42,655 bases of DNA from a virus. This document shows positions 1-42,655 of this stretch, piece by piece. The notes below the pieces were generated by a model that worked only from the letters and a program-made list of their open reading frames with translations, was not told the origin of the DNA and did not search any database. Made by a program: the position numbers and the translations under genes. Where the stretch lies: the IMG/VR virus record IMGVR_UViG_3300019890_000011, positions 1 to 42,655 of that record; one strand, written 5' to 3'. Position 1 is the stretch's first letter, and every line of letters begins with the position of its first letter.

Positions 1-36
1 CTGATCCAGCACACAAACTAGCCGCGGCTGGATCAG
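1..36. other. Fold-back at the left end, probable assembly or library artefact
   Basis: Bases 1-10 are the exact reverse complement of 27-36, with a 16-base loop. The right-hand copy of this locus lacks the first arm: its flank differs at the six bases preceding the shared repeat. Bases 2-4 would place a TGA in the frame of the gene crossing the join, which the right copy does not have. The first six bases are therefore best discarded. Confidence 0.65.
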
Positions 37-132
37 CTACGCGCTAGCGAAGGGGCCGACAGAGATGCGTCGCTTGGGAACGTGCGGCACATGCAACGAG
101 CGCAAGTATGACCGGCCATTAAAAGCACCCCA
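7..132. repeat. Left copy of 126-bp terminal direct repeat (circular join)
   Basis: Bases 7-132 are identical to 42530-42655. One reading frame crosses the join without interruption, so the repeat reflects a circular or circularly permuted molecule read past its start, not a biological terminal repeat with its own genes. The offset gives a unit of 42,523 bp. An overlap of this size is also what a k-mer assembler leaves on a closed contig, so it says little about packaging. Confidence 0.9.
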
Positions 133-151
133 ATTGCGGCGCAGCATTTAA
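8..151 (+). CDS. 3' part of join-spanning small protein with a Cys pair
   Basis: This is the C-terminal part of the 82-residue protein that starts at 42426. The frame reads in from the repeat (codon at 8-10 equals 42531-42533) and stops with TAA at 149-151. The part here contains a C-G-T-C knuckle followed by basic residues, suggesting metal or nucleic-acid binding, but a single CxxC is weak evidence. Only the last six codons plus the stop lie beyond the repeat. Function unknown. Confidence 0.65.
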   Translation, partial: STQTSRGWISYALAKGPTEMRRLGTCGTCNERKYDRPLKAPQLRRSI

Positions 152-163
152 GGTGCTAAAATA
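151..163 (+). promoter_or_regulatory. AGGTGCT plus A/T-rich element upstream of gene 194
   Basis: AGGTGCTAAAATA sits 31 bp before the GTG at 194. Closely similar elements, AGGTGCT followed by A/T, occur at 35135-35147 on the plus strand and 35089-35077 on the minus strand, both inside the divergent control region. The other copies of the core that I found are inside coding sequence without the A/T flank. It may be a promoter part or an operator. Confidence 0.3.
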
Positions 164-193
164 AGGCTCACGGTTTCACAATCGGAGCAGGCA

Positions 194-403
194 GTGACAG
201 GCAGCAAACCCATCAAGCGCGGCCGTGGCCGTCCCTCACTTACCGGCACGCCAGGCGCGCGGTTCATGATCCGGCTGCCGCAGCACGTCGCGGACTATCT
301 GCGCGCCGTCGGCGGCGGGTCTCTCTCTCGCGGGATCATTCAGCAAACCACGGGCAGCGCGGCGCCCAGGGCGCGACTGACCAAGCGCGTAGCCCATAAG
401 TGA
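194..403 (+). CDS. Small basic AT-hook-like DNA-binding protein
   Basis: A 69-residue basic protein with a G-R-G-R-P core near residues 10-14, the signature of an AT-hook that grips the minor groove of A/T-rich DNA. A hydrophobic stretch (FMIRLPQHVADYLR) resembles the start of a ribbon-helix-helix fold. The GTG start has a GGAG-type ribosome site about 8 bases upstream, and no nearby ATG fits. The last codons overlap the next start as GTGA, so the two genes are coupled. A role as regulator or nucleoid-like protein is inferred only. Confidence 0.65.
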   Translation: MTGSKPIKRGRGRPSLTGTPGARFMIRLPQHVADYLRAVGGGSLSRGIIQQTTGSAAPRARLTKRVAHK

Positions 404-903
404 AAACAGTAATTGCACTCGCCGTCGTGATTTTCGCAATCGCGTGGGGAGTGGCAGAATTTCGCACGGCCTACGAGTACAGCAACACAATCGGCTCCTA
501 TTGGGATCTGAGCGATAAATCCTCGACGCTCAAGCAGAAGTCCGAATATCTTGACAAGTACGTGGCCGCGCTTCAGCAGCCCGGAAAATTCGCCTCCCAC
601 GATGCGGTGATCTATCCGACGCCGAACAACAGCTTCGAGCAAAACATGGTCGCGCTCGTGTCGCTGCAAGGGCGCATGCATCAGATCCAGGGCATGGACG
701 AATCGTCGTTCGCCTATCAGACAGCGATTCAGCAGATCACGGCGCAGGAACAAGGCGAGGCGAAGGCGCTGACATCCACATTCGAGGGCTGCTGGTTTCT
801 GCAGAATCACACATTGCTGTGGGGGTGGCACGACGGTTTGGTGTGGGGCGGAATCGCATTGGCGCTGATCGTCCTTGGCATGCTTGCATTGGCCTACATA
901 TAA
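400..903 (+). CDS. Membrane protein with N- and C-terminal transmembrane segments
   Basis: A 167-residue protein with a hydrophobic segment at residues 3-19 and another at about 149-167, framing a polar region rich in Gln, Ser and Lys that probably lies in the periplasm. It starts at a GTG overlapping the previous stop (GTGA). It lies directly before the integrase, where phages often carry superinfection-exclusion or other conversion genes; that role is a guess from position. No family recognised. Confidence 0.65.
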   Translation: MKTVIALAVVIFAIAWGVAEFRTAYEYSNTIGSYWDLSDKSSTLKQKSEYLDKYVAALQQPGKFASHDAVIYPTPNNSFEQNMVALVSLQGRMHQIQGMDESSFAYQTAIQQITAQEQGEAKALTSTFEGCWFLQNHTLLWGWHDGLVWGGIALALIVLGMLALAYI

Positions 904-921
904 AAAACTGGGATCCTAAAA

Positions 922-2559
922 ATGAAACGAGCAGCGACCTACTCACGATTCTCAACTGACAAGCAGACGGAGGCCTCGATCGAAGATCAGCGGCGGTGCT
1001 GCGCGGACTACGCGAAGCAGAACGGCCTGCAGGTGCTCCACGAATTTTCGGATCTCGCGATCTCCGGAGCGAGCTTCGGCAATCGCCCGGGCGTCAACGC
1101 GCTGCAGAAGGCTGCCTTCGCGGGCGAGCTCGACGTCATCCTGATTGCGGATCTGACGCGCCTCTCACGCAATAGCGCCGACCTTCCAAAATTCCTCGAG
1201 CGCATGCGGTTTCGCAAAATCCGCGTCATCGGCGTGCTCGATCACTTCGACTCCGATCAGCGGCACTCGCGTATGCAGGCGGGCCTGTCCGGCATCATGT
1301 CGGACGAATATCGCCTGGCCATCGGCGAGCGCGTGCACCTGGCGCTCGATACCCTTGCCAAGTCCGGGAAGCCAACGGGCTCGAAGGCTTACGGCTACAC
1401 ATCGAAGCAAGTCGTGATCCCCGAGCAGGCAAAAATCGTCAAAGAAATCTTCGAGCGCATCGCCGCCGGCGAGACCATGTTGGCGATCGCCAGCGACTTG
1501 AACGGCCGCCAGGTCAGATCCCCAGGTGCCAGCTGGAAGGGTCGCGTCACCAACCGCGGCGACGGCCGCTGGATCGTGCCGGCGCTGAACAACATGCTGC
1601 AGAACGAAACGTACATGGGCCGCGTGGTCTGGAATCGCTCGCAGTGGGTCAAAGATCCGGAGACCGGCAAGCGCACGCGCCGCGAGCGCCCGGAATCCGA
1701 ATGGATCATCGACGAGCGGCCCGAGCTCGCCATCGTTGACCGCAAGACCTGGGACACCGTCTCGGCTTTGATGACGCGGCGGAAACTCAGCTACGGCAAG
1801 AAGGGTGGCGGCCGCACCAAGTACCCGCTGTCCGGTCTGCTGGTCTGCGGCCGCTGCGATGCGCGGTTCATCATTTCCGGCGGCGGCAAAAACAGCCGAG
1901 GCTATGGCAGCGGCCTGCCCCGGTACTACACCTGTTCGACCTTCCACCAGGGCGGACCTGCCGCCTGCAGCAATTCGATCCGGGTGCCGCGCGATCTTTG
2001 CGAGACTCGGCTGCTGGAGCCGGCGCTCAATGACCTGCTGTCGGACGCGGCCGTCGACAAAGCCGTGATCCGGATCCGCAAGGCGCTCAAAGAACGGCCG
2101 CCCGAGCCAGTGGCCGATGTCGCGGAAGTCGATACCAAAGTTGCGAAGATCCGTGCTTTAGTTGCATCGGGTGCGCTCGATGGCGACATGGCCGAGACCC
2201 TGTTTGCCAAACTGGAGGCTGAGCGGTTGGCGATTGTGCGACAGTCGCACAGTGCTGCACGGCCGCCCCTGGTCTCAGGTCCGTGGGGGCTGGAGGCTGA
2301 GTACCGCGAGCACGCCCAAAAGTTGCGCGCGGATCTCACGGGTGAGGATGCGGACGTGGCGCGCGCCGCTCTCGCCTCAATCTATGGCCAGCGCATCCGG
2401 CTGCTACCGGATCGGCACGGCCTGCACCTCATCGCCGAGGTGCATTTCCAGGCCAACGCGGTCCTGCACGCGGTCGGCGGCTCAGTGGGTCGTATTTCAC
2501 TGAGTAGCGGGGGCCTGCAATCGGCTCATATACCCCTGATCCGCAAGGGGCAAAAATGA
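922..2559 (+). CDS. int: Large serine recombinase (phage integrase)
   Basis: At 545 residues this has the full layout of a large serine integrase. The resolvase domain spans about 1-155 with Y-S-R-x-S-T-D and presumed nucleophile Ser11; the D-L-T-R-L-S-R motif follows near 79-85. A recombinase domain lies at about 165-275. A zinc-ribbon at about 300-350 has C-G-R-C and two further Cys. A coiled, charged region extends to about 480. Such enzymes integrate phage DNA between attP and attB by a 2-bp staggered cut through a phosphoserine link, and need a directionality factor to excise. Only 18 bp separate it from the gene before, leaving little room for the usual adjacent attP. Family assignment is secure; the attachment site is not found. 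Confidence 0.95.
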   Translation: MKRAATYSRFSTDKQTEASIEDQRRCCADYAKQNGLQVLHEFSDLAISGASFGNRPGVNALQKAAFAGELDVILIADLTRLSRNSADLPKFLERMRFRKIRVIGVLDHFDSDQRHSRMQAGLSGIMSDEYRLAIGERVHLALDTLAKSGKPTGSKAYGYTSKQVVIPEQAKIVKEIFERIAAGETMLAIASDLNGRQVRSPGASWKGRVTNRGDGRWIVPALNNMLQNETYMGRVVWNRSQWVKDPETGKRTRRERPESEWIIDERPELAIVDRKTWDTVSALMTRRKLSYGKKGGGRTKYPLSGLLVCGRCDARFIISGGGKNSRGYGSGLPRYYTCSTFHQGGPAACSNSIRVPRDLCETRLLEPALNDLLSDAAVDKAVIRIRKALKERPPEPVADVAEVDTKVAKIRALVASGALDGDMAETLFAKLEAERLAIVRQSHSAARPPLVSGPWGLEAEYREHAQKLRADLTGEDADVARAALASIYGQRIRLLPDRHGLHLIAEVHFQANAVLHAVGGSVGRISLSSGGLQSAHIPLIRKGQK

Positions 2560-2813
2560 CCCGCAAACCAGCCAGGCGCCCAAAACGCCCCCTAGGGCGC
2601 ACGTCTACACCCGCCCGCCCCCCCAAACGCTCCCAGGCCTTCCCACGGGCTCCCAGGGCCACCCTCCCTCACGGCGTGCTCTGTTCGCGCTGCGGCTGTA
2701 CGTTTATCCAGGCCGCCGCCCTGCTTCCCCACAGCTGGCTCGCAAATCTGCACTCAGCGGGTGCAGATTCGCGGCGGACGTCTATACGTCGTACTGACGA
2801 GCGCAGTACATGA
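2556..2813 (+). CDS. Small Pro/Arg-rich protein with C-x2-C-x-C motif
   Basis: An 85-residue protein starting with ATG that overlaps the integrase stop (ATGA). The first 35 residues are rich in Arg and Pro; a C-S-R-C-G-C motif at about 43-48 suggests one half of a metal site. Its own stop overlaps the next start in the same way, which supports it as a gene. By position after the integrase it could be the recombination directionality factor, but nothing in the sequence shows that. Confidence 0.5.
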   Translation: MTRKPARRPKRPLGRTSTPARPPKRSQAFPRAPRATLPHGVLCSRCGCTFIQAAALLPHSWLANLHSAGADSRRTSIRRTDERST

Positions 2814-3040
2814 GCGCGCAACCACGCCGAGCGGGTAAGCGGCGCCTGGTCGCCAAAGGCGGCAAGATCCGCATCCAAAAAATGCCGCGCGAGCGAGCTC
2901 GCCCGGAACCTCCCGCGCGCTGCATCGGTTGCGGGTGTGATGACAACAACGCTTGTTTGGCATTCGGCGAAGAGCCCTGCCATTGGGTCGCGGTCAACCG
3001 TGCGCGCGGTGTAGGCATCTGCAGCGAGTGCGCTCGATGA
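2810..3040 (+). CDS. Small phage zinc-finger-type protein
   Basis: A 76-residue protein with a basic N-terminal third, then C-I-G-C-G-C-D-D at about 38-45, further Cys near residues 49 and 57, and a final C-S-E-C. This Cys arrangement recurs in small conserved proteins in the early regions of many phages of Pseudomonadota. Metal binding is likely; the target is unknown. Coupled on both sides by ATGA overlaps. Confidence 0.7.
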   Translation: MSAQPRRAGKRRLVAKGGKIRIQKMPRERARPEPPARCIGCGCDDNNACLAFGEEPCHWVAVNRARGVGICSECAR

Positions 3041-3315
3041 TTCACGAAATCAAGAACGGCGACCGGCGGCGGATCCGCGCGCGCACTTCGCGAAAGATCC
3101 TCGCCGTCACCACGGAGCATCGCGCCGACCATAGCTTCGTGCCTGCCGATCGCACTTGGACATTGATTCGCAGGTTGCTGCGCGAGGGCTACACGAAAGG
3201 AGCGCTCGCCCATTTGCTCGGCTATAAGACGCGGGCCCTTCAATTTCGCAAACACCGGGTGACCGCACGCACGGCGCAGCGCGTGCTGGCCCTGCACTCT
3301 CGACTGATGATCTAG
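3037..3315 (+). CDS. Small helix-turn-helix-type protein
   Basis: A 92-residue basic protein. After an Arg-rich start, residues about 43-75 read as a helix-turn-helix: an R-R-L-L-R-E-G-Y turn, an A-L-A-H-L-L-G-Y segment, then a putative recognition helix with Q-F-R-K-H. It resembles small conserved proteins found beside genes for zinc-finger proteins in phages. ATG overlaps the preceding stop. A role in regulating phage or host transcription is inferred. Confidence 0.65.
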   Translation: MIHEIKNGDRRRIRARTSRKILAVTTEHRADHSFVPADRTWTLIRRLLREGYTKGALAHLLGYKTRALQFRKHRVTARTAQRVLALHSRLMI

Positions 3316-3324
3316 GAGGCTTCG

Positions 3325-3876
3325 ATGAACGTAGAAAAGCTGCAGATGGACAAAGACCACGCGCGCGATCTGTACCGCGCCTATCAGGAAAGCCGTGGAC
3401 ACATGACGGCTGACGACCGCGCGATCGCCGCCATCTACAAACGCCTCGCGGCCGGAAAGCTGATCATCCGCGCGCTCGCATCCATAACCGCCGCAGGCCT
3501 CGACGCGGCAGGGCTGCCCAAGCTCGCGATCATGCGGGCCGACAAGCGCAAGGTGGTCGGCTACACAATGCAGGATCAAGTGCACTTTCGCACCGAAGGG
3601 TGGCACCGCGCCAAGGACTTGAACTTTCGATTGCCGATGCCGGGGATGCGGAGTAGCACGGCCAACGCCATTGCCGACGTGCCGCTGATCCCTGTGCATC
3701 TGCGGCCGCGCACTGCGATCGAGAAATACCACGTGCTGTGGGAAGCGGACTGGAATCACTACCCGACTGATCCGTACCTGCTGCGCCGCTTCGGCGCCGA
3801 TGCGTGGCTGGTGGTCGCCGCCTGGGATCTGACGCCCGTGGAGCGAGCGGTCATGTCGACGAGGCTCAATGGTTGA
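3325..3876 (+). CDS. Conserved-looking phage protein of unknown function
   Basis: A 183-residue protein with the best ribosome site in this block, AGGAGG six bases before the ATG, so it may be one of the more abundant early products. The C-terminal segment (about 155-180) has a D-P-Y-L-L-R-R-F-G core and a Trp-rich hydrophobic run. No signal peptide or membrane segment is evident, and no family is recognised. It overlaps the next gene by 8 bp. Confidence 0.65.
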   Translation: MNVEKLQMDKDHARDLYRAYQESRGHMTADDRAIAAIYKRLAAGKLIIRALASITAAGLDAAGLPKLAIMRADKRKVVGYTMQDQVHFRTEGWHRAKDLNFRLPMPGMRSSTANAIADVPLIPVHLRPRTAIEKYHVLWEADWNHYPTDPYLLRRFGADAWLVVAAWDLTPVERAVMSTRLNG

Positions 3877-4135
3877 GATCACTTCCAGCGACGTGCCCGC
3901 AACCATGTGCGCGGCGTGCGGCAAGCGACTCGACGGGGCAACGTCAACCTTTCGCCCTGGGTTGCCGAGCGAGGGCGATATCAGCGTGTGCGCCTATTGC
4001 CAAAACATCGCGGTCTATCGGGCCGATCAGACGCTTCGCCCGATGACCGCGCGCGAGTGGGCTGCCCTGCCCGCGCCAATGCGCAGCGAGCTCGAGACGA
4101 TCAAGGCTGCAATCGATAGGACGCCGCACCCATGA
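3869..4135 (+). CDS. Two-knuckle zinc-ribbon protein
   Basis: An 88-residue protein with C-A-A-C-G at about 14-18 and C-A-Y-C at about 42-45, the two halves of a four-Cys zinc ribbon, followed by an acidic helix. Proteins of this shape are common in phage early regions. The ATG lies within the end of the gene before, and its stop overlaps the next start (ATGA). Confidence 0.65.
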   Translation: MVEITSSDVPATMCAACGKRLDGATSTFRPGLPSEGDISVCAYCQNIAVYRADQTLRPMTAREWAALPAPMRSELETIKAAIDRTPHP

Positions 4136-4368
4136 ATCCCATCGAGTTCCCTCAGCAGACGGTGATCATTGCGAAAGATCAGCCCGAGTATCTGCCATTG
4201 CCCGCGCACGTCTCGGCCGACGGCGTCGTGACCAGCTGCTGGCAGCTCGAGCCATTGGAGATCGAACTGCTCGTCGCGAACGGCGGCAAGCTCTGGCTTT
4301 CACAGATGACCTTCGGCGCGGCATTGCAACCGCAGCTGCCGAGCGTCGTTCAGCCGAAGCTCGAATGA
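4132..4368 (+). CDS. Small phage protein, unknown function
   Basis: 78 residues. It has an M-x-P-I-x-F-P-Q start and a central Cys-Trp pair followed by L-W-L-S, a layout I associate with a common small phage family that has no assigned role. ATGA overlaps on both sides support it as a gene. Confidence 0.6.
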   Translation: MNPIEFPQQTVIIAKDQPEYLPLPAHVSADGVVTSCWQLEPLEIELLVANGGKLWLSQMTFGAALQPQLPSVVQPKLE

Positions 4369-4562
4369 AGGTCAGCGAACAGCTCAAGCAAATGCAGCTT
4401 GATCTGCGAGGCCTCGCAATCTGGCTTGCGCAGGAAGACGAATGCCCCTGGTCGATCTCCACTATGGAAGCCGTCGCGGCCGTCCAAAAGCTACGCTACG
4501 CGTTCGACCATAACTACGTCGGCGAGAGCGAAGCGCCGCCGCCGGCGGCCGATCGAGAATGA
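4365..4562 (+). CDS. Small acidic protein, unknown function
   Basis: 65 residues, mostly helical in appearance, with an amphipathic N-terminal half and an acidic, Pro/Ala-rich tail. Coupled at both ends by ATGA overlaps. No family recognised. Confidence 0.55.
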   Translation: MKVSEQLKQMQLDLRGLAIWLAQEDECPWSISTMEAVAAVQKLRYAFDHNYVGESEAPPPAADRE

Positions 4563-4786
4563 CCAAGCTGGCGAAACCGACCCGCTACCGCGTGCGCTAT
4601 CGCCTGAGCGTCGCCGGCGGCACCGCGACCGAGGACGTCGACGGCCTCTACATTTCGATCGAAGAGCACGAGGCCCTCATCAGCGAGGCCGCGCGACTGG
4701 TGCGCTTCGCAGTTGATCGGCGCCCGCTGGCATTGACCGATACACAGGCGCGCGACGCGCACCGCTGGCTGACGGAGGTTCTGTGA
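4559..4786 (+). CDS. Small protein, unknown function
   Basis: 75 residues: a basic N-terminus with a predicted beta-hairpin (RYRVRYRLSV), an acidic turn, then two helices. The ATG overlaps the stop before it and the TGA overlaps a GTG start after it, so translation is likely coupled. No family recognised. Confidence 0.55.
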   Translation: MTKLAKPTRYRVRYRLSVAGGTATEDVDGLYISIEEHEALISEAARLVRFAVDRRPLALTDTQARDAHRWLTEVL

Positions 4787-5190
4787 TCAAGACGCTGCGC
4801 TTCGAGTTCGACGCGGTTCCGATTGGGCTGCGAAAGACGGTATGCGTTGTTCACAGGCCAGCGGAGGAACTGTCGATGGTTGATTTACTAGGTGATCCGG
4901 TACCTGAGACGCCTCCCATGGACGCGCCGTTGCCGTGGAAAGTGTTCAAGCTGAATGACTGCGACTGGTGGGTTGCGCGCACGCTCGATGAGGCAATTGC
5001 CGATTACCGCCACCAATGCGGAGCCGACGTGTCTATTGAGGGCGAGCACGAGTTGACCGACAAGGAACTAGATCGGCTGATGTACTGCGACGAGGATTGC
5101 AAAAGCAGAATCCCGTTCCGGCAGGCACTGCATGATCTAGTGGATGCCGGGATCAAAAAGCCTGAGATGTTCGCGAGTACGGAACATTAA
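4783..5190 (+). CDS. Acidic protein, unknown function
   Basis: A 135-residue protein rich in Asp, Glu and Trp. It starts at GTG overlapping the previous TGA. The central D-W-W-V-A-R-T-L-D-E-A stretch followed by a Cys-containing helix resembles small phage proteins of unknown role. Its acidic charge would suit a host-protein inhibitor or DNA mimic, but that is speculation. Confidence 0.6.
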   Translation: MIKTLRFEFDAVPIGLRKTVCVVHRPAEELSMVDLLGDPVPETPPMDAPLPWKVFKLNDCDWWVARTLDEAIADYRHQCGADVSIEGEHELTDKELDRLMYCDEDCKSRIPFRQALHDLVDAGIKKPEMFASTEH

Positions 5191-5226
5191 AATGACAGCG
5201 AATGATGCCAGCGCTGAGCCGCAACC

Positions 5227-5361
5227 ATGAGCCGCCGCAGACAGCGCAGCGCTGCTTACCGATTGAGGCGCAAGGCGCGTATGTGGGAGCGGTTCGCGCG
5301 CAGATGGGCAACTAAACACGACGCACTATTGGCTGCGCGTGATGCCGGTTCCGCCAAATGA
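5227..5361 (+). CDS. Very basic 44-residue protein
   Basis: It starts at an ATG and ends with a TGA that overlaps the next ATG. About one residue in three is Arg or Lys, with M-S-R-R-R-Q-R at the start, so it could bind nucleic acid. Between the previous gene and this one is only a leader of 36 bases with an 11-codon open frame (5192-5227). Coupling to the next small gene is the main support. Confidence 0.45.
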   Translation: MSRRRQRSAAYRLRRKARMWERFARRWATKHDALLAARDAGSAK

Positions 5362-5426
5362 TAATCCTTGGAATCCTCGCCCTCTTATCGGTGCTGATCG
5401 GGGGATGGTATGCCGCGCAGCATTGA
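5358..5426 (+). CDS. 22-residue single-pass membrane peptide
   Basis: The peptide is almost entirely one hydrophobic segment (MIILGILALLSVLIGG) with a short polar tail. It starts at an ATG overlapping the previous stop and ends at a TGA overlapping an ATG. Peptides like this are usually missed by annotation. The two overlaps and the complete hydrophobic segment argue for a real gene, but the length is minimal. Confidence 0.45.
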   Translation: MIILGILALLSVLIGGWYAAQH

Positions 5427-5524
5427 TGCCGCAGGAGACGCGCCGCGACAAAGATCTCGAGGAAATCGAGAAACTGAAAGCCGGATGGTTTTATGCGGAA
5501 TTTTCACCTGCACAGGAGACACAA

Positions 5525-5686
5525 ATGGAAGATCAAGCATTGCGAATCAAGGCCCTCGAGATTGCGCTGGCAACCCTTACCCTCGGCGGCAACCGCGATA
5601 AGTACCCGGACGCGAAAGGCGTCGTGGAAGCCGCAGAGACCTACATGAAGTTTCTCGCCAACAAGCCAGACGCAGCTACGCAATGA
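5525..5686 (+). CDS. Small helical protein, unknown function
   Basis: 53 residues from the ATG at 5525, chosen because AGGAG lies six bases upstream. An in-frame ATG at 5426 would add 33 residues and overlaps the preceding stop, so a longer form is possible. The sequence is a single amphipathic helix followed by an acidic second helix, as in many small phage proteins of unknown role. Confidence 0.5.
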   Translation: MEDQALRIKALEIALATLTLGGNRDKYPDAKGVVEAAETYMKFLANKPDAATQ

Positions 5687-6096
5687 AAGACCCTGTCGAC
5701 CACATCCTGCGCCCTGCGCTGCCGTGGCGAAGCGCGCCTGCGGTCACCGAGTGCGGGTATGACGCGAGAATGGTCAAGACCATCAGCCGCGCCGAATTTG
5801 CGCAGCGAGTGAAGGACTACGGCCAGCAGCGCGCCGCCTTGCTGACGTGCATGACGTGCTCGGAGACCTCGCGTCGATACGCAACATGGGAGGAAGATCC
5901 GCGCCAAGCTATCGAGCGCGAAGCCGCCTGGGAATCGAAGTGGCGCAGCGATCGCGGCAACCAACTGCGCGACGAGCTGCTCGCGATCGCGGTCCTGATC
6001 GCAGCCCATCCGGACGAGTTCAAACAGGCGCTCGCCGCTATCGAGTCTCGGCGGGAATGGCTTGAGCGGAAAAACCGAAGCGAGCGTGCGCAATGA
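5683..6096 (+). CDS. Helical protein with Cys knuckle, unknown function
   Basis: A 137-residue, largely helical and charged protein. It contains C-M-T-C near residues 56-59 and a single Cys near residue 24, so a metal site is possible but incomplete. ATGA overlaps on both sides. No family recognised. Confidence 0.55.
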   Translation: MKDPVDHILRPALPWRSAPAVTECGYDARMVKTISRAEFAQRVKDYGQQRAALLTCMTCSETSRRYATWEEDPRQAIEREAAWESKWRSDRGNQLRDELLAIAVLIAAHPDEFKQALAAIESRREWLERKNRSERAQ

Positions 6097-6365
6097 TCAT
6101 GTGGGTTTGTGATTCGTGCGGTCAGACCATCGAGTATGAAGAGGATGGCAACCCGCCGCCTGGATGGGCGACCGTCAGAGCCGTCGTCGTTTGGCGCAAC
6201 GACGGCGACAATGGCAACCACGAATGGACCAGCAGCGCGATTACTCTGTGCGGCAAGGGCTGCAAGACAGGTTCCGGCAACGCCCTTGAGGCGCGGTCGG
6301 TGAAGATTCTGCGCGCTGGATTCAAAGCGGACGCCGAGGCAATAAAAATGAAGGAAGACTCATGA
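6093..6365 (+). CDS. Small zinc-ribbon-like protein
   Basis: 90 residues with C-D-S-C-G at about 6-10 and L-C-G-K-G-C near residues 52-57, spaced like the two knuckles of a zinc ribbon around a beta-rich core. It precedes the ParB-like gene with an ATGA overlap. Binding partner unknown. Confidence 0.6.
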   Translation: MIMWVCDSCGQTIEYEEDGNPPPGWATVRAVVVWRNDGDNGNHEWTSSAITLCGKGCKTGSGNALEARSVKILRAGFKADAEAIKMKEDS

Positions 6366-7138
6366 GCAGCTGGCGCAACCGAATTGTGGCCGAGGGCGAG
6401 GCGGATCCGGCCTCGCTCACCGACAACCCGCGCAACTGGCGGGTGCATCCGAAAAATCAACGCGCGACCGTTGAGGATTCTCTCGACAAAATCGGCTGGA
6501 TCCAAAAGCCGATCGTCAACCGCACCAGCGGTCATTTGCTCGATGGCCACCTGCGCGTCGCCTCGGCGATCGCCCGCGGCGAGACCTCCATCCCGGTGAG
6601 CTACGTGGAGCTCTCCGAGGCCGAAGAGAAGGCCGCCCTCGCCTCCCTTGACCCCATGTCGGCAATGGCGGTGATGGACGGCGAGAAGCTGACCGAGCTG
6701 CTGCAGGACCTCGAGTTCGGCGGCGGCGCGCTCGATGCCATGTTCGACGAGCTGCGGGAGCAGGCGGAAGGCTCCACGCTCGCGGTGGCCAGCAATAATC
6801 CGGAAGGCTTGCTCACCAAAGGCGCGCCCGTGGTCAAGGCGGTGATCGCGGTCGCCGATATCAATCTCGTTGAACGCGCGCTCGCAGCGAGCGGCGCCCT
6901 GTCGCGCGGTGAAGCGCTGCTCGATATGTGCAGGGTCTTCCTCTTCGTAAAAAAGGAAAGCGATGAAAAAGGACAACACGACGCTCAACCAAAAGGCGGC
7001 GTTACGCTTGAGCCTCTTGAAGCAAATCCAAAAACCGATAGTGCTGGAGACGCACGCGGGAACGGGCCAGGTGTGGAAAAAGGTGTACAGCGAGATCGCC
7101 CAAGGCGTGGCGTTCGACGAAAAACCCGCAAAGGCTGA
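6362..7138 (+). CDS. ParB/Srx-like N-terminal domain protein
   Basis: A 258-residue protein whose first 100 residues match the ParB N-terminal (ParB/sulfiredoxin) fold: D-N-P-R-N-W-R at about 21-27, then I-G-W-I, then L-L-D-G-H-L-R and A-R-G near 58-73. In phages this domain is often followed by, or fused to, a DNA methyltransferase, and it can bind or hydrolyse CTP or cut DNA. The last 59 codons overlap the methyltransferase-like gene in another frame, which is long for a phage. An in-frame A_AAA_AAG heptamer lies at 6949-6955, just before the overlap; a -1 shift there would end after three codons, so it would not make a fusion. Confidence 0.75.
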   Translation: MSSWRNRIVAEGEADPASLTDNPRNWRVHPKNQRATVEDSLDKIGWIQKPIVNRTSGHLLDGHLRVASAIARGETSIPVSYVELSEAEEKAALASLDPMSAMAVMDGEKLTELLQDLEFGGGALDAMFDELREQAEGSTLAVASNNPEGLLTKGAPVVKAVIAVADINLVERALAASGALSRGEALLDMCRVFLFVKKESDEKGQHDAQPKGGVTLEPLEANPKTDSAGDARGNGPGVEKGVQRDRPRRGVRRKTRKG

Positions 7139-7565
7139 ACTGCTCGCGATCCAGCGCCCGACGTGGAGCGTGTTTGAATCGAACTGCATCCCCTCACTCG
7201 CCGCCGGCGCCGGGGATCACCTGCCGCTCAACCTGGTCGACGTCGATCCGTACGGCGAGCCCTGGCCGGTGCTGGAGGCCTTCTTTGAATCGGAGCGGCC
7301 GTGGCCCGAGCGGATCGGCTTTGCGATCAACGACGGCGTGCGCATGAAACTGAAAATCACCGGCGGGTGGGACGTCGAGAGCTTGGGGCCAGCGGTGCGC
7401 CAGTTCGGCAACTCCGCGATGTATGGCGATTATCTCGCCGTGGCGCGGTGGAACTTAAAGCGCCTGGCAGCGCTGCGCAAATACGAGCTCGCACACTGGA
7501 CCGGCTACTACTGCGGTCATGGCGACTGCATGACGCACTACGCCGCGGTGTTCGATCGCTTCTAG
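6963..7565 (+). CDS. Rossmann-fold methyltransferase-like protein with DPYG motif
   Basis: A 200-residue protein. L-E-T-H-A-G-T-G near residues 26-33 fits the SAM-binding loop, and V-D-V-D-P-Y-G-E-P near residues 86-94 fits the catalytic-region motif of amino-methyltransferases; it resembles the D-x-D-P-F/Y-G motif of Trm1-type enzymes. The start at 6963 has AAGG six bases upstream. It follows the ParB-like gene, a pairing often seen with DNA-modifying enzymes, so DNA or RNA methylation is the inferred role. Substrate base unknown. The gene overlaps the ParB-like gene by 176 bp. Confidence 0.6.
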   Translation: MKKDNTTLNQKAALRLSLLKQIQKPIVLETHAGTGQVWKKVYSEIAQGVAFDEKPAKAELLAIQRPTWSVFESNCIPSLAAGAGDHLPLNLVDVDPYGEPWPVLEAFFESERPWPERIGFAINDGVRMKLKITGGWDVESLGPAVRQFGNSAMYGDYLAVARWNLKRLAALRKYELAHWTGYYCGHGDCMTHYAAVFDRF

Positions 7566-7622
7566 CCTGATGAATTTAGCGTGGCGGACAAATCGCTCGG
7601 AAATCTTAAGTGTGTCCGACCT

Positions 7623-7656
7623 GTTGCGATAGTCGCACCCGTTGCGATAGTCGCAC
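7623..7656. repeat. Tandem pair of 16-bp palindromic repeats between convergent operons
   Basis: GTTGCGATAGTCGCAC occurs at 7623-7638 and 7641-7656. Each unit holds a perfect palindrome, TGCGA-tag-TCGCA. The pair lies where the rightward block ends (7565) and the leftward block ends (7664). A further inverted pair, CGGACA (7585-7590) and TGTCCG (7613-7618), lies just before. There is no T-run, so an ordinary intrinsic terminator is unlikely; a protein-binding site or a bidirectional stop is possible. Confidence 0.6.
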
Positions 7657-7663
7657 ACCCTGT

Positions 7664-8170
7664 TCATTTGGCGGCCGCCAGGGCGCGCGCGCGCACGCCG
7701 TTATAGATCGCGGCCGCATCCTCGGTCTTCACCTGGTTGGCGTCGCAGGCGGTGAGGACGGCGGCGATGTCGGCGCGGATGATGGCAAGTCGGCCTGCAG
7801 CTTCGCTTTCGCTTTTGGATAGTCCTGGGTCGGCTGGGTTTGCGCAGGCAGCGGATCCGGGATGGGGCACGCCACCCGTACGTAGTGCGGCTGACAGCCG
7901 GTCAGCCAGATCATCGTTAGCACGAGACATGGAAAGTACTTTGGTTTCATAGCCTTTCACCACTGCGTTGATATCGACGACCTGGGCCGCCTCGGTAGTT
8001 TTGTTCTCGGCGATTGCTTCTCGTTTTGGAATCGTGGTCGCCTGCAGGCACGCCACCGCGCCGATCGATTGCTCATGCCGATTGTGCAGCGCCCACCAGC
8101 CGGCGAAAGCGCCGCAGCCGATCAGCGCGGCAACGGCCATGATCAAATTCTTCTCGAGCGTGCTCATCAT
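7664..8170 (-). CDS. Rz: Rz-like inner-membrane spanin
   Basis: A 168-residue protein with a transmembrane segment at about 9-25, a short Cys-containing linker and a long charged, helical periplasmic region, the usual shape of an i-spanin. Spanins act last in lysis, joining inner and outer membranes. The assignment is strongly supported by a complete lipoprotein gene nested inside in another frame (7729-7950). It ends the leftward block and starts at an ATG overlapping the previous stop. Confidence 0.75.
   Translation of the reverse strand: MMSTLEKNLIMAVAALIGCGAFAGWWALHNRHEQSIGAVACLQATTIPKREAIAENKTTEAAQVVDINAVVKGYETKVLSMSRANDDLADRLSAALRTGGVPHPGSAACANPADPGLSKSESEAAGRLAIIRADIAAVLTACDANQVKTEDAAAIYNGVRARALAAAK
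7729..7950 (-). CDS. Rz1: Rz1-like outer-membrane lipoprotein spanin, nested in Rz
   Basis: 73 residues entirely inside the Rz frame. A short hydrophobic signal ends in the lipobox L-T-G-C with Cys19 as the lipid-bearing residue; the mature part is rich in Pro and Ala, as in Rz1 proteins. AAAGG precedes the ATG by a few bases. The pair would span the periplasm to fuse the membranes. Nested Rz/Rz1 genes are known from lambda-type phages and imply a host with an outer membrane. Confidence 0.75.
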   Translation of the reverse strand: MKPKYFPCLVLTMIWLTGCQPHYVRVACPIPDPLPAQTQPTQDYPKAKAKLQADLPSSAPTSPPSSPPATPTR

Positions 8171-8361
8171 GTTGGCGCCACTTCGGCGATCTCGATCTGC
8201 GCAGCGCCGTCATCGATTGCTTTCTGGATCCAGAATTTCACCTGATCGATTTCCCCGAGCGCCTGGTCGCTGAAGGTGGATAGCTGACTGCGATACCCTT
8301 CGACCGCTTCCAGCAACTCTTTCAGGGTTTTCGTTTGTATGATCAGTGGTCTCTCAGCCAT
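8167..8361 (-). CDS. Small acidic helical protein in lysis block
   Basis: 64 residues from the ATG at 8361, overlapping the Rz start at its end (ATGA). It is an acidic, amphipathic helix with no membrane segment. Its place between two lysis genes suggests a lysis accessory or regulator, but no family is recognised. Confidence 0.55.
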   Translation of the reverse strand: MAERPLIIQTKTLKELLEAVEGYRSQLSTFSDQALGEIDQVKFWIQKAIDDGAAQIEIAEVAPT

Positions 8362-8371
8362 ACGGTTCCCC

Positions 8372-8788
8372 TCAGTGTGCTTTGAAGGCGGCGACGAGCA
8401 CGCCCAATATAGCCGCGATCGCCGCCACCAGTTTGAACATGTTGTCGACCCGCTTCTCGAGCTTCGCCGCAAACTCATCGATCGAGCGCTTCACGGAACG
8501 CTTCGAGGCCTTGTGATTCAAGGTCTCGACGATGCCGGCGAGCGCATCACGCATGAACCTCGCCTCTTTCGTCAGCTGCTCGAGCGCATCGAAGCGCAGC
8601 TGATTCGCTTCCACACTCGCGCGCCGGTCGGCGGGCAAGCGGCGCAGGTGCTGCACGGTATCATTGATGCCGCTGGTCAGCGTGGTGTCGAACGGCTGCA
8701 GTGGAGTCTCTTCGGCATCCTCGCGGTCCCAGCGTTCACGCAGCCGCGCATATTCCTCGCTGGTCGGATGGCGCGCGAGTTTGACCAT
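8372..8788 (-). CDS. Coiled-coil protein with C-terminal membrane anchor
   Basis: 138 residues. A long charged region with coiled-coil character fills residues 10-115, and a hydrophobic segment at about 118-135 (MFKLVAAIAAILGVLVAAF) ends the protein. Tail-anchored proteins of this form occur in lysis cassettes as holin-like or antiholin-like proteins. The ATG directly follows the stop of the holin-like gene. Confidence 0.6.
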   Translation of the reverse strand: MVKLARHPTSEEYARLRERWDREDAEETPLQPFDTTLTSGINDTVQHLRRLPADRRASVEANQLRFDALEQLTKEARFMRDALAGIVETLNHKASKRSVKRSIDEFAAKLEKRVDNMFKLVAAIAAILGVLVAAFKAH

Positions 8789-9028
8789 TTAGGTCAGATC
8801 TTTGGGCTGGAAGAAAGTGTTATAGAGCCCGACGACGAAGGTGACGATGCCGATCGCGAGCATCGTGTGCGCCATGCTGGTCGCCGGGATGATGAGGCCC
8901 AGCTTGTCTTGATTCTCGAAACAGTACGCGGCCGCCATGCCGGCGCCGCCGATCGCCTTCGTGCGATGCGACCAGGTCCAGGCGGCGCCGGCGCGCAGCT
9001 TAATGCAAATATTAATGCAAATATTCAC
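8789..9028 (-). CDS. Holin-like membrane protein
   Basis: 79 residues from a GTG that overlaps the endolysin stop (GTGA). After a W-S-H-R-T-K segment there are two hydrophobic stretches, about 24-45 and 52-70, and a charged tail, the plan of many small phage holins that sit beside endolysin genes. It would form the inner-membrane holes that set lysis time. The first codons are made of a 12-bp tandem repeat. Nothing beyond topology and position supports the call. Confidence 0.55.
   Translation of the reverse strand: MNICINICIKLRAGAAWTWSHRTKAIGGAGMAAAYCFENQDKLGLIIPATSMAHTMLAIGIVTFVVGLYNTFFQPKDLT
9001..9024. repeat. Perfect 12-bp tandem duplication at the holin-like gene start
   Basis: TAATGCAAATAT occurs twice in direct succession, 9001-9012 and 9013-9024, directly downstream of the GTG start of the holin-like gene (minus strand). 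Each unit adds four codons, so gain or loss keeps the frame. It is strikingly A/T-rich for this genome. Confidence 0.85.
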
Positions 9029-9528
9029 GCGGCAATCGCCAGCGCGCCGCCGGCGGCCGTGAAATGCGCGACCAGATCGCCAAGCGCGCGCTTGGGCTGC
9101 CCGCTTAAGCTCGCCGGAAAGGAAGCCCACAGCCCGCGGCATTTGAAAATTGCGTCTTGCACCCTGCCCGCCCACACATCATCGAGCGCGCCCTTCTGCT
9201 TGATCAGCAGCACGCAGGCATCGTTCTGCGCGGCCGCATCGAAACTGGTCAGCGAGAGGGCTGCCTTACACGCGAGCCAGGTTGGTAGCGTCATCTGGTA
9301 GCGCCCGGCCGCCGAGCTGTGCATCCCCACGTACTGCGCGCCCAGGCCGTCCAACGGTTCGCCCTTCCATTCGATCGCGCCGTTCGGCGGCCTCGGCTCG
9401 GTCGGATGAAACGAGAGATCGACGATGGTGTGCTTGAAGCCGTAGCACACGCGGTACTGATCGGCCGCGTGGTCCACGCCCTCGCTGTGCGCGGTCATCG
9501 ACAGGAATGCGGCGACGTTCGGGATCAT
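9025..9528 (-). CDS. Endolysin, lysozyme-type muramidase (GH24/GH104-like)
   Basis: 167 residues from the ATG at 9528. T-A-H-S-E-G near residues 12-17 carries the likely catalytic Glu, and S-S-A-A-G-R-Y-Q-M in the middle is the conserved block of GH104/GH24-type phage lysozymes, which cut the glycan strand of peptidoglycan. There is no signal peptide, so export would need the holin. The start was chosen because it overlaps the stop of a tiny upstream frame; an earlier in-frame start at 9561 is less likely. Confidence 0.8.
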   Translation of the reverse strand: MIPNVAAFLSMTAHSEGVDHAADQYRVCYGFKHTIVDLSFHPTEPRPPNGAIEWKGEPLDGLGAQYVGMHSSAAGRYQMTLPTWLACKAALSLTSFDAAAQNDACVLLIKQKGALDDVWAGRVQDAIFKCRGLWASFPASLSGQPKRALGDLVAHFTAAGGALAIAA

Positions 9529-9599
9529 CGGAAATCCCAAGCGAATAGCGCCAAGGCGCAAAGTGCGAACACGCCGCCGACTATTTTAGCGATGAGCAA
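9525..9599 (-). CDS. Possible 24-residue membrane peptide coupled to endolysin
   Basis: A short frame from TTG at 9599 to a TGA overlapping the endolysin ATG. The peptide is one hydrophobic segment (about IVGGVFALCALALFAW) ending in charged residues. It could be a micro-holin or antiholin. The TTG start and the length make it tentative; topology and coupling are the only support. Confidence 0.35.
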   Translation of the reverse strand: MLIAKIVGGVFALCALALFAWDFR

Positions 9600-9792
9600 C
9601 GGCCGCGCCGATCGCTAGCCCCAGAACCAAGAAGCCGATCGCAATGGCGATCGCCGGCCCTAAGTTCGCCTGCAACCAGGTCTTGGCCAGGCTCTCATCT
9701 GCTCTAGCATCCGCACTGGCACTTGCTAGAGCAGCTGCGGCGGCCGCTTTGACTTTGGTTTCGTCGGCGGAAAGTTCGGCGGGAATATCCAT
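9586..9792 (-). CDS. Ala-rich protein with C-terminal membrane segment, lysis block
   Basis: 68 residues from the ATG at 9792. An Ala-rich helix with charged residues covers residues 8-45, and a strong hydrophobic segment (AIAIAIGFLVLGLAIGAAVA) ends the protein. It is the first gene after the tail fibre and could be a pinholin-like or antiholin protein, but single-pass topology does not settle this. Confidence 0.55.
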   Translation of the reverse strand: MDIPAELSADETKVKAAAAAALASASADARADESLAKTWLQANLGPAIAIAIGFLVLGLAIGAAVAHR

Positions 9793-9899
9793 GAGGCGGC
9801 CTCGGGTAAGTGGGAGAGAGTGGGACGTGCGCCCCACTCTGCCCCTCACTTGAAGCCTCGACGTTGACCTGGGTCGCGAAGCGTCGCGAAATTTCCGGG
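9793..9899. other. Intergenic gap between tail fibre and lysis genes
   Basis: 107 bp without a gene. It holds two TCGCGAA words 10 bp apart (9874-9880, 9884-9890), the same core as the palindromes at 39865-39908, though single copies of this word also occur in coding regions. No terminator hairpin with a T-run was seen. Confidence 0.4.
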
Positions 9900-11249
9900 C
9901 TAGCCAGGAATCACTTCGATAATGAATTTCTCCAGCACGATGTAGTCAGTCGCCACGGCGAGCTGTGGCTGAAACACAAAGTTTTGAGCTACGGTTGAAT
10001 CGACCGCGCCGACCGTCGGTGCTCCCCCACTTAAGCCGGGACCAAATAGGCCCGTCCCGCCATCGTTAATTTGCGAATTGGTCACACCGCGATTGGCGAA
10101 CGAGCGCGCCAGTGTTGCAGCTGGATTTGTCGTCACAATGATGTCGGCGGGCGAAAATGCCCCATACGTCGCGAAGACGGTTTTGTTATTCGCGTTGCTG
10201 GGAACCGTCATCGTGAATGAGTAGCGGATGATGCCATTGGGCCCCATCGAGTTTCCGGGAACACTGATGGACTGCGCGGTTTGCAGCGTGGTGACGCCCG
10301 CGTAGGCGCCGGGGCCGGTCGTCACGAATGCAGTGGGGCTTCCGGGAATGGCTGGTACGCCGTTCACATAGGTGTTGTTGAACACCTGGCCCACGGTCGC
10401 GCTCGCCATCTGGCAGTAGTACCAGCCAGCCGCAGACCCCGCGACGATCGCGTTGGCCGGCAGGCGGATATAGGCTTTCGCGTAAACCATCGGGAGCGCA
10501 GTCCCCAACGTGATCGCGCCGTTGTTCGCCATCGAACCCGTTGGCGCCAGGATGAAGGGGATCGCCGAGGCGGCAAGCTTGTATACGCTCGGCGCTGCCC
10601 ATTTAAGCCCGAGCGCATTCGTCGAGTCGGCCGTGAGTACCTGAGTATCGGTGCCGACCGGCACGCGATCGGTGGCGACGTCGAAGCCGAGAAGATCCCC
10701 TTTGGTCGTGACTTGCGTCGCCCACTTGAGGCCTAGAGCCTGCGTGGAATCGGCCGTGAGCACCTGACCATTGGCGCCGACCGGCACGCGATCGGCGGCG
10801 CTGTCGAAGCCGAGAAGATCGCCTTTCGTTGTGACGTGCAGCGATTGAATTGCTGTCGTAGCCAGCGTGAGGGCCGCGAGCTCGGGTGCCGTCAGGTCCA
10901 CGGAAAAGCTGCCCGCACCGACGATCGGAGACGCGCTGCCACCCAAGGAGAGCGTACTCGTCGTTAAGCCCACGGAGGTGACGGAGCCCACGGCCGGCGT
11001 CGCCCACTTCAGTCCGAGCGCCTGCGTGGAATCGGCCGTGAGCACCTTGCCATTGGCGCCGATCGGCACGCGATTGATCGCCGTGTCGAAGCCCACCAGA
11101 TCCCCTTTGGTGGTGGCGTGCGTGGCGTCCGCCAGCGCGGCCGTCACCGCGGCATCGATCTTGTCCCAGGCATCATTGATGGGCACTTCGGGTTGCAGCT
11201 GCGCCGGGGCGAGATAGGTCAGCAGCAGATTCGGGGTCGTCGACGGCAT
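9900..11249 (-). CDS. Tail fibre / receptor-binding protein with triplicated repeat
   Basis: 449 residues, ATG preceded by AGGAG. An N-terminal attachment segment (1-45) is followed by three copies of a 39-residue unit at 46-84, 140-178 and 181-219, each reading T-T-K-G-D-L-x-G-F-D ... V-L-T-A-D-S-T, a motif of trimeric phage fibre shafts. The C-terminal 220 residues are rich in Gly, Ala, Asn and Thr and probably form the beta-rich head that meets the receptor. It lies directly after the tail tip gene, as expected of a host-range protein. Confidence 0.75.
   Translation of the reverse strand: MPSTTPNLLLTYLAPAQLQPEVPINDAWDKIDAAVTAALADATHATTKGDLVGFDTAINRVPIGANGKVLTADSTQALGLKWATPAVGSVTSVGLTTSTLSLGGSASPIVGAGSFSVDLTAPELAALTLATTAIQSLHVTTKGDLLGFDSAADRVPVGANGQVLTADSTQALGLKWATQVTTKGDLLGFDVATDRVPVGTDTQVLTADSTNALGLKWAAPSVYKLAASAIPFILAPTGSMANNGAITLGTALPMVYAKAYIRLPANAIVAGSAAGWYYCQMASATVGQVFNNTYVNGVPAIPGSPTAFVTTGPGAYAGVTTLQTAQSISVPGNSMGPNGIIRYSFTMTVPSNANNKTVFATYGAFSPADIIVTTNPAATLARSFANRGVTNSQINDGGTGLFGPGLSGGAPTVGAVDSTVAQNFVFQPQLAVATDYIVLEKFIIEVIPG
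10593..11114 (-). repeat. Three ~117-bp coding repeats in tail fibre gene
   Basis: Copies lie at 10998-11114, 10716-10832 and 10593-10709. The latter two are nearly adjacent; the first is separated from them by about 165 bp. They encode near-identical 39-residue units and could recombine to lengthen or shorten the shaft. Confidence 0.75.
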
Positions 11250-11259
11250 AGAAAACTCC

Positions 11260-14200
11260 TTACAGGACGAGCGTGGCGATGCCGGGCGTACCGCGTCCGA
11301 CGATGGCCGATAGTTGATAAATCTTCACGAAGATCGCGGTGGGTGCGACGAAGGGCGAGGCGCCCTGATCGGTGTGCTGCTCGGCGGCTAGGTAGGTTGC
11401 CGTGGGCGCACCCACACTCAGAGTTCGCAAGAAAACCGGCGGGCTAGCGCCCGAATAAATGTCGACCTGGTAGGCCTCGGTCGCTTCGCTCAACGGGATC
11501 TCGGTGCCCGAGGCCAGCATGCGCCCGAGGCGGCCGCGGCGGATCCACGTGATCAGAATGTCGGCGCCGACGTACGCGCCCTTGATGGCGACCGGCGAGA
11601 AGGGTTTCAAGGCCTCGGCGTTCCCCGTGAAGGCCGCGGTGAAGCCGCTCGCGAAGGTAGCGCCTCGGGAGACAACCGCATAGTTCAGGCTCACGCCGAT
11701 CAGCGCTTGGGACAGCACAACGCGCGCGAGATCCCCGGTGGAGAGCATGACGAGCCGATCATTGGCCACGCTCGAACCGATCACATGTTCCGTGCCGCGC
11801 CGGCCGCGCAGCAGGCGCGAGAGCGTCCACTGCGCCGCGCTGACTTGAGTTGCGGTTGCGAACTGCACGATCTCCCATCTACCGGCATCGCCGATCGCCG
11901 CGGCGTTCGCGCCGGCGAGCACGGCCGCATCGGTGCGGCTTTCAAATCCCACGCTCGAGTTCGCTACATTCACGGTGATAACGGTCGCATCGTCCCAGGT
12001 GAAGGCCTGCGAGATCGGCAAGGCGCCCGCGATGGTGCCTAGGGTCGCCTCGGTCGCGATCACAGCGGGCAGCGCGGCATAGGTCACGCCGCCGTCGATC
12101 GACTGATACGCGATTGATCCGGTCCACTTGCCGACGGCAGCCTGGCGCTGTGCCGCGATGTAAAACCCCGGATCGTTATCCACATCGCTCAAGGCCGGCA
12201 GGTCCAAGAGCTCGAAGGTCGTGGGCGCGAGCAACGAGAGCACTTGCGGCACGCGCTGCGGCGGGGTCGCAACCGCGAAGGAGATATAGGCGCCACCGTC
12301 ATCGCGCACACAGGAGAAACTTCGCAGCACGCCGGCGGCCGTCTTGTCGGTCGCGATGCGCATCCGCTGCAGCACGTTATCGACCGGCACGGCGATGCAG
12401 TCGGCGCACTCGAGCTCGAGCCAGGACTGATCAACGGCCAGGCTGTAGGTCGTACGCGCTGACCAGGCATCGGCCCAATTGATCTCCGCGCACTGCGCGG
12501 CCTGATCATCCAGCAAGCAGATCGGCGAGGAGATATCGACATCGTTCACCGCTTTGGTCGCCAGGCGAAACGGCGAATCCTGCTCGCCCACTTCGTAGTC
12601 GCGCTGCACCGCTTTGTAATGGAAGCGAATGCTGCGCGGCATATCCTCTTCCTGTGCGCGCACCGTGGTGATCGAGGGCGGCGGCACGGATCCGGTCGTG
12701 CCGTCATAGGCGCCGATGTCATCGATCGTGAGCGTCGCCACCACGGGCTTGCCGCGCGAGACAAATCGCATGACGGAGCCGCTGTCGACCGCATCGAAAA
12801 ATGCCACCGTGCGCAATGGCGCGATAATCGATGAGCCGTTGGTGATCGTCGAGACCGAGTAGCCCGCGATCGTCACGCCATCCAAATCGCTCTTGTCGAT
12901 CGCCGTCAATCCAGAGCGCGCGCAGACATCCTCGATGATCGCCCCGACGGTGACCGTTCCGACAAACGGCGGCGGCAGCGCGCCGTAGTCGACCCCCGGC
13001 GTGTGCAGAGCCGCGCGCGTGATGATCACTTTGCCATAGAAGCCGTGAATGACCTGGCCGATCCACATTTGGTTGCTGCCGATTTGCAGCGGTACACCGG
13101 CTGCTGTCAAAATCGTCGCCAAGTGTTGAACCGGCCCCGCCACGCCGTTCACAAACAACCCGATGTCGGTGCCCAAGCGCACGACCTCCACGAGCATGTA
13201 AGTGTTCAGAGGGATATGTGCACCCGTACCCGTGTCGGTGTCTGCAATCCACACGGTTGAGCCAGCCACCAGAGACCTGAATTCAAAGTAACCGGCGACG
13301 CCGAAGGTCTGGATGAAACTCATGAACCAGCCATTGCCGCCGGAATACGCCGAGGCCAACACGGGTCTGCCGCCGCCGCTCGGCGCGAGATCGAAATCGA
13401 GCCACATCTGGATCGTGAAGTCATCAGCAGTCGAAAGATCCAGTGGACCGCCCGGTGTGACCGCGATCCTCGCGCACTGCTCATTGCTGTCGAAATAATC
13501 CGTGTGCAACGCCGCAGTGTGGCCAGGCAGCGGGTTGCTGGTGTCGAGATGCGCATCGCCGATCGCTGTCACGATGTGGTGAGCCGGCGAGGAATCGGTG
13601 AAGATGGCCGAGCCGTTCGTGCCATCGAAATTCAGCAGCAGCGCCGCAGGAGCGGTTTGATACCCCGGCGAGCCGACGACGCCGGGAGGCCCCGGAAAGA
13701 CCTCGAAGCGAAACGTCGGATGGCGCCAGCCTTGCGCCGTTTGCAAGAGGCGGTTCGGATAAACGATGTAGGCAATGCCACGAAATCCCGGGACCTGGCC
13801 GAACCCTTGCGTGGCCTCGATCGTCGGATCCGCGACTTGGAGTTCATCCCCGAAGTACAGGGTGAAGGTCTGCGCGTAGGTCGCGCTCTGGGCCAGGCGA
13901 GCAGCAAAGGCCGCATCGGTTTCCGCGAGCAACCCTAGATCGGCGTTCGCGGCTTGCTGCGGCCGGATGTCATAGACGATGGTGCCGTTCTCCCAAATCC
14001 TCGACACACCGCCGATGGGCCCGGCGCACAGACAAATCGCGATCGACTGGTTGTATTGAAACGTCTGTTGGGTCGGTCCCCCCTTGCCGCTGGAATTGTT
14101 CGAGCTCTGCACGAACGGCGCGAGCCACATGATTGTGCCCGCGACATCGGCGGTCCCATAAACCAGCGGCACGGCCGCGCCCACGCTCGCGGTGGTCGTA

Positions 14201-14352
14201 TTGTTGTCCGAGATCTTCGGCCCGCTCGGCAGCGCGGTGGGAAAGAGCACGGAGCCTGCGCCGACGGCGAGGGTGAACCAGATCGGATTCAAGGTGTAGA
14301 TGCTCGCGGCGAGACCGACGACATCGAGAACGATTTGACCGGCGTTACTCAA
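11260..14352 (-). CDS. Tail tip / baseplate hub protein with inserted LamG-like domain
   Basis: 1030 residues, TTG start overlapping the peptidase stop (TTGA). Residues 1-220 and 465-1030 match the large tail proteins of the lambda J / GTA hub type, with Gly-rich turns (CAGPIGG) and hub motifs resuming at G-A-I-I-E-D-V-C-A-R-S-G-L. Residues 236-456 are unlike the rest and read as a concanavalin/LamG jelly-roll (F-D-G-T, D-F-T-I-Q-M-W-L, G-L-F-V-N-G, I-W/G-Q). Such domains bind sugars. The hub nucleates the tail and contacts the cell surface; the inserted domain would add a glycan-binding site. The C-terminal part has fibronectin-like spacing. Confidence 0.8.
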   Translation of the reverse strand: MSNAGQIVLDVVGLAASIYTLNPIWFTLAVGAGSVLFPTALPSGPKISDNNTTTASVGAAVPLVYGTADVAGTIMWLAPFVQSSNNSSGKGGPTQQTFQYNQSIAICLCAGPIGGVSRIWENGTIVYDIRPQQAANADLGLLAETDAAFAARLAQSATYAQTFTLYFGDELQVADPTIEATQGFGQVPGFRGIAYIVYPNRLLQTAQGWRHPTFRFEVFPGPPGVVGSPGYQTAPAALLLNFDGTNGSAIFTDSSPAHHIVTAIGDAHLDTSNPLPGHTAALHTDYFDSNEQCARIAVTPGGPLDLSTADDFTIQMWLDFDLAPSGGGRPVLASAYSGGNGWFMSFIQTFGVAGYFEFRSLVAGSTVWIADTDTGTGAHIPLNTYMLVEVVRLGTDIGLFVNGVAGPVQHLATILTAAGVPLQIGSNQMWIGQVIHGFYGKVIITRAALHTPGVDYGALPPPFVGTVTVGAIIEDVCARSGLTAIDKSDLDGVTIAGYSVSTITNGSSIIAPLRTVAFFDAVDSGSVMRFVSRGKPVVATLTIDDIGAYDGTTGSVPPPSITTVRAQEEDMPRSIRFHYKAVQRDYEVGEQDSPFRLATKAVNDVDISSPICLLDDQAAQCAEINWADAWSARTTYSLAVDQSWLELECADCIAVPVDNVLQRMRIATDKTAAGVLRSFSCVRDDGGAYISFAVATPPQRVPQVLSLLAPTTFELLDLPALSDVDNDPGFYIAAQRQAAVGKWTGSIAYQSIDGGVTYAALPAVIATEATLGTIAGALPISQAFTWDDATVITVNVANSSVGFESRTDAAVLAGANAAAIGDAGRWEIVQFATATQVSAAQWTLSRLLRGRRGTEHVIGSSVANDRLVMLSTGDLARVVLSQALIGVSLNYAVVSRGATFASGFTAAFTGNAEALKPFSPVAIKGAYVGADILITWIRRGRLGRMLASGTEIPLSEATEAYQVDIYSGASPPVFLRTLSVGAPTATYLAAEQHTDQGASPFVAPTAIFVKIYQLSAIVGRGTPGIATLVL

Positions 14353-14780
14353 GGATAGGTCACGTCAGGCAGCGCCCAGATGCTCATCGTGCGCGCTATC
14401 CACGGCGGCCTATACCCATGTTCGACCACGCGCCCGACCGCTTCGAAGCAATGGATCATGCTCTCGCCGGTATAGATCGCGGCGTGCGAAGGATACTCGG
14501 CCAGCGGCCACTTAATCGCGAGCAGCACCGCGGGCTTGAGCGTGGTCTGCTTGCAGTGTTGGGCGAGGATATCGAGCAGCAGCGCTTGCGGCTCGCGGCC
14601 ATAGTTGATCGGCAGCAGCTCGAGCGCCGTGACCGAATCGAGCTCGCCCAGCATGCCTGCGATGAAACCTAAGCAATCGCAGCTGATGCGTGTACGGCCT
14701 TGATGCCGGAACGGCACGCCGAGCCAGGCTCGCGCCTGCTTGATGAGCGCGGCCGGCGCGATCGCGACGGCGGCCGTCAC
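14349..14780 (-). CDS. NlpC/P60-type cysteine peptidase of the tail tip
   Basis: 143 residues from a GTG overlapping the previous stop (GTGA). The catalytic Cys lies in C-D-C-L-G-F near residues 31-36 and the His in H-A-A-I-Y-T-G near residue 98. Proteins of this family sit in phage tail tips and cut peptidoglycan cross-links during DNA entry. Position between DUF2163 and the hub protein is the standard order in this tail type. Confidence 0.85.
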   Translation of the reverse strand: MTAAVAIAPAALIKQARAWLGVPFRHQGRTRISCDCLGFIAGMLGELDSVTALELLPINYGREPQALLLDILAQHCKQTTLKPAVLLAIKWPLAEYPSHAAIYTGESMIHCFEAVGRVVEHGYRPPWIARTMSIWALPDVTYP

Positions 14781-15700
14781 AGCGAGGCCACCTGGGTCGG
14801 GCCCGCAAGAATCGCGTTCACGCCCGGAATGAACAGTCCGCCGCCGCGCCAGTTGACCATGTTGGCGTAAATGTTGATGCAGGTGTCCGGCTGCCGATTG
14901 CACCCGGGCGAGAGCGTGAAGGCATCGGTGTTCGCGGGAAACTCCGGAAAATCGTCCCAGGTCGTGAGCACGCCGCCGTTGACATTCGGATCGAGCTTCA
15001 CCTCTCGAGAGAATCCCGTATTTGCGCCGCTCGTGAAAGTGAGGATGCCGCCTCGATAGCTGAACGGCGGGATTGGTGAGGCCTGCGCGAGGGAAACGGC
15101 GAACTGCTGGCGGCTGGTGACGGCCGTGACGGCGCCGGTGATGGTGATGGGAGCCACGTTGAACTTGCAGCGCGCGTCGCCGAATTTCACCACGGTACAG
15201 GTCGTGCTCAGCGACTCCATGATGGTCTGCTGCAGCAGCTGCCCAAGGCCGCGCACCTCCGTGGTGTACTTGAAGTCGCTGTCGCGCGTGATCGCGCCCA
15301 AGTAGCCGCCCTTGAATTGGAACGCGCCGTGCGCCGGCGCCTGCCAGTTGCATATTATGATCGCGACCGGCGCCATATCGAGAAGGCCTGCCTCGATCTC
15401 GTCCACCGTGATATCGAGAATCTCCGTGTGCGGATCCTCGGGCATCGCGCCTGAGACCTCGAGATTGTCGACCGTCATGTCGGAGTTGCTGACCACATCG
15501 CCGGCGGTGACGTTGGAGATCGCGTTGTAGGTTCCGGCAAGGGCGTCCGGCCAGTCGGACCCCGTAGGGATGGTGATATCAAGATCGTGCTCGGTGCCGC
15601 GGATCACGCGCCCGTTGCCCATCGAGATCGACCACACGAACGCAATCGATGTGACCGACTGCTGCAGGTCGGCGAGCAGCAGGGGCGGGATGCTTCTCAC
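14777..15700 (-). CDS. DUF2163-type tail assembly protein
   Basis: 307 residues. The N-terminal half carries the DUF2163 pattern, and the C-terminal end has the conserved S-P-G-C-N-R ... C ... N-x-V-N-W-R-G block of the associated phage C-terminal domain. In gene transfer agents and related siphophages the protein lies between DUF2460 and the NlpC/P60 peptidase and helps build the distal tail. Coupled by ATGA-type overlap. Confidence 0.85.
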   Translation of the reverse strand: MRSIPPLLLADLQQSVTSIAFVWSISMGNGRVIRGTEHDLDITIPTGSDWPDALAGTYNAISNVTAGDVVSNSDMTVDNLEVSGAMPEDPHTEILDITVDEIEAGLLDMAPVAIIICNWQAPAHGAFQFKGGYLGAITRDSDFKYTTEVRGLGQLLQQTIMESLSTTCTVVKFGDARCKFNVAPITITGAVTAVTSRQQFAVSLAQASPIPPFSYRGGILTFTSGANTGFSREVKLDPNVNGGVLTTWDDFPEFPANTDAFTLSPGCNRQPDTCINIYANMVNWRGGGLFIPGVNAILAGPTQVASL

Positions 15701-16338
15701 GGCAGCGCCACGCGCAGCTCAGCGAGTTGCACGGTCACGTTCTGCACGCGATGGTCCGAGATCTGCGGGTTCAATTGCGCATCGAAGCGCACCCACACAT
15801 AGAACTCGCCGCCCCAGGCGCTCGGCGTGCCTGCGAAGCCGCCGCCCACGGTTAAGAGTCCCGTCGACTCGTCGATCGTCCACGATGAGGACGGTTGCAA
15901 TGTTCCGGTCTCATTGGCGATCAGGATCGTGGCGCCGTTGGGCCGCAAAATTTCGCGCTGCTGGATGATCGAGCCGACGACGTACTGTTTGACGAGCCGC
16001 AGTTTCGGCGGCGAGTCCAGGCTCGCGATGATCGGCTGATCGGTCGCCTCCGGATCTTCCGAGAGCGAGCAGCTTTTGTAGTCCGACCAATCCTTGAAGC
16101 GAAACGCCGAGGACATGCCGCCCATCGCGTGCCAGAAGTGCAGTACCTCTTCGATGTCGGCCTCAGGCTGATCGCCGGTCGGCACGGCCGTGAACTTGCT
16201 CAGCGGCCGCGCCCATTTGCGATCGCGCCGCTCGAAGCCGCCCTCGCGCGCCGTGATCTTGACGAGATACGCGGGCTCCGCGGTGAAACCAAAGGTCGGG
16301 CAGGCCGGAAAGATCGGCGACATATCGGGTGTGATCAT
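15697..16338 (-). CDS. DUF2460-type distal tail protein
   Basis: 213 residues, usual length for DUF2460 proteins. It shows the family hallmarks: F-P-x-C-P-T-F-G-F near the start, an R-W-x-R-P-L-S-K-like stretch, F-x-D-W-S-D-Y near 84-90 and V-R-F-D in the last third. In gene-transfer-agent-like tails it forms a distal ring between tube and hub. Followed directly by DUF2163. Confidence 0.88.
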   Translation of the reverse strand: MITPDMSPIFPACPTFGFTAEPAYLVKITAREGGFERRDRKWARPLSKFTAVPTGDQPEADIEEVLHFWHAMGGMSSAFRFKDWSDYKSCSLSEDPEATDQPIIASLDSPPKLRLVKQYVVGSIIQQREILRPNGATILIANETGTLQPSSSWTIDESTGLLTVGGGFAGTPSAWGGEFYVWVRFDAQLNPQISDHRVQNVTVQLAELRVALP

Positions 16339-18866
16339 TGATTGTTCCGGCGGTTCGCTTGACCGATCGAGCGTGCGGCGGCCGCCGCGGTCTGCATCTG
16401 CGACTGTCTCGAGATCTGGCCGCTCGGCGCCTGGATGATGAAGTGGTTGGTCACGCTCACGCCGCCGCCCGCTTTCATCGGCACGATGTTCATGTCCTGG
16501 GAGCCGGAGTACGCAAGCTCGGGGCCTTCCTCGCCGACCAAGCCGACCTGGCCGGATGGGATCGTGCCGCCGCTCGCGTAGCCGCTTGCCGACAATGAAG
16601 CGAGGATATCGTCCGGGCCGCCCGTTGTCGCAATAGATGCATTTGCGCCTGACGATAGCCCGTTGCCGCCGCCGCCCAGAAATCCCGCGAGCATGCCCGA
16701 GAGGCCGCCGGCGGCGCCCCCAGTGCCGAAAAGATTCTCGGCAAAATTCTTGGCGATGATATTGACGAACTGTTTCTCGATGTCGGTGGCCATCGCGCGG
16801 ATCGCCTGCGTGAAGGACTTCGCACCCGTGATCAGGTCGGCAAAATTATTCGCAAACGCTGACTCGAGGCCTGAGCGGATCGAATTCTCCAAGGCCTTCG
16901 TCTGCGTCTGCAGGGCGACCAAGGATGAGCCGAATTTCTTCACGCCGTCGACGAGCGCCACGTTCGTGGATCCGGATGTCGTCGCAATCGTCTGCTCCTG
17001 GGTGTTGATCGCCTGCAGCTGCATGAGCGCATTGGTGCGCGCGTCCGCGATCTCGTTGTCGCCGACGAGCTGCGAGACTTGCCCATTCGCAATTTTGGCG
17101 TTCAAGAGATCCACCTGCACCGACAGATCCGTGTTGATCTGCGAGGCCTTCAGGTTCAGCTCGTTGATTTGGGACTGCGCGTCGACCTGGCCGCGCTGTG
17201 CGGCGAGCTTGTCCAGGCCTCCAGTGTCGCCGGCGGCCGTCAGATTGGTCTTGAGCGCGCGATTCTGCAGATCGAAAGCAGACAACGCGGCCGCGTTCAA
17301 ATGCCCGGTGAGCACCAAGGTCTGATCGTCGATCGCCTTGATCGCGTTATCGTCCTTGCGCTGCGTGATCGTCGCCTCGAGCGCCAGGGCTGTGTTGCGC
17401 GCTTTCTCACCCGCCGCGCCCATGCGGTCATAGGCTTTACCCAGATCCCCGGTGGTCAGCTTGTAGCGCTCGGCCGCCACATCGCCCGCCTCGTACAGCG
17501 TCACCTGATCTTGCAGCGAGTTCGTGACGGCATCGGTGGCCCTGGTATCGACCTTGAATTGCAGCTTGTCCGCATAGGACTGCGCCTCGACCGCGAGTTT
17601 CTTTCCTTCGTCGCCCGCGTTCTTGATCGCATCGGCGAGCGGCCCGAATTGCAATTTGTAGCGCGTGAGCGCGGCGCCGCCTAAGCCGAAGGCCAGCTCC
17701 TGGTCCTTGATGCCGGTGGTGTACTTCTCGAGCTCTTTGATCGCCTTTTCGCCGACGCCCGCGGCCGCCTCATTGGGCGCGGCTGGTTTGTTTTTATCGA
17801 GATACGCGAACAGCTCGTACTTGGCTTTGGCCTCCGCGATCTCTTCCTCGCTCTGCACGTGCCACAGCGCGGTGATTCGGTCCGCTGCCGTCTTTTGGGT
17901 CGCGACGTTATCCTCGCCGCTTTGTTTCCAGATCGTCGCGGCCTCGGAAAAATTGCCTTGCGCGGCCGCCACCGCGGCCGCGCCCACCGCTCCAAAGGAT
18001 TGACCCAACTGCTGAAATTCGCTCACCGCTTCAATGATCAGAGTGGCGATGACCTTGACCGCGCCGACGATGACGCCGGCCACTTCGGCGAAGGCAGAGC
18101 CGCCCGATGATGCGGCCGAAAACTGGTCGACCAGCGTGTTCAAAACGGGCAGCAGTTGCGCGGCCAGCTGGTTGCCTAAGCCCTCGACGAGCGAGGTCTT
18201 GAGCACGGCCGCCTTCTGCGAGAATTCCTCGGCGGCGGCGGCGAGCTCGCCGGACATGACGATACCGGCCGCTTCGGCCTTGGCCCTGAAGTCATCGAGT
18301 CCGGCCGCGCCCTGGTTCAATACCGGGATCAAATTCTGTCCCTGGCGCCCGAGCAGCTGCACGGCGATCGCCACCTTGTTGGGTCCGTCCGCATAGCCCT
18401 GGAATTTGGTGGCAACTTCCGCAAAGATCGCATCGGCGCTCTTGACGTTGCCGGACGCATCGGTCACCGAGATGCCCATCGACTTGAACGCCGCCGCGGC
18501 CTTGCTGCTGCCATCGCCGGCGGCCTGGGCGATCGAGACGTTCAGTTTCTTGAACGCCAAACCCAAATCGTCCTGCGAGAGTCCGGAGGCGGCCGCGGCG
18601 AGGCTCAAGGCGGACAGGTTTTCGACCGCGATGCCGGAGGACTGCGCCATTTTATCGAGCGAGGCGGCGCTTTCGATGCTCGACACGGAGAACTCCACGA
18701 TCTTATCGATCGTGAAGGCGGCCGCGAATTTCTCCCCCAGGTCCTTCAGCAGATTGGTCTGATCCTTGGAGAACTGCGACAGTTTGCCGGTGGCCTGATC
18801 GAGCGCCTTGATGTAGGAGCTGTTGTCCGCCTGCATCCTAACGACGAGCGCCGCCAGATCCGTCAT
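16335..18866 (-). CDS. Tape measure protein
   Basis: 843 residues, by far the longest helical protein here, directly after the frameshifted tail chaperone, as in most siphophages. It has an N-terminal coiled region, Ala/Gly-rich hydrophobic stretches at about 255-300 that may insert in membrane, long Gln/Asn-rich coiled coils, and a Gly/Ala-rich C-terminus. It sets tail length: at about 0.15 nm per residue, the tail would be some 125 nm. That figure is an estimate from the rule, not a measurement. Confidence 0.9.
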   Translation of the reverse strand: MTDLAALVVRMQADNSSYIKALDQATGKLSQFSKDQTNLLKDLGEKFAAAFTIDKIVEFSVSSIESAASLDKMAQSSGIAVENLSALSLAAAASGLSQDDLGLAFKKLNVSIAQAAGDGSSKAAAAFKSMGISVTDASGNVKSADAIFAEVATKFQGYADGPNKVAIAVQLLGRQGQNLIPVLNQGAAGLDDFRAKAEAAGIVMSGELAAAAEEFSQKAAVLKTSLVEGLGNQLAAQLLPVLNTLVDQFSAASSGGSAFAEVAGVIVGAVKVIATLIIEAVSEFQQLGQSFGAVGAAAVAAAQGNFSEAATIWKQSGEDNVATQKTAADRITALWHVQSEEEIAEAKAKYELFAYLDKNKPAAPNEAAAGVGEKAIKELEKYTTGIKDQELAFGLGGAALTRYKLQFGPLADAIKNAGDEGKKLAVEAQSYADKLQFKVDTRATDAVTNSLQDQVTLYEAGDVAAERYKLTTGDLGKAYDRMGAAGEKARNTALALEATITQRKDDNAIKAIDDQTLVLTGHLNAAALSAFDLQNRALKTNLTAAGDTGGLDKLAAQRGQVDAQSQINELNLKASQINTDLSVQVDLLNAKIANGQVSQLVGDNEIADARTNALMQLQAINTQEQTIATTSGSTNVALVDGVKKFGSSLVALQTQTKALENSIRSGLESAFANNFADLITGAKSFTQAIRAMATDIEKQFVNIIAKNFAENLFGTGGAAGGLSGMLAGFLGGGGNGLSSGANASIATTGGPDDILASLSASGYASGGTIPSGQVGLVGEEGPELAYSGSQDMNIVPMKAGGGVSVTNHFIIQAPSGQISRQSQMQTAAAAARSIGQANRRNNQ

Positions 18867-19506
18867 GGCTTCTTACTCAAGCGCTTAGGCCGCCGGCGGC
18901 CGCGCTCTTCGTTCGCCGCCATCGCATTCAAGGTGGCCAACAATTTGGCGCGCGCGCGCGCGTCGACATCCACTTTCGGCCGGAACAGAAAATCATCGAT
19001 GTTCAAATTCGTGCCCTCTTTCACGTGTGGCCTGAGCAGCTGCGTGACGATCAGCGCGGCGTGCATGTTGTCGCGCAACGTGCCCCACGGTTCCTCGGCC
19101 CAGTACATCGACCAGCGCTCTAGCTCGCGCGCCGGCAGTTCGTCCAGCTCACCGAGCGAACGCCCGAGCAGTGCGCCGAGCCGATGCTCGAACAGCTGCT
19201 CGGGCGTCAAGCGTTTTTTGAGGCTCCATCCTCCGACGCATCCGGATCCGGCGCCGGCGGCTTGCCCAACCGGTATGCCTCATCGGCGATCGCCTTCAAG
19301 ATCATGTGCGGCTCAGCCGCTGCCGCGGCCTCGGAGGCGAACTTCGGCTCGACCGTGCACGCGAAGGCGAGATACGCCTCCACCGTCTCGGTCTGCTGCT
19401 CGCGCAGGCGCTTGCGCACCTCGCGCATGACGCGCCCGTTGATTTCGCTCACCTCGTACGCCACGCCCCGAACGGTGATCGTGTTCGTCAGCAGCGCACT
19501 GCTCAT
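18863..19506 (-). CDS. Tail assembly chaperone, -1 frameshifted long form (GT-like)
   Basis: A -1 shift at 19213 joins the first 98 codons of the short form to a second frame ending at 18863, giving 214 residues. The second frame has only a TTG start (19210), no clear ribosome site of its own, and overlaps the end of the first. The T-like part is charged and helical with a very basic C-terminus. The order tube, G, G-T, tape measure is the standard one in long-tailed phages. Confidence 0.85.
19161..19219 (-). promoter_or_regulatory. Programmed -1 frameshift signal of tail chaperone
   Basis: On the minus strand the heptamer A_AAA_AAC covers 19219-19213 with codons tcA|AAA|AAC. A 6-base spacer that holds the zero-frame stop follows. 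Then CGCCCGAGCAG (19206-19196) pairs perfectly with CTGCTCGGGCG (19171-19161), an 11-bp stem with a 24-base loop. Heptamer, spacer and stem all match the canonical layout. Confidence 0.88.
19207..19506 (-). CDS. Tail assembly chaperone, short form (G-like)
   Basis: 99 residues from an ATG overlapping the tail tube stop (ATGA). It is acidic and helical and ends six bases after a slippery A_AAA_AAC heptamer. Like lambda gpG it would be made in excess over the frameshifted form and coat the tape measure during tail assembly. The position between tube and tape measure is diagnostic. Confidence 0.85.
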   Translation of the reverse strand: MSSALLTNTITVRGVAYEVSEINGRVMREVRKRLREQQTETVEAYLAFACTVEPKFASEAAAAAEPHMILKAIADEAYRLGKPPAPDPDASEDGASKNA

Positions 19507-19934
19507 GAGCGCACGATTTTCCCGGTGATCTTGCCGATGAACTTGATGACGTTTTGCTTCGCCACCTGCGGGTCCAATTCCCAATCGAGCATGGCTAGGG
19601 TCATCTTGAACACGCGAAACGGCGAGGAGCCATCGACCTGGATCTCGACGTTGCGCTTAACCTTGTTCTCGACGTCATCGATCAGCCCTTCCTGCAGTGC
19701 ATCGTCCATGACGTAATTCGCGCCGAAGGTCACCTGCTTGCCGTCGGAGAGGCCCGGAATATATTCCTTGGTGCCGTCGCTGCAGAAGGTGGTCACATCG
19801 ATCAGCGCGTTCGAGGTGCCGACGCCTGAGATGGTGTCGACCTCGCAATAGCGCTCGAAAGTTTCGGGCGATGCGCCGTCGCCGATCGCCAAAAAGATGC
19901 CCCCGACGAAGGGGGTTTTGGTCTCGTCTAACAT
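19503..19934 (-). CDS. Major tail tube protein
   Basis: 143 residues. The ATG at 19934 is chosen because GGAGG lies seven bases upstream; a TTG at 19940 is in frame but poorly placed. The protein has the beta-rich, Gly/Asp pattern of siphophage tube proteins (G-T-S-N-A-L-I-D-V-T-T-F, then F-G-A-N-Y-V). It lies between the tail completion protein and the chaperone. The strong ribosome site fits a product made in many copies. Confidence 0.8.
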   Translation of the reverse strand: MLDETKTPFVGGIFLAIGDGASPETFERYCEVDTISGVGTSNALIDVTTFCSDGTKEYIPGLSDGKQVTFGANYVMDDALQEGLIDDVENKVKRNVEIQVDGSSPFRVFKMTLAMLDWELDPQVAKQNVIKFIGKITGKIVRS

Positions 19935-19936
19935 GG

Positions 19937-20329
19937 TCAATCCTCCAGATACCAGAAGTTATAGAGCTGAACTACTCGAATGACCCCTGGATCGGGATCG
20001 CTCAACGGAAACTCATTGATCAGAAAAACCTTCTTGACGGTCGTCTCGCCCATCGAGCCCGAAAAATTCCGGAACAGAAGCTTCAACGCCTCTGCCACCT
20101 CCCAGGTATCGTCGCCGTCGATCCCAAAGGAATCGATTTGCATGTCCCCGGACACCAGCGGCGAGACGCCGCAAAACAGTTCCTGCCGGGCGGTATGCAC
20201 GCGCTGCACGTTCACCGAAGGCAGCTTAGAGCCAGGCTCGCGGATCAACCCATAGACGCGCGCGGCGACCAGCGCCGCGATAGTCGGCTCGGCGGTGAGA
20301 AACGTGCGCAGGTCGGTCTCGAGCCTCAT
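19937..20329 (-). CDS. DUF3168-type tail completion / terminator protein
   Basis: 130 residues from an ATG overlapping the previous stop. Family features: R-L-E-T-D-L-R-T-F-L start, L-V-A-A-R-V-Y near 20-26, a central Q-x-D-S-F-G-I-D-G-D-D and a C-terminal hydrophobic strand. Such proteins cap the tail tube where it meets the head. Gene order (HK97 gp10-like before, tube after) agrees. Confidence 0.8.
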   Translation of the reverse strand: MRLETDLRTFLTAEPTIAALVAARVYGLIREPGSKLPSVNVQRVHTARQELFCGVSPLVSGDMQIDSFGIDGDDTWEVAEALKLLFRNFSGSMGETTVKKVFLINEFPLSDPDPGVIRVVQLYNFWYLED

Positions 20330-20763
20330 GTGGTTTTCGCCGCCCTCTCGACCGATCCGGCGATGCTGGCACGAAACGCTTCCTCGCAATCGGAGCGCGA
20401 CTCCAACAGCGCGCGGCGGATCCACGGCTGCGCGGCCATCTTGTGCGTGCCGAGCTCGATAAATTGCAATGCATAAAATGCGAGCTTGCGCACCCCCAAG
20501 ATCCCGCTCGCGATATTTTTCGCCGCGTTGATGGTGGAGATCGTGCGCAGCGCGGCCTTCGCATAGCCATAGTTCACCAGCAGGCCGTTCGAGAGCCGAT
20601 GCGGCTCGGAGCCCACCGGAATGAGCGACTGGGCCAAAGTAAGCGCAGGCTTAATCCCGGCCTTAACCGCACGGCGCAGCGCCCGGCCTTCTTCGAGCGA
20701 GCTCAGCGCGTTCAGCTGCTTGGTGAGGGCCGCGACGCCTTCGAGGGTGGACGGCCCGCTCAT
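20326..20763 (-). CDS. HK97 gp10-like tail/neck protein
   Basis: 145 residues with the family layout: an Ala/Leu-rich N-terminal helix, G-x-K-P-A-L motif, then a hydrophobic core and F-I-E-L-G-T-H-K-M-A-A-Q-P-W near 102-115, the conserved block of this family. It works at the head-tail joint. Coupled to its neighbours by 4-base overlaps. Confidence 0.85.
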   Translation of the reverse strand: MSGPSTLEGVAALTKQLNALSSLEEGRALRRAVKAGIKPALTLAQSLIPVGSEPHRLSNGLLVNYGYAKAALRTISTINAAKNIASGILGVRKLAFYALQFIELGTHKMAAQPWIRRALLESRSDCEEAFRASIAGSVERAAKTT

Positions 20764-21173
20764 GCGGTCGCTCCCGTTCGATAGCCCGCCGCGTCGCGCA
20801 GTGAGCAGGTGAGCTGCAGTTCGACGCGAAGATTGATGTCACGCACCGCGCCCATCACGTCGTAGTACTCATATACCGGCGAGGATTCGCCGGGGTTCGT
20901 CAAGTACTTCAAACGAAAGGTCGACGGGCCCGCGCCGGACATGCCCGGCCGGTAGCGGATCCGGATGCGCGTGATCACGGAGCGCTCGATCGCTTGCGCG
21001 AGTTGATTTTCGTACGGCTTCCAATCATCAATCGCGAAGCACACATTTTCCGCCCACAGTTCGTACTCGACGCTCGGCGCGCCGGTCGAATCGGTGCCTG
21101 GTACTCGCCGCTCGATGTTGCAGAAGTGGCGCAGCTCGCCCGATTGCGTGGGCCGTATCTCGCGACGTTTCAC
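20760..21173 (-). CDS. Head closure / head-tail adaptor protein
   Basis: 137 residues from a GTG overlapping the stop before it (GTGA), with a GGGGGC ribosome-site-like run upstream. It begins with R-x-G-E-L-R-H, and the middle has R-x-R-I-R-Y-R followed by R-x-K-Y, the pattern of SPP1 gp16 / HK97-type head closure proteins. Position after the connector agrees. Confidence 0.75.
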   Translation of the reverse strand: MKRREIRPTQSGELRHFCNIERRVPGTDSTGAPSVEYELWAENVCFAIDDWKPYENQLAQAIERSVITRIRIRYRPGMSGAGPSTFRLKYLTNPGESSPVYEYYDVMGAVRDINLRVELQLTCSLRDAAGYRTGATA

Positions 21174-21352
21174 CTTGCCCCCTCGCCACCCGACGGAAGT
21201 GTCGGCAATGGTCGTGGCGAGGGCGCGGCCATCTGGGCCGCCCGGGCTGGCGTCGTGGTGGTGTTTAGAATGGCGATGGTGGCGGACGCCTTTCTCAGGC
21301 GTAAGGCCCGCGTGAGACCGGCTCGAACTTTGCCGCACAGACGGCAGCTCAT
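21170..21352 (-). CDS. 60-residue protein partly encoded by a palindromic element
   Basis: The frame starts at an ATG overlapping the connector stop (ATGA) and ends at a TGA overlapping the head closure GTG, so it is tied into the operon at both ends. The N-terminus has C-R-L-C-G-K; the C-terminus, from about residue 42, is Pro/Gly-rich and is encoded by the large palindrome at 21180-21223. It could be a spacer frame grown from a mobile palindromic repeat. No family recognised. Confidence 0.45.
   Translation of the reverse strand: MSCRLCGKVRAGLTRALRLRKASATIAILNTTTTPARAAQMAAPSPRPLPTLPSGGEGAR
21180..21223. repeat. 44-bp double palindrome, REP-like
   Basis: CCCTCGCCAC (21180-21189) pairs with GTGGCGAGGG (21214-21223), 10 of 10; inside it CCGAC (21190-21194) pairs with GTCGG (21201-21205). 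Nested stems with a conserved GGCGAGGG end are typical of chromosomal palindromic repeats in high-GC Pseudomonadota. I saw no second copy in this genome. Confidence 0.7.
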
Positions 21353-21840
21353 ACGCCCATCCCGATGCGATAGGGAAAGAGCATGTCGGTGCTGGTCTTG
21401 TCGAGCAGATCCCAGTTGTCGGTATTGCGATCGAACAGCAGCTCGATGCGCATCAGGATCGCTTCCTTGACATCGCGGCGCAGCGACTGCGAGTCGTCCC
21501 GCAAGATCGGATTGTTGCGCCAGAAATTTTGCCAGGTGCGCTCGTCCCAATGCTCGCGGCCGTCTACGGCGACATCGAGGCCAATGCCCTCCTGCTCCGG
21601 ACCGGTGAAGGATGGGGAGTCTTTCGGCTCCGGCAGCGGCACGGCCGATTCATCGCTTGGGCTGCTGAGCTCCATGAGCTCGCCCAAACTTCGGCCGGTG
21701 AAACTCTCGGCCCAGTCGATCGCAGCGCCGATCAATCGGTTGATGCGCGCATCGTGCATCGTCAAGCCTTCATCGATCGATAGCTGTTCCTTCGCTTCGA
21801 TGAGCGAAATGTAGGGGTTCGCTGCGCTCGGGCTGCTCAT
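21349..21840 (-). CDS. Head-tail connector (gp6-like)
   Basis: 163 residues. It shows the gp6-like opening Y-I-S-L-I-E-A-K-E-Q-L-x-I-D, then R-I-x-R-L-I-G-A-A-x-D-W-A-E near 33-47 and a C-terminal V-K-E-A-I-L-M-R-I-E-L-L-F-D helix. In HK97-type phages this ring sits under the portal. Normally it follows the capsid gene directly; here the sugar-transfer cassette separates them. Confidence 0.82.
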   Translation of the reverse strand: MSSPSAANPYISLIEAKEQLSIDEGLTMHDARINRLIGAAIDWAESFTGRSLGELMELSSPSDESAVPLPEPKDSPSFTGPEQEGIGLDVAVDGREHWDERTWQNFWRNNPILRDDSQSLRRDVKEAILMRIELLFDRNTDNWDLLDKTSTDMLFPYRIGMGV

Positions 21841-22544
21841 CGATAGTGTTCCCTAATCCATGAATGCTTGCGTTGCATGAGCGGATCCCAGGGGTCCACG
21901 TGGCCGTGCATGATCACCATTTTCGCGGTCGGCGGCAGCATGCCGCCGCCTGGCAGAACTTGGTTGCGGTAGGAATATACGCCGTCCGCTTTGGTAAATT
22001 TGGCTTCGTGCGGCCCGAGGCACGCGCCGATCCACGCCTGATCCGATCCGATGTACTGCAATTTCAGACCCAAGAGTGGCGAGATAAGCGGGTTGAATTG
22101 CTCCCACAGTTGGGTGCGCGTGCCGGCGGTGTGCTGGATCAGGCTGCCGTTGTAGGGCGTGCCGCGCGCGGTGTCGCCGTACATTTTTAAATCGAGATCG
22201 TGATCGAACAGCGCGGTAATGTCGCGGCAGATAACGACGTCGAGGTCGATCGAAACGAAGCGCTTCCCGATGAACTCCGCTGCCTCGCTCGAGAACATCT
22301 TCAGGCGCCGATAGCAGCTGGGATTTCCGCGACCGTGCGGGCTTGGAACTTTGGCGTAGTCGCTCCACAGTTTGATGATGCGAACCTTCGGTGAGATTCC
22401 GGCCGGGTCATCGGTCACGCACACCAGTTCGAAGGGCTTCGCGTAATGGCGCGAGAGCATCGAGTGCAGCACGTTGACGGTGGCGGGTTCGAACTTCGAT
22501 CGATAGCCCACCGGCGGTTTCCATTTCCAGCAGACGAAGATCAT
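21837..22544 (-). CDS. GT-A type glycosyltransferase-like protein (DxD)
   Basis: 235 residues from the ATG at 22544 (AAGAAG upstream); a GTG at 22574 would add ten. S-I-D-L-D-V-V at about 98-104 is the metal-binding DxD of GT-A enzymes, and the following I-T-A-L-F fits GT8/GT32-like proteins. Later, G-S-D-Q-A-W-I resembles the acceptor-side motif of such enzymes, and an H-G-H lies near the C-terminus. It would move a sugar from a nucleotide donor. Last gene of the cassette, coupled to the connector by ATGA. Confidence 0.75.
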   Translation of the reverse strand: MIFVCWKWKPPVGYRSKFEPATVNVLHSMLSRHYAKPFELVCVTDDPAGISPKVRIIKLWSDYAKVPSPHGRGNPSCYRRLKMFSSEAAEFIGKRFVSIDLDVVICRDITALFDHDLDLKMYGDTARGTPYNGSLIQHTAGTRTQLWEQFNPLISPLLGLKLQYIGSDQAWIGACLGPHEAKFTKADGVYSYRNQVLPGGGMLPPTAKMVIMHGHVDPWDPLMQRKHSWIREHYR

Positions 22545-22578
22545 CGCTTCTTGCCCAACGAGTAGCCGATGCACACGC

Positions 22579-23298
22579 TCACGGGTAGATCTGCCGGTAT
22601 GGGAACGAGAGGCGCAGCGGTTTCCAATCCGGGTCGCGCTCGCGCTGCGCCTTGATGAGCGGCAGGTTCAACGCATCCTCCGGCTGCTTGCGAAGGTAGG
22701 TCGTGGTCGAGGCGTCGGGGATCACGCTGCGGGGGACTCGGATCAGCACCTCATCGAGCATGACGACCTCGGCACACGCCGCGGCGCGGTTGCGAAAGTC
22801 CGCGTCGGTGCCATAGAAGCCGGCGAAGCGCTCATCATAGCCGCCGATCCGCTCCCAGGTGTTGCGGGTCATCAGCCAGCTGTTCGGGTGCGGCTTGTAG
22901 GGTGTCGTTTGCGGGTCGGAGCCTGGCGGTTCAAGTGTCTCGCGCGAGAAGCGATAGACCACGCTTTTGGAGAGCTTGCGAGCGATGATCCGCTCGAAGG
23001 TTTCCCGTGGAACCAGGTGGTCGATATCGGTCAGAAGCAGCCAGCGGGTGTCGGCGTGGTGCGCTGCGATGTTGCGCGCAGCGTCTTGATTCCAACGGAT
23101 ATCTACCCCGATCTTGAAGATCTCCAAGGGGCAGCCTATCGGCTCTCCCTGTGCGTCGCCGTCCGGCGATCCATCGTCCACCACAATGACGGCGAGCTCC
23201 TCCTTGAGCGAGTCTGGGAGGGCCCGTAGGCGCTCCAGATGCACTTTGAGCATGCCCGCGTTCAGGTAATACGGCAGGCACAGAGTCAGCTTGCGCAT
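22579..23298 (-). CDS. GT2-like glycosyltransferase
   Basis: 239 residues from the ATG at 23298; the frame is open further upstream but that part only shadows the next gene. It starts L-T-L-C-L-P-Y-Y, then V-I-V-V-D-D-G-S-P-D-G at about 37-47 (nucleotide binding) and L-T-D-I-D-H at about 89-94 (DxD). The order is that of inverting GT2 enzymes of the GT-A fold. F-Y-G-T-D-A-D-F-R-N-R near residue 160 fits the acceptor/catalytic region (an E/D-D-x-D-type loop). Starts 13 bp inside the end of the previous gene. Confidence 0.85.
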   Translation of the reverse strand: MRKLTLCLPYYLNAGMLKVHLERLRALPDSLKEELAVIVVDDGSPDGDAQGEPIGCPLEIFKIGVDIRWNQDAARNIAAHHADTRWLLLTDIDHLVPRETFERIIARKLSKSVVYRFSRETLEPPGSDPQTTPYKPHPNSWLMTRNTWERIGGYDERFAGFYGTDADFRNRAAACAEVVMLDEVLIRVPRSVIPDASTTTYLRKQPEDALNLPLIKAQRERDPDWKPLRLSFPYRQIYP

Positions 23299-23915
23299 AC
23301 GGCCTCGAGCGCCCGGCGCGTGATCTGCGGAAACGGCAGATGCGGCTTCGGATAGGGCAGCGGACCCAGGCCCTTGGTCGCGATGAAGGTCTGGATACCT
23401 GCCTCGCGCAGCTGCGCGGCCGCGCCGTCGAACTGCTTCGCCCACACGTCCAGGCGCGCGGCCCCGGTGGAGCTCGCGCTCCACGGATACGGCGGAAACC
23501 AGTGCGCCTCGCCTTTTGGCCCGCGCGCCATGTCGAAGCCGACCAGGTACAGCGTGCGCGGCCGCATCTGATAGGCGAGGTTCAGCGCACAGAAGCCCGA
23601 ATGCGTGCCGTTCAACGTGCCCGGCGTATCGCAGAGCTCGGTTGATTGGTGATCGTTCTCGAACGGCGTGACCCAGGGGCACCCGGTGAGGTCGATGTTC
23701 ATCAGCGTGCGCCGGCGGAGCCACGTCGGCTTGCGAAGTCCGCGCAATTGATCCATGCGATTCTCGGCCCACAGCCGATCCATCGAGACGATGACATCTA
23801 CGTGCGGCACCAGCAGGCCCGCGTCATTCACGCCGATGATCGTGCCGGGAAGTTTGCCCAGATCAAATTGCGAGGCTGACCAGCCGCCGGCCACGATGGT
23901 GATGGGCCCGTTCAC
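23286..23915 (-). CDS. Putative nucleotide-sugar enzyme with GWS motif (DUF115/GT42-like)
   Basis: 209 residues from the GTG at 23915 that overlaps the methyltransferase stop (GTGA), with GAGGCGAG upstream. It opens P-I-T-I-V-A-G-G-W-S, then I-I-G-V-N-D-A and D-V-I-V-S-M-D, and later L-V-G-F-D-M-A-R-G ... H-W. The same series of motifs, as V-V-I-V-A-S-G-P-S and L-L-G-F-D-F, occurs in the frameshifted protein at 25880-26703, so the two are likely paralogs. The pattern resembles DUF115/MptE-like and GT42-type proteins, which handle sialic-acid-like or other nucleotide sugars. Substrate unknown. Confidence 0.6.
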   Translation of the reverse strand: MNGPITIVAGGWSASQFDLGKLPGTIIGVNDAGLLVPHVDVIVSMDRLWAENRMDQLRGLRKPTWLRRRTLMNIDLTGCPWVTPFENDHQSTELCDTPGTLNGTHSGFCALNLAYQMRPRTLYLVGFDMARGPKGEAHWFPPYPWSASSTGAARLDVWAKQFDGAAAQLREAGIQTFIATKGLGPLPYPKPHLPFPQITRRALEAVCAS

Positions 23916-24577
23916 CTCGCCTCGTATCGATGCGTCTCGGATTTTTCGCCGTACCACACCATGCCCAGATGCTTGAAGTGGCTGGATAGCAATCGCATGG
24001 TGTTGTAGCGCTGCTCGGCCGCAGCATCGTCATACATATTCGCGCGCCGGCCGCCGCGGATATCGACGATGAGCATCGTGTGCCCCGGCTCACAGGCGCT
24101 CAACACCAAATCGAGGTGTCGTTCGGGTTCGATGTGGAAGCACCAGGATTTGAAACTCACGATCAGATCGTATTTGCGCACCGCTTTGCGATTCGGATCG
24201 TTGGCATCGATGAAGTCGAAGTGCTTGACGCCGTTCAGCGCCAGAAAGTGACGCGCGACCTTCATATTGTTGAACGTGACGCTGTGCGAGGTGACTTGCG
24301 GAGGATCATCGACGCCATCGAGCAGCGTGACCTGGCACTCGCCGCCGTAGTGATCATTGAGCATCGCATCGATGCCGCCGAGGCCCGATCCCACGTCCAG
24401 AATCGAGCTGCACTTCTGCGGCAGGAGCCCCTGCAGGTGCTCGAACTCATTGCACAGCACCTCGATATATTTTCCGCACCAGGTCTGCGGATCGCCCTTC
24501 ATGTCATCGAGCGCACCGCGCTGCAGGACCAGATACGCGAACGCATCGTTCGAGATATTCAAGGATTCCAGATTCAT
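23912..24577 (-). CDS. Class I SAM-dependent methyltransferase
   Basis: 221 residues from the ATG at 24577, whose last three bases begin the stop overlap with the gene before (ATGA). I-L-D-V-G-S-G-L-G-G at about 59-68 is the SAM-binding loop, followed by an acidic V-T-L-L-D-G strand and a Y-D-L-I-V-S-F segment near 145. It is a free-standing enzyme, in contrast to the fused domain in the gene upstream. O-methylation of a sugar is a plausible role in this setting. Confidence 0.75.
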   Translation of the reverse strand: MNLESLNISNDAFAYLVLQRGALDDMKGDPQTWCGKYIEVLCNEFEHLQGLLPQKCSSILDVGSGLGGIDAMLNDHYGGECQVTLLDGVDDPPQVTSHSVTFNNMKVARHFLALNGVKHFDFIDANDPNRKAVRKYDLIVSFKSWCFHIEPERHLDLVLSACEPGHTMLIVDIRGGRRANMYDDAAAEQRYNTMRLLSSHFKHLGMVWYGEKSETHRYEAR

Positions 24578-25773
24578 GGCTTGTGGGCCCAGACGGTGAG
24601 GCCCTTGCGCATTTCGTGGCGGCGAATATTCCACCCCTGCGCGCGCAGCTGCGCGAGCCACCAGGCCTCATCGTGCAGACTGATGTGCGCGTTGCGGCCA
24701 TCGGGCAGGATCGCCTTCGCGGGGCGCGTCGATATCACGAAGTACGCGGCCTTGCCGGTCAGGTCGAAAATGTGCCGCATCACATTTTTAAGTTTCTCGG
24801 GCTCGATGTGCTCGAGCACATCAGTGCAAACCACGAGCTCGCAGGGCTTGGGCATCATCGAGCTGCCCGGGATCCCCGGATCGTACAGACTCACCCGCCG
24901 AGGCTTCATCGCCGGCGCCAACGATCCGGTGCCGCAGCCATAATCCAAAATCGTCTTCGCGTCGATCGCCGCGGCCAGCAGCTCGACTTCAGGCGCGTGA
25001 CTCTTGCCCGCGTTGCCCCATTTTTGCGTGGCATGCATCGTTGTGAGCAGCTGCCGATAGGGGAAAGAGGCGACGTCATCGGCTCCAAACTGGTAAGCGC
25101 CCGCGTGTTTCATAAACATTCCTATGTGGCCCAGGTCGATGGCGTGGAAGCCCTGTATCGCCAATCTATAGGCGAGCACGGTTGCGGTAACGCCGAGGCA
25201 AAGCAGAATGCGGCCGTTCGTCATCTCACCGGTTGCGACGCAGATTTGCCGCTCGAGCTCATCAATTTCCGCGTAGGCATGTTGTCTCGGCCCGATCACT
25301 TCGGTCACGGAGAGAGCATCGGCGCCGATCATTTCTTTCGTTATTGATTTTTTCTCAGCTCCGCCGTCTTTCGCGGTGCCGACCACGAGCACCACGTCGA
25401 CGCCCGTCCACAGCGCGCGCACTTTGGCCCAGTAGTCCGGCCGGTCGATCCATGGCGCGTTGTCGGGCCGCGTGATGAAGGCGCTGCCGTAGACCTTCGC
25501 GCCGCAATACTTGACGTAGCGTTCCTCGGTGTAGCGGATCCAGCTCACCTTGCGCGGGCAACCGTTGAAGATGTTGGGCAGGCACACGATGCACTCGCCC
25601 GGGTGCAGCAAAATATTCTGCAGCTCGCGCGCGAGGGCCGGATCCGCACGCTGCGAGGTGCAGCCGCCGCCCACCGCGCAGCGCCATTCGCCATCGCCAA
25701 AGCGAGCGATCGATTTCGTGGCGGCGAGCTCGATCGTCACGTCTTCCGATAGTATTTCCGGATACTTTCTCAA
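24574..25773 (-). CDS. GT-D glycosyltransferase fused to SAM methyltransferase
   Basis: 399 residues, TTG start overlapping the previous stop (TTGA). Residues 1-222 match the GT-D (DUF1792) fold: S-I-A-R-F-G-D-G-E-W at 21-30 with the D-x-E metal motif, L-G-V-T-A-T-V-L-A-Y near 193-202, and A-I-D-L-G-H-I at 211-217. Residues 268-399 are a class I methyltransferase with I-L-D-Y-G-C-G-T-G at 275-283 and D-V-L-E-H-I-E near 318. One chain could thus add a sugar and methylate it. GT-D enzymes were first described in streptococcal protein glycosylation, so a protein target is reasonable. Confidence 0.8.
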   Translation of the reverse strand: MRKYPEILSEDVTIELAATKSIARFGDGEWRCAVGGGCTSQRADPALARELQNILLHPGECIVCLPNIFNGCPRKVSWIRYTEERYVKYCGAKVYGSAFITRPDNAPWIDRPDYWAKVRALWTGVDVVLVVGTAKDGGAEKKSITKEMIGADALSVTEVIGPRQHAYAEIDELERQICVATGEMTNGRILLCLGVTATVLAYRLAIQGFHAIDLGHIGMFMKHAGAYQFGADDVASFPYRQLLTTMHATQKWGNAGKSHAPEVELLAAAIDAKTILDYGCGTGSLAPAMKPRRVSLYDPGIPGSSMMPKPCELVVCTDVLEHIEPEKLKNVMRHIFDLTGKAAYFVISTRPAKAILPDGRNAHISLHDEAWWLAQLRAQGWNIRRHEMRKGLTVWAHKP

Positions 25774-25883
25774 GACTCGCCCCAGCTCGAGAGCACGCCG
25801 CGGATGATGTTGGTGGCGAAGATGAACAGCGTCACGCCGGCGCCGGCGAGCAGCGATCCCAACAAGAGCATCAGGAATCTCAT
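25770..25883 (-). CDS. 37-residue single-pass membrane protein
   Basis: From the ATG at 25883, overlapping the stop before it (ATGA), to a TGA overlapping the next start (TTGA). A hydrophobic segment fills residues 3-26 (LMLLLGSLLAGAGVTLFIFA) and a short polar tail follows. Inside a sugar-transfer cassette it could anchor an enzyme to the inner membrane. Coupling at both ends makes it a likely gene. Confidence 0.55.
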   Translation of the reverse strand: MRFLMLLLGSLLAGAGVTLFIFATNIIRGVLSSWGES

Positions 25884-26703
25884 AGCACCGCCTCGATCGG
25901 CTTTTGCGGGAAACAGGTGAGCGCCGTCTTGCGCGTGCAGTTGATCACCTCGATGTTGGCGCGCGCCAAGTCTTTCGCCAGCACGTTCATCGCTGTAATC
26001 CACGCAGGATACGTGCCGCCGTTGCCCAGGCCGCGCGGGTGATCACCGTGCCAGTGGGCCTTGCCGCTGGTGCGCTGGAAGTCGAATCCCAAGAGCAGAA
26101 TCCGGCGCGCGCCGAAGAGCGCGGCGAGCGACATCGCCTGGTAGCCGGAATTTTGGCCCTGGTGAATGAGCGTTGGATCGGCCGACAGTCCGGGCCGGTC
26201 CATGCCATAGATCCAAAGCAGGTCGAACTGATCGCGCGCGCGCTCAGACGTGGTCCACATCTCACCGCGAAATTGCGTGGCGACTTCGCGGAAGTACTGC
26301 ACCCACCAGGTCGCATCACACGCATACAGCACATCGGCCCAGGGGGCGGCGCGAAAGGACGTATTGACCGCTATCGATTTGCACTTGCCCCGGACGAACG
26401 CGACGTCTTGCGCCGTGAGGCTAGGCCCGCTCGCGACGATGACAACGGTTTCACCTCGCCAGCGTCCGGCGGGTCCTCCGAGCTTGGGCGCGGCGGATCC
26501 TGCGGCTGCCGGTTCCCCGATGTTGCTGGCGCGCGCGGGAATGACTGGGTGCGCGCGGGCTCTAAAGGGTCGGGGATGATTTCGATCAGGCCTAGGCGCA
26601 GCAGATCGCTCGCGTAGGCCTTCTCGGAACTGAACCTCGATCCGGAGCGAATAAATCCGTACTGCGAGCTCTTGAACGATCGCAGCGCTTTGCATTCTGG
26701 CAT
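25880..26703 (-). CDS. Post-capsid protein fused by -1 frameshift to GPS-motif transferase-like domain
   Basis: A -1 shift at 26563 joins codons 1-47 of the post-capsid protein to a frame ending at 25880, giving 274 residues. The downstream part has a Pro/Ala linker to about residue 80, then V-V-I-V-A-S-G-P-S-L (87-96), I-A-V-N-T-S-F, W-A-D-V-L-Y-A-C-D (122-130) and L-L-L-G-F-D-F ... G-K-A-H-W (203-218). The motifs resemble DUF115 and GT42-like proteins. An independent start exists at 26695 (ATG) but is badly spaced from the ribosome site, and its first 44 residues do not look like protein. Either fusion by recoding or a base error in the sequence explains the frames. Confidence 0.6.
26371..26703 (-). 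CDS. Small post-capsid protein, unshifted form
   Basis: 110 residues from the ATG at 26703, with AGGAG eight bases upstream. The first 47 residues (K-A-L-R-S-F ... G-L-I-E-I-I-P) match a small protein commonly found right after the major capsid gene in siphophages, of unknown role. Beyond codon 47 the frame turns into a Pro/Ser/Arg-rich tail that looks non-native and ends at TAG. That break coincides with the slippery site. Confidence 0.7.
   Translation of the reverse strand: MPECKALRSFKSSQYGFIRSGSRFSSEKAYASDLLRLGLIEIIPDPLEPARTQSFPRAPATSGNRQPQDPPRPSSEDPPDAGEVKPLSSSRAGLASRRKTSRSSGASANR
26530..26569 (-). promoter_or_regulatory. Candidate programmed -1 frameshift signal, capsid-adjacent gene
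   Basis: Minus strand: C_CCT_TTA covers 26569-26563, with zero-frame codons gaC|CCT|TTA, so both tRNAs can re-pair after a -1 slip (CCC, TTT). The spacer is 5 bases (26562-26558). CGCGCGC (26557-26551) pairs with GCGCGCG (26536-26530), a 7-bp all-GC stem with a 14-base loop. The layout is the same as in the tail chaperone signal. Confidence 0.6.
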
Positions 26704-26717
26704 GTTGGACTCTCCTG

Positions 26718-26750
26718 CCCGGGCGGCCGACGTTATCGGACCCACCCGGG
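26718..26750 (-). promoter_or_regulatory. Hairpin after major capsid gene
   Basis: In the transcript, a 9-bp stem (one G-U) with CCCGGG ends is followed by a 2-base bulge and a 4-bp inner stem around a 5-base loop. It lies between the capsid stop and the next ribosome site. There is no U-run, so it may protect the capsid mRNA or act as a weak attenuator, not as a full terminator. Confidence 0.5.
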
Positions 26751-26770
26751 ACTTCTCGTCAAGGAATCGA

Positions 26771-28111
26771 CTAGTGCGTGCTCTCGCCCGCGGGTATCGC
26801 GCCATAGACCAGCGCCGCCGGCCGCGTGACCGCGAGCGCCAGGCGCTCTTCGGCGAGCACCGTCACCAAGTTGCGCACGAAGTTGTCCTGATCCTCGTTG
26901 CTGACCAGGATCTGCGCCTGCTCGCGATCGAACAGCGTGGTCGCGAGCTTGAAGGCACCGACCAGGAAGTCCCCGGGCTCCATCGAGAAGGCCTGCACCA
27001 CGGGCAGTCCCCACAGCATGCCGGGCGTCGATTGCGTCGGGCTCGCGATCATGTAGCGGCCAAGAGAATCCTTGGTGAGCTCAAGATCGTGCCAGTCGGT
27101 CGGACTCATGACGATGCCGGTCGACGGATAGAACGCCAACTGCACCTGCAACATGGCGTGGCGGATCACATCGATGCGCGTATCGGCCGGCCGATGGAAC
27201 GCGCTGCTGAAAGGCGTCGCCTGCGGGACGAGGCCAAACAGATTGTCGCCGGTACCGTCGCCGAAGAGGATCTGCTGTTCCTCGATCAATTTCAGGCCGA
27301 AGGTTAAGCGCCCGTTGATCAGCGAGGCCAGCTGCGGGAAGTCGGCGAGGATCTGCTTGGTCGCTTTGATCCAGTGCGCCAGGGTCTTGACCGCGACGTC
27401 TTTGCGCACGTAGGTGATATCGGACTGCGGCTTCAATCCGCCTTCCGAGACCGGGCCCGCTGCATTGGTGAACAGCAATTCCTGCACCCACTCGATCAAG
27501 TTGGCGCCGGTGGTCGCCGTATCCAACAGATCCCGCATGGTCAGCGGCTGAAACGGCGGAATGACTGGAGTCGGCAGGAACTCTGGGAACGCGCCGGCGC
27601 CGCCGGTGATGGTCGTGATGTTCTTGCACTGGAATGGCGCCATCGCGCCTTTGAGCGAGCCGCCGCGCTTCGCAAATTCCTTCCACTGCTCGGACTCGAT
27701 GAACTGCTCGCCCAGAGATTTCTGGCGCGCGCCGCCGCCCGGCATTCCGCGCGTGAGAATCTTTTGCTCCAGATCCAGGAGCCGCGCATCGTTCGCCGCC
27801 TTTTCGGCTTTGATGGTCTGAAATTCGGCGATCATTTTCGCGCCGTCGGTGTTCAGCTTCTCGACGGCGAGTTTGACGCCCTCCTGCACCGTGCCGAACG
27901 TTTTCACGTTCTCTTCGACCGCTTTGATCACATCGGTGACCTTCTTGCCGTGCGCCTCGAGCTCGACCTTGATCGCGGCGCGCAGCGCGTCGGCTGACGC
28001 AGAGTCGGCCTCGGCCCAACGGCCGGAATAAAAATAGCTATCCGTCTCTAGAACCCGAGACGTGGCCATGTCGATCACGCCGCGCGTGATCACTCTTCGT
28101 AGATTAAGCAT
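26771..28111 (-). CDS. Major capsid protein, HK97 fold
   Basis: 446 residues, ATG with GAGG upstream. A charged, coiled N-terminal delta region (about 30-120) ends near a likely protease cut, as in HK97 capsids. The core has the usual motifs: P-x-F-Q-P-L-T-M-R-D-L near 190, A-H-W-I-K-A-T near 245, Q-Q-I-L-F-G-D-G-T-G-D-N-L near 278, and G-I-V-M-S-P-T-D-W near 328. It follows portal and protease genes in the standard order. Confidence 0.93.
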   Translation of the reverse strand: MLNLRRVITRGVIDMATSRVLETDSYFYSGRWAEADSASADALRAAIKVELEAHGKKVTDVIKAVEENVKTFGTVQEGVKLAVEKLNTDGAKMIAEFQTIKAEKAANDARLLDLEQKILTRGMPGGGARQKSLGEQFIESEQWKEFAKRGGSLKGAMAPFQCKNITTITGGAGAFPEFLPTPVIPPFQPLTMRDLLDTATTGANLIEWVQELLFTNAAGPVSEGGLKPQSDITYVRKDVAVKTLAHWIKATKQILADFPQLASLINGRLTFGLKLIEEQQILFGDGTGDNLFGLVPQATPFSSAFHRPADTRIDVIRHAMLQVQLAFYPSTGIVMSPTDWHDLELTKDSLGRYMIASPTQSTPGMLWGLPVVQAFSMEPGDFLVGAFKLATTLFDREQAQILVSNEDQDNFVRNLVTVLAEERLALAVTRPAALVYGAIPAGESTH

Positions 28112-28124
28112 GGGGGATTTCCTC

Positions 28125-28814
28125 TTACAGTTGGATGGGATGCTCGCGAATCAGCGCCAATATCGAGTCGACGTCATGACTGTCATGCCTGTCGCCTTTG
28201 CTCTCGTCAGCATCACGCTGTGCTAGCAATCGCTCCAAACCATATTTGGCTACCACTTTGGCTTGGCTTCGAGAAAAACTCCCGGCCTCTCGCAGGAAGT
28301 CCTCAAAATCGGAAAGCGTCGGCAGGTCGCCGGCCGCCAGTAAAGATTTCACCGATGTGATCGTGGCCTCGGTGTTGGCCGGGAAGGTCGCGAAGCTGTA
28401 CTCCCACAAATCGATCTTGATCAGCTTGTTGACGTTGGTTTTGCCGTCGTACTCTTCCTCGATCGGGTCGTAGCCGATCGACAGGCCGCGCACGACCTTG
28501 GCTTTGGCGAGCGCGAAGGCCTCGCTCGCCTGCTGCACGTCCTTGACCAGCAGCTGACCCTCGACGTATAGGCCCTTGCCGTCCTCGTTGATCGCGGTGG
28601 TCGCGCCGATCGGCGAGGCGCTGTTGTGCTGCCAGAGGATCGGCGGCATCGCGTCCTGCGCTTTCCAGCTCACCAGGGAATCGGCGAACGCGCCCGGCAT
28701 GACGACGTCGCGGTAGGCATCCGCGTTGCCGAATACGGAGGCGTAGCCTTTGAAGGTGCCATCGTCCTTGATCGCTTTGAAGGTGAACGGAACCTGGCGG
28801 TGTTTCAGTTTCAT
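28125..28814 (-). CDS. Prohead (HK97-type) serine protease
   Basis: 229 residues. G-Y-A-S-V-F-G near residues 23-29, D-V-V-x-P-G-A-F, I-L-W-Q-H-N near 59-64 with the catalytic His, and V-R-G-L-S-I-G-Y with the catalytic Ser near 111 are the family blocks. It matures the prohead by trimming the capsid delta region. Overlaps the portal stop (ATGA). The C-terminal 50 residues are charged and probably removed. Confidence 0.93.
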   Translation of the reverse strand: MKLKHRQVPFTFKAIKDDGTFKGYASVFGNADAYRDVVMPGAFADSLVSWKAQDAMPPILWQHNSASPIGATTAINEDGKGLYVEGQLLVKDVQQASEAFALAKAKVVRGLSIGYDPIEEEYDGKTNVNKLIKIDLWEYSFATFPANTEATITSVKSLLAAGDLPTLSDFEDFLREAGSFSRSQAKVVAKYGLERLLAQRDADESKGDRHDSHDVDSILALIREHPIQL

Positions 28815-30172
28815 GGGCTAATACCTTTGGGCGGCGGCGGCGTCGCGCCCGGTGGGAAAATATGGATCGGCGCCGGCGGCGCATTGCCCAGCTTGTCGAT
28901 CGGGATCAGGTTCGATTGCACCGTGAGCTCGTCGCCGCCGGGCCTCGGCGCCAGATGCTCCTTGCAGCGGATCTCGTTGCGGGTCATCACACCGTTCTGC
29001 GCGAAGGTCGAGTACAGCGCGGAGCGCGCGGCCGAGTCGGCGGCGAGCAAATCATCGAGATCAATGGTCGCATACAGGCTGGTCGAGTCCTTGACCGCGA
29101 TCAGCGAGCGGGCAATTTCCTGCTGCAACCCGACGCAGTAAGAGCGCAGCGACAGCGCGCCCCAGCCGAGCATCAACTGCTCGATCCCGGATCCCCAGGC
29201 CGTGACGCCGGCGGCGGCGTGCCCGACGAGCACCGGCGGCACTTGGAACCAGCGGCAAATATCCTCAACCGAGTACTGCCGCGAGGCCAGAAGCGCCACA
29301 TCCTGCGGATTCATGGTGATGGGTGTGAAGCCCAGGCCCCCTTCCAGGATCATGTTGCCGCCCGATTCAGGTCCGCCGGTGACGAACTCCTTCAGCGACG
29401 TACGCAATTCGGCGCGATTTTTCGGGTTCAAGTACTTGAGCGAGGTGATAAATCCGCCCGATCGCAGCCCGTTCTTGAACGTCTCGGAGGTCGCATCGTC
29501 AGCGGCGCGCGCGATGCCCATTGAGTGGCGCGCATATTCGATGCGCGAGAGGCCGACCAGGCCATCGAGCGTGCGGTCTTTCCAGTGAAAAATATCGTCG
29601 GCCGCGAAATCCGTGTCCTCGAGCGGCGAGTAGTAGCGATAGCGGATCACGTACTGCTTCGGGTTCGTGTTCGGGATCAGCTGCCGATACGGGACCATGT
29701 ACTCGGGTCGCAACGGGTCGAGCGCGATCACTTGATTCTGGCTGTTGCGCGTTTTGAGCGCGTAGCCGTTGCCCCACAGCTGCTCGGAAGCGACGATGAA
29801 TTTCCAAAAGCTCACCGCCGACATTTGGCTGTTCGGCTTGCTGTTGAGCACCGTGTAGAGGGGCACATCGAAGGCCGGCGCGCCATAGTCGATGTTGTTC
29901 GCCGCGCGCCGATTCAAGATGAACGGCAACGAGGAGACAACGCCCGATTGCAACCAGACGCAGCCCCATACCGTCGAGAGCGCGAGTGCGGTTTGCGGCG
30001 TGACGATGGTGCCGGTGCCGGCGCGCGCCGAGTTGATAGGAGGGCGGGCCTGGCCGCCGGCGGCCACGGGGTAGAAACCCCCGCCACGCGTGCCCAACCC
30101 GAAATCGAAAAAGCTGCCGAAGAACTCCGCCGTTTTTTGCCGCCAGACCGGCCGAGCCGCGGCCTGCATCAC
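28811..30172 (-). CDS. HK97-type portal protein
   Basis: 453 residues, usual for the family. W-G-C-V-W-L-Q near residues 70-76, then V-A-S-E-Q-L-W-G-N-G-Y, D-P-L-R-P-E near 150, and the later R-Q-Y-S-V-E-D-I-C-R-W-F-Q-V-P-P-x-L-V-G block are characteristic. It forms the dodecamer at the packaging vertex. Overlaps terminase by 4 bp. Confidence 0.93.
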   Translation of the reverse strand: MMQAAARPVWRQKTAEFFGSFFDFGLGTRGGGFYPVAAGGQARPPINSARAGTGTIVTPQTALALSTVWGCVWLQSGVVSSLPFILNRRAANNIDYGAPAFDVPLYTVLNSKPNSQMSAVSFWKFIVASEQLWGNGYALKTRNSQNQVIALDPLRPEYMVPYRQLIPNTNPKQYVIRYRYYSPLEDTDFAADDIFHWKDRTLDGLVGLSRIEYARHSMGIARAADDATSETFKNGLRSGGFITSLKYLNPKNRAELRTSLKEFVTGGPESGGNMILEGGLGFTPITMNPQDVALLASRQYSVEDICRWFQVPPVLVGHAAAGVTAWGSGIEQLMLGWGALSLRSYCVGLQQEIARSLIAVKDSTSLYATIDLDDLLAADSAARSALYSTFAQNGVMTRNEIRCKEHLAPRPGGDELTVQSNLIPIDKLGNAPPAPIHIFPPGATPPPPKGISP

Positions 30173-31920
30173 GCTATGACCGGGCTCGAGAAGAACCCGG
30201 ACGCGTCGCCCTCAATCTCCTCCGAGGCGGCCAGCCCGAAGGCCATCAAGAGCGAGCACATGCCGTCGATCTTGTCGGCGCTGCGCTTTTTATCAGGAGC
30301 CAAATTCTTGTTTGCATCGGTTCTCGGTACAAGGTTGGCGGCGTTCCATTGCAGGATCGGGTTGCCTGCGTGGCGCAAGCGGCCCGAAATATACGCTATC
30401 TCGCAGGCCTGCATAGCCGGGTTGTAGGAGCGCGGACCCTGGATGAACTTCTCCATCGGCACGCCGGCCTCGGCTAATTCGAGGGCGAGTTGCGTCGCGT
30501 TCCACTGATCGAACGCCACTTTTATCGGGCTGAAACGCTCCCAGTCCTCGATGATCGAGTCGCGGATGATGCGATAGTCGACCGCATCGCCGTCCGTTTG
30601 CGTCAAGAGTCCTTGCTGGATCCACCCGGCATAATTTACCGATCGACGCTCGGTGCGCTGCTTGACGGCGAACTCCGGCACCCAGAATCGTCCCCACGTG
30701 TAGTAGATATCGTCTTTGAGCCACAGCAAGCGCCAGGCGTTCATGTCGCGAGTACTCGCAAGATCGAGGCCGCCCCAACAAGGGCAACCGACGAGCTCCT
30801 CGAGCGGCACTGCACCCGCGCATTTTTTCCAGCGGCGCAGGTCAATCCAGCCTTCGGCCGCGGCCGCCTGGCGATTCAAGCGCTTGATCTGAAATTCCGA
30901 CAGCGCGCCGGGCTGCGCCTTGGCCTCGATCGCGTACTCCTGCATCTTTTTCAGTTGTATCGACACGCCGAGCATCGGGTTGGCCTTGATCCATTTCGTC
31001 TCGTCGAAATCGTCGTCGTCCTCATCGAGCGCGTAGTAAATCACCAGCATGTGGTCCGCCTCGATCACCTCATCGAGCACGTGGAAGGCGAAGCCGCGGA
31101 TCTCAGGCCAGGGCCCGGGCGTCTCGTAGCCCTCGGTCGTGGTGTACATGAACAAGGGATCGTTGCGCGCGCCAACCGCGGAGCGCAGTACGTCGAACAG
31201 GTCGCGAGTCTTGTGCGCGTGCAGCTCATCGAAGCACAGCGCCGAGGGGTTCAATCCGTCCTGGGTCGAGGCCTTCGAGTTGATCGGCAGCAGCGAGCCG
31301 CCGACTTCGTAGCGCACGATCGAGTTCGAGAAGGCCTCCAGCGTGAAGGCCTTCTGCAGCCCAGGGCTTTGCTGCACCATGCGCTGCACGATGTGGAACA
31401 CGATGCGCGCCTGCCGGCCGGTCATCGCGGCCGAGAGCACCTGCGGCCCGTTCTCCGGCTCCATGCAAAAGACGTACAGCAGGATCGCCGCGGCCAGCGT
31501 CGACTTGGCATTTTTTCGCGCGACGCAGTACAGCAGCGTGGTGAAGCGGCGCGCGCCATCGTGCCGGCGGAAGCCGAAGAGTTGCACGACCAGGAACAAC
31601 TCGCACGGCTCGAGCGTGAGGGTCTCGGTCGACCATTGGCCCTCGACATGCGGCAGGCGCTCGATGAATTTGCAGGCCTTGATGGCCTGGTTCGGGCTCC
31701 ACAGGAAGGGCGGGCGCTTACGCTGCGAGGCCTTCAGGTCCCGAATGAAGCGCCGCGCGGCCTGGCGCATGCGCTTGCCGAACTGCAATCCACGGGTATC
31801 GGCGATCGCTTCCTCGGCGTAGACGATCGCCTCGAGAATGTAATCCCTAGACCGGGAGGTCCTTGAGGTCGTCGAACGGGGTTTGCGACTTGCCTTTGCG
31901 CTTTTGGGCGATTGAGACAC
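30169..31920 (-). CDS. terL: Terminase large subunit
   Basis: 583 residues, GTG start. The ATPase has Walker A A-R-K-N-A-K-S-T at 134-141 and Walker B L-C-F-D-E-L-H at 228-234. The nuclease region begins with G-G-L-D-L-A-S-T near 390 and ends with K-R-S-A-D-K-I-D-G near 553. It belongs to the HK97-like terminases, which usually pair with a P27-type small subunit and an HNH enzyme at a cos site. The start overlaps the small subunit by 74 bp. Confidence 0.93.
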   Translation of the reverse strand: MSQSPKSAKASRKPRSTTSRTSRSRDYILEAIVYAEEAIADTRGLQFGKRMRQAARRFIRDLKASQRKRPPFLWSPNQAIKACKFIERLPHVEGQWSTETLTLEPCELFLVVQLFGFRRHDGARRFTTLLYCVARKNAKSTLAAAILLYVFCMEPENGPQVLSAAMTGRQARIVFHIVQRMVQQSPGLQKAFTLEAFSNSIVRYEVGGSLLPINSKASTQDGLNPSALCFDELHAHKTRDLFDVLRSAVGARNDPLFMYTTTEGYETPGPWPEIRGFAFHVLDEVIEADHMLVIYYALDEDDDDFDETKWIKANPMLGVSIQLKKMQEYAIEAKAQPGALSEFQIKRLNRQAAAAEGWIDLRRWKKCAGAVPLEELVGCPCWGGLDLASTRDMNAWRLLWLKDDIYYTWGRFWVPEFAVKQRTERRSVNYAGWIQQGLLTQTDGDAVDYRIIRDSIIEDWERFSPIKVAFDQWNATQLALELAEAGVPMEKFIQGPRSYNPAMQACEIAYISGRLRHAGNPILQWNAANLVPRTDANKNLAPDKKRSADKIDGMCSLLMAFGLAASEEIEGDASGFFSSPVIA

Positions 31921-32320
31921 GAGACCTCGAGGACGGAGAGAAGCCCATTTCAGCGGCCGCGCGCATCATCAGCGCGGCCTGCCGGTTCATCACGGAAACG
32001 TACGGGCTCTGCATCGGCGCGCCGGTGACCGGCGTCTTGATCAGCGCGCCATACTTTGAAACCTGTTGCGCGGCGTGCGCGTGCATAACCTTCGCGACGA
32101 CCCACACGATGAGCATCGATTTATCCAGCTGCTTGAGCAGGCCCGGCGGCGCCGCCGCGATCGCTTCCGACCATTCCGCACGCTGAGCATCATCAAACCA
32201 GGTCGGCGGTTCGACGATGTCGCCTTGCGGAAGGGGTTCGTCTTCGTTGAGCGGTCGGTGGCCAGGATTGCCCGTGACGATTTTGAGCCAGTTGGGTTTT
32301 GGCTTGCGACCCGGCGCCAT
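31847..32320 (-). CDS. terS: Terminase small subunit, P27 family
   Basis: 157 residues. G-R-K-P-K-P, then K-x-V-T-G-N-P-G-H-R-P-L-N at 13-26, and an acidic P-P-x-W-x-D-D-A-Q-R-A-E-W near 38-50 are the P27 hallmarks. A C-terminal basic helix follows. It recognises the phage packaging site and hands DNA to the large subunit. Confidence 0.9.
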   Translation of the reverse strand: MAPGRKPKPNWLKIVTGNPGHRPLNEDEPLPQGDIVEPPTWFDDAQRAEWSEAIAAAPPGLLKQLDKSMLIVWVVAKVMHAHAAQQVSKYGALIKTPVTGAPMQSPYVSVMNRQAALMMRAAAEMGFSPSSRSRVSIAQKRKGKSQTPFDDLKDLPV

Positions 32321-32321
32321 T

Positions 32322-32807
32322 TCAGAGCCCCTCCCGATTGCGATTTCGAGAGACCCCCCCTGTTTTCAATTCGCGCGTGCAAATTAACGCCGTAGGACGC
32401 GCTTCCCCAACCGGAGGCCCACAGTTCGCGCCCCCCCTACCCCGAGGAAGGGTGCCACACCCGCGCGCCCTATCGACCGAGGCGCGTCGCGCCGCTGCCT
32501 CGATGCGTCGCTTGGGTCCGTTGTGGCACGGGTTGCACAGCGACTGCCAGTTGTCCTCATCCCAGAACAGCACGGGATCGCCTTCGTGCGGGATGATGTG
32601 ATCGACGCACTGACACGGCGTGACCTTGCCGCGCTTGAGGCACATCTCACACAGCGGATGACGTTGACGGTAGTCTGCCGCGCGCGCGAGCCATTCGTTT
32701 GTATAGCCTTGCTCTTGGCGCGTGCCGCGGCGCTGGTAGTCCTCACGCGCGCGGGACTGCGGCGTCGGTTGCCCGAGCACGCGGTGCGTCTTGGGCATCA
32801 TCGGCAT
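32322..32807 (-). CDS. HNH endonuclease
   Basis: 161 residues. C-E-M-C near residues 53-56, V-D-H-I-I-P-H at about 68-74, and N-W-Q-S-L-C-N-P-C-H at about 86-95 form a zinc-bound HNH site. HNH enzymes beside terminase genes work with the large subunit to cut cos DNA. The tail after about residue 105 is Pro/Arg-rich and coded by C-rich runs (seven C near 32354 and 32430), so a sequence error there is possible. Confidence 0.88.
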   Translation of the reverse strand: MPMMPKTHRVLGQPTPQSRAREDYQRRGTRQEQGYTNEWLARAADYRQRHPLCEMCLKRGKVTPCQCVDHIIPHEGDPVLFWDEDNWQSLCNPCHNGPKRRIEAAARRASVDRARGCGTLPRGRGGANCGPPVGEARPTALICTRELKTGGVSRNRNREGL

Positions 32808-33011
32808 TTAAGGTTTGTCGGGCTTGGCGACAGCGGCATCGATCAACGCATTGGCACACTCGAGACTCGCACGTGCTATCGCAGCGGCAGGAGTTCGCGC
32901 ACTATCGCCGCGCGCGATCGACACAGCGGCGAACAGCGCAGACAGCGCCAACAGAATCACCTGATCGGGATCCTCGACATTGATTCGACCAGGCTTAGCG
33001 GGTTTGCTCAT
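32808..33011 (-). CDS. Small Ala-rich helical protein
   Basis: 67 residues from the ATG at 33011, starting within the end of the resolvase gene. It is Ala-rich and mostly helical with a Lys/Pro tail, without a clear membrane segment. No family recognised. Confidence 0.5.
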   Translation of the reverse strand: MSKPAKPGRINVEDPDQVILLALSALFAAVSIARGDSARTPAAAIARASLECANALIDAAVAKPDKP

Positions 33012-33435
33012 TCATCGCATCATAGGCGCGCGCGTAGTAGTAGTCCCGAAAATCGCCCAAATCGCTGAAATTCGGCAGACTCATTTCCTCGATCCGCACC
33101 ACGACGCAACCGTACGGCGGCTTCATCGCGCCTCGCGAGACCATGATCAAATCGACGAACTTATCGTCCAAAATTACGCCCGATTTGGTGAGTGCATCGA
33201 GCACGGTTTTAACGCGATTATCGATGTCGAAGTCGCGTGAGTTCGGCGCTCTGCATTCAATCGCGACGGCCAGCCGATCCTTCGTCCAGTGGCGGCGGAT
33301 CCGGTGCTCGAGCACGCGATCGTTAACGGCCTTTTGATACGAGCGATAGTCCTCAGAGCGATGCACTTCGCCGCCGACGGAGCGCCAAGCGTGATTCGTG
33401 CTCGGCGGCCACGGCAGTTCGAAAGTGATGTTCAC
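32995..33435 (-). CDS. rusA: RusA-like Holliday junction resolvase
   Basis: 146 residues from a GTG overlapping the previous stop. P-P-S-T-N-H at about 10-15 and the catalytic block D-I-D-N-R-V-K-T-V-L-D-A-L near 70-82, followed by D-D-K-F-V near 90, are RusA hallmarks; the Asp residues bind metal. It would resolve branched DNA before packaging. Gene order ahead of HNH and terminase is usual for this phage type. Confidence 0.9.
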   Translation of the reverse strand: MNITFELPWPPSTNHAWRSVGGEVHRSEDYRSYQKAVNDRVLEHRIRRHWTKDRLAVAIECRAPNSRDFDIDNRVKTVLDALTKSGVILDDKFVDLIMVSRGAMKPPYGCVVVRIEEMSLPNFSDLGDFRDYYYARAYDAMNEQTR

Positions 33436-33596
33436 GGCGAGCCAATTCCATAGGCCTTTTGCAGCAGCGCGTCGAATCGGCGCATTGCTTCCATGCGTTT
33501 GGCCATCGGCAGCTTCAGATCGCTGAATATCTTCGATTCGTACTGCAGCTTTTCATATAGCGCCATTTTTTCTTCGAGCGTGAGATGGCTAGACAT
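33432..33596 (-). CDS. 54-residue helical protein
   Basis: From ATG at 33596 to a TGA overlapping the RusA GTG. It is a charged helix (H-L-T-L-E-E-K ... M-A-K-R-M-E-A-M-R-R-F-D). The start lies within the end of the gene before. Unknown role. Confidence 0.55.
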   Translation of the reverse strand: MSSHLTLEEKMALYEKLQYESKIFSDLKLPMAKRMEAMRRFDALLQKAYGIGSP

Positions 33597-33744
33597 TTTG
33601 CGGCGGCTTGAAGTCGAGGTTCGGCCGCCGGCGGCCGCAGACCTGGCACTCGTAATAGTGCAGGCCTGGGCCGTGCGTATACGCGACTTCGGCGTGGCTG
33701 CGGAAAGCGCAGTACAGAAGAAAGCAGTACCAGCGATGCCACAT
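33589..33744 (-). CDS. 51-residue protein with zinc knuckle
   Basis: From ATG at 33744. An aromatic N-terminus (W-H-R-W-Y-C-F) is followed by Y-Y-E-C-Q-V-C-G-R-R-R, a single Cys pair of zinc-ribbon type. Overlaps the next gene by 8 bp. No family assigned. Confidence 0.5.
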   Translation of the reverse strand: MWHRWYCFLLYCAFRSHAEVAYTHGPGLHYYECQVCGRRRPNLDFKPPQNV

Positions 33745-33747
33745 CAG

Positions 33748-34071
33748 CTAAGCATCGGCTCGAGACACACGGAATTTATGTATTTGCGCGAATGCGTCGT
33801 TGTATTCGCAGCCTAAAAATACTCGACGGTTAGGTGCGGCGCATAGAACCTTGCGAGGATCGCTTTCGACTGTTCCGGCAAATCGGCACATGCTATGGGC
33901 AACTGCGCTCCCGCATAATTGTTCCGCTGGACATTCCTCGGTCGTCAGCCGGTCGTGTAGTAGCCTGTCGCTGTAGCCGACGCTCCACGTCTTCATGCAA
34001 CGACGACATCCCCATTGCTGGACCCCGGAACCTTCAACCGGAATTGCGGCCGTAAATAGGTCGTGCTTCAT
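33748..34071 (-). CDS. Cys-rich protein, probable metal binder
   Basis: 107 residues from the ATG at 34071, overlapping the stop before it (ATGA). W-G-C-R-R-C at about 20-25, then further Cys near 47, 53, 62, 77 and 89 suggest at least one metal site. No family recognised. Confidence 0.55.
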   Translation of the reverse strand: MKHDLFTAAIPVEGSGVQQWGCRRCMKTWSVGYSDRLLHDRLTTEECPAEQLCGSAVAHSMCRFAGTVESDPRKVLCAAPNRRVFLGCEYNDAFAQIHKFRVSRADA

Positions 34072-34223
34072 GATTCCACGGCCGACTGCTTCCGAGTAGG
34101 TTGCTTTTGCCGCCCGATTGATACGCGCATATGCACCCACTTGCCGCCGCGCATTTCCCATTGCTCGAAGGTCATCCCCTCGCGCATCAGCCGCCAGAAA
34201 AGCCAGCTCGTGAATCGGTTCAT
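34068..34223 (-). CDS. 51-residue basic protein
   Basis: From ATG at 34223 to a TGA that overlaps the next ATG. It has a Trp/Phe-rich start and a basic tail (R-Q-K-Q-P-T-R-K-Q). Support comes from the coupling; function unknown. Confidence 0.45.
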   Translation of the reverse strand: MNRFTSWLFWRLMREGMTFEQWEMRGGKWVHMRVSIGRQKQPTRKQSAVES

Positions 34224-34252
34224 AGCAACTTATCGTAAGCGGGCGGTTGGAG

Positions 34253-34405
34253 TCAGAAGAAATCTATTTGGCGGGCGTGATCCAGCACGCGCACAAAATC
34301 GAAACGCCATTGTATCTCTCGATCTTCGCCGTCGCTTTGCCCTTCACACCCGTGAACTCGATCATGGAATAAAGCACCGAAAGAGACGTCTTTCAATTCC
34401 AACAT
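34253..34405 (-). CDS. 50-residue acidic protein
   Basis: From ATG at 34405, with AGGGG ten bases upstream on the minus strand. Charged, with paired His and a central D-G-E-D-R-E run. No recognised family. Confidence 0.45.
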   Translation of the reverse strand: MLELKDVSFGALFHDRVHGCEGQSDGEDREIQWRFDFVRVLDHARQIDFF

Positions 34406-34407
34406 AG

Positions 34408-34548
34408 TCAATTCCCCTTTTCAGGTTTTGGCGGCGGAGTGCCGATCGGCGGATATTTGTCATGGATCGCGCGCGGATCACACGGCTTGTTCGGATACTG
34501 CGTGGTCTGCTCAACCGGGATTTCCGTTGACGGTGAATCGGTGCTCAT
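34408..34548 (-). CDS. 46-residue Pro/Thr-rich peptide
   Basis: From ATG at 34548, overlapping the stop before it, to TGA just ahead of the next gene. Rich in Pro, Thr and Gln, so probably unstructured. Supported by ATGA coupling. Confidence 0.4.
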   Translation of the reverse strand: MSTDSPSTEIPVEQTTQYPNKPCDPRAIHDKYPPIGTPPPKPEKGN

Positions 34549-34754
34549 CGACCGCTCGCATCCGCGTACGCGTCGCGCGCGCAAGCGCCTTGAGCCGATT
34601 CCATCGAAGGAAATCGGCCGGCAATTTTCTCGACGTGATCGAACGTCGACGCCTTGCGCTCAGCGAGCCAAAAGGATTCGCGCTGAGTGCAAATACGCCG
34701 GATTCGATGCGTGGCCGTCTCGTAGGTCATCGCGTTGACGAAGTGCCATTGCAT
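34545..34754 (-). CDS. Small basic protein, unknown function
   Basis: 69 residues from ATG at 34754, within the end of the winged-helix gene. It has an I-R-R-I-C-T-Q-R basic helix and no membrane segment. The stop overlaps the next ATG. Confidence 0.5.
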   Translation of the reverse strand: MQWHFVNAMTYETATHRIRRICTQRESFWLAERKASTFDHVEKIAGRFPSMESAQGACARDAYADASGR

Positions 34755-35005
34755 TGTCGGCTTTCCAATTCAGTCAGCTCCGGGAAATCGTTGGGCTGTG
34801 TCGGGATCATATGATAGCCGCCGCGCTGATCCTTAGCGACAAAGCCCAAGCGTTCGAGCTCGATCAGGCGCCGATGAAAAACCGCGATCGGAATCAGCGA
34901 GAGCACCGCTAGGCGCTTCACATTCGAGCCTGGAAACTGTTTGACCGCCTCGCGCACCTGCCAGGCCTGCACGGCCTGTCGTTTTTCTTGGATCACGTCC
35001 CCCAT
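34727..35005 (-). CDS. Winged-helix-like DNA-binding protein, first gene of long leftward block
   Basis: 92 residues from the ATG at 35005 (a TTG at 35014 is also in frame). The pattern helix, R-L-A-V-L-S-L-I-P-I-A-V-F-H-R-R-L-I-E-L-E-R-L-G-F-V then a basic wing, fits a winged-helix fold. It is the first gene after the divergent promoter region, where phage repressors or activators usually lie, so autoregulation is plausible. It is the nearest thing to a repressor that I see. Confidence 0.6.
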   Translation of the reverse strand: MGDVIQEKRQAVQAWQVREAVKQFPGSNVKRLAVLSLIPIAVFHRRLIELERLGFVAKDQRGGYHMIPTQPNDFPELTELESRQCNGTSSTR

Positions 35006-35036
35006 CCCCTTCAAAATGGCGTCTCGTCAAATCGGC

Positions 35037-35064
35037 ATTCTAGGGCCGTTCCCGCGTCCCTCAA
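35037..35064 (-). promoter_or_regulatory. Candidate promoter of the ~27-kb leftward block
   Basis: Minus strand: TTGAGG (35064-35059), 16 bases, TAGAAT (35042-35037), about 32 bp before the first start. No other gap of comparable size with a promoter-like pair was seen between here and 7664, so this may drive the whole leftward block. Confidence 0.45.
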
Positions 35065-35106
35065 GTCAAACACCCTGTTTAAAGCACCTTTATTCCTCTA
35101 AATAGT

Positions 35107-35134
35107 TGATTTGAGCACACTTTTTCTTAATATA
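35107..35134 (+). promoter_or_regulatory. Candidate rightward early promoter
   Basis: TTGATT (35107-35112), 16 bases, TAATAT (35129-35134), followed by an AGGTGCT element (35135-35141). It sits 61 bp before the ATG at 35196 in an A/T-rich patch. An inverted AGCACCT lies at 35083-35089, so the two promoters may share operators. Confidence 0.5.
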
Positions 35135-35195
35135 GGTGCTAATATTCAATCTCGGAACAAGCTTTAAGACCTCAATCAAACAGGAGTTTTACACC

Positions 35196-35417
35196 ATGAA
35201 GAAATCCAGCAAATCGAAGTCGGCGGCGAAGTCGGCAACCGTCTCGAAGTCCGCCAAGGCGCCGACCGCGAGCCAAGCGAAGACCCGCTCGATGGCCGCG
35301 TACAAGGCGCACATCACCCGCCAGAACCAGGTCATCGAGGCGAGCAAGTCTTCAGCCGTCAAGAGCGAGGCCCGCAAGGCGATCGCGACCATCACCGCGA
35401 ACATGCGCGCGGCCTGA
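35196..35417 (+). CDS. Lys/Ala/Ser-rich histone-H1-like protein
   Basis: 73 residues from ATG at 35196 with AGGAG nine bases upstream. The first half is made of K, S and A with K-S-x-A-A-K-S repeats, like the tails of bacterial H1-type proteins; the second half is a mixed helix. It is the first gene from the rightward promoter, so it is expected early and abundant. DNA coating or compaction is inferred from composition. Confidence 0.65.
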   Translation: MKKSSKSKSAAKSATVSKSAKAPTASQAKTRSMAAYKAHITRQNQVIEASKSSAVKSEARKAIATITANMRAA

Positions 35418-35429
35418 TGCCCCTGCCTG

Positions 35430-35453
35430 GAGCGCCGCGATCGCGCGGTGCTC
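35430..35453 (+). promoter_or_regulatory. Intergenic hairpin after the basic protein gene
   Basis: GAGCGCCGCG (35430-35439) pairs with CGCGGTGCTC (35444-35453), 10 bp with one G-U and a 4-base loop. No U-run follows. It may stabilise the short upstream message or reduce read-through. Confidence 0.45.
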
Positions 35454-35485
35454 TGGAGAGTGGCAACGGAAAAAGGAGAATTTCG

Positions 35486-35689
35486 ATGTTAGCGAGAACA
35501 CGTCAGCAATTCGTGCAGGCCTGGCAGGACCAGTTCAAAACGTTCGAGAGCCTCGCCGCGCAGGCCGCGACGGGCAAGACGCTGGAGCTCGAGATCGCGC
35601 GCTTCAACGGGGTGCGCTACGTGATGAACGAGATGATCGAGCGAGCGGCCGACAAGGCGTTTCCTGGGTACGGGATTCTGCCGAGCTGA
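35486..35689 (+). CDS. Small helical protein, unknown function
   Basis: 67 residues from ATG at 35486, with AAGGAG upstream. Charged and helical (Q-Q-F-V-Q-A-W-Q, later F-N-G-V-R-Y-V-M-N-E-M). No family recognised. Confidence 0.55.
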   Translation: MLARTRQQFVQAWQDQFKTFESLAAQAATGKTLELEIARFNGVRYVMNEMIERAADKAFPGYGILPS

Positions 35690-35776
35690 GCCGAAATGCG
35701 CGCGACCTGCTGCGCCTTCGGGGAATCGAGGGTGCAGCGGGATGCGTTTTGCATCGTAGAAAAAAGATGGTGACCT

Positions 35777-36046
35777 ATGTCGAACCACTCAGGCGCGCGC
35801 GCAAGCCCGCGTCGTCTTGTCGTTGCTGAACCGTCGAAAGCCACGCTCTTGCACCAGGTGATCGAGACCGAGAGAGACCACCTGGGCGGAGTGATCGCTG
35901 TACTCCAGTGCCTCGAAGTAGCACTTCAAAACGGCGAGGACTTCCTCAGTGGGCCGTACTACGCAGAGGCCGCGCGCGTCGCGATAAAAATGGTGGCGAA
36001 GTCGGTGGATGCGTTTGATCCGTCTCATTTGCCAGCAGTCGATTAA
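35777..36046 (+). CDS. Small helical protein, unknown function
   Basis: 89 residues. A basic N-terminus (about 1-20) precedes helical segments. The 87-bp gap before it (35690-35776) holds a short GATGC/GCATC hairpin but no gene. No family recognised. Confidence 0.5.
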   Translation: MSNHSGARASPRRLVVAEPSKATLLHQVIETERDHLGGVIAVLQCLEVALQNGEDFLSGPYYAEAARVAIKMVAKSVDAFDPSHLPAVD

Positions 36047-36123
36047 CCAACTGGTTGCGCCTTCCGATCGAGGACGCAGCCGGGTGCAAACATCGCACCG
36101 ATAACAACCACGACGAGAGACCT

Positions 36124-37254
36124 ATGAAACGATCGACGAAAGTCCCACACACGAACGGCGCTGTAGCCAAGCAATCCCAGAAATTTCCGCGAGCAGTGCC
36201 AGCCAAATCAACGACTTCCGCAAATGCGGCCAAGAAATCCCAGTCGACGAAAGTCCCACATGGCAGCAAGGCGATGCAGGCGGCGAGCGCGGCCGCGGCG
36301 GCCGCCCAGGTCGCACGCTTCGAGGCGACCAAACCGCCAATGCTCGAGCTCGCGATTCCCAAAAGCCTGCCCGCACCGGTCAAGCAGGCATCGGTCGAAA
36401 ACGCCAAGGACATCGAATGGGTGAGCGTGCGCCTGGACGTCCTGCAGGCCTGCCTGATGGTCGCGCCGAAGAAGGATTCACGCGCCGCGCTCGGTGGCGT
36501 GTACCTGCACGCCAACGGCGATGCGCTGCGCGCGGTCGCGACCAATGGGCACACGCTGCTGCTGCATTCCTCGCAGACCAAGGATCTGCATCTGCCCACA
36601 TGGCTCGATTGCGGTCTTATTTTGCCGCGCGAAGGCCTCGCGATGGCGCTCGGCTGCCTGGCCAAGCTCGAGGGCGGCAAGGATGCGACCACGTGCCAGA
36701 TCGGTTGGGCGCGCGGCCACGGCTATGCGATCGTGCGCGATGCGGAGGAACAGGCGACGTTTCGACTGCGCAGGATCGACGCGCCGTTTCCCGAGTACCA
36801 GAAACTCATCGAGGCGGCGGGCCAGGTCCTCACCGGCGGCGAACGACTGCCGCTATCGAGCACCAGCTACAACGGCGAATTCTTAAAGCAGGCGGCCGCC
36901 GTAGGTAAGGTGTTCGACGCGAAGGGGTTGACGCCGTTTGCTGGCAATGATCCGAAGGCGCCCGCGGTGGTCTCATTCTTCGGCGAGCCAGGCGCGCTGT
37001 TTATCATCATGCCGCTGGTGAGCTCCGGATCCGAGCAGCTGCCCACGCAAACGATGGCACTGATCGGCAAGGGCTTAGGCGGCACGCTGGCCGCGCTCAA
37101 GGCAACGCAGACCCGCCAGAAAAAGCAGATGGCCGAATCGAAAAACGAGAACGAGAAGAAATCGCTCGCCGCCGGGATAGCGCTTCGCGACGGCCGAATC
37201 GCGGACGTGGTGATGGCAATGGGGAAATTGCTGGCGGCACCGAAAGCGGCTTAA
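36124..37254 (+). CDS. Sliding-clamp-like protein (DnaN domains 2-3)
   Basis: 376 residues from ATG at 36124 with GAGAG upstream. Residues 1-75 are Lys/Ser/Ala-rich and hold two S-T-K-V-P-H copies. From 95 on it reads as a beta-clamp: A-A-L-G-G-V-Y-L-H near 121-129, L-R-A-V-A-T-N-G-H-T-L at 135-145, L-I-L-P-R-E at 165-170, F-P-E-Y-Q-K-L-I at 222-229 and A-L-F-I-I-M-P-L at 291-298, all matching clamp domains 2 and 3. It lacks domain 1, and a charged coiled tail is added. It may replace or occupy the host clamp and draw polymerase to phage DNA. No phage polymerase was seen. Confidence 0.78.
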   Translation: MKRSTKVPHTNGAVAKQSQKFPRAVPAKSTTSANAAKKSQSTKVPHGSKAMQAASAAAAAAQVARFEATKPPMLELAIPKSLPAPVKQASVENAKDIEWVSVRLDVLQACLMVAPKKDSRAALGGVYLHANGDALRAVATNGHTLLLHSSQTKDLHLPTWLDCGLILPREGLAMALGCLAKLEGGKDATTCQIGWARGHGYAIVRDAEEQATFRLRRIDAPFPEYQKLIEAAGQVLTGGERLPLSSTSYNGEFLKQAAAVGKVFDAKGLTPFAGNDPKAPAVVSFFGEPGALFIIMPLVSSGSEQLPTQTMALIGKGLGGTLAALKATQTRQKKQMAESKNENEKKSLAAGIALRDGRIADVVMAMGKLLAAPKAA

Positions 37255-37267
37255 TATTGATGCCGAT

Positions 37268-37306
37268 AAAAAAACCGCGCCTGGTGGGGAATCTCACCGG
37301 GCGCGG
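37268..37306 (-). terminator. Intrinsic terminator facing leftward, antisense to its neighbours
   Basis: On the minus strand a 12-bp stem (CCGCGCC... paired with GGCGCGG..., one wobble) with an 8-base loop is followed directly by seven T. On the plus strand the same bases are an A-run before the stem with no T-run after, so it works only leftward. Both adjacent genes run rightward. It would end transcripts that leave the leftward block at 38889. Confidence 0.75.
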
Positions 37307-37349
37307 CTTGTAAGACCTATCTATGAATCGAAAGGGAATATACATCATG

Positions 37350-38198
37350 ACATCGAAAGAATCGAACCGATCCACCGGGATCGAGTGGACAGAGCATACC
37401 TGGAATCCCTTTGTAGGCTGCACCATTCACACAGCCGGGTGCACCAACTGCTATGCGATGCGCGCCGCCATGCGCCTGCAAGAATTTGGCATGGAGAGCT
37501 ACCGCGGCGTGGCGAAACTCGCGAACGGCGTTCCCGTCTGGACCGGGAAGATCAATCGATCGAGCGACGCGCAGATGGAGAAGCCCCATAAGATCAAAAG
37601 GGCATCGCTCATTTTCGTCAACTCGATGAGCGATTTTTTCCACGAGGATGCCGACGATCTCTGGCGTCTCGAAGCGCTTTCAGTCATGCGCACCACGCAC
37701 CATCAGTACCAGGTCCTCACCAAGCGGCCGGAAAATATCCTCCCCTTTTTGAATCGCACGATTCGCAAGGATCTGCCGACGAACATGTGGGTGGGCGCCA
37801 CGGTGGAGCGCGCCGACTGCGTGCACCGTATTGCAACGCTGCGCAACGTGCCCGCGAAAATCCGGTTCTTGTCGGTCGAACCGCTGATCGGTTTCATCGG
37901 CCCGATGGACCTGGCCGGGATTCATTGGGTGATCTTAGGCGGCGAGTCGGGCCCAGGGGCGCGGCCGATGATGCCGGCCTGGGCGCGCCAGGTCCGCGAT
38001 CAGTGCGTCGCACAGAACGTCCCGCTATTCTTCAAGCAATGGGGAATCGCCTACAACAATCCGATCTTTGACGAAGCACCGGCCGGATTCACCGGCACGC
38101 GATGGGTTGCGAAGCAGGATCCGAACGGCAAGGGCGGCTCGCTGCTCGATGGGCGCGAGTGGAAGGAATATCCAAACTTTGCAGGGAGTGCAGCATGA
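37350..38198 (+). CDS. DUF5131 / phage Gp37-Gp68 family three-Cys protein
   Basis: 282 residues from ATG at 37350 (AAGGGA upstream); an ATG at 37323 has no ribosome site. I-E-W-T-E-H-T-W-N-P, then C25, C32 and C35 in a C-x6-C-x2-C cluster ending C-Y-A, are the family signature. V-L-T-K-R-P, V-E-P-L-I-G and L-G-G-E-S-G-P-G-A-R-P-M follow in order. The Cys cluster suggests an iron-sulphur centre related to radical-SAM enzymes, but activity is not established for this family. It is often paired with a TcmP partner, which I did not find. Confidence 0.85.
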   Translation, partial: TSKESNRSTGIEWTEHTWNPFVGCTIHTAGCTNCYAMRAAMRLQEFGMESYRGVAKLANGVPVWTGKINRSSDAQMEKPHKIKRASLIFVNSMSDFFHEDADDLWRLEALSVMRTTHHQYQVLTKRPENILPFLNRTIRKDLPTNMWVGATVERADCVHRIATLRNVPAKIRFLSVEPLIGFIGPMDLAGIHWVILGGESGPGARPMMPAWARQVRDQCVAQNVPLFFKQWGIAYNNPIFDEAPAGFTGTRWVAKQDPNGKGGSLLDGREWKEYPNFAGSAA

Positions 38199-38479
38199 AG
38201 ACCAGCATCGAAATCGACGCGCTGTACGCGCACCAGATCCACGGCGCGGCGCTGTCACTCGGGCAGCTGATGATCTGGACGATTTACTTCAACACGAAAG
38301 ATTTTCCCGACTGGTTCGTCGCGCGGCCGACCATCATCCGGCCGAAAACTTCTGGACCGCTGCCGCTGCATTTGATGGCGCGCGATATCAACACGCTGCG
38401 CGCGATGTTGCCCGGCGGGTTGGTGTGCTTAGGCCGCAAGCCCGAGGACGATCCGGTGATTCTCGAGGTTTGGGTATGA
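38195..38479 (+). CDS. Conserved small protein, paralog of the 38889-39218 product
   Basis: 94 residues, ATG overlapping the previous stop. L-M-I-W-T-I-Y-F near 25-32, F-V-A-R-P, P-L-P-L-H-L, L-P-G-G-L and D-D-P-V-I-L-E-V-W match the same positions in the protein on the other strand at 38889-39218. No known family recognised; it may bind a small ligand or inhibit a host protein. Confidence 0.65.
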   Translation: MKTSIEIDALYAHQIHGAALSLGQLMIWTIYFNTKDFPDWFVARPTIIRPKTSGPLPLHLMARDINTLRAMLPGGLVCLGRKPEDDPVILEVWV

Positions 38480-38721
38480 GTGCCCCGGTCTACATGCCCG
38501 CGGTCAAACAAATCCGCGAAAAGGTTCGCATGGTCAAGCTCGATCCGCCGAGCTTCGGCGTTCTCTCGACCGGCGAAAAATGCGCGGTGGCGCTCGTGCT
38601 CGATGATGCGGAGCTCATCAAATGGTGGGGCACCGCGCTTGACTGCGTTGACCGGCTCGAAGGCGACTGGATCAAGGCTGCGATCTACGTGCAGCGCAAC
38701 GGGTGGGAGACTGACCTATGA
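38476..38721 (+). CDS. Small protein, unknown function
   Basis: 81 residues. Positive N-terminus (V-K-Q-I-R-E-K-V-R), then an acidic helix and W-W at about 50. Coupled to its neighbours by ATGA overlaps. No family assigned. Confidence 0.55.
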   Translation: MSAPVYMPAVKQIREKVRMVKLDPPSFGVLSTGEKCAVALVLDDAELIKWWGTALDCVDRLEGDWIKAAIYVQRNGWETDL

Positions 38722-38888
38722 CGGATACTTACGCCGCTGCAATCCTTGATTTTCTCGACCGCGACACGGCCGCAGTGAAAAGGTCGATGTGCTATCCCAT
38801 CACGCGGATTGAGTTACACAATTTGGGCGAATCGAAACCTTCGCGCGTGTTTCTCGTTGTCGACGGCAAATGGTCAGAGCAACAGTGA
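38718..38888 (+). CDS. Small protein, last gene of rightward early block
   Basis: 56 residues from an ATG overlapping the stop before it. Mixed helix and beta (V-F-L-V-V-D-G-K-W at the end). Its TGA at 38886-38888 directly abuts the stop of the opposing gene, so the two blocks meet tail to tail with no gap. Confidence 0.5.
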   Translation: MTDTYAAAILDFLDRDTAAVKRSMCYPITRIELHNLGESKPSRVFLVVDGKWSEQQ

Positions 38889-39218
38889 TCACTGCCAGGT
38901 CTCGATGACCACCGGCGCATCATCGGCCAGGCGCTCGCACCGGGTCAGGCCTTTCGGCAGCTGCGAGCGCAGCTGCTCGAGCGTAGTGCCCTCCAGGTGC
39001 ACGGGCATCGGCGTGACGCCGTGCGCGGTCATGCACGGGCGCGCCACGAACTTCTCGTGCGAGCCATAGACGGTCCACACCAGAACCTCGCCGACATTCT
39101 CCGCGCCGTCCTGCAGACGCTGCGCGGCGCGCGCATCGATCATGCGACTACCCCGCCCGTTGCCGATGATCATCGTCATGGCCAGCACGTGGCCAGCGGC
39201 GAAAATCAGATCATGCAC
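38889..39218 (-). CDS. Conserved small protein, paralog of the 38195-38479 product
   Basis: 109 residues from ATG at 39218 (a later Met also fits). V-L-V-W-T-V-Y, F-V-A-R-P, P-M-P-V-H-L, L-P-K-G-L and D-D-A-P-V-V-I-E-T-W align with the plus-strand product. The N-terminal extension has M-T-M-I-I-G-N-G-R-G. It ends the leftward replication block. Confidence 0.6.
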   Translation of the reverse strand: MHDLIFAAGHVLAMTMIIGNGRGSRMIDARAAQRLQDGAENVGEVLVWTVYGSHEKFVARPCMTAHGVTPMPVHLEGTTLEQLRSQLPKGLTRCERLADDAPVVIETWQ

Positions 39219-39244
39219 AAACTACCCTCATGTTTCGCACAGGG

Positions 39245-39263
39245 TTTCCACAATTTATCCACA
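39245..39263 (+). promoter_or_regulatory. DnaA box pair in replication region
   Basis: TTATCCACA at 39255-39263 is the exact consensus high-affinity DnaA box. TTTCCACAA at 39245-39253 is a near match directly before it. They lie in the 51-bp gap between the replisome-organiser-like gene and the next gene. Confidence 0.6.
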
Positions 39264-39269
39264 GTTCCT

Positions 39270-39656
39270 TCAGTGGTCGCGCTTGGCGCGAGCGACAGCG
39301 AGCTCGTCGACAAACAGCGCCCGCGTCGCCGGCGGCGGGGGCAGTCTCGAGGGCTTCGGGTGATCTACTTTTTGCTTATCCCAGTCGGTGATGACGATGT
39401 AGTGAGCGCGCCTGACATCATAGCGGCCGATCAATTGCTCGCGCTCGATCTCCCTCAATAACGCTTCGATCTTCAAAGAAAACACGGATTCGCCCGGGAA
39501 CAAAGTGAAGGCGAAATCGCCGATATTCTCAATGATCCGGCCTTCATCGTCCGCGATCGTGTAGAGCAGCAGGTACAGCAGACGTGCATCGTGGGAGAGA
39601 TTCTTAAATCTCTCCCATCGGGGCAGGTCCGGCGGCAGCTGGCGTTTCTGACTCAC
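39270..39656 (-). CDS. Replisome-organiser-like / replication initiation protein
   Basis: 128 residues from a GTG overlapping the previous stop. The first 60 residues, with W-E-R-F-K-N-L-S-H-D-A-R-L-L-Y-L-L-L and A-D-D-E-G-R-I, fit the winged-helix N-terminus of phage replisome organisers and DnaD-like proteins; the protein lacks the usual C-terminal domain. It would bind the origin and recruit the host helicase loader. A DnaA box lies behind and phased palindromes ahead of it. Confidence 0.7.
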   Translation of the reverse strand: MSQKRQLPPDLPRWERFKNLSHDARLLYLLLYTIADDEGRIIENIGDFAFTLFPGESVFSLKIEALLREIEREQLIGRYDVRRAHYIVITDWDKQKVDHPKPSRLPPPPATRALFVDELAVARAKRDH

Positions 39657-39775
39657 TTCGGCGGCGATCCTTCACCCGCGCGATCTTCTTTTTCGACGCG
39701 GCCGCAGACTTTACAGCACCCATAATGCGCAGTGCAATAGAAGTTCCGCGCGCCTGCCCGCGCGTTGGATTTCAA
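39653..39775 (-). CDS. Possible 40-residue zinc-ribbon-like protein
   Basis: From a TTG at 39775 to a TGA overlapping the next GTG. H-Y-G-C-C-K-V-C-G-R-V-E-K-E-D is a Cys knuckle like those in other small proteins here. TTG start and weak ribosome site lower confidence; the overlap and the Cys motif raise it. Confidence 0.4.
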   Translation of the reverse strand: MKSNARAGARNFYCTAHYGCCKVCGRVEKEDRAGEGSPPK

Positions 39776-40108
39776 TCATAAATCTTAGATCCGAATCCGG
39801 ACGCGCCCGGCCGCGCGCGCGCACGCGCACCCACCCGCGCGCCCGCCCGTTCTACATAATGATTTTCGCGAAACGATTCGCGAAAAATTTCGCGAAAGCT
39901 TTCGCGAATTGACGTGCTTGCCAGCGCGGTGCAGCACGTGTAAGGGTTTCAGGCCTGAAGGGCGTCTGTCCGACACCGGACAAACGGCTCACACCTGGTC
40001 GAAGATTCAGCGCTTTGTAATTTTTTCCGATTCGCCCACGTGGCGCGTCGGTCGGTCGATTCGGATTTTACATACTGGATATTATGCGCACCTTGGGGTG
40101 CAACAAAA
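39776..40108. other. 333-bp divergent control region, candidate origin
   Basis: No gene is supported here. It holds a GC-only purine/pyrimidine run (about 39800-39850, alternating CG/GC), the TTCGCGAA array, and further on an A/T-rich stretch with a TATTAT at 40080-40085 that could be a -10 element for the gene at 40109, without a good -35. It separates the leftward replication genes from the rightward block. Confidence 0.55.
39865..39908. repeat. Four phased TTCGCGAA palindromes (iteron-like array)
   Basis: TTCGCGAA starts at 39865, 39877, 39889 and 39901, exactly 12 bp apart, with A/T-rich 4-bp spacers. They sit in the gap between divergent genes and beside a very GC-rich run (about 39800-39850). 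Each is self-complementary, so it can bind a dimer. Origin iterons or multiple operators are the likely uses. Confidence 0.8.
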
Positions 40109-40321
40109 ATGGCCAAGCCAGACCTACCGAAAACCGTCTACATCGCACGCCAATACAGCAACCGCGCAACGGGCGGCCGCGACACCTGGCTGAGCGCGGA
40201 AACCGACGTGACGAAGCTCGCGGAGCTCGGCGAATCGATCCAAGTTGGGCGCTATCAGCTGATCGAAACGGCGGCGCTGAACGGCGTGCCGCTTCTCGGC
40301 AAACCCAAGGCCGCAAAATGA
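40109..40321 (+). CDS. Small protein, first gene of rightward block
   Basis: 70 residues from ATG at 40109. Basic start (K-P-D-L-P-K-T-V-Y-I-A-R), acidic middle, basic end. The stop overlaps the next ATG. No family recognised. Confidence 0.6.
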   Translation: MAKPDLPKTVYIARQYSNRATGGRDTWLSAETDVTKLAELGESIQVGRYQLIETAALNGVPLLGKPKAAK

Positions 40322-40629
40322 CCGCAACATGGCGTCGCGGCATGAGCGGAAATTTCGGTCAGAACCGAAAGCTGCAGCAGGCCAAGTGCGACGACTTCAA
40401 CGCGCTGCATCCAGTCGGCTGTTCGGTCGATCTGCTGATGGATGATCGCCAGGTCCTGCGTACGGTCACCCGCTCGAAAGCGGAAGTGCTCGAGGGACAC
40501 TCCGCGGTGATCTGGCTTCGAGGCGTCGCCGGCTGCTACCTGCTCGACCGCGTGACGCCGGTGGCCAGCGCTGACAAGACCGTAACCATTCGGCAGAGTA
40601 TCGCCGACGGGAAGGGATGGCCGACATGA
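40318..40629 (+). CDS. Conserved-type phage protein, unknown function
   Basis: 103 residues. F-N-A-L-H-P-V-G-C-S-V near residues 23-33, then V-T-R-S-K-A-E-V-L-E-G-H-S-A-V and V-A-G-C-Y-L-L-D-R-V match a small beta-rich phage family with no known role. Coupled on both sides. Confidence 0.65.
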   Translation: MTATWRRGMSGNFGQNRKLQQAKCDDFNALHPVGCSVDLLMDDRQVLRTVTRSKAEVLEGHSAVIWLRGVAGCYLLDRVTPVASADKTVTIRQSIADGKGWPT

Positions 40630-41309
40630 TGCAGCTTCGACAGCCCCGCAAAGACTTGCCCGAGATCCCGGTGCGCATGCGCTTGCTGCCCATCGAGGCG
40701 CGCGGGTATCCCGTTCCATGGTTCGTCGAGTGGATCAACGGCGTGCCGGACTTTCGCGTCATAGATCGGCGCAAGTGGGGCTTGGCGGTGCGCTTCGGAA
40801 ACTGCTGGCTGTGCGGCGAGCCGTGCGGCGCGCGCCGTACGTTCGTCATCGGCCCGATGTGCGGAATCACGCGAACGACATCCGAGCCGGCGAATCACCT
40901 TGAGTGCGCGCAATTCGCCGCGATCGCCTGCCCGTTCATGACGCGGCCGCAGGCGAAGTATCGGACCGCGAATCTTCCGGAAAAACACACGGAGGCTGCT
41001 GGTTTGCCGATTGACCGCAATCCCGGTGTGACGTGCCTCTGGACCACGCGCGAGTGGAACGTTTTCAAAGCTTACGGCGGCAACGCCGGTCAGCTGATCC
41101 GCCTCGGCGAGCCGAGCGAAGTCGCCTTTTACGCTGAAGGCCGCAAGGCCACCTACGCGGAGATCATGCACTCGGTCGAGACGGGTTTGCCGCTGCTCGA
41201 AAAGCCAGCACGCGATCAAGACATCGCTGAGCATCGCGGCACCGAGTGCATCGATGCACTGCAAGAGCAGCTGGCCCGGTTTCTTAAATACCTTCCGGCG
41301 GCGCCGTGA
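40626..41309 (+). CDS. Conserved-type phage protein with Cys cluster
   Basis: 227 residues from ATG at 40626, overlapping the previous stop. P-V-P-W-F-V-E-W near 30, then C-W-L-C-G-E-P-C-G at about 59-67, F-V-I-G-P-M-C, and E-C-A-Q-F-A-A-I-A-C-P-F near 95-106 are features of a phage family of unknown role. The Cys set could hold one or two metals. Confidence 0.7.
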   Translation: MMQLRQPRKDLPEIPVRMRLLPIEARGYPVPWFVEWINGVPDFRVIDRRKWGLAVRFGNCWLCGEPCGARRTFVIGPMCGITRTTSEPANHLECAQFAAIACPFMTRPQAKYRTANLPEKHTEAAGLPIDRNPGVTCLWTTREWNVFKAYGGNAGQLIRLGEPSEVAFYAEGRKATYAEIMHSVETGLPLLEKPARDQDIAEHRGTECIDALQEQLARFLKYLPAAP

Positions 41310-41674
41310 CCCTCATGACGGACGCGGATCGCCAGCGTATCGAGCAGCTCGCCGAGAAGAACTTCAGCGTCGGCCGGATTGCACGGCTGATCGGCCGCCA
41401 TCCATCGACGGTGAATTGGTTCATGTACTGCAATGGGCTGCGCGCGCCAAAGAAGCTCGAAAAGCCGATCACTTACATGCGCGGCGGCGTTCGCGTGCAT
41501 CGGTTTACCGACGAGGAAGACACGTTCATCGAAGCGCTGCGGATCCAGGACTTCACGCCCGAGGAGATAGCGCGTCACGCGGCCGCCAGGTTCGGCACGG
41601 AGCGTAAGCACCATTCGATCCGCTGCCGCCTCAAGATGCTGGCGGCTCGTGATCTTCAGGAGGTTGAGTCGTGA
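41306..41674 (+). CDS. HTH regulator-like protein
   Basis: 122 residues from a GTG overlapping the previous stop. Residues 9-45 read as a helix-turn-helix: I-E-Q-L-A-E, S-V-G-R-I-A-R-L-I-G-R-H, P-S-T-V-N-W-F-M. A second region (about 66-110, F-T-D-E-E-D-T-F-I-E-A-L) resembles a Myb/SANT-like helix set. Likely binds DNA; target unknown. Confidence 0.65.
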   Translation: MTLMTDADRQRIEQLAEKNFSVGRIARLIGRHPSTVNWFMYCNGLRAPKKLEKPITYMRGGVRVHRFTDEEDTFIEALRIQDFTPEEIARHAAARFGTERKHHSIRCRLKMLAARDLQEVES

Positions 41675-41763
41675 ATCGCGCCGACGTGTTCCGTCGCGCA
41701 CTCGAAGTCGGCCGCGACATGGCCGTGATCGCTATGGCCATATGGCTAATACTGTTGCACTGA
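41671..41763 (+). CDS. 30-residue membrane peptide
   Basis: Starts at GTG with a strong AGGAGG eight bases upstream, overlapping the previous stop, and ends with TGATG overlap to the next gene. The second half is hydrophobic (M-A-V-I-A-M-A-I-W-L-I-L-L). The strong ribosome site makes it a real candidate in spite of its length. Confidence 0.5.
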   Translation: MNRADVFRRALEVGRDMAVIAMAIWLILLH

Positions 41764-41990
41764 TGCGCATCTCGAAGGAAGAAGGCCTTCGCATGGCGCT
41801 AGCGCTCGACACGGCGATCACCTGCATGGAAGATCTCGATGCGCCGCTGCCCGCAACAATCACGAAATCATTAAAACAGGATTCCCTGATTCACCTGCGC
41901 ACGCTGCGCTCGGCCGCACTGCGCGCCAATCGCGAAGCGGCGCAGGCCGATGTCCCGTACAGTCTGATCGGAGGCGATAAAAGCGCATGA
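41763..41990 (+). CDS. Small helical protein, unknown function
   Basis: 75 residues from the ATG at 41763, whose first base is the last base of the preceding TGA. Helical, with C-M-E-D-L-D and an R-T-L-R-S-A-A-L-R-A helix. No family recognised. Confidence 0.55.
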   Translation: MRISKEEGLRMALALDTAITCMEDLDAPLPATITKSLKQDSLIHLRTLRSAALRANREAAQADVPYSLIGGDKSA

Positions 41991-42235
41991 AAATCATCAT
42001 CGAATCGACCGCGAAACTCGTGCACTTCCAAATCGACGAGGCCACGGTCCCGGCGCGCATTTGGGAAGGTCAGACCGAGGACGGAATCCCGGTGCATTGC
42101 TACATCACGCGCATCTGCCCGTCGATCCCCATGCCGCTGCCCGCGGATATCGAAAAGAAATTTGCCACGCAGCTCGCCGAGCAAAAGGCGCCCTCCGCCG
42201 TGGTGCAGTCGATTCCGCTGCGGATGATCCTGTGA
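41987..42235 (+). CDS. Small protein with beta-rich start
   Basis: 82 residues, ATGA-coupled. It opens K-I-I-I-E-S-T-A-K-L-V and continues with I-P-V-H-C-Y-I-T-R-I. A mixed alpha/beta plan, unknown role. Confidence 0.6.
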   Translation: MKIIIESTAKLVHFQIDEATVPARIWEGQTEDGIPVHCYITRICPSIPMPLPADIEKKFATQLAEQKAPSAVVQSIPLRMIL

Positions 42236-42429
42236 GCCAGTTTCCCAAGGTTCGCCCGATCGGCATGCGCCGTCCTCCGCCGCCGGCGGCGCCGCCCGCG
42301 CCAGAATTTCGCCCGCACTTCTCGCCCGAAGCGCTCGATAGCATGATTGACCTGGTCGTCAAAAAAACGGTCGCGACGATCCGAGCGCGAGAAGCCGCAC
42401 TACTGCGCAAAAATGCGCAATCTGAATGA
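42232..42429 (+). CDS. Pro-rich small protein
   Basis: 65 residues from a GTG overlapping the stop before it. Pro-rich start (P-P-P-P-A-A-P-P-A-P), then a charged helix. The stop overlaps the ATG of the join-spanning gene. Confidence 0.5.
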   Translation: MSQFPKVRPIGMRRPPPPAAPPAPEFRPHFSPEALDSMIDLVVKKTVATIRAREAALLRKNAQSE

Positions 42430-42655
42430 AAGCATTGCCAGTCGTAGCGGCTCACGGTGGGCGGCTGCGGCATTGGATTCCTGTGCCTGGCAACGGCACC
42501 GCATTCTGCGGCTTCGTGCCGAAGTTCAGCAGCACACAAACTAGCCGCGGCTGGATCAGCTACGCGCTAGCGAAGGGGCCGACAGAGATGCGTCGCTTGG
42601 GAACGTGCGGCACATGCAACGAGCGCAAGTATGACCGGCCATTAAAAGCACCCCA
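42426..42655 (+). CDS. 5' part of join-spanning small protein
   Basis: ATG at 42426 overlaps the previous stop. The frame runs to the window end and continues at base 133 to TAA at 149-151, giving 82 residues. It has H-G-G-R-L-R-H-W-I-P-V near the start, then a basic tail with C-G-T-C. Its unbroken passage shows the molecule is circular or permuted. Confidence 0.7.
   Translation, partial: MKALPVVAAHGGRLRHWIPVPGNGTAFCGFVPKFSSTQTSRGWISYALAKGPTEMRRLGTCGTCNERKYDRPLKAP
42530..42655. repeat. Right copy of 126-bp terminal direct repeat
   Basis: Identical to 7-132. Identity stops at 42529 (g) versus base 6 (c). The right copy carries the uninterrupted gene starting at 42426, so it is the more trustworthy version of the flank. 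Confidence 0.9.

Follow-up and report, generated by a model that had tools for sequence, protein, structure and literature searches.

Why should a phage carry glycosyltransferase and methyltransferase genes between its capsid gene and its head-tail connector gene, and what would their products modify? We addressed this question for positions 1 to 42,655 of virus record IMGVR_UViG_3300019890_000011, a stretch of 42,655 nucleotides referred to here as the window.

Organization of the cassette

The seven genes that an initial annotation had placed between the capsid and connector genes are present, all on the minus strand, confirming the earlier observation of a cassette at this location (Table 1). 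Coupling by 4-base or short overlaps, which had been proposed throughout, holds at most junctions. Overlaps of 4 bases join GPS1 to the membrane peptide, the peptide to the GT-D gene, the GT-D gene to the free methyltransferase, the methyltransferase to GPS2, and the GT8-like gene to the connector, and GPS2 overlaps GT2 by 13 bases; however, GT2 and the GT8-like gene are separated by a 4-base gap. Given that dN/dS against close relatives is in the purifying range (0.14-0.30) and that the gene order is repeated across many contigs, the cassette genes are real. Terminator-like matches within the cassette region show no excess over chance, and a transcript common to these genes is therefore plausible. 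The small open reading frame at 26703-26371 (sORF) had not previously been set apart from GPS1, and the relation between the two is the most unusual feature of the locus.

Table 1. Features of the capsid-to-connector interval of the window
Feature	Position	Strand	Evidence
Major capsid protein, HK97 type	26771..28111	-	PF05065 1.4e-48; PHROG 10 major head protein 1.4e-67
Small ORF (sORF), 3' of the capsid gene, 110 aa in frame 0	26371..26703	-	Same-place homologues in GPS1 loci
GPS1, Maf/GT42-fold transferase domain	25880..26500	-	AF2 fold; PHROG 4603 1.3e-52
Single-pass membrane peptide, 37 aa	25770..25883	-	Homologues only in L002, L003, L030
GT-D glycosyltransferase and methyltransferase fusion, 399 aa, TTG start	24574..25773	-	PF08759 9e-27; PF13489 6.6e-11
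Free SAM methyltransferase	23912..24577	-	PF13489 4.8e-6, 26.9 bits (cut-off 27)
GPS2, second Maf/GT42-like protein, GTG start at 23915 or 23957	23286..23915	-	PHROG 4603 2.3e-18
GT2 glycosyltransferase	22579..23298	-	PF00535 7.6e-9, 36.2 bits (cut-off 23.3)
GT8-fold glycosyltransferase, invariant D-L-D	21837..22574	-	AF2 fold; LgtC structural match
gp6-type head-tail connector, downstream border of the cassette	21349..21840	-	PF05135 9.9e-6

Enzymes encoded by the cassette

Most of the sugar- and methyl-transfer families assigned at the outset are borne out, with GT-D and GT2 domains above their cut-offs and the free methyltransferase (dN/dS 0.22-0.28) falling just under its own. The GT-D domain scores 94.7 bits against a cut-off of 27 in the same protein as the Methyltransf_23 match, and the profile of this fusion matches the GT-D structures 5v4a and 4phr at 1e-35. 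The protein at 21837-22574 had been read as a sugar transferase from its DxD motif. The motif is there, with D110 and D112 (D110-L-D112) invariant across 26 sequences, and the fold can now be specified as GT8 type, as the AF2 model (pLDDT 92.0) matches LgtC (1g9r) with a Z of 18.1 over 213 residues and glycogenin with a Z of 16.9. It also matches PHROG 1962. No Pfam family is detected for it at an E-value of 1, and it is therefore called GT8-like by fold only.

Two proteins had been singled out for GPS or GWS motifs. Both are found, and both belong to the Maf/GT42 fold group. The GPS motif of GPS1 lies at 26434-26420, and the motifs of GPS2 are invariant across 27 sequences. For the AF2 model of GPS1 (pLDDT 88.5), the best structural match is the Maf flagellin O-glycosyltransferase 5mu5 (Z 15.9, 183 residues, rmsd 3.1), followed by an MptE-type HPPK of Methanocaldococcus (Z 12.0); the GT42 sialyltransferase CstII (1ro8) shares the fold at a lower score than Maf (Z 10.9). 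The Maf relation surfaced only through VIA-align, Foldseek alone giving no convincing match for GPS1, and sequence profiles of both GPS proteins found nothing significant among solved structures, including the solved GT42 enzymes. Against PF01973 (Maf_flag10), GPS1 reaches 29.5 bits, under the curated cut-off of 34.6, and for this reason we name it Maf-like and do not file it as Maf. Compared with Maf, GPS1 is short (~200 residues), lacks the extra N- and C-terminal domains, and is predicted to be joined instead to a small post-capsid ORF. Both GPS proteins match PHROG 4603, which is labelled alpha-2,3-sialyltransferase. Maf enzymes transfer CMP-nonulosonates and CMP-Kdo to Ser/Thr of flagellin (PMC11339370); our literature search on phage Maf-like enzymes found nothing direct.

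Recurrence in other phages

A search for the same gene order elsewhere showed that at least 17 further virus contigs have the block between capsid and connector genes. On contig L024 the cassette lies between capsid and portal, and a Bradyrhizobium prophage whose head is of the lambda type has the same cassette directly behind its own capsid gene (capsid E); the host genome has no PF01973 match at an E-value of 0.001. The 37-aa membrane peptide is confined to the closest relatives of the window. In contigs L120-L127, whose capsids are 74-77% identical, GPS1 is retained and the downstream transferases are replaced, and a constant GPS1 with swapped neighbours is the pattern expected of an initiating enzyme. 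The cassette is also found away from the head genes. On contig G001 (L007) most of it adjoins an integrase-like ORF, convergent with other genes, and in the Caulobacter phage CcrColossus a cassette lies between tail and lysis genes. A methyltransferase accompanies a GPS protein in D3, PAJU2, Psp6 and Eowyn.

The locus had been interpreted as a virion glycan system. What is well supported is a glycan-building system linked to head genes, given the synteny, the recurrence behind an unrelated lambda-type capsid, the intact transferase families and folds, and the absence of thymidylate-synthase-type genes. The further elements of that interpretation are less direct: the virion would be the modified structure, the sugars may be O-methylated, and synthesis may be timed with head assembly.

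A frameshift signature links a small post-capsid ORF to GPS1

In a family set of 91 non-redundant GPS1 loci, 56 have no start in the GPS1 frame within 150 nt of the motif together with an overlapping sORF in -1 relation, compared with a single locus in which the overlap is solely in the other frame. Of 52 loci, 39 carry a strict slippery heptamer (X_XXY_YYZ) read in frame with sORF and 13 lack one; codon-order shuffles yield 4.2 (sd 1.9) such loci. Heptamer counts by frame are 47:10:4. Substitutions favour sORF third positions upstream (177:91:67) and shift to GPS1 third positions (148 versus 69 and 67) with both frames still open, indicating that the selected reading frame switches inside the overlap. 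Furthermore, sORF and GPS1 are naturally fused in frame in three phages (L237, L243 and L265). Based on the heptamer excess, the phase switch and these fusions, we predict that GPS1 is usually produced across the family by a -1 frameshift that joins a small head-region protein to a Maf-like transferase. This signature, connecting a post-capsid sORF to GPS1, is new here, and our literature search on frameshifted glycosyltransferases returned nothing direct.

The same sORF/GPS1 layout occurs in a prophage within an assembled bacterial genome (L298). Where GPS1 is located elsewhere, as in P1 (pmgO), PAJU2 and Eowyn, it has its own start codon. Similar small ORFs also occur behind capsid genes in phages that lack GPS1. 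Missing GPS1 start codons were rejected as a statistic (53 of 63 loci, with 55 expected from sORF codons); their absence still matters because the GPS1 gene is then left without a start. Downstream RNA folding shows a modest trend and not a uniform stem (mean z -0.74, sem 0.15), with strong hairpins in some loci only.

In the window, GPS1 is in the -1 frame relative to sORF, which we propose supplies the N-terminus of the frameshift product and docks it to the head. A strict heptamer, C_CCT_TTA, lies in the sORF frame at 26563..26569 (minus strand) and is shared with the closest relative, L030. The usual heptamer place, 26512..26518 (minus strand), holds the degenerate G_GGG_AAC, and the equivalent in relatives is G_GGA_AAC (L030) or G_GGA_AAA (many). 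Use of the frameshift is less certain in this phage because an ATG in the GPS1 frame is available at 26695, -261 from the motif and 8 bases past the sORF ATG. Translation of GPS1 from this ATG or from a non-canonical start, coupled to sORF, would dispense with slippage, and L030 has the same ATG. We regard this as unlikely, though it is the most serious of the alternatives. The ATG is missing from every other locus of the window's clade, the window has the strict C_CCT_TTA site, and between -269 and -134 substitutions favour sORF third positions (19:9:6 for the window and L002; 20:10:4 for L030 and L002), indicating that this stretch is selected as sORF. Substitutions continue to fall at sORF third positions until about -100.

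Proposed function and alternatives

The reading that we favour, at a probability of roughly 0.5, is that of a head-linked glycan-assembly cassette with GPS1 as the initiator, supplied by -1 frameshifting in most relatives. GPS1 would most likely start the glycan by transferring a CMP-activated acidic host sugar (Kdo or a nonulosonic acid) to Ser/Thr residues on a protein of the virion, and the best candidate for this acceptor is the capsid protein. The GT-D, GT2 and GT8-like enzymes and GPS2 would then extend the glycan, which the two methyltransferases would cap or decorate. Where GPS1 lacks a start of its own, as in most relatives, slippage at the heptamer would yield a minority sORF-GPS1 fusion, which would both limit the amount of GPS1 and direct it to the head. 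A Ser/Thr acceptor at the capsid C-terminus, G-x-[FI]-x-x-G-x-[ST], was considered and rejected, since it is kept in the window's clade only, is absent from other GPS1 phages, and is confounded by descent. That P1 forms plaques without pmgO or pmgP (PMC10695390) was counted against the cassette explanation.

The cassette might instead act, in the lysogen or at a late stage of infection, on a glycan of the host surface (LPS or exopolysaccharide), thereby excluding other phages or freeing progeny, with the head position reflecting timing only. The phage is probably temperate, as it has a large serine recombinase at 922-2559, the GT2 domain is of the O-antigen type by Pfam, and on G001 most of the cassette is far from head genes. 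However, neither a flippase nor a gtr-type polytopic membrane transferase is among the cassette matches, and the enzymes look soluble, while the location directly behind unrelated capsid genes and the fusion of GPS1 to a post-capsid ORF point to the head; we therefore consider host modification improbable. Less probable again is that GPS1 acts on the head but transfers no sugar, being an assembly factor or a nucleotide-binding enzyme of a different sort, such as one with MptE-like kinase chemistry. The second-best fold match of GPS1 and the breadth of PF01973, which spans MptE and Maf types, are in keeping with such a role, and depositors labelled the GPS proteins of PAJU2 and Eowyn structural, on an unstated basis. 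Against it, GPS1 travels with clear glycosyltransferases and methyltransferases, and in the four named phages above with a methyltransferase. Finally, phages such as T4 glycosylate hypermodified DNA bases with their own transferases, and the cassette could conceivably serve phage DNA in the same way. This is very improbable. Its genes are grouped with head genes and not with replication genes, thymidylate synthase (PF00303) is absent from the window and from ten related records, some of which are fragments, and the T4 DNA glucosyltransferases are not known to share the Maf/GT42 or GT-D fold.

Extending the glycan-assembly reading beyond this locus, we tentatively suggest, at somewhat less than even odds, that in many phages of proteobacteria a Maf-like enzyme, carried through -1 frameshifting on a small share of the head-docking subunits, adds an acidic sugar to the capsid as a primer, and exchangeable transferases build a phage-specific coat glycan upon it. 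If so, glycosylated virions would occur in phages of proteobacteria as well as in mycobacteriophages, and frameshifting would be a means of coupling an enzyme to a small protein of the head region. The locus would be modular, a fixed initiator with swapped extenders, resembling a serotype locus. It would also give the PHROG 4603 'sialyltransferase' genes of D3, P1 and others a testable role and account for the mis-annotation of these genes. Stability, adsorption and recognition by the immune system are all influenced by the glycans of a phage coat.

Comparison with known systems

Mycobacteriophage transferases encoded beside structural genes had been offered as a precedent, but the parallel is loose, as the transferases of Maravista lie near the genome 3' end (PMC11256854). 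Capsids are glycosylated in Che8 and Rita, relatives of this cluster F1 phage (Freeman et al. 2023, as cited in PMC11256854 and PMC10877033). The systems are alike in using phage-encoded transferases, with the capsid as target there and as presumed target here; the Maf-like enzyme and the predicted frameshift belong to the present one. No mycobacteriophage is among the organisms named for the GT-D/methyltransferase matches or among the GPS1 matches listed.

Fusions by -1 frameshifting are known from phage late genes, including the tail chaperones gpG/gpGT and the major head protein of phage A2 (both as cited in PMC10885494). These share with the GPS1 loci the X_XXY_YYZ heptamer, the -1 direction and, as predicted for GPS1, a minority product that extends a late-gene protein. 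In the GPS1 loci, in contrast, an entire domain of glycosyltransferase fold would be appended, for which our literature search found no report. The GPS1 homologue of P1, pmgO, is a standalone GPS gene of putative function, and a search on PmgO function found nothing direct. Phage D3 shows the same arrangement, in the order capsid, small ORF (orf6.5), GPS1 homologue (orf7) and connector. Its set is shorter, consisting of GPS1, the GT-B-looking orf12 and the methyltransferase orf13, all with predicted functions.

Cassette layout and enzyme families

The window, a complete virus record of 42,655 bases, has its late genes on the minus strand, and the presence of a large serine recombinase suggests that the phage is temperate. 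The initial annotation had placed glycosyltransferase and methyltransferase genes between capsid and connector; these genes are indeed located there, 4-base overlaps couple most neighbors, and their families could be matched. Relative to close relatives the cassette enzymes show dN/dS of 0.14-0.30, and are therefore genes under selection.

Features of the window, with the capsid-to-connector interval in gene order
Feature	Coordinates	Strand	Remarks
TerL	31920-30169	minus	late gene; portal and protease follow
Capsid	28111-26771	minus	after portal and protease; cassette next
Small ORF (sORF)	26703-26371	minus	next gene after capsid
ATG	26695	minus	in GPS1 frame
C_CCT_TTA	26569-26563	minus	strict heptamer
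G_GGG_AAC	26518-26512	minus	G_GGA_AAC in relative L030
GPS motif	26434	minus	in GPS1
Remaining cassette		minus	GPS1, 37-aa membrane peptide, GT-D+methyltransferase, free methyltransferase, GPS2, GT2, DxD enzyme
Connector	21840-21349	minus	directly after cassette; then head closure, neck, tail terminator, major tail protein, tape measure
Large serine recombinase	922-2559
ORF	36055-37254		weak match to DNA polymerase sliding clamp (PHROG 947, 1.9e-12); RusA-like family (PHROG 3007) weakly matches the same stretch
DUF5131 protein	37323-38198		2.3e-81; phage Gp37/Gp68-type family

The GT-D part of the fusion with a methyltransferase matches PF08759 (9e-27) and the GT-D structures 5v4a and 4phr (1e-35), and the GT2 enzyme matches PF00535 (7.6e-9). 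The DxD protein, in which D-L-D is invariant, has no Pfam match; its confident model (pLDDT 92) has a GT8-type fold by structure comparison (LgtC, Z 18.1; glycogenin, Z 16.9). For GPS1, Maf/GT42 had been set down as the hypothesis ahead of its structure model (pLDDT 88.5), the best fold match of which is Maf of Magnetospirillum (Z 15.9, 183 residues), followed by an MptE-type kinase (12.0) and then CstII of GT42 (10.9) and other sialyltransferases. Maf puts CMP-activated nonulosonic acids, or Kdo, on flagellin Ser/Thr (PMC11339370). Because the Pfam score is under the cut-off and GPS1 lacks the extra domains of Maf, the modeled protein is best described as Maf-like rather than as Maf proper. 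GPS2 belongs to the same PHROG family as GPS1.

A probable -1 frameshift between the sORF and GPS1

Several related loci, L012 among them, contain no ATG, GTG or TTG in the GPS1 frame ahead of the GPS motif. Among 91 loci that are non-redundant at 90% DNA identity, 56 lack any start codon within 150 nt of the motif and have an sORF that overlaps in the frame requiring a -1 shift, whereas a single start-less locus has only the other overlap frame. Lack of a start codon is unremarkable by chance (53 of 63 loci versus 55 expected from codons), but still counts because a start-less gene needs another route to be read. The evidence from heptamers, substitutions and fusions is independent of the missing starts. 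Strict X_XXY_YYZ heptamers occur in the sORF frame of 39 of 52 loci, compared with 4.2 (sd 1.9) in codon-order shuffles, and number 47, 10 and 4 by frame. Loci vary in which heptamer they carry (GGGAAAA, AAAAAAA, AAAAAAC, CCCAAAA, CCCTTTG and others), and therefore the frame is conserved while the sequence turns over. Upstream, substitutions between relatives favor sORF third positions (177:91:67), whereas around the motif they favor those of GPS1 (148 versus 69 and 67), and both frames are mostly open where the phase switches. Three loci (L237, L243 and L265) encode an sORF-like domain and GPS1 in one frame, and GPS1 genes located away from the sORF, as in P1, PAJU2 and Eowyn, have start codons of their own. 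The layout of overlapping sORF and GPS1 recurs in a prophage of an assembled bacterial genome, where no strict heptamer is present. Some loci, such as L008, have strong hairpins downstream, and across all loci these are modest.

In the window, a slip at either heptamer would give one open protein of 274 aa. Since an ATG lies in the GPS1 frame, independent initiation of GPS1 is a possible alternative here.

Annotated starts of D3 orf7 (L036:4840-5558), Psp6_00048 (L288:2708-3564) and S20 TVGG_00049 (L032:6164-6925) lie after the GPS nucleotide-binding motif, and the deposited proteins are therefore truncated; in all three, the GPS1 frame extends upstream of the annotated start, overlapping the sORF.

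Association with head genes and exchange of neighbors

A search seeded with the GT-D/methyltransferase protein yielded 30 related loci. The order capsid, sORF, GPS1, GT-D/methyltransferase, methyltransferase, GPS2, GT2, GT8-like enzyme and connector, which the initial annotation had proposed seeking in other phages, is kept in at least 17 non-duplicate contigs, one of which (L004) is missing the free methyltransferase. Tetraselmis viridis virus S20 carries a variant between the gene for its putative capsid and that for head closure, and locus L024 has the block between capsid and portal. The copy in Bradyrhizobium sp. JYMT SZCCT0428 lies behind a capsid E of lambda type (6.7e-72), and its terminase and portal are also lambda-type. 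The presence of this block behind capsids that differ in family argues for a functional tie to the head. Exceptions are a contig in which GPS1 adjoins head closure and the other cassette genes are ~25 kb off, CcrColossus, with the set between tail and lysis genes, and P1, phiNP and Eowyn, whose GPS genes are located elsewhere. The remote part of the split contig is near an integrase-like ORF. A conserved C-terminal tail, G-x-[FI]-x-x-G-x-[ST], distinguishes window-clade capsids from capsids without GPS1, and was not seen in other GPS1 lineages. In locus L027, a single ORF (1439-3349) encodes a PF06381-type portal protein that carries an Acb1 (anti-CBASS) domain at its C-terminus.

Loci L120-L127, with capsids 74-77% identical to that of the window, retain GPS1 and connector, between which one or two different genes, unrelated or very distant, replace GT-D/methyltransferase, methyltransferase, GPS2 and GT2. 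One has a weak GT2 match (L126), another a weak DUF4422 match (L122), and two have no Pfam match. A fixed initiating enzyme with changing extending enzymes is the pattern by which glycan loci evolve. D3, PAJU2, Psp6 and Eowyn carry a trio of GPS1, a further gene (GT-B-like in D3 orf12, judged by eye) and a methyltransferase. This trio, recurrent in Pseudomonas and Klebsiella phages (L036, L287, L288 and L291), is a reduced form of the cassette among cultivated phages.

Proposed function

The likeliest reading is that the cassette glycosylates a virion protein. GPS1 would start the glycan, the other transferases would extend it and the methyltransferases would cap it, while the sORF-GPS1 fusion may put a scarce enzyme on the head via the small protein. 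Rival readings are that the cassette modifies the host surface or that GPS1 has a non-glycosyl role; glycosylation of DNA is much less likely, as no thymidylate-synthase homologue was found in the window or in ten related records, some of them fragments. Mycobacteriophages are known to have glycosylated capsids (Freeman et al. 2023, as cited in PMC11256854 and PMC10877033). The kind of system is thus already known, and the new elements are a starter of Maf-like type, the proposed frameshift and the modular build of a locus that lies behind the capsid. P1 knock-outs form plaques without pmgO and pmgP (PMC10695390), a dispensability that would be as expected for modification of the coat.
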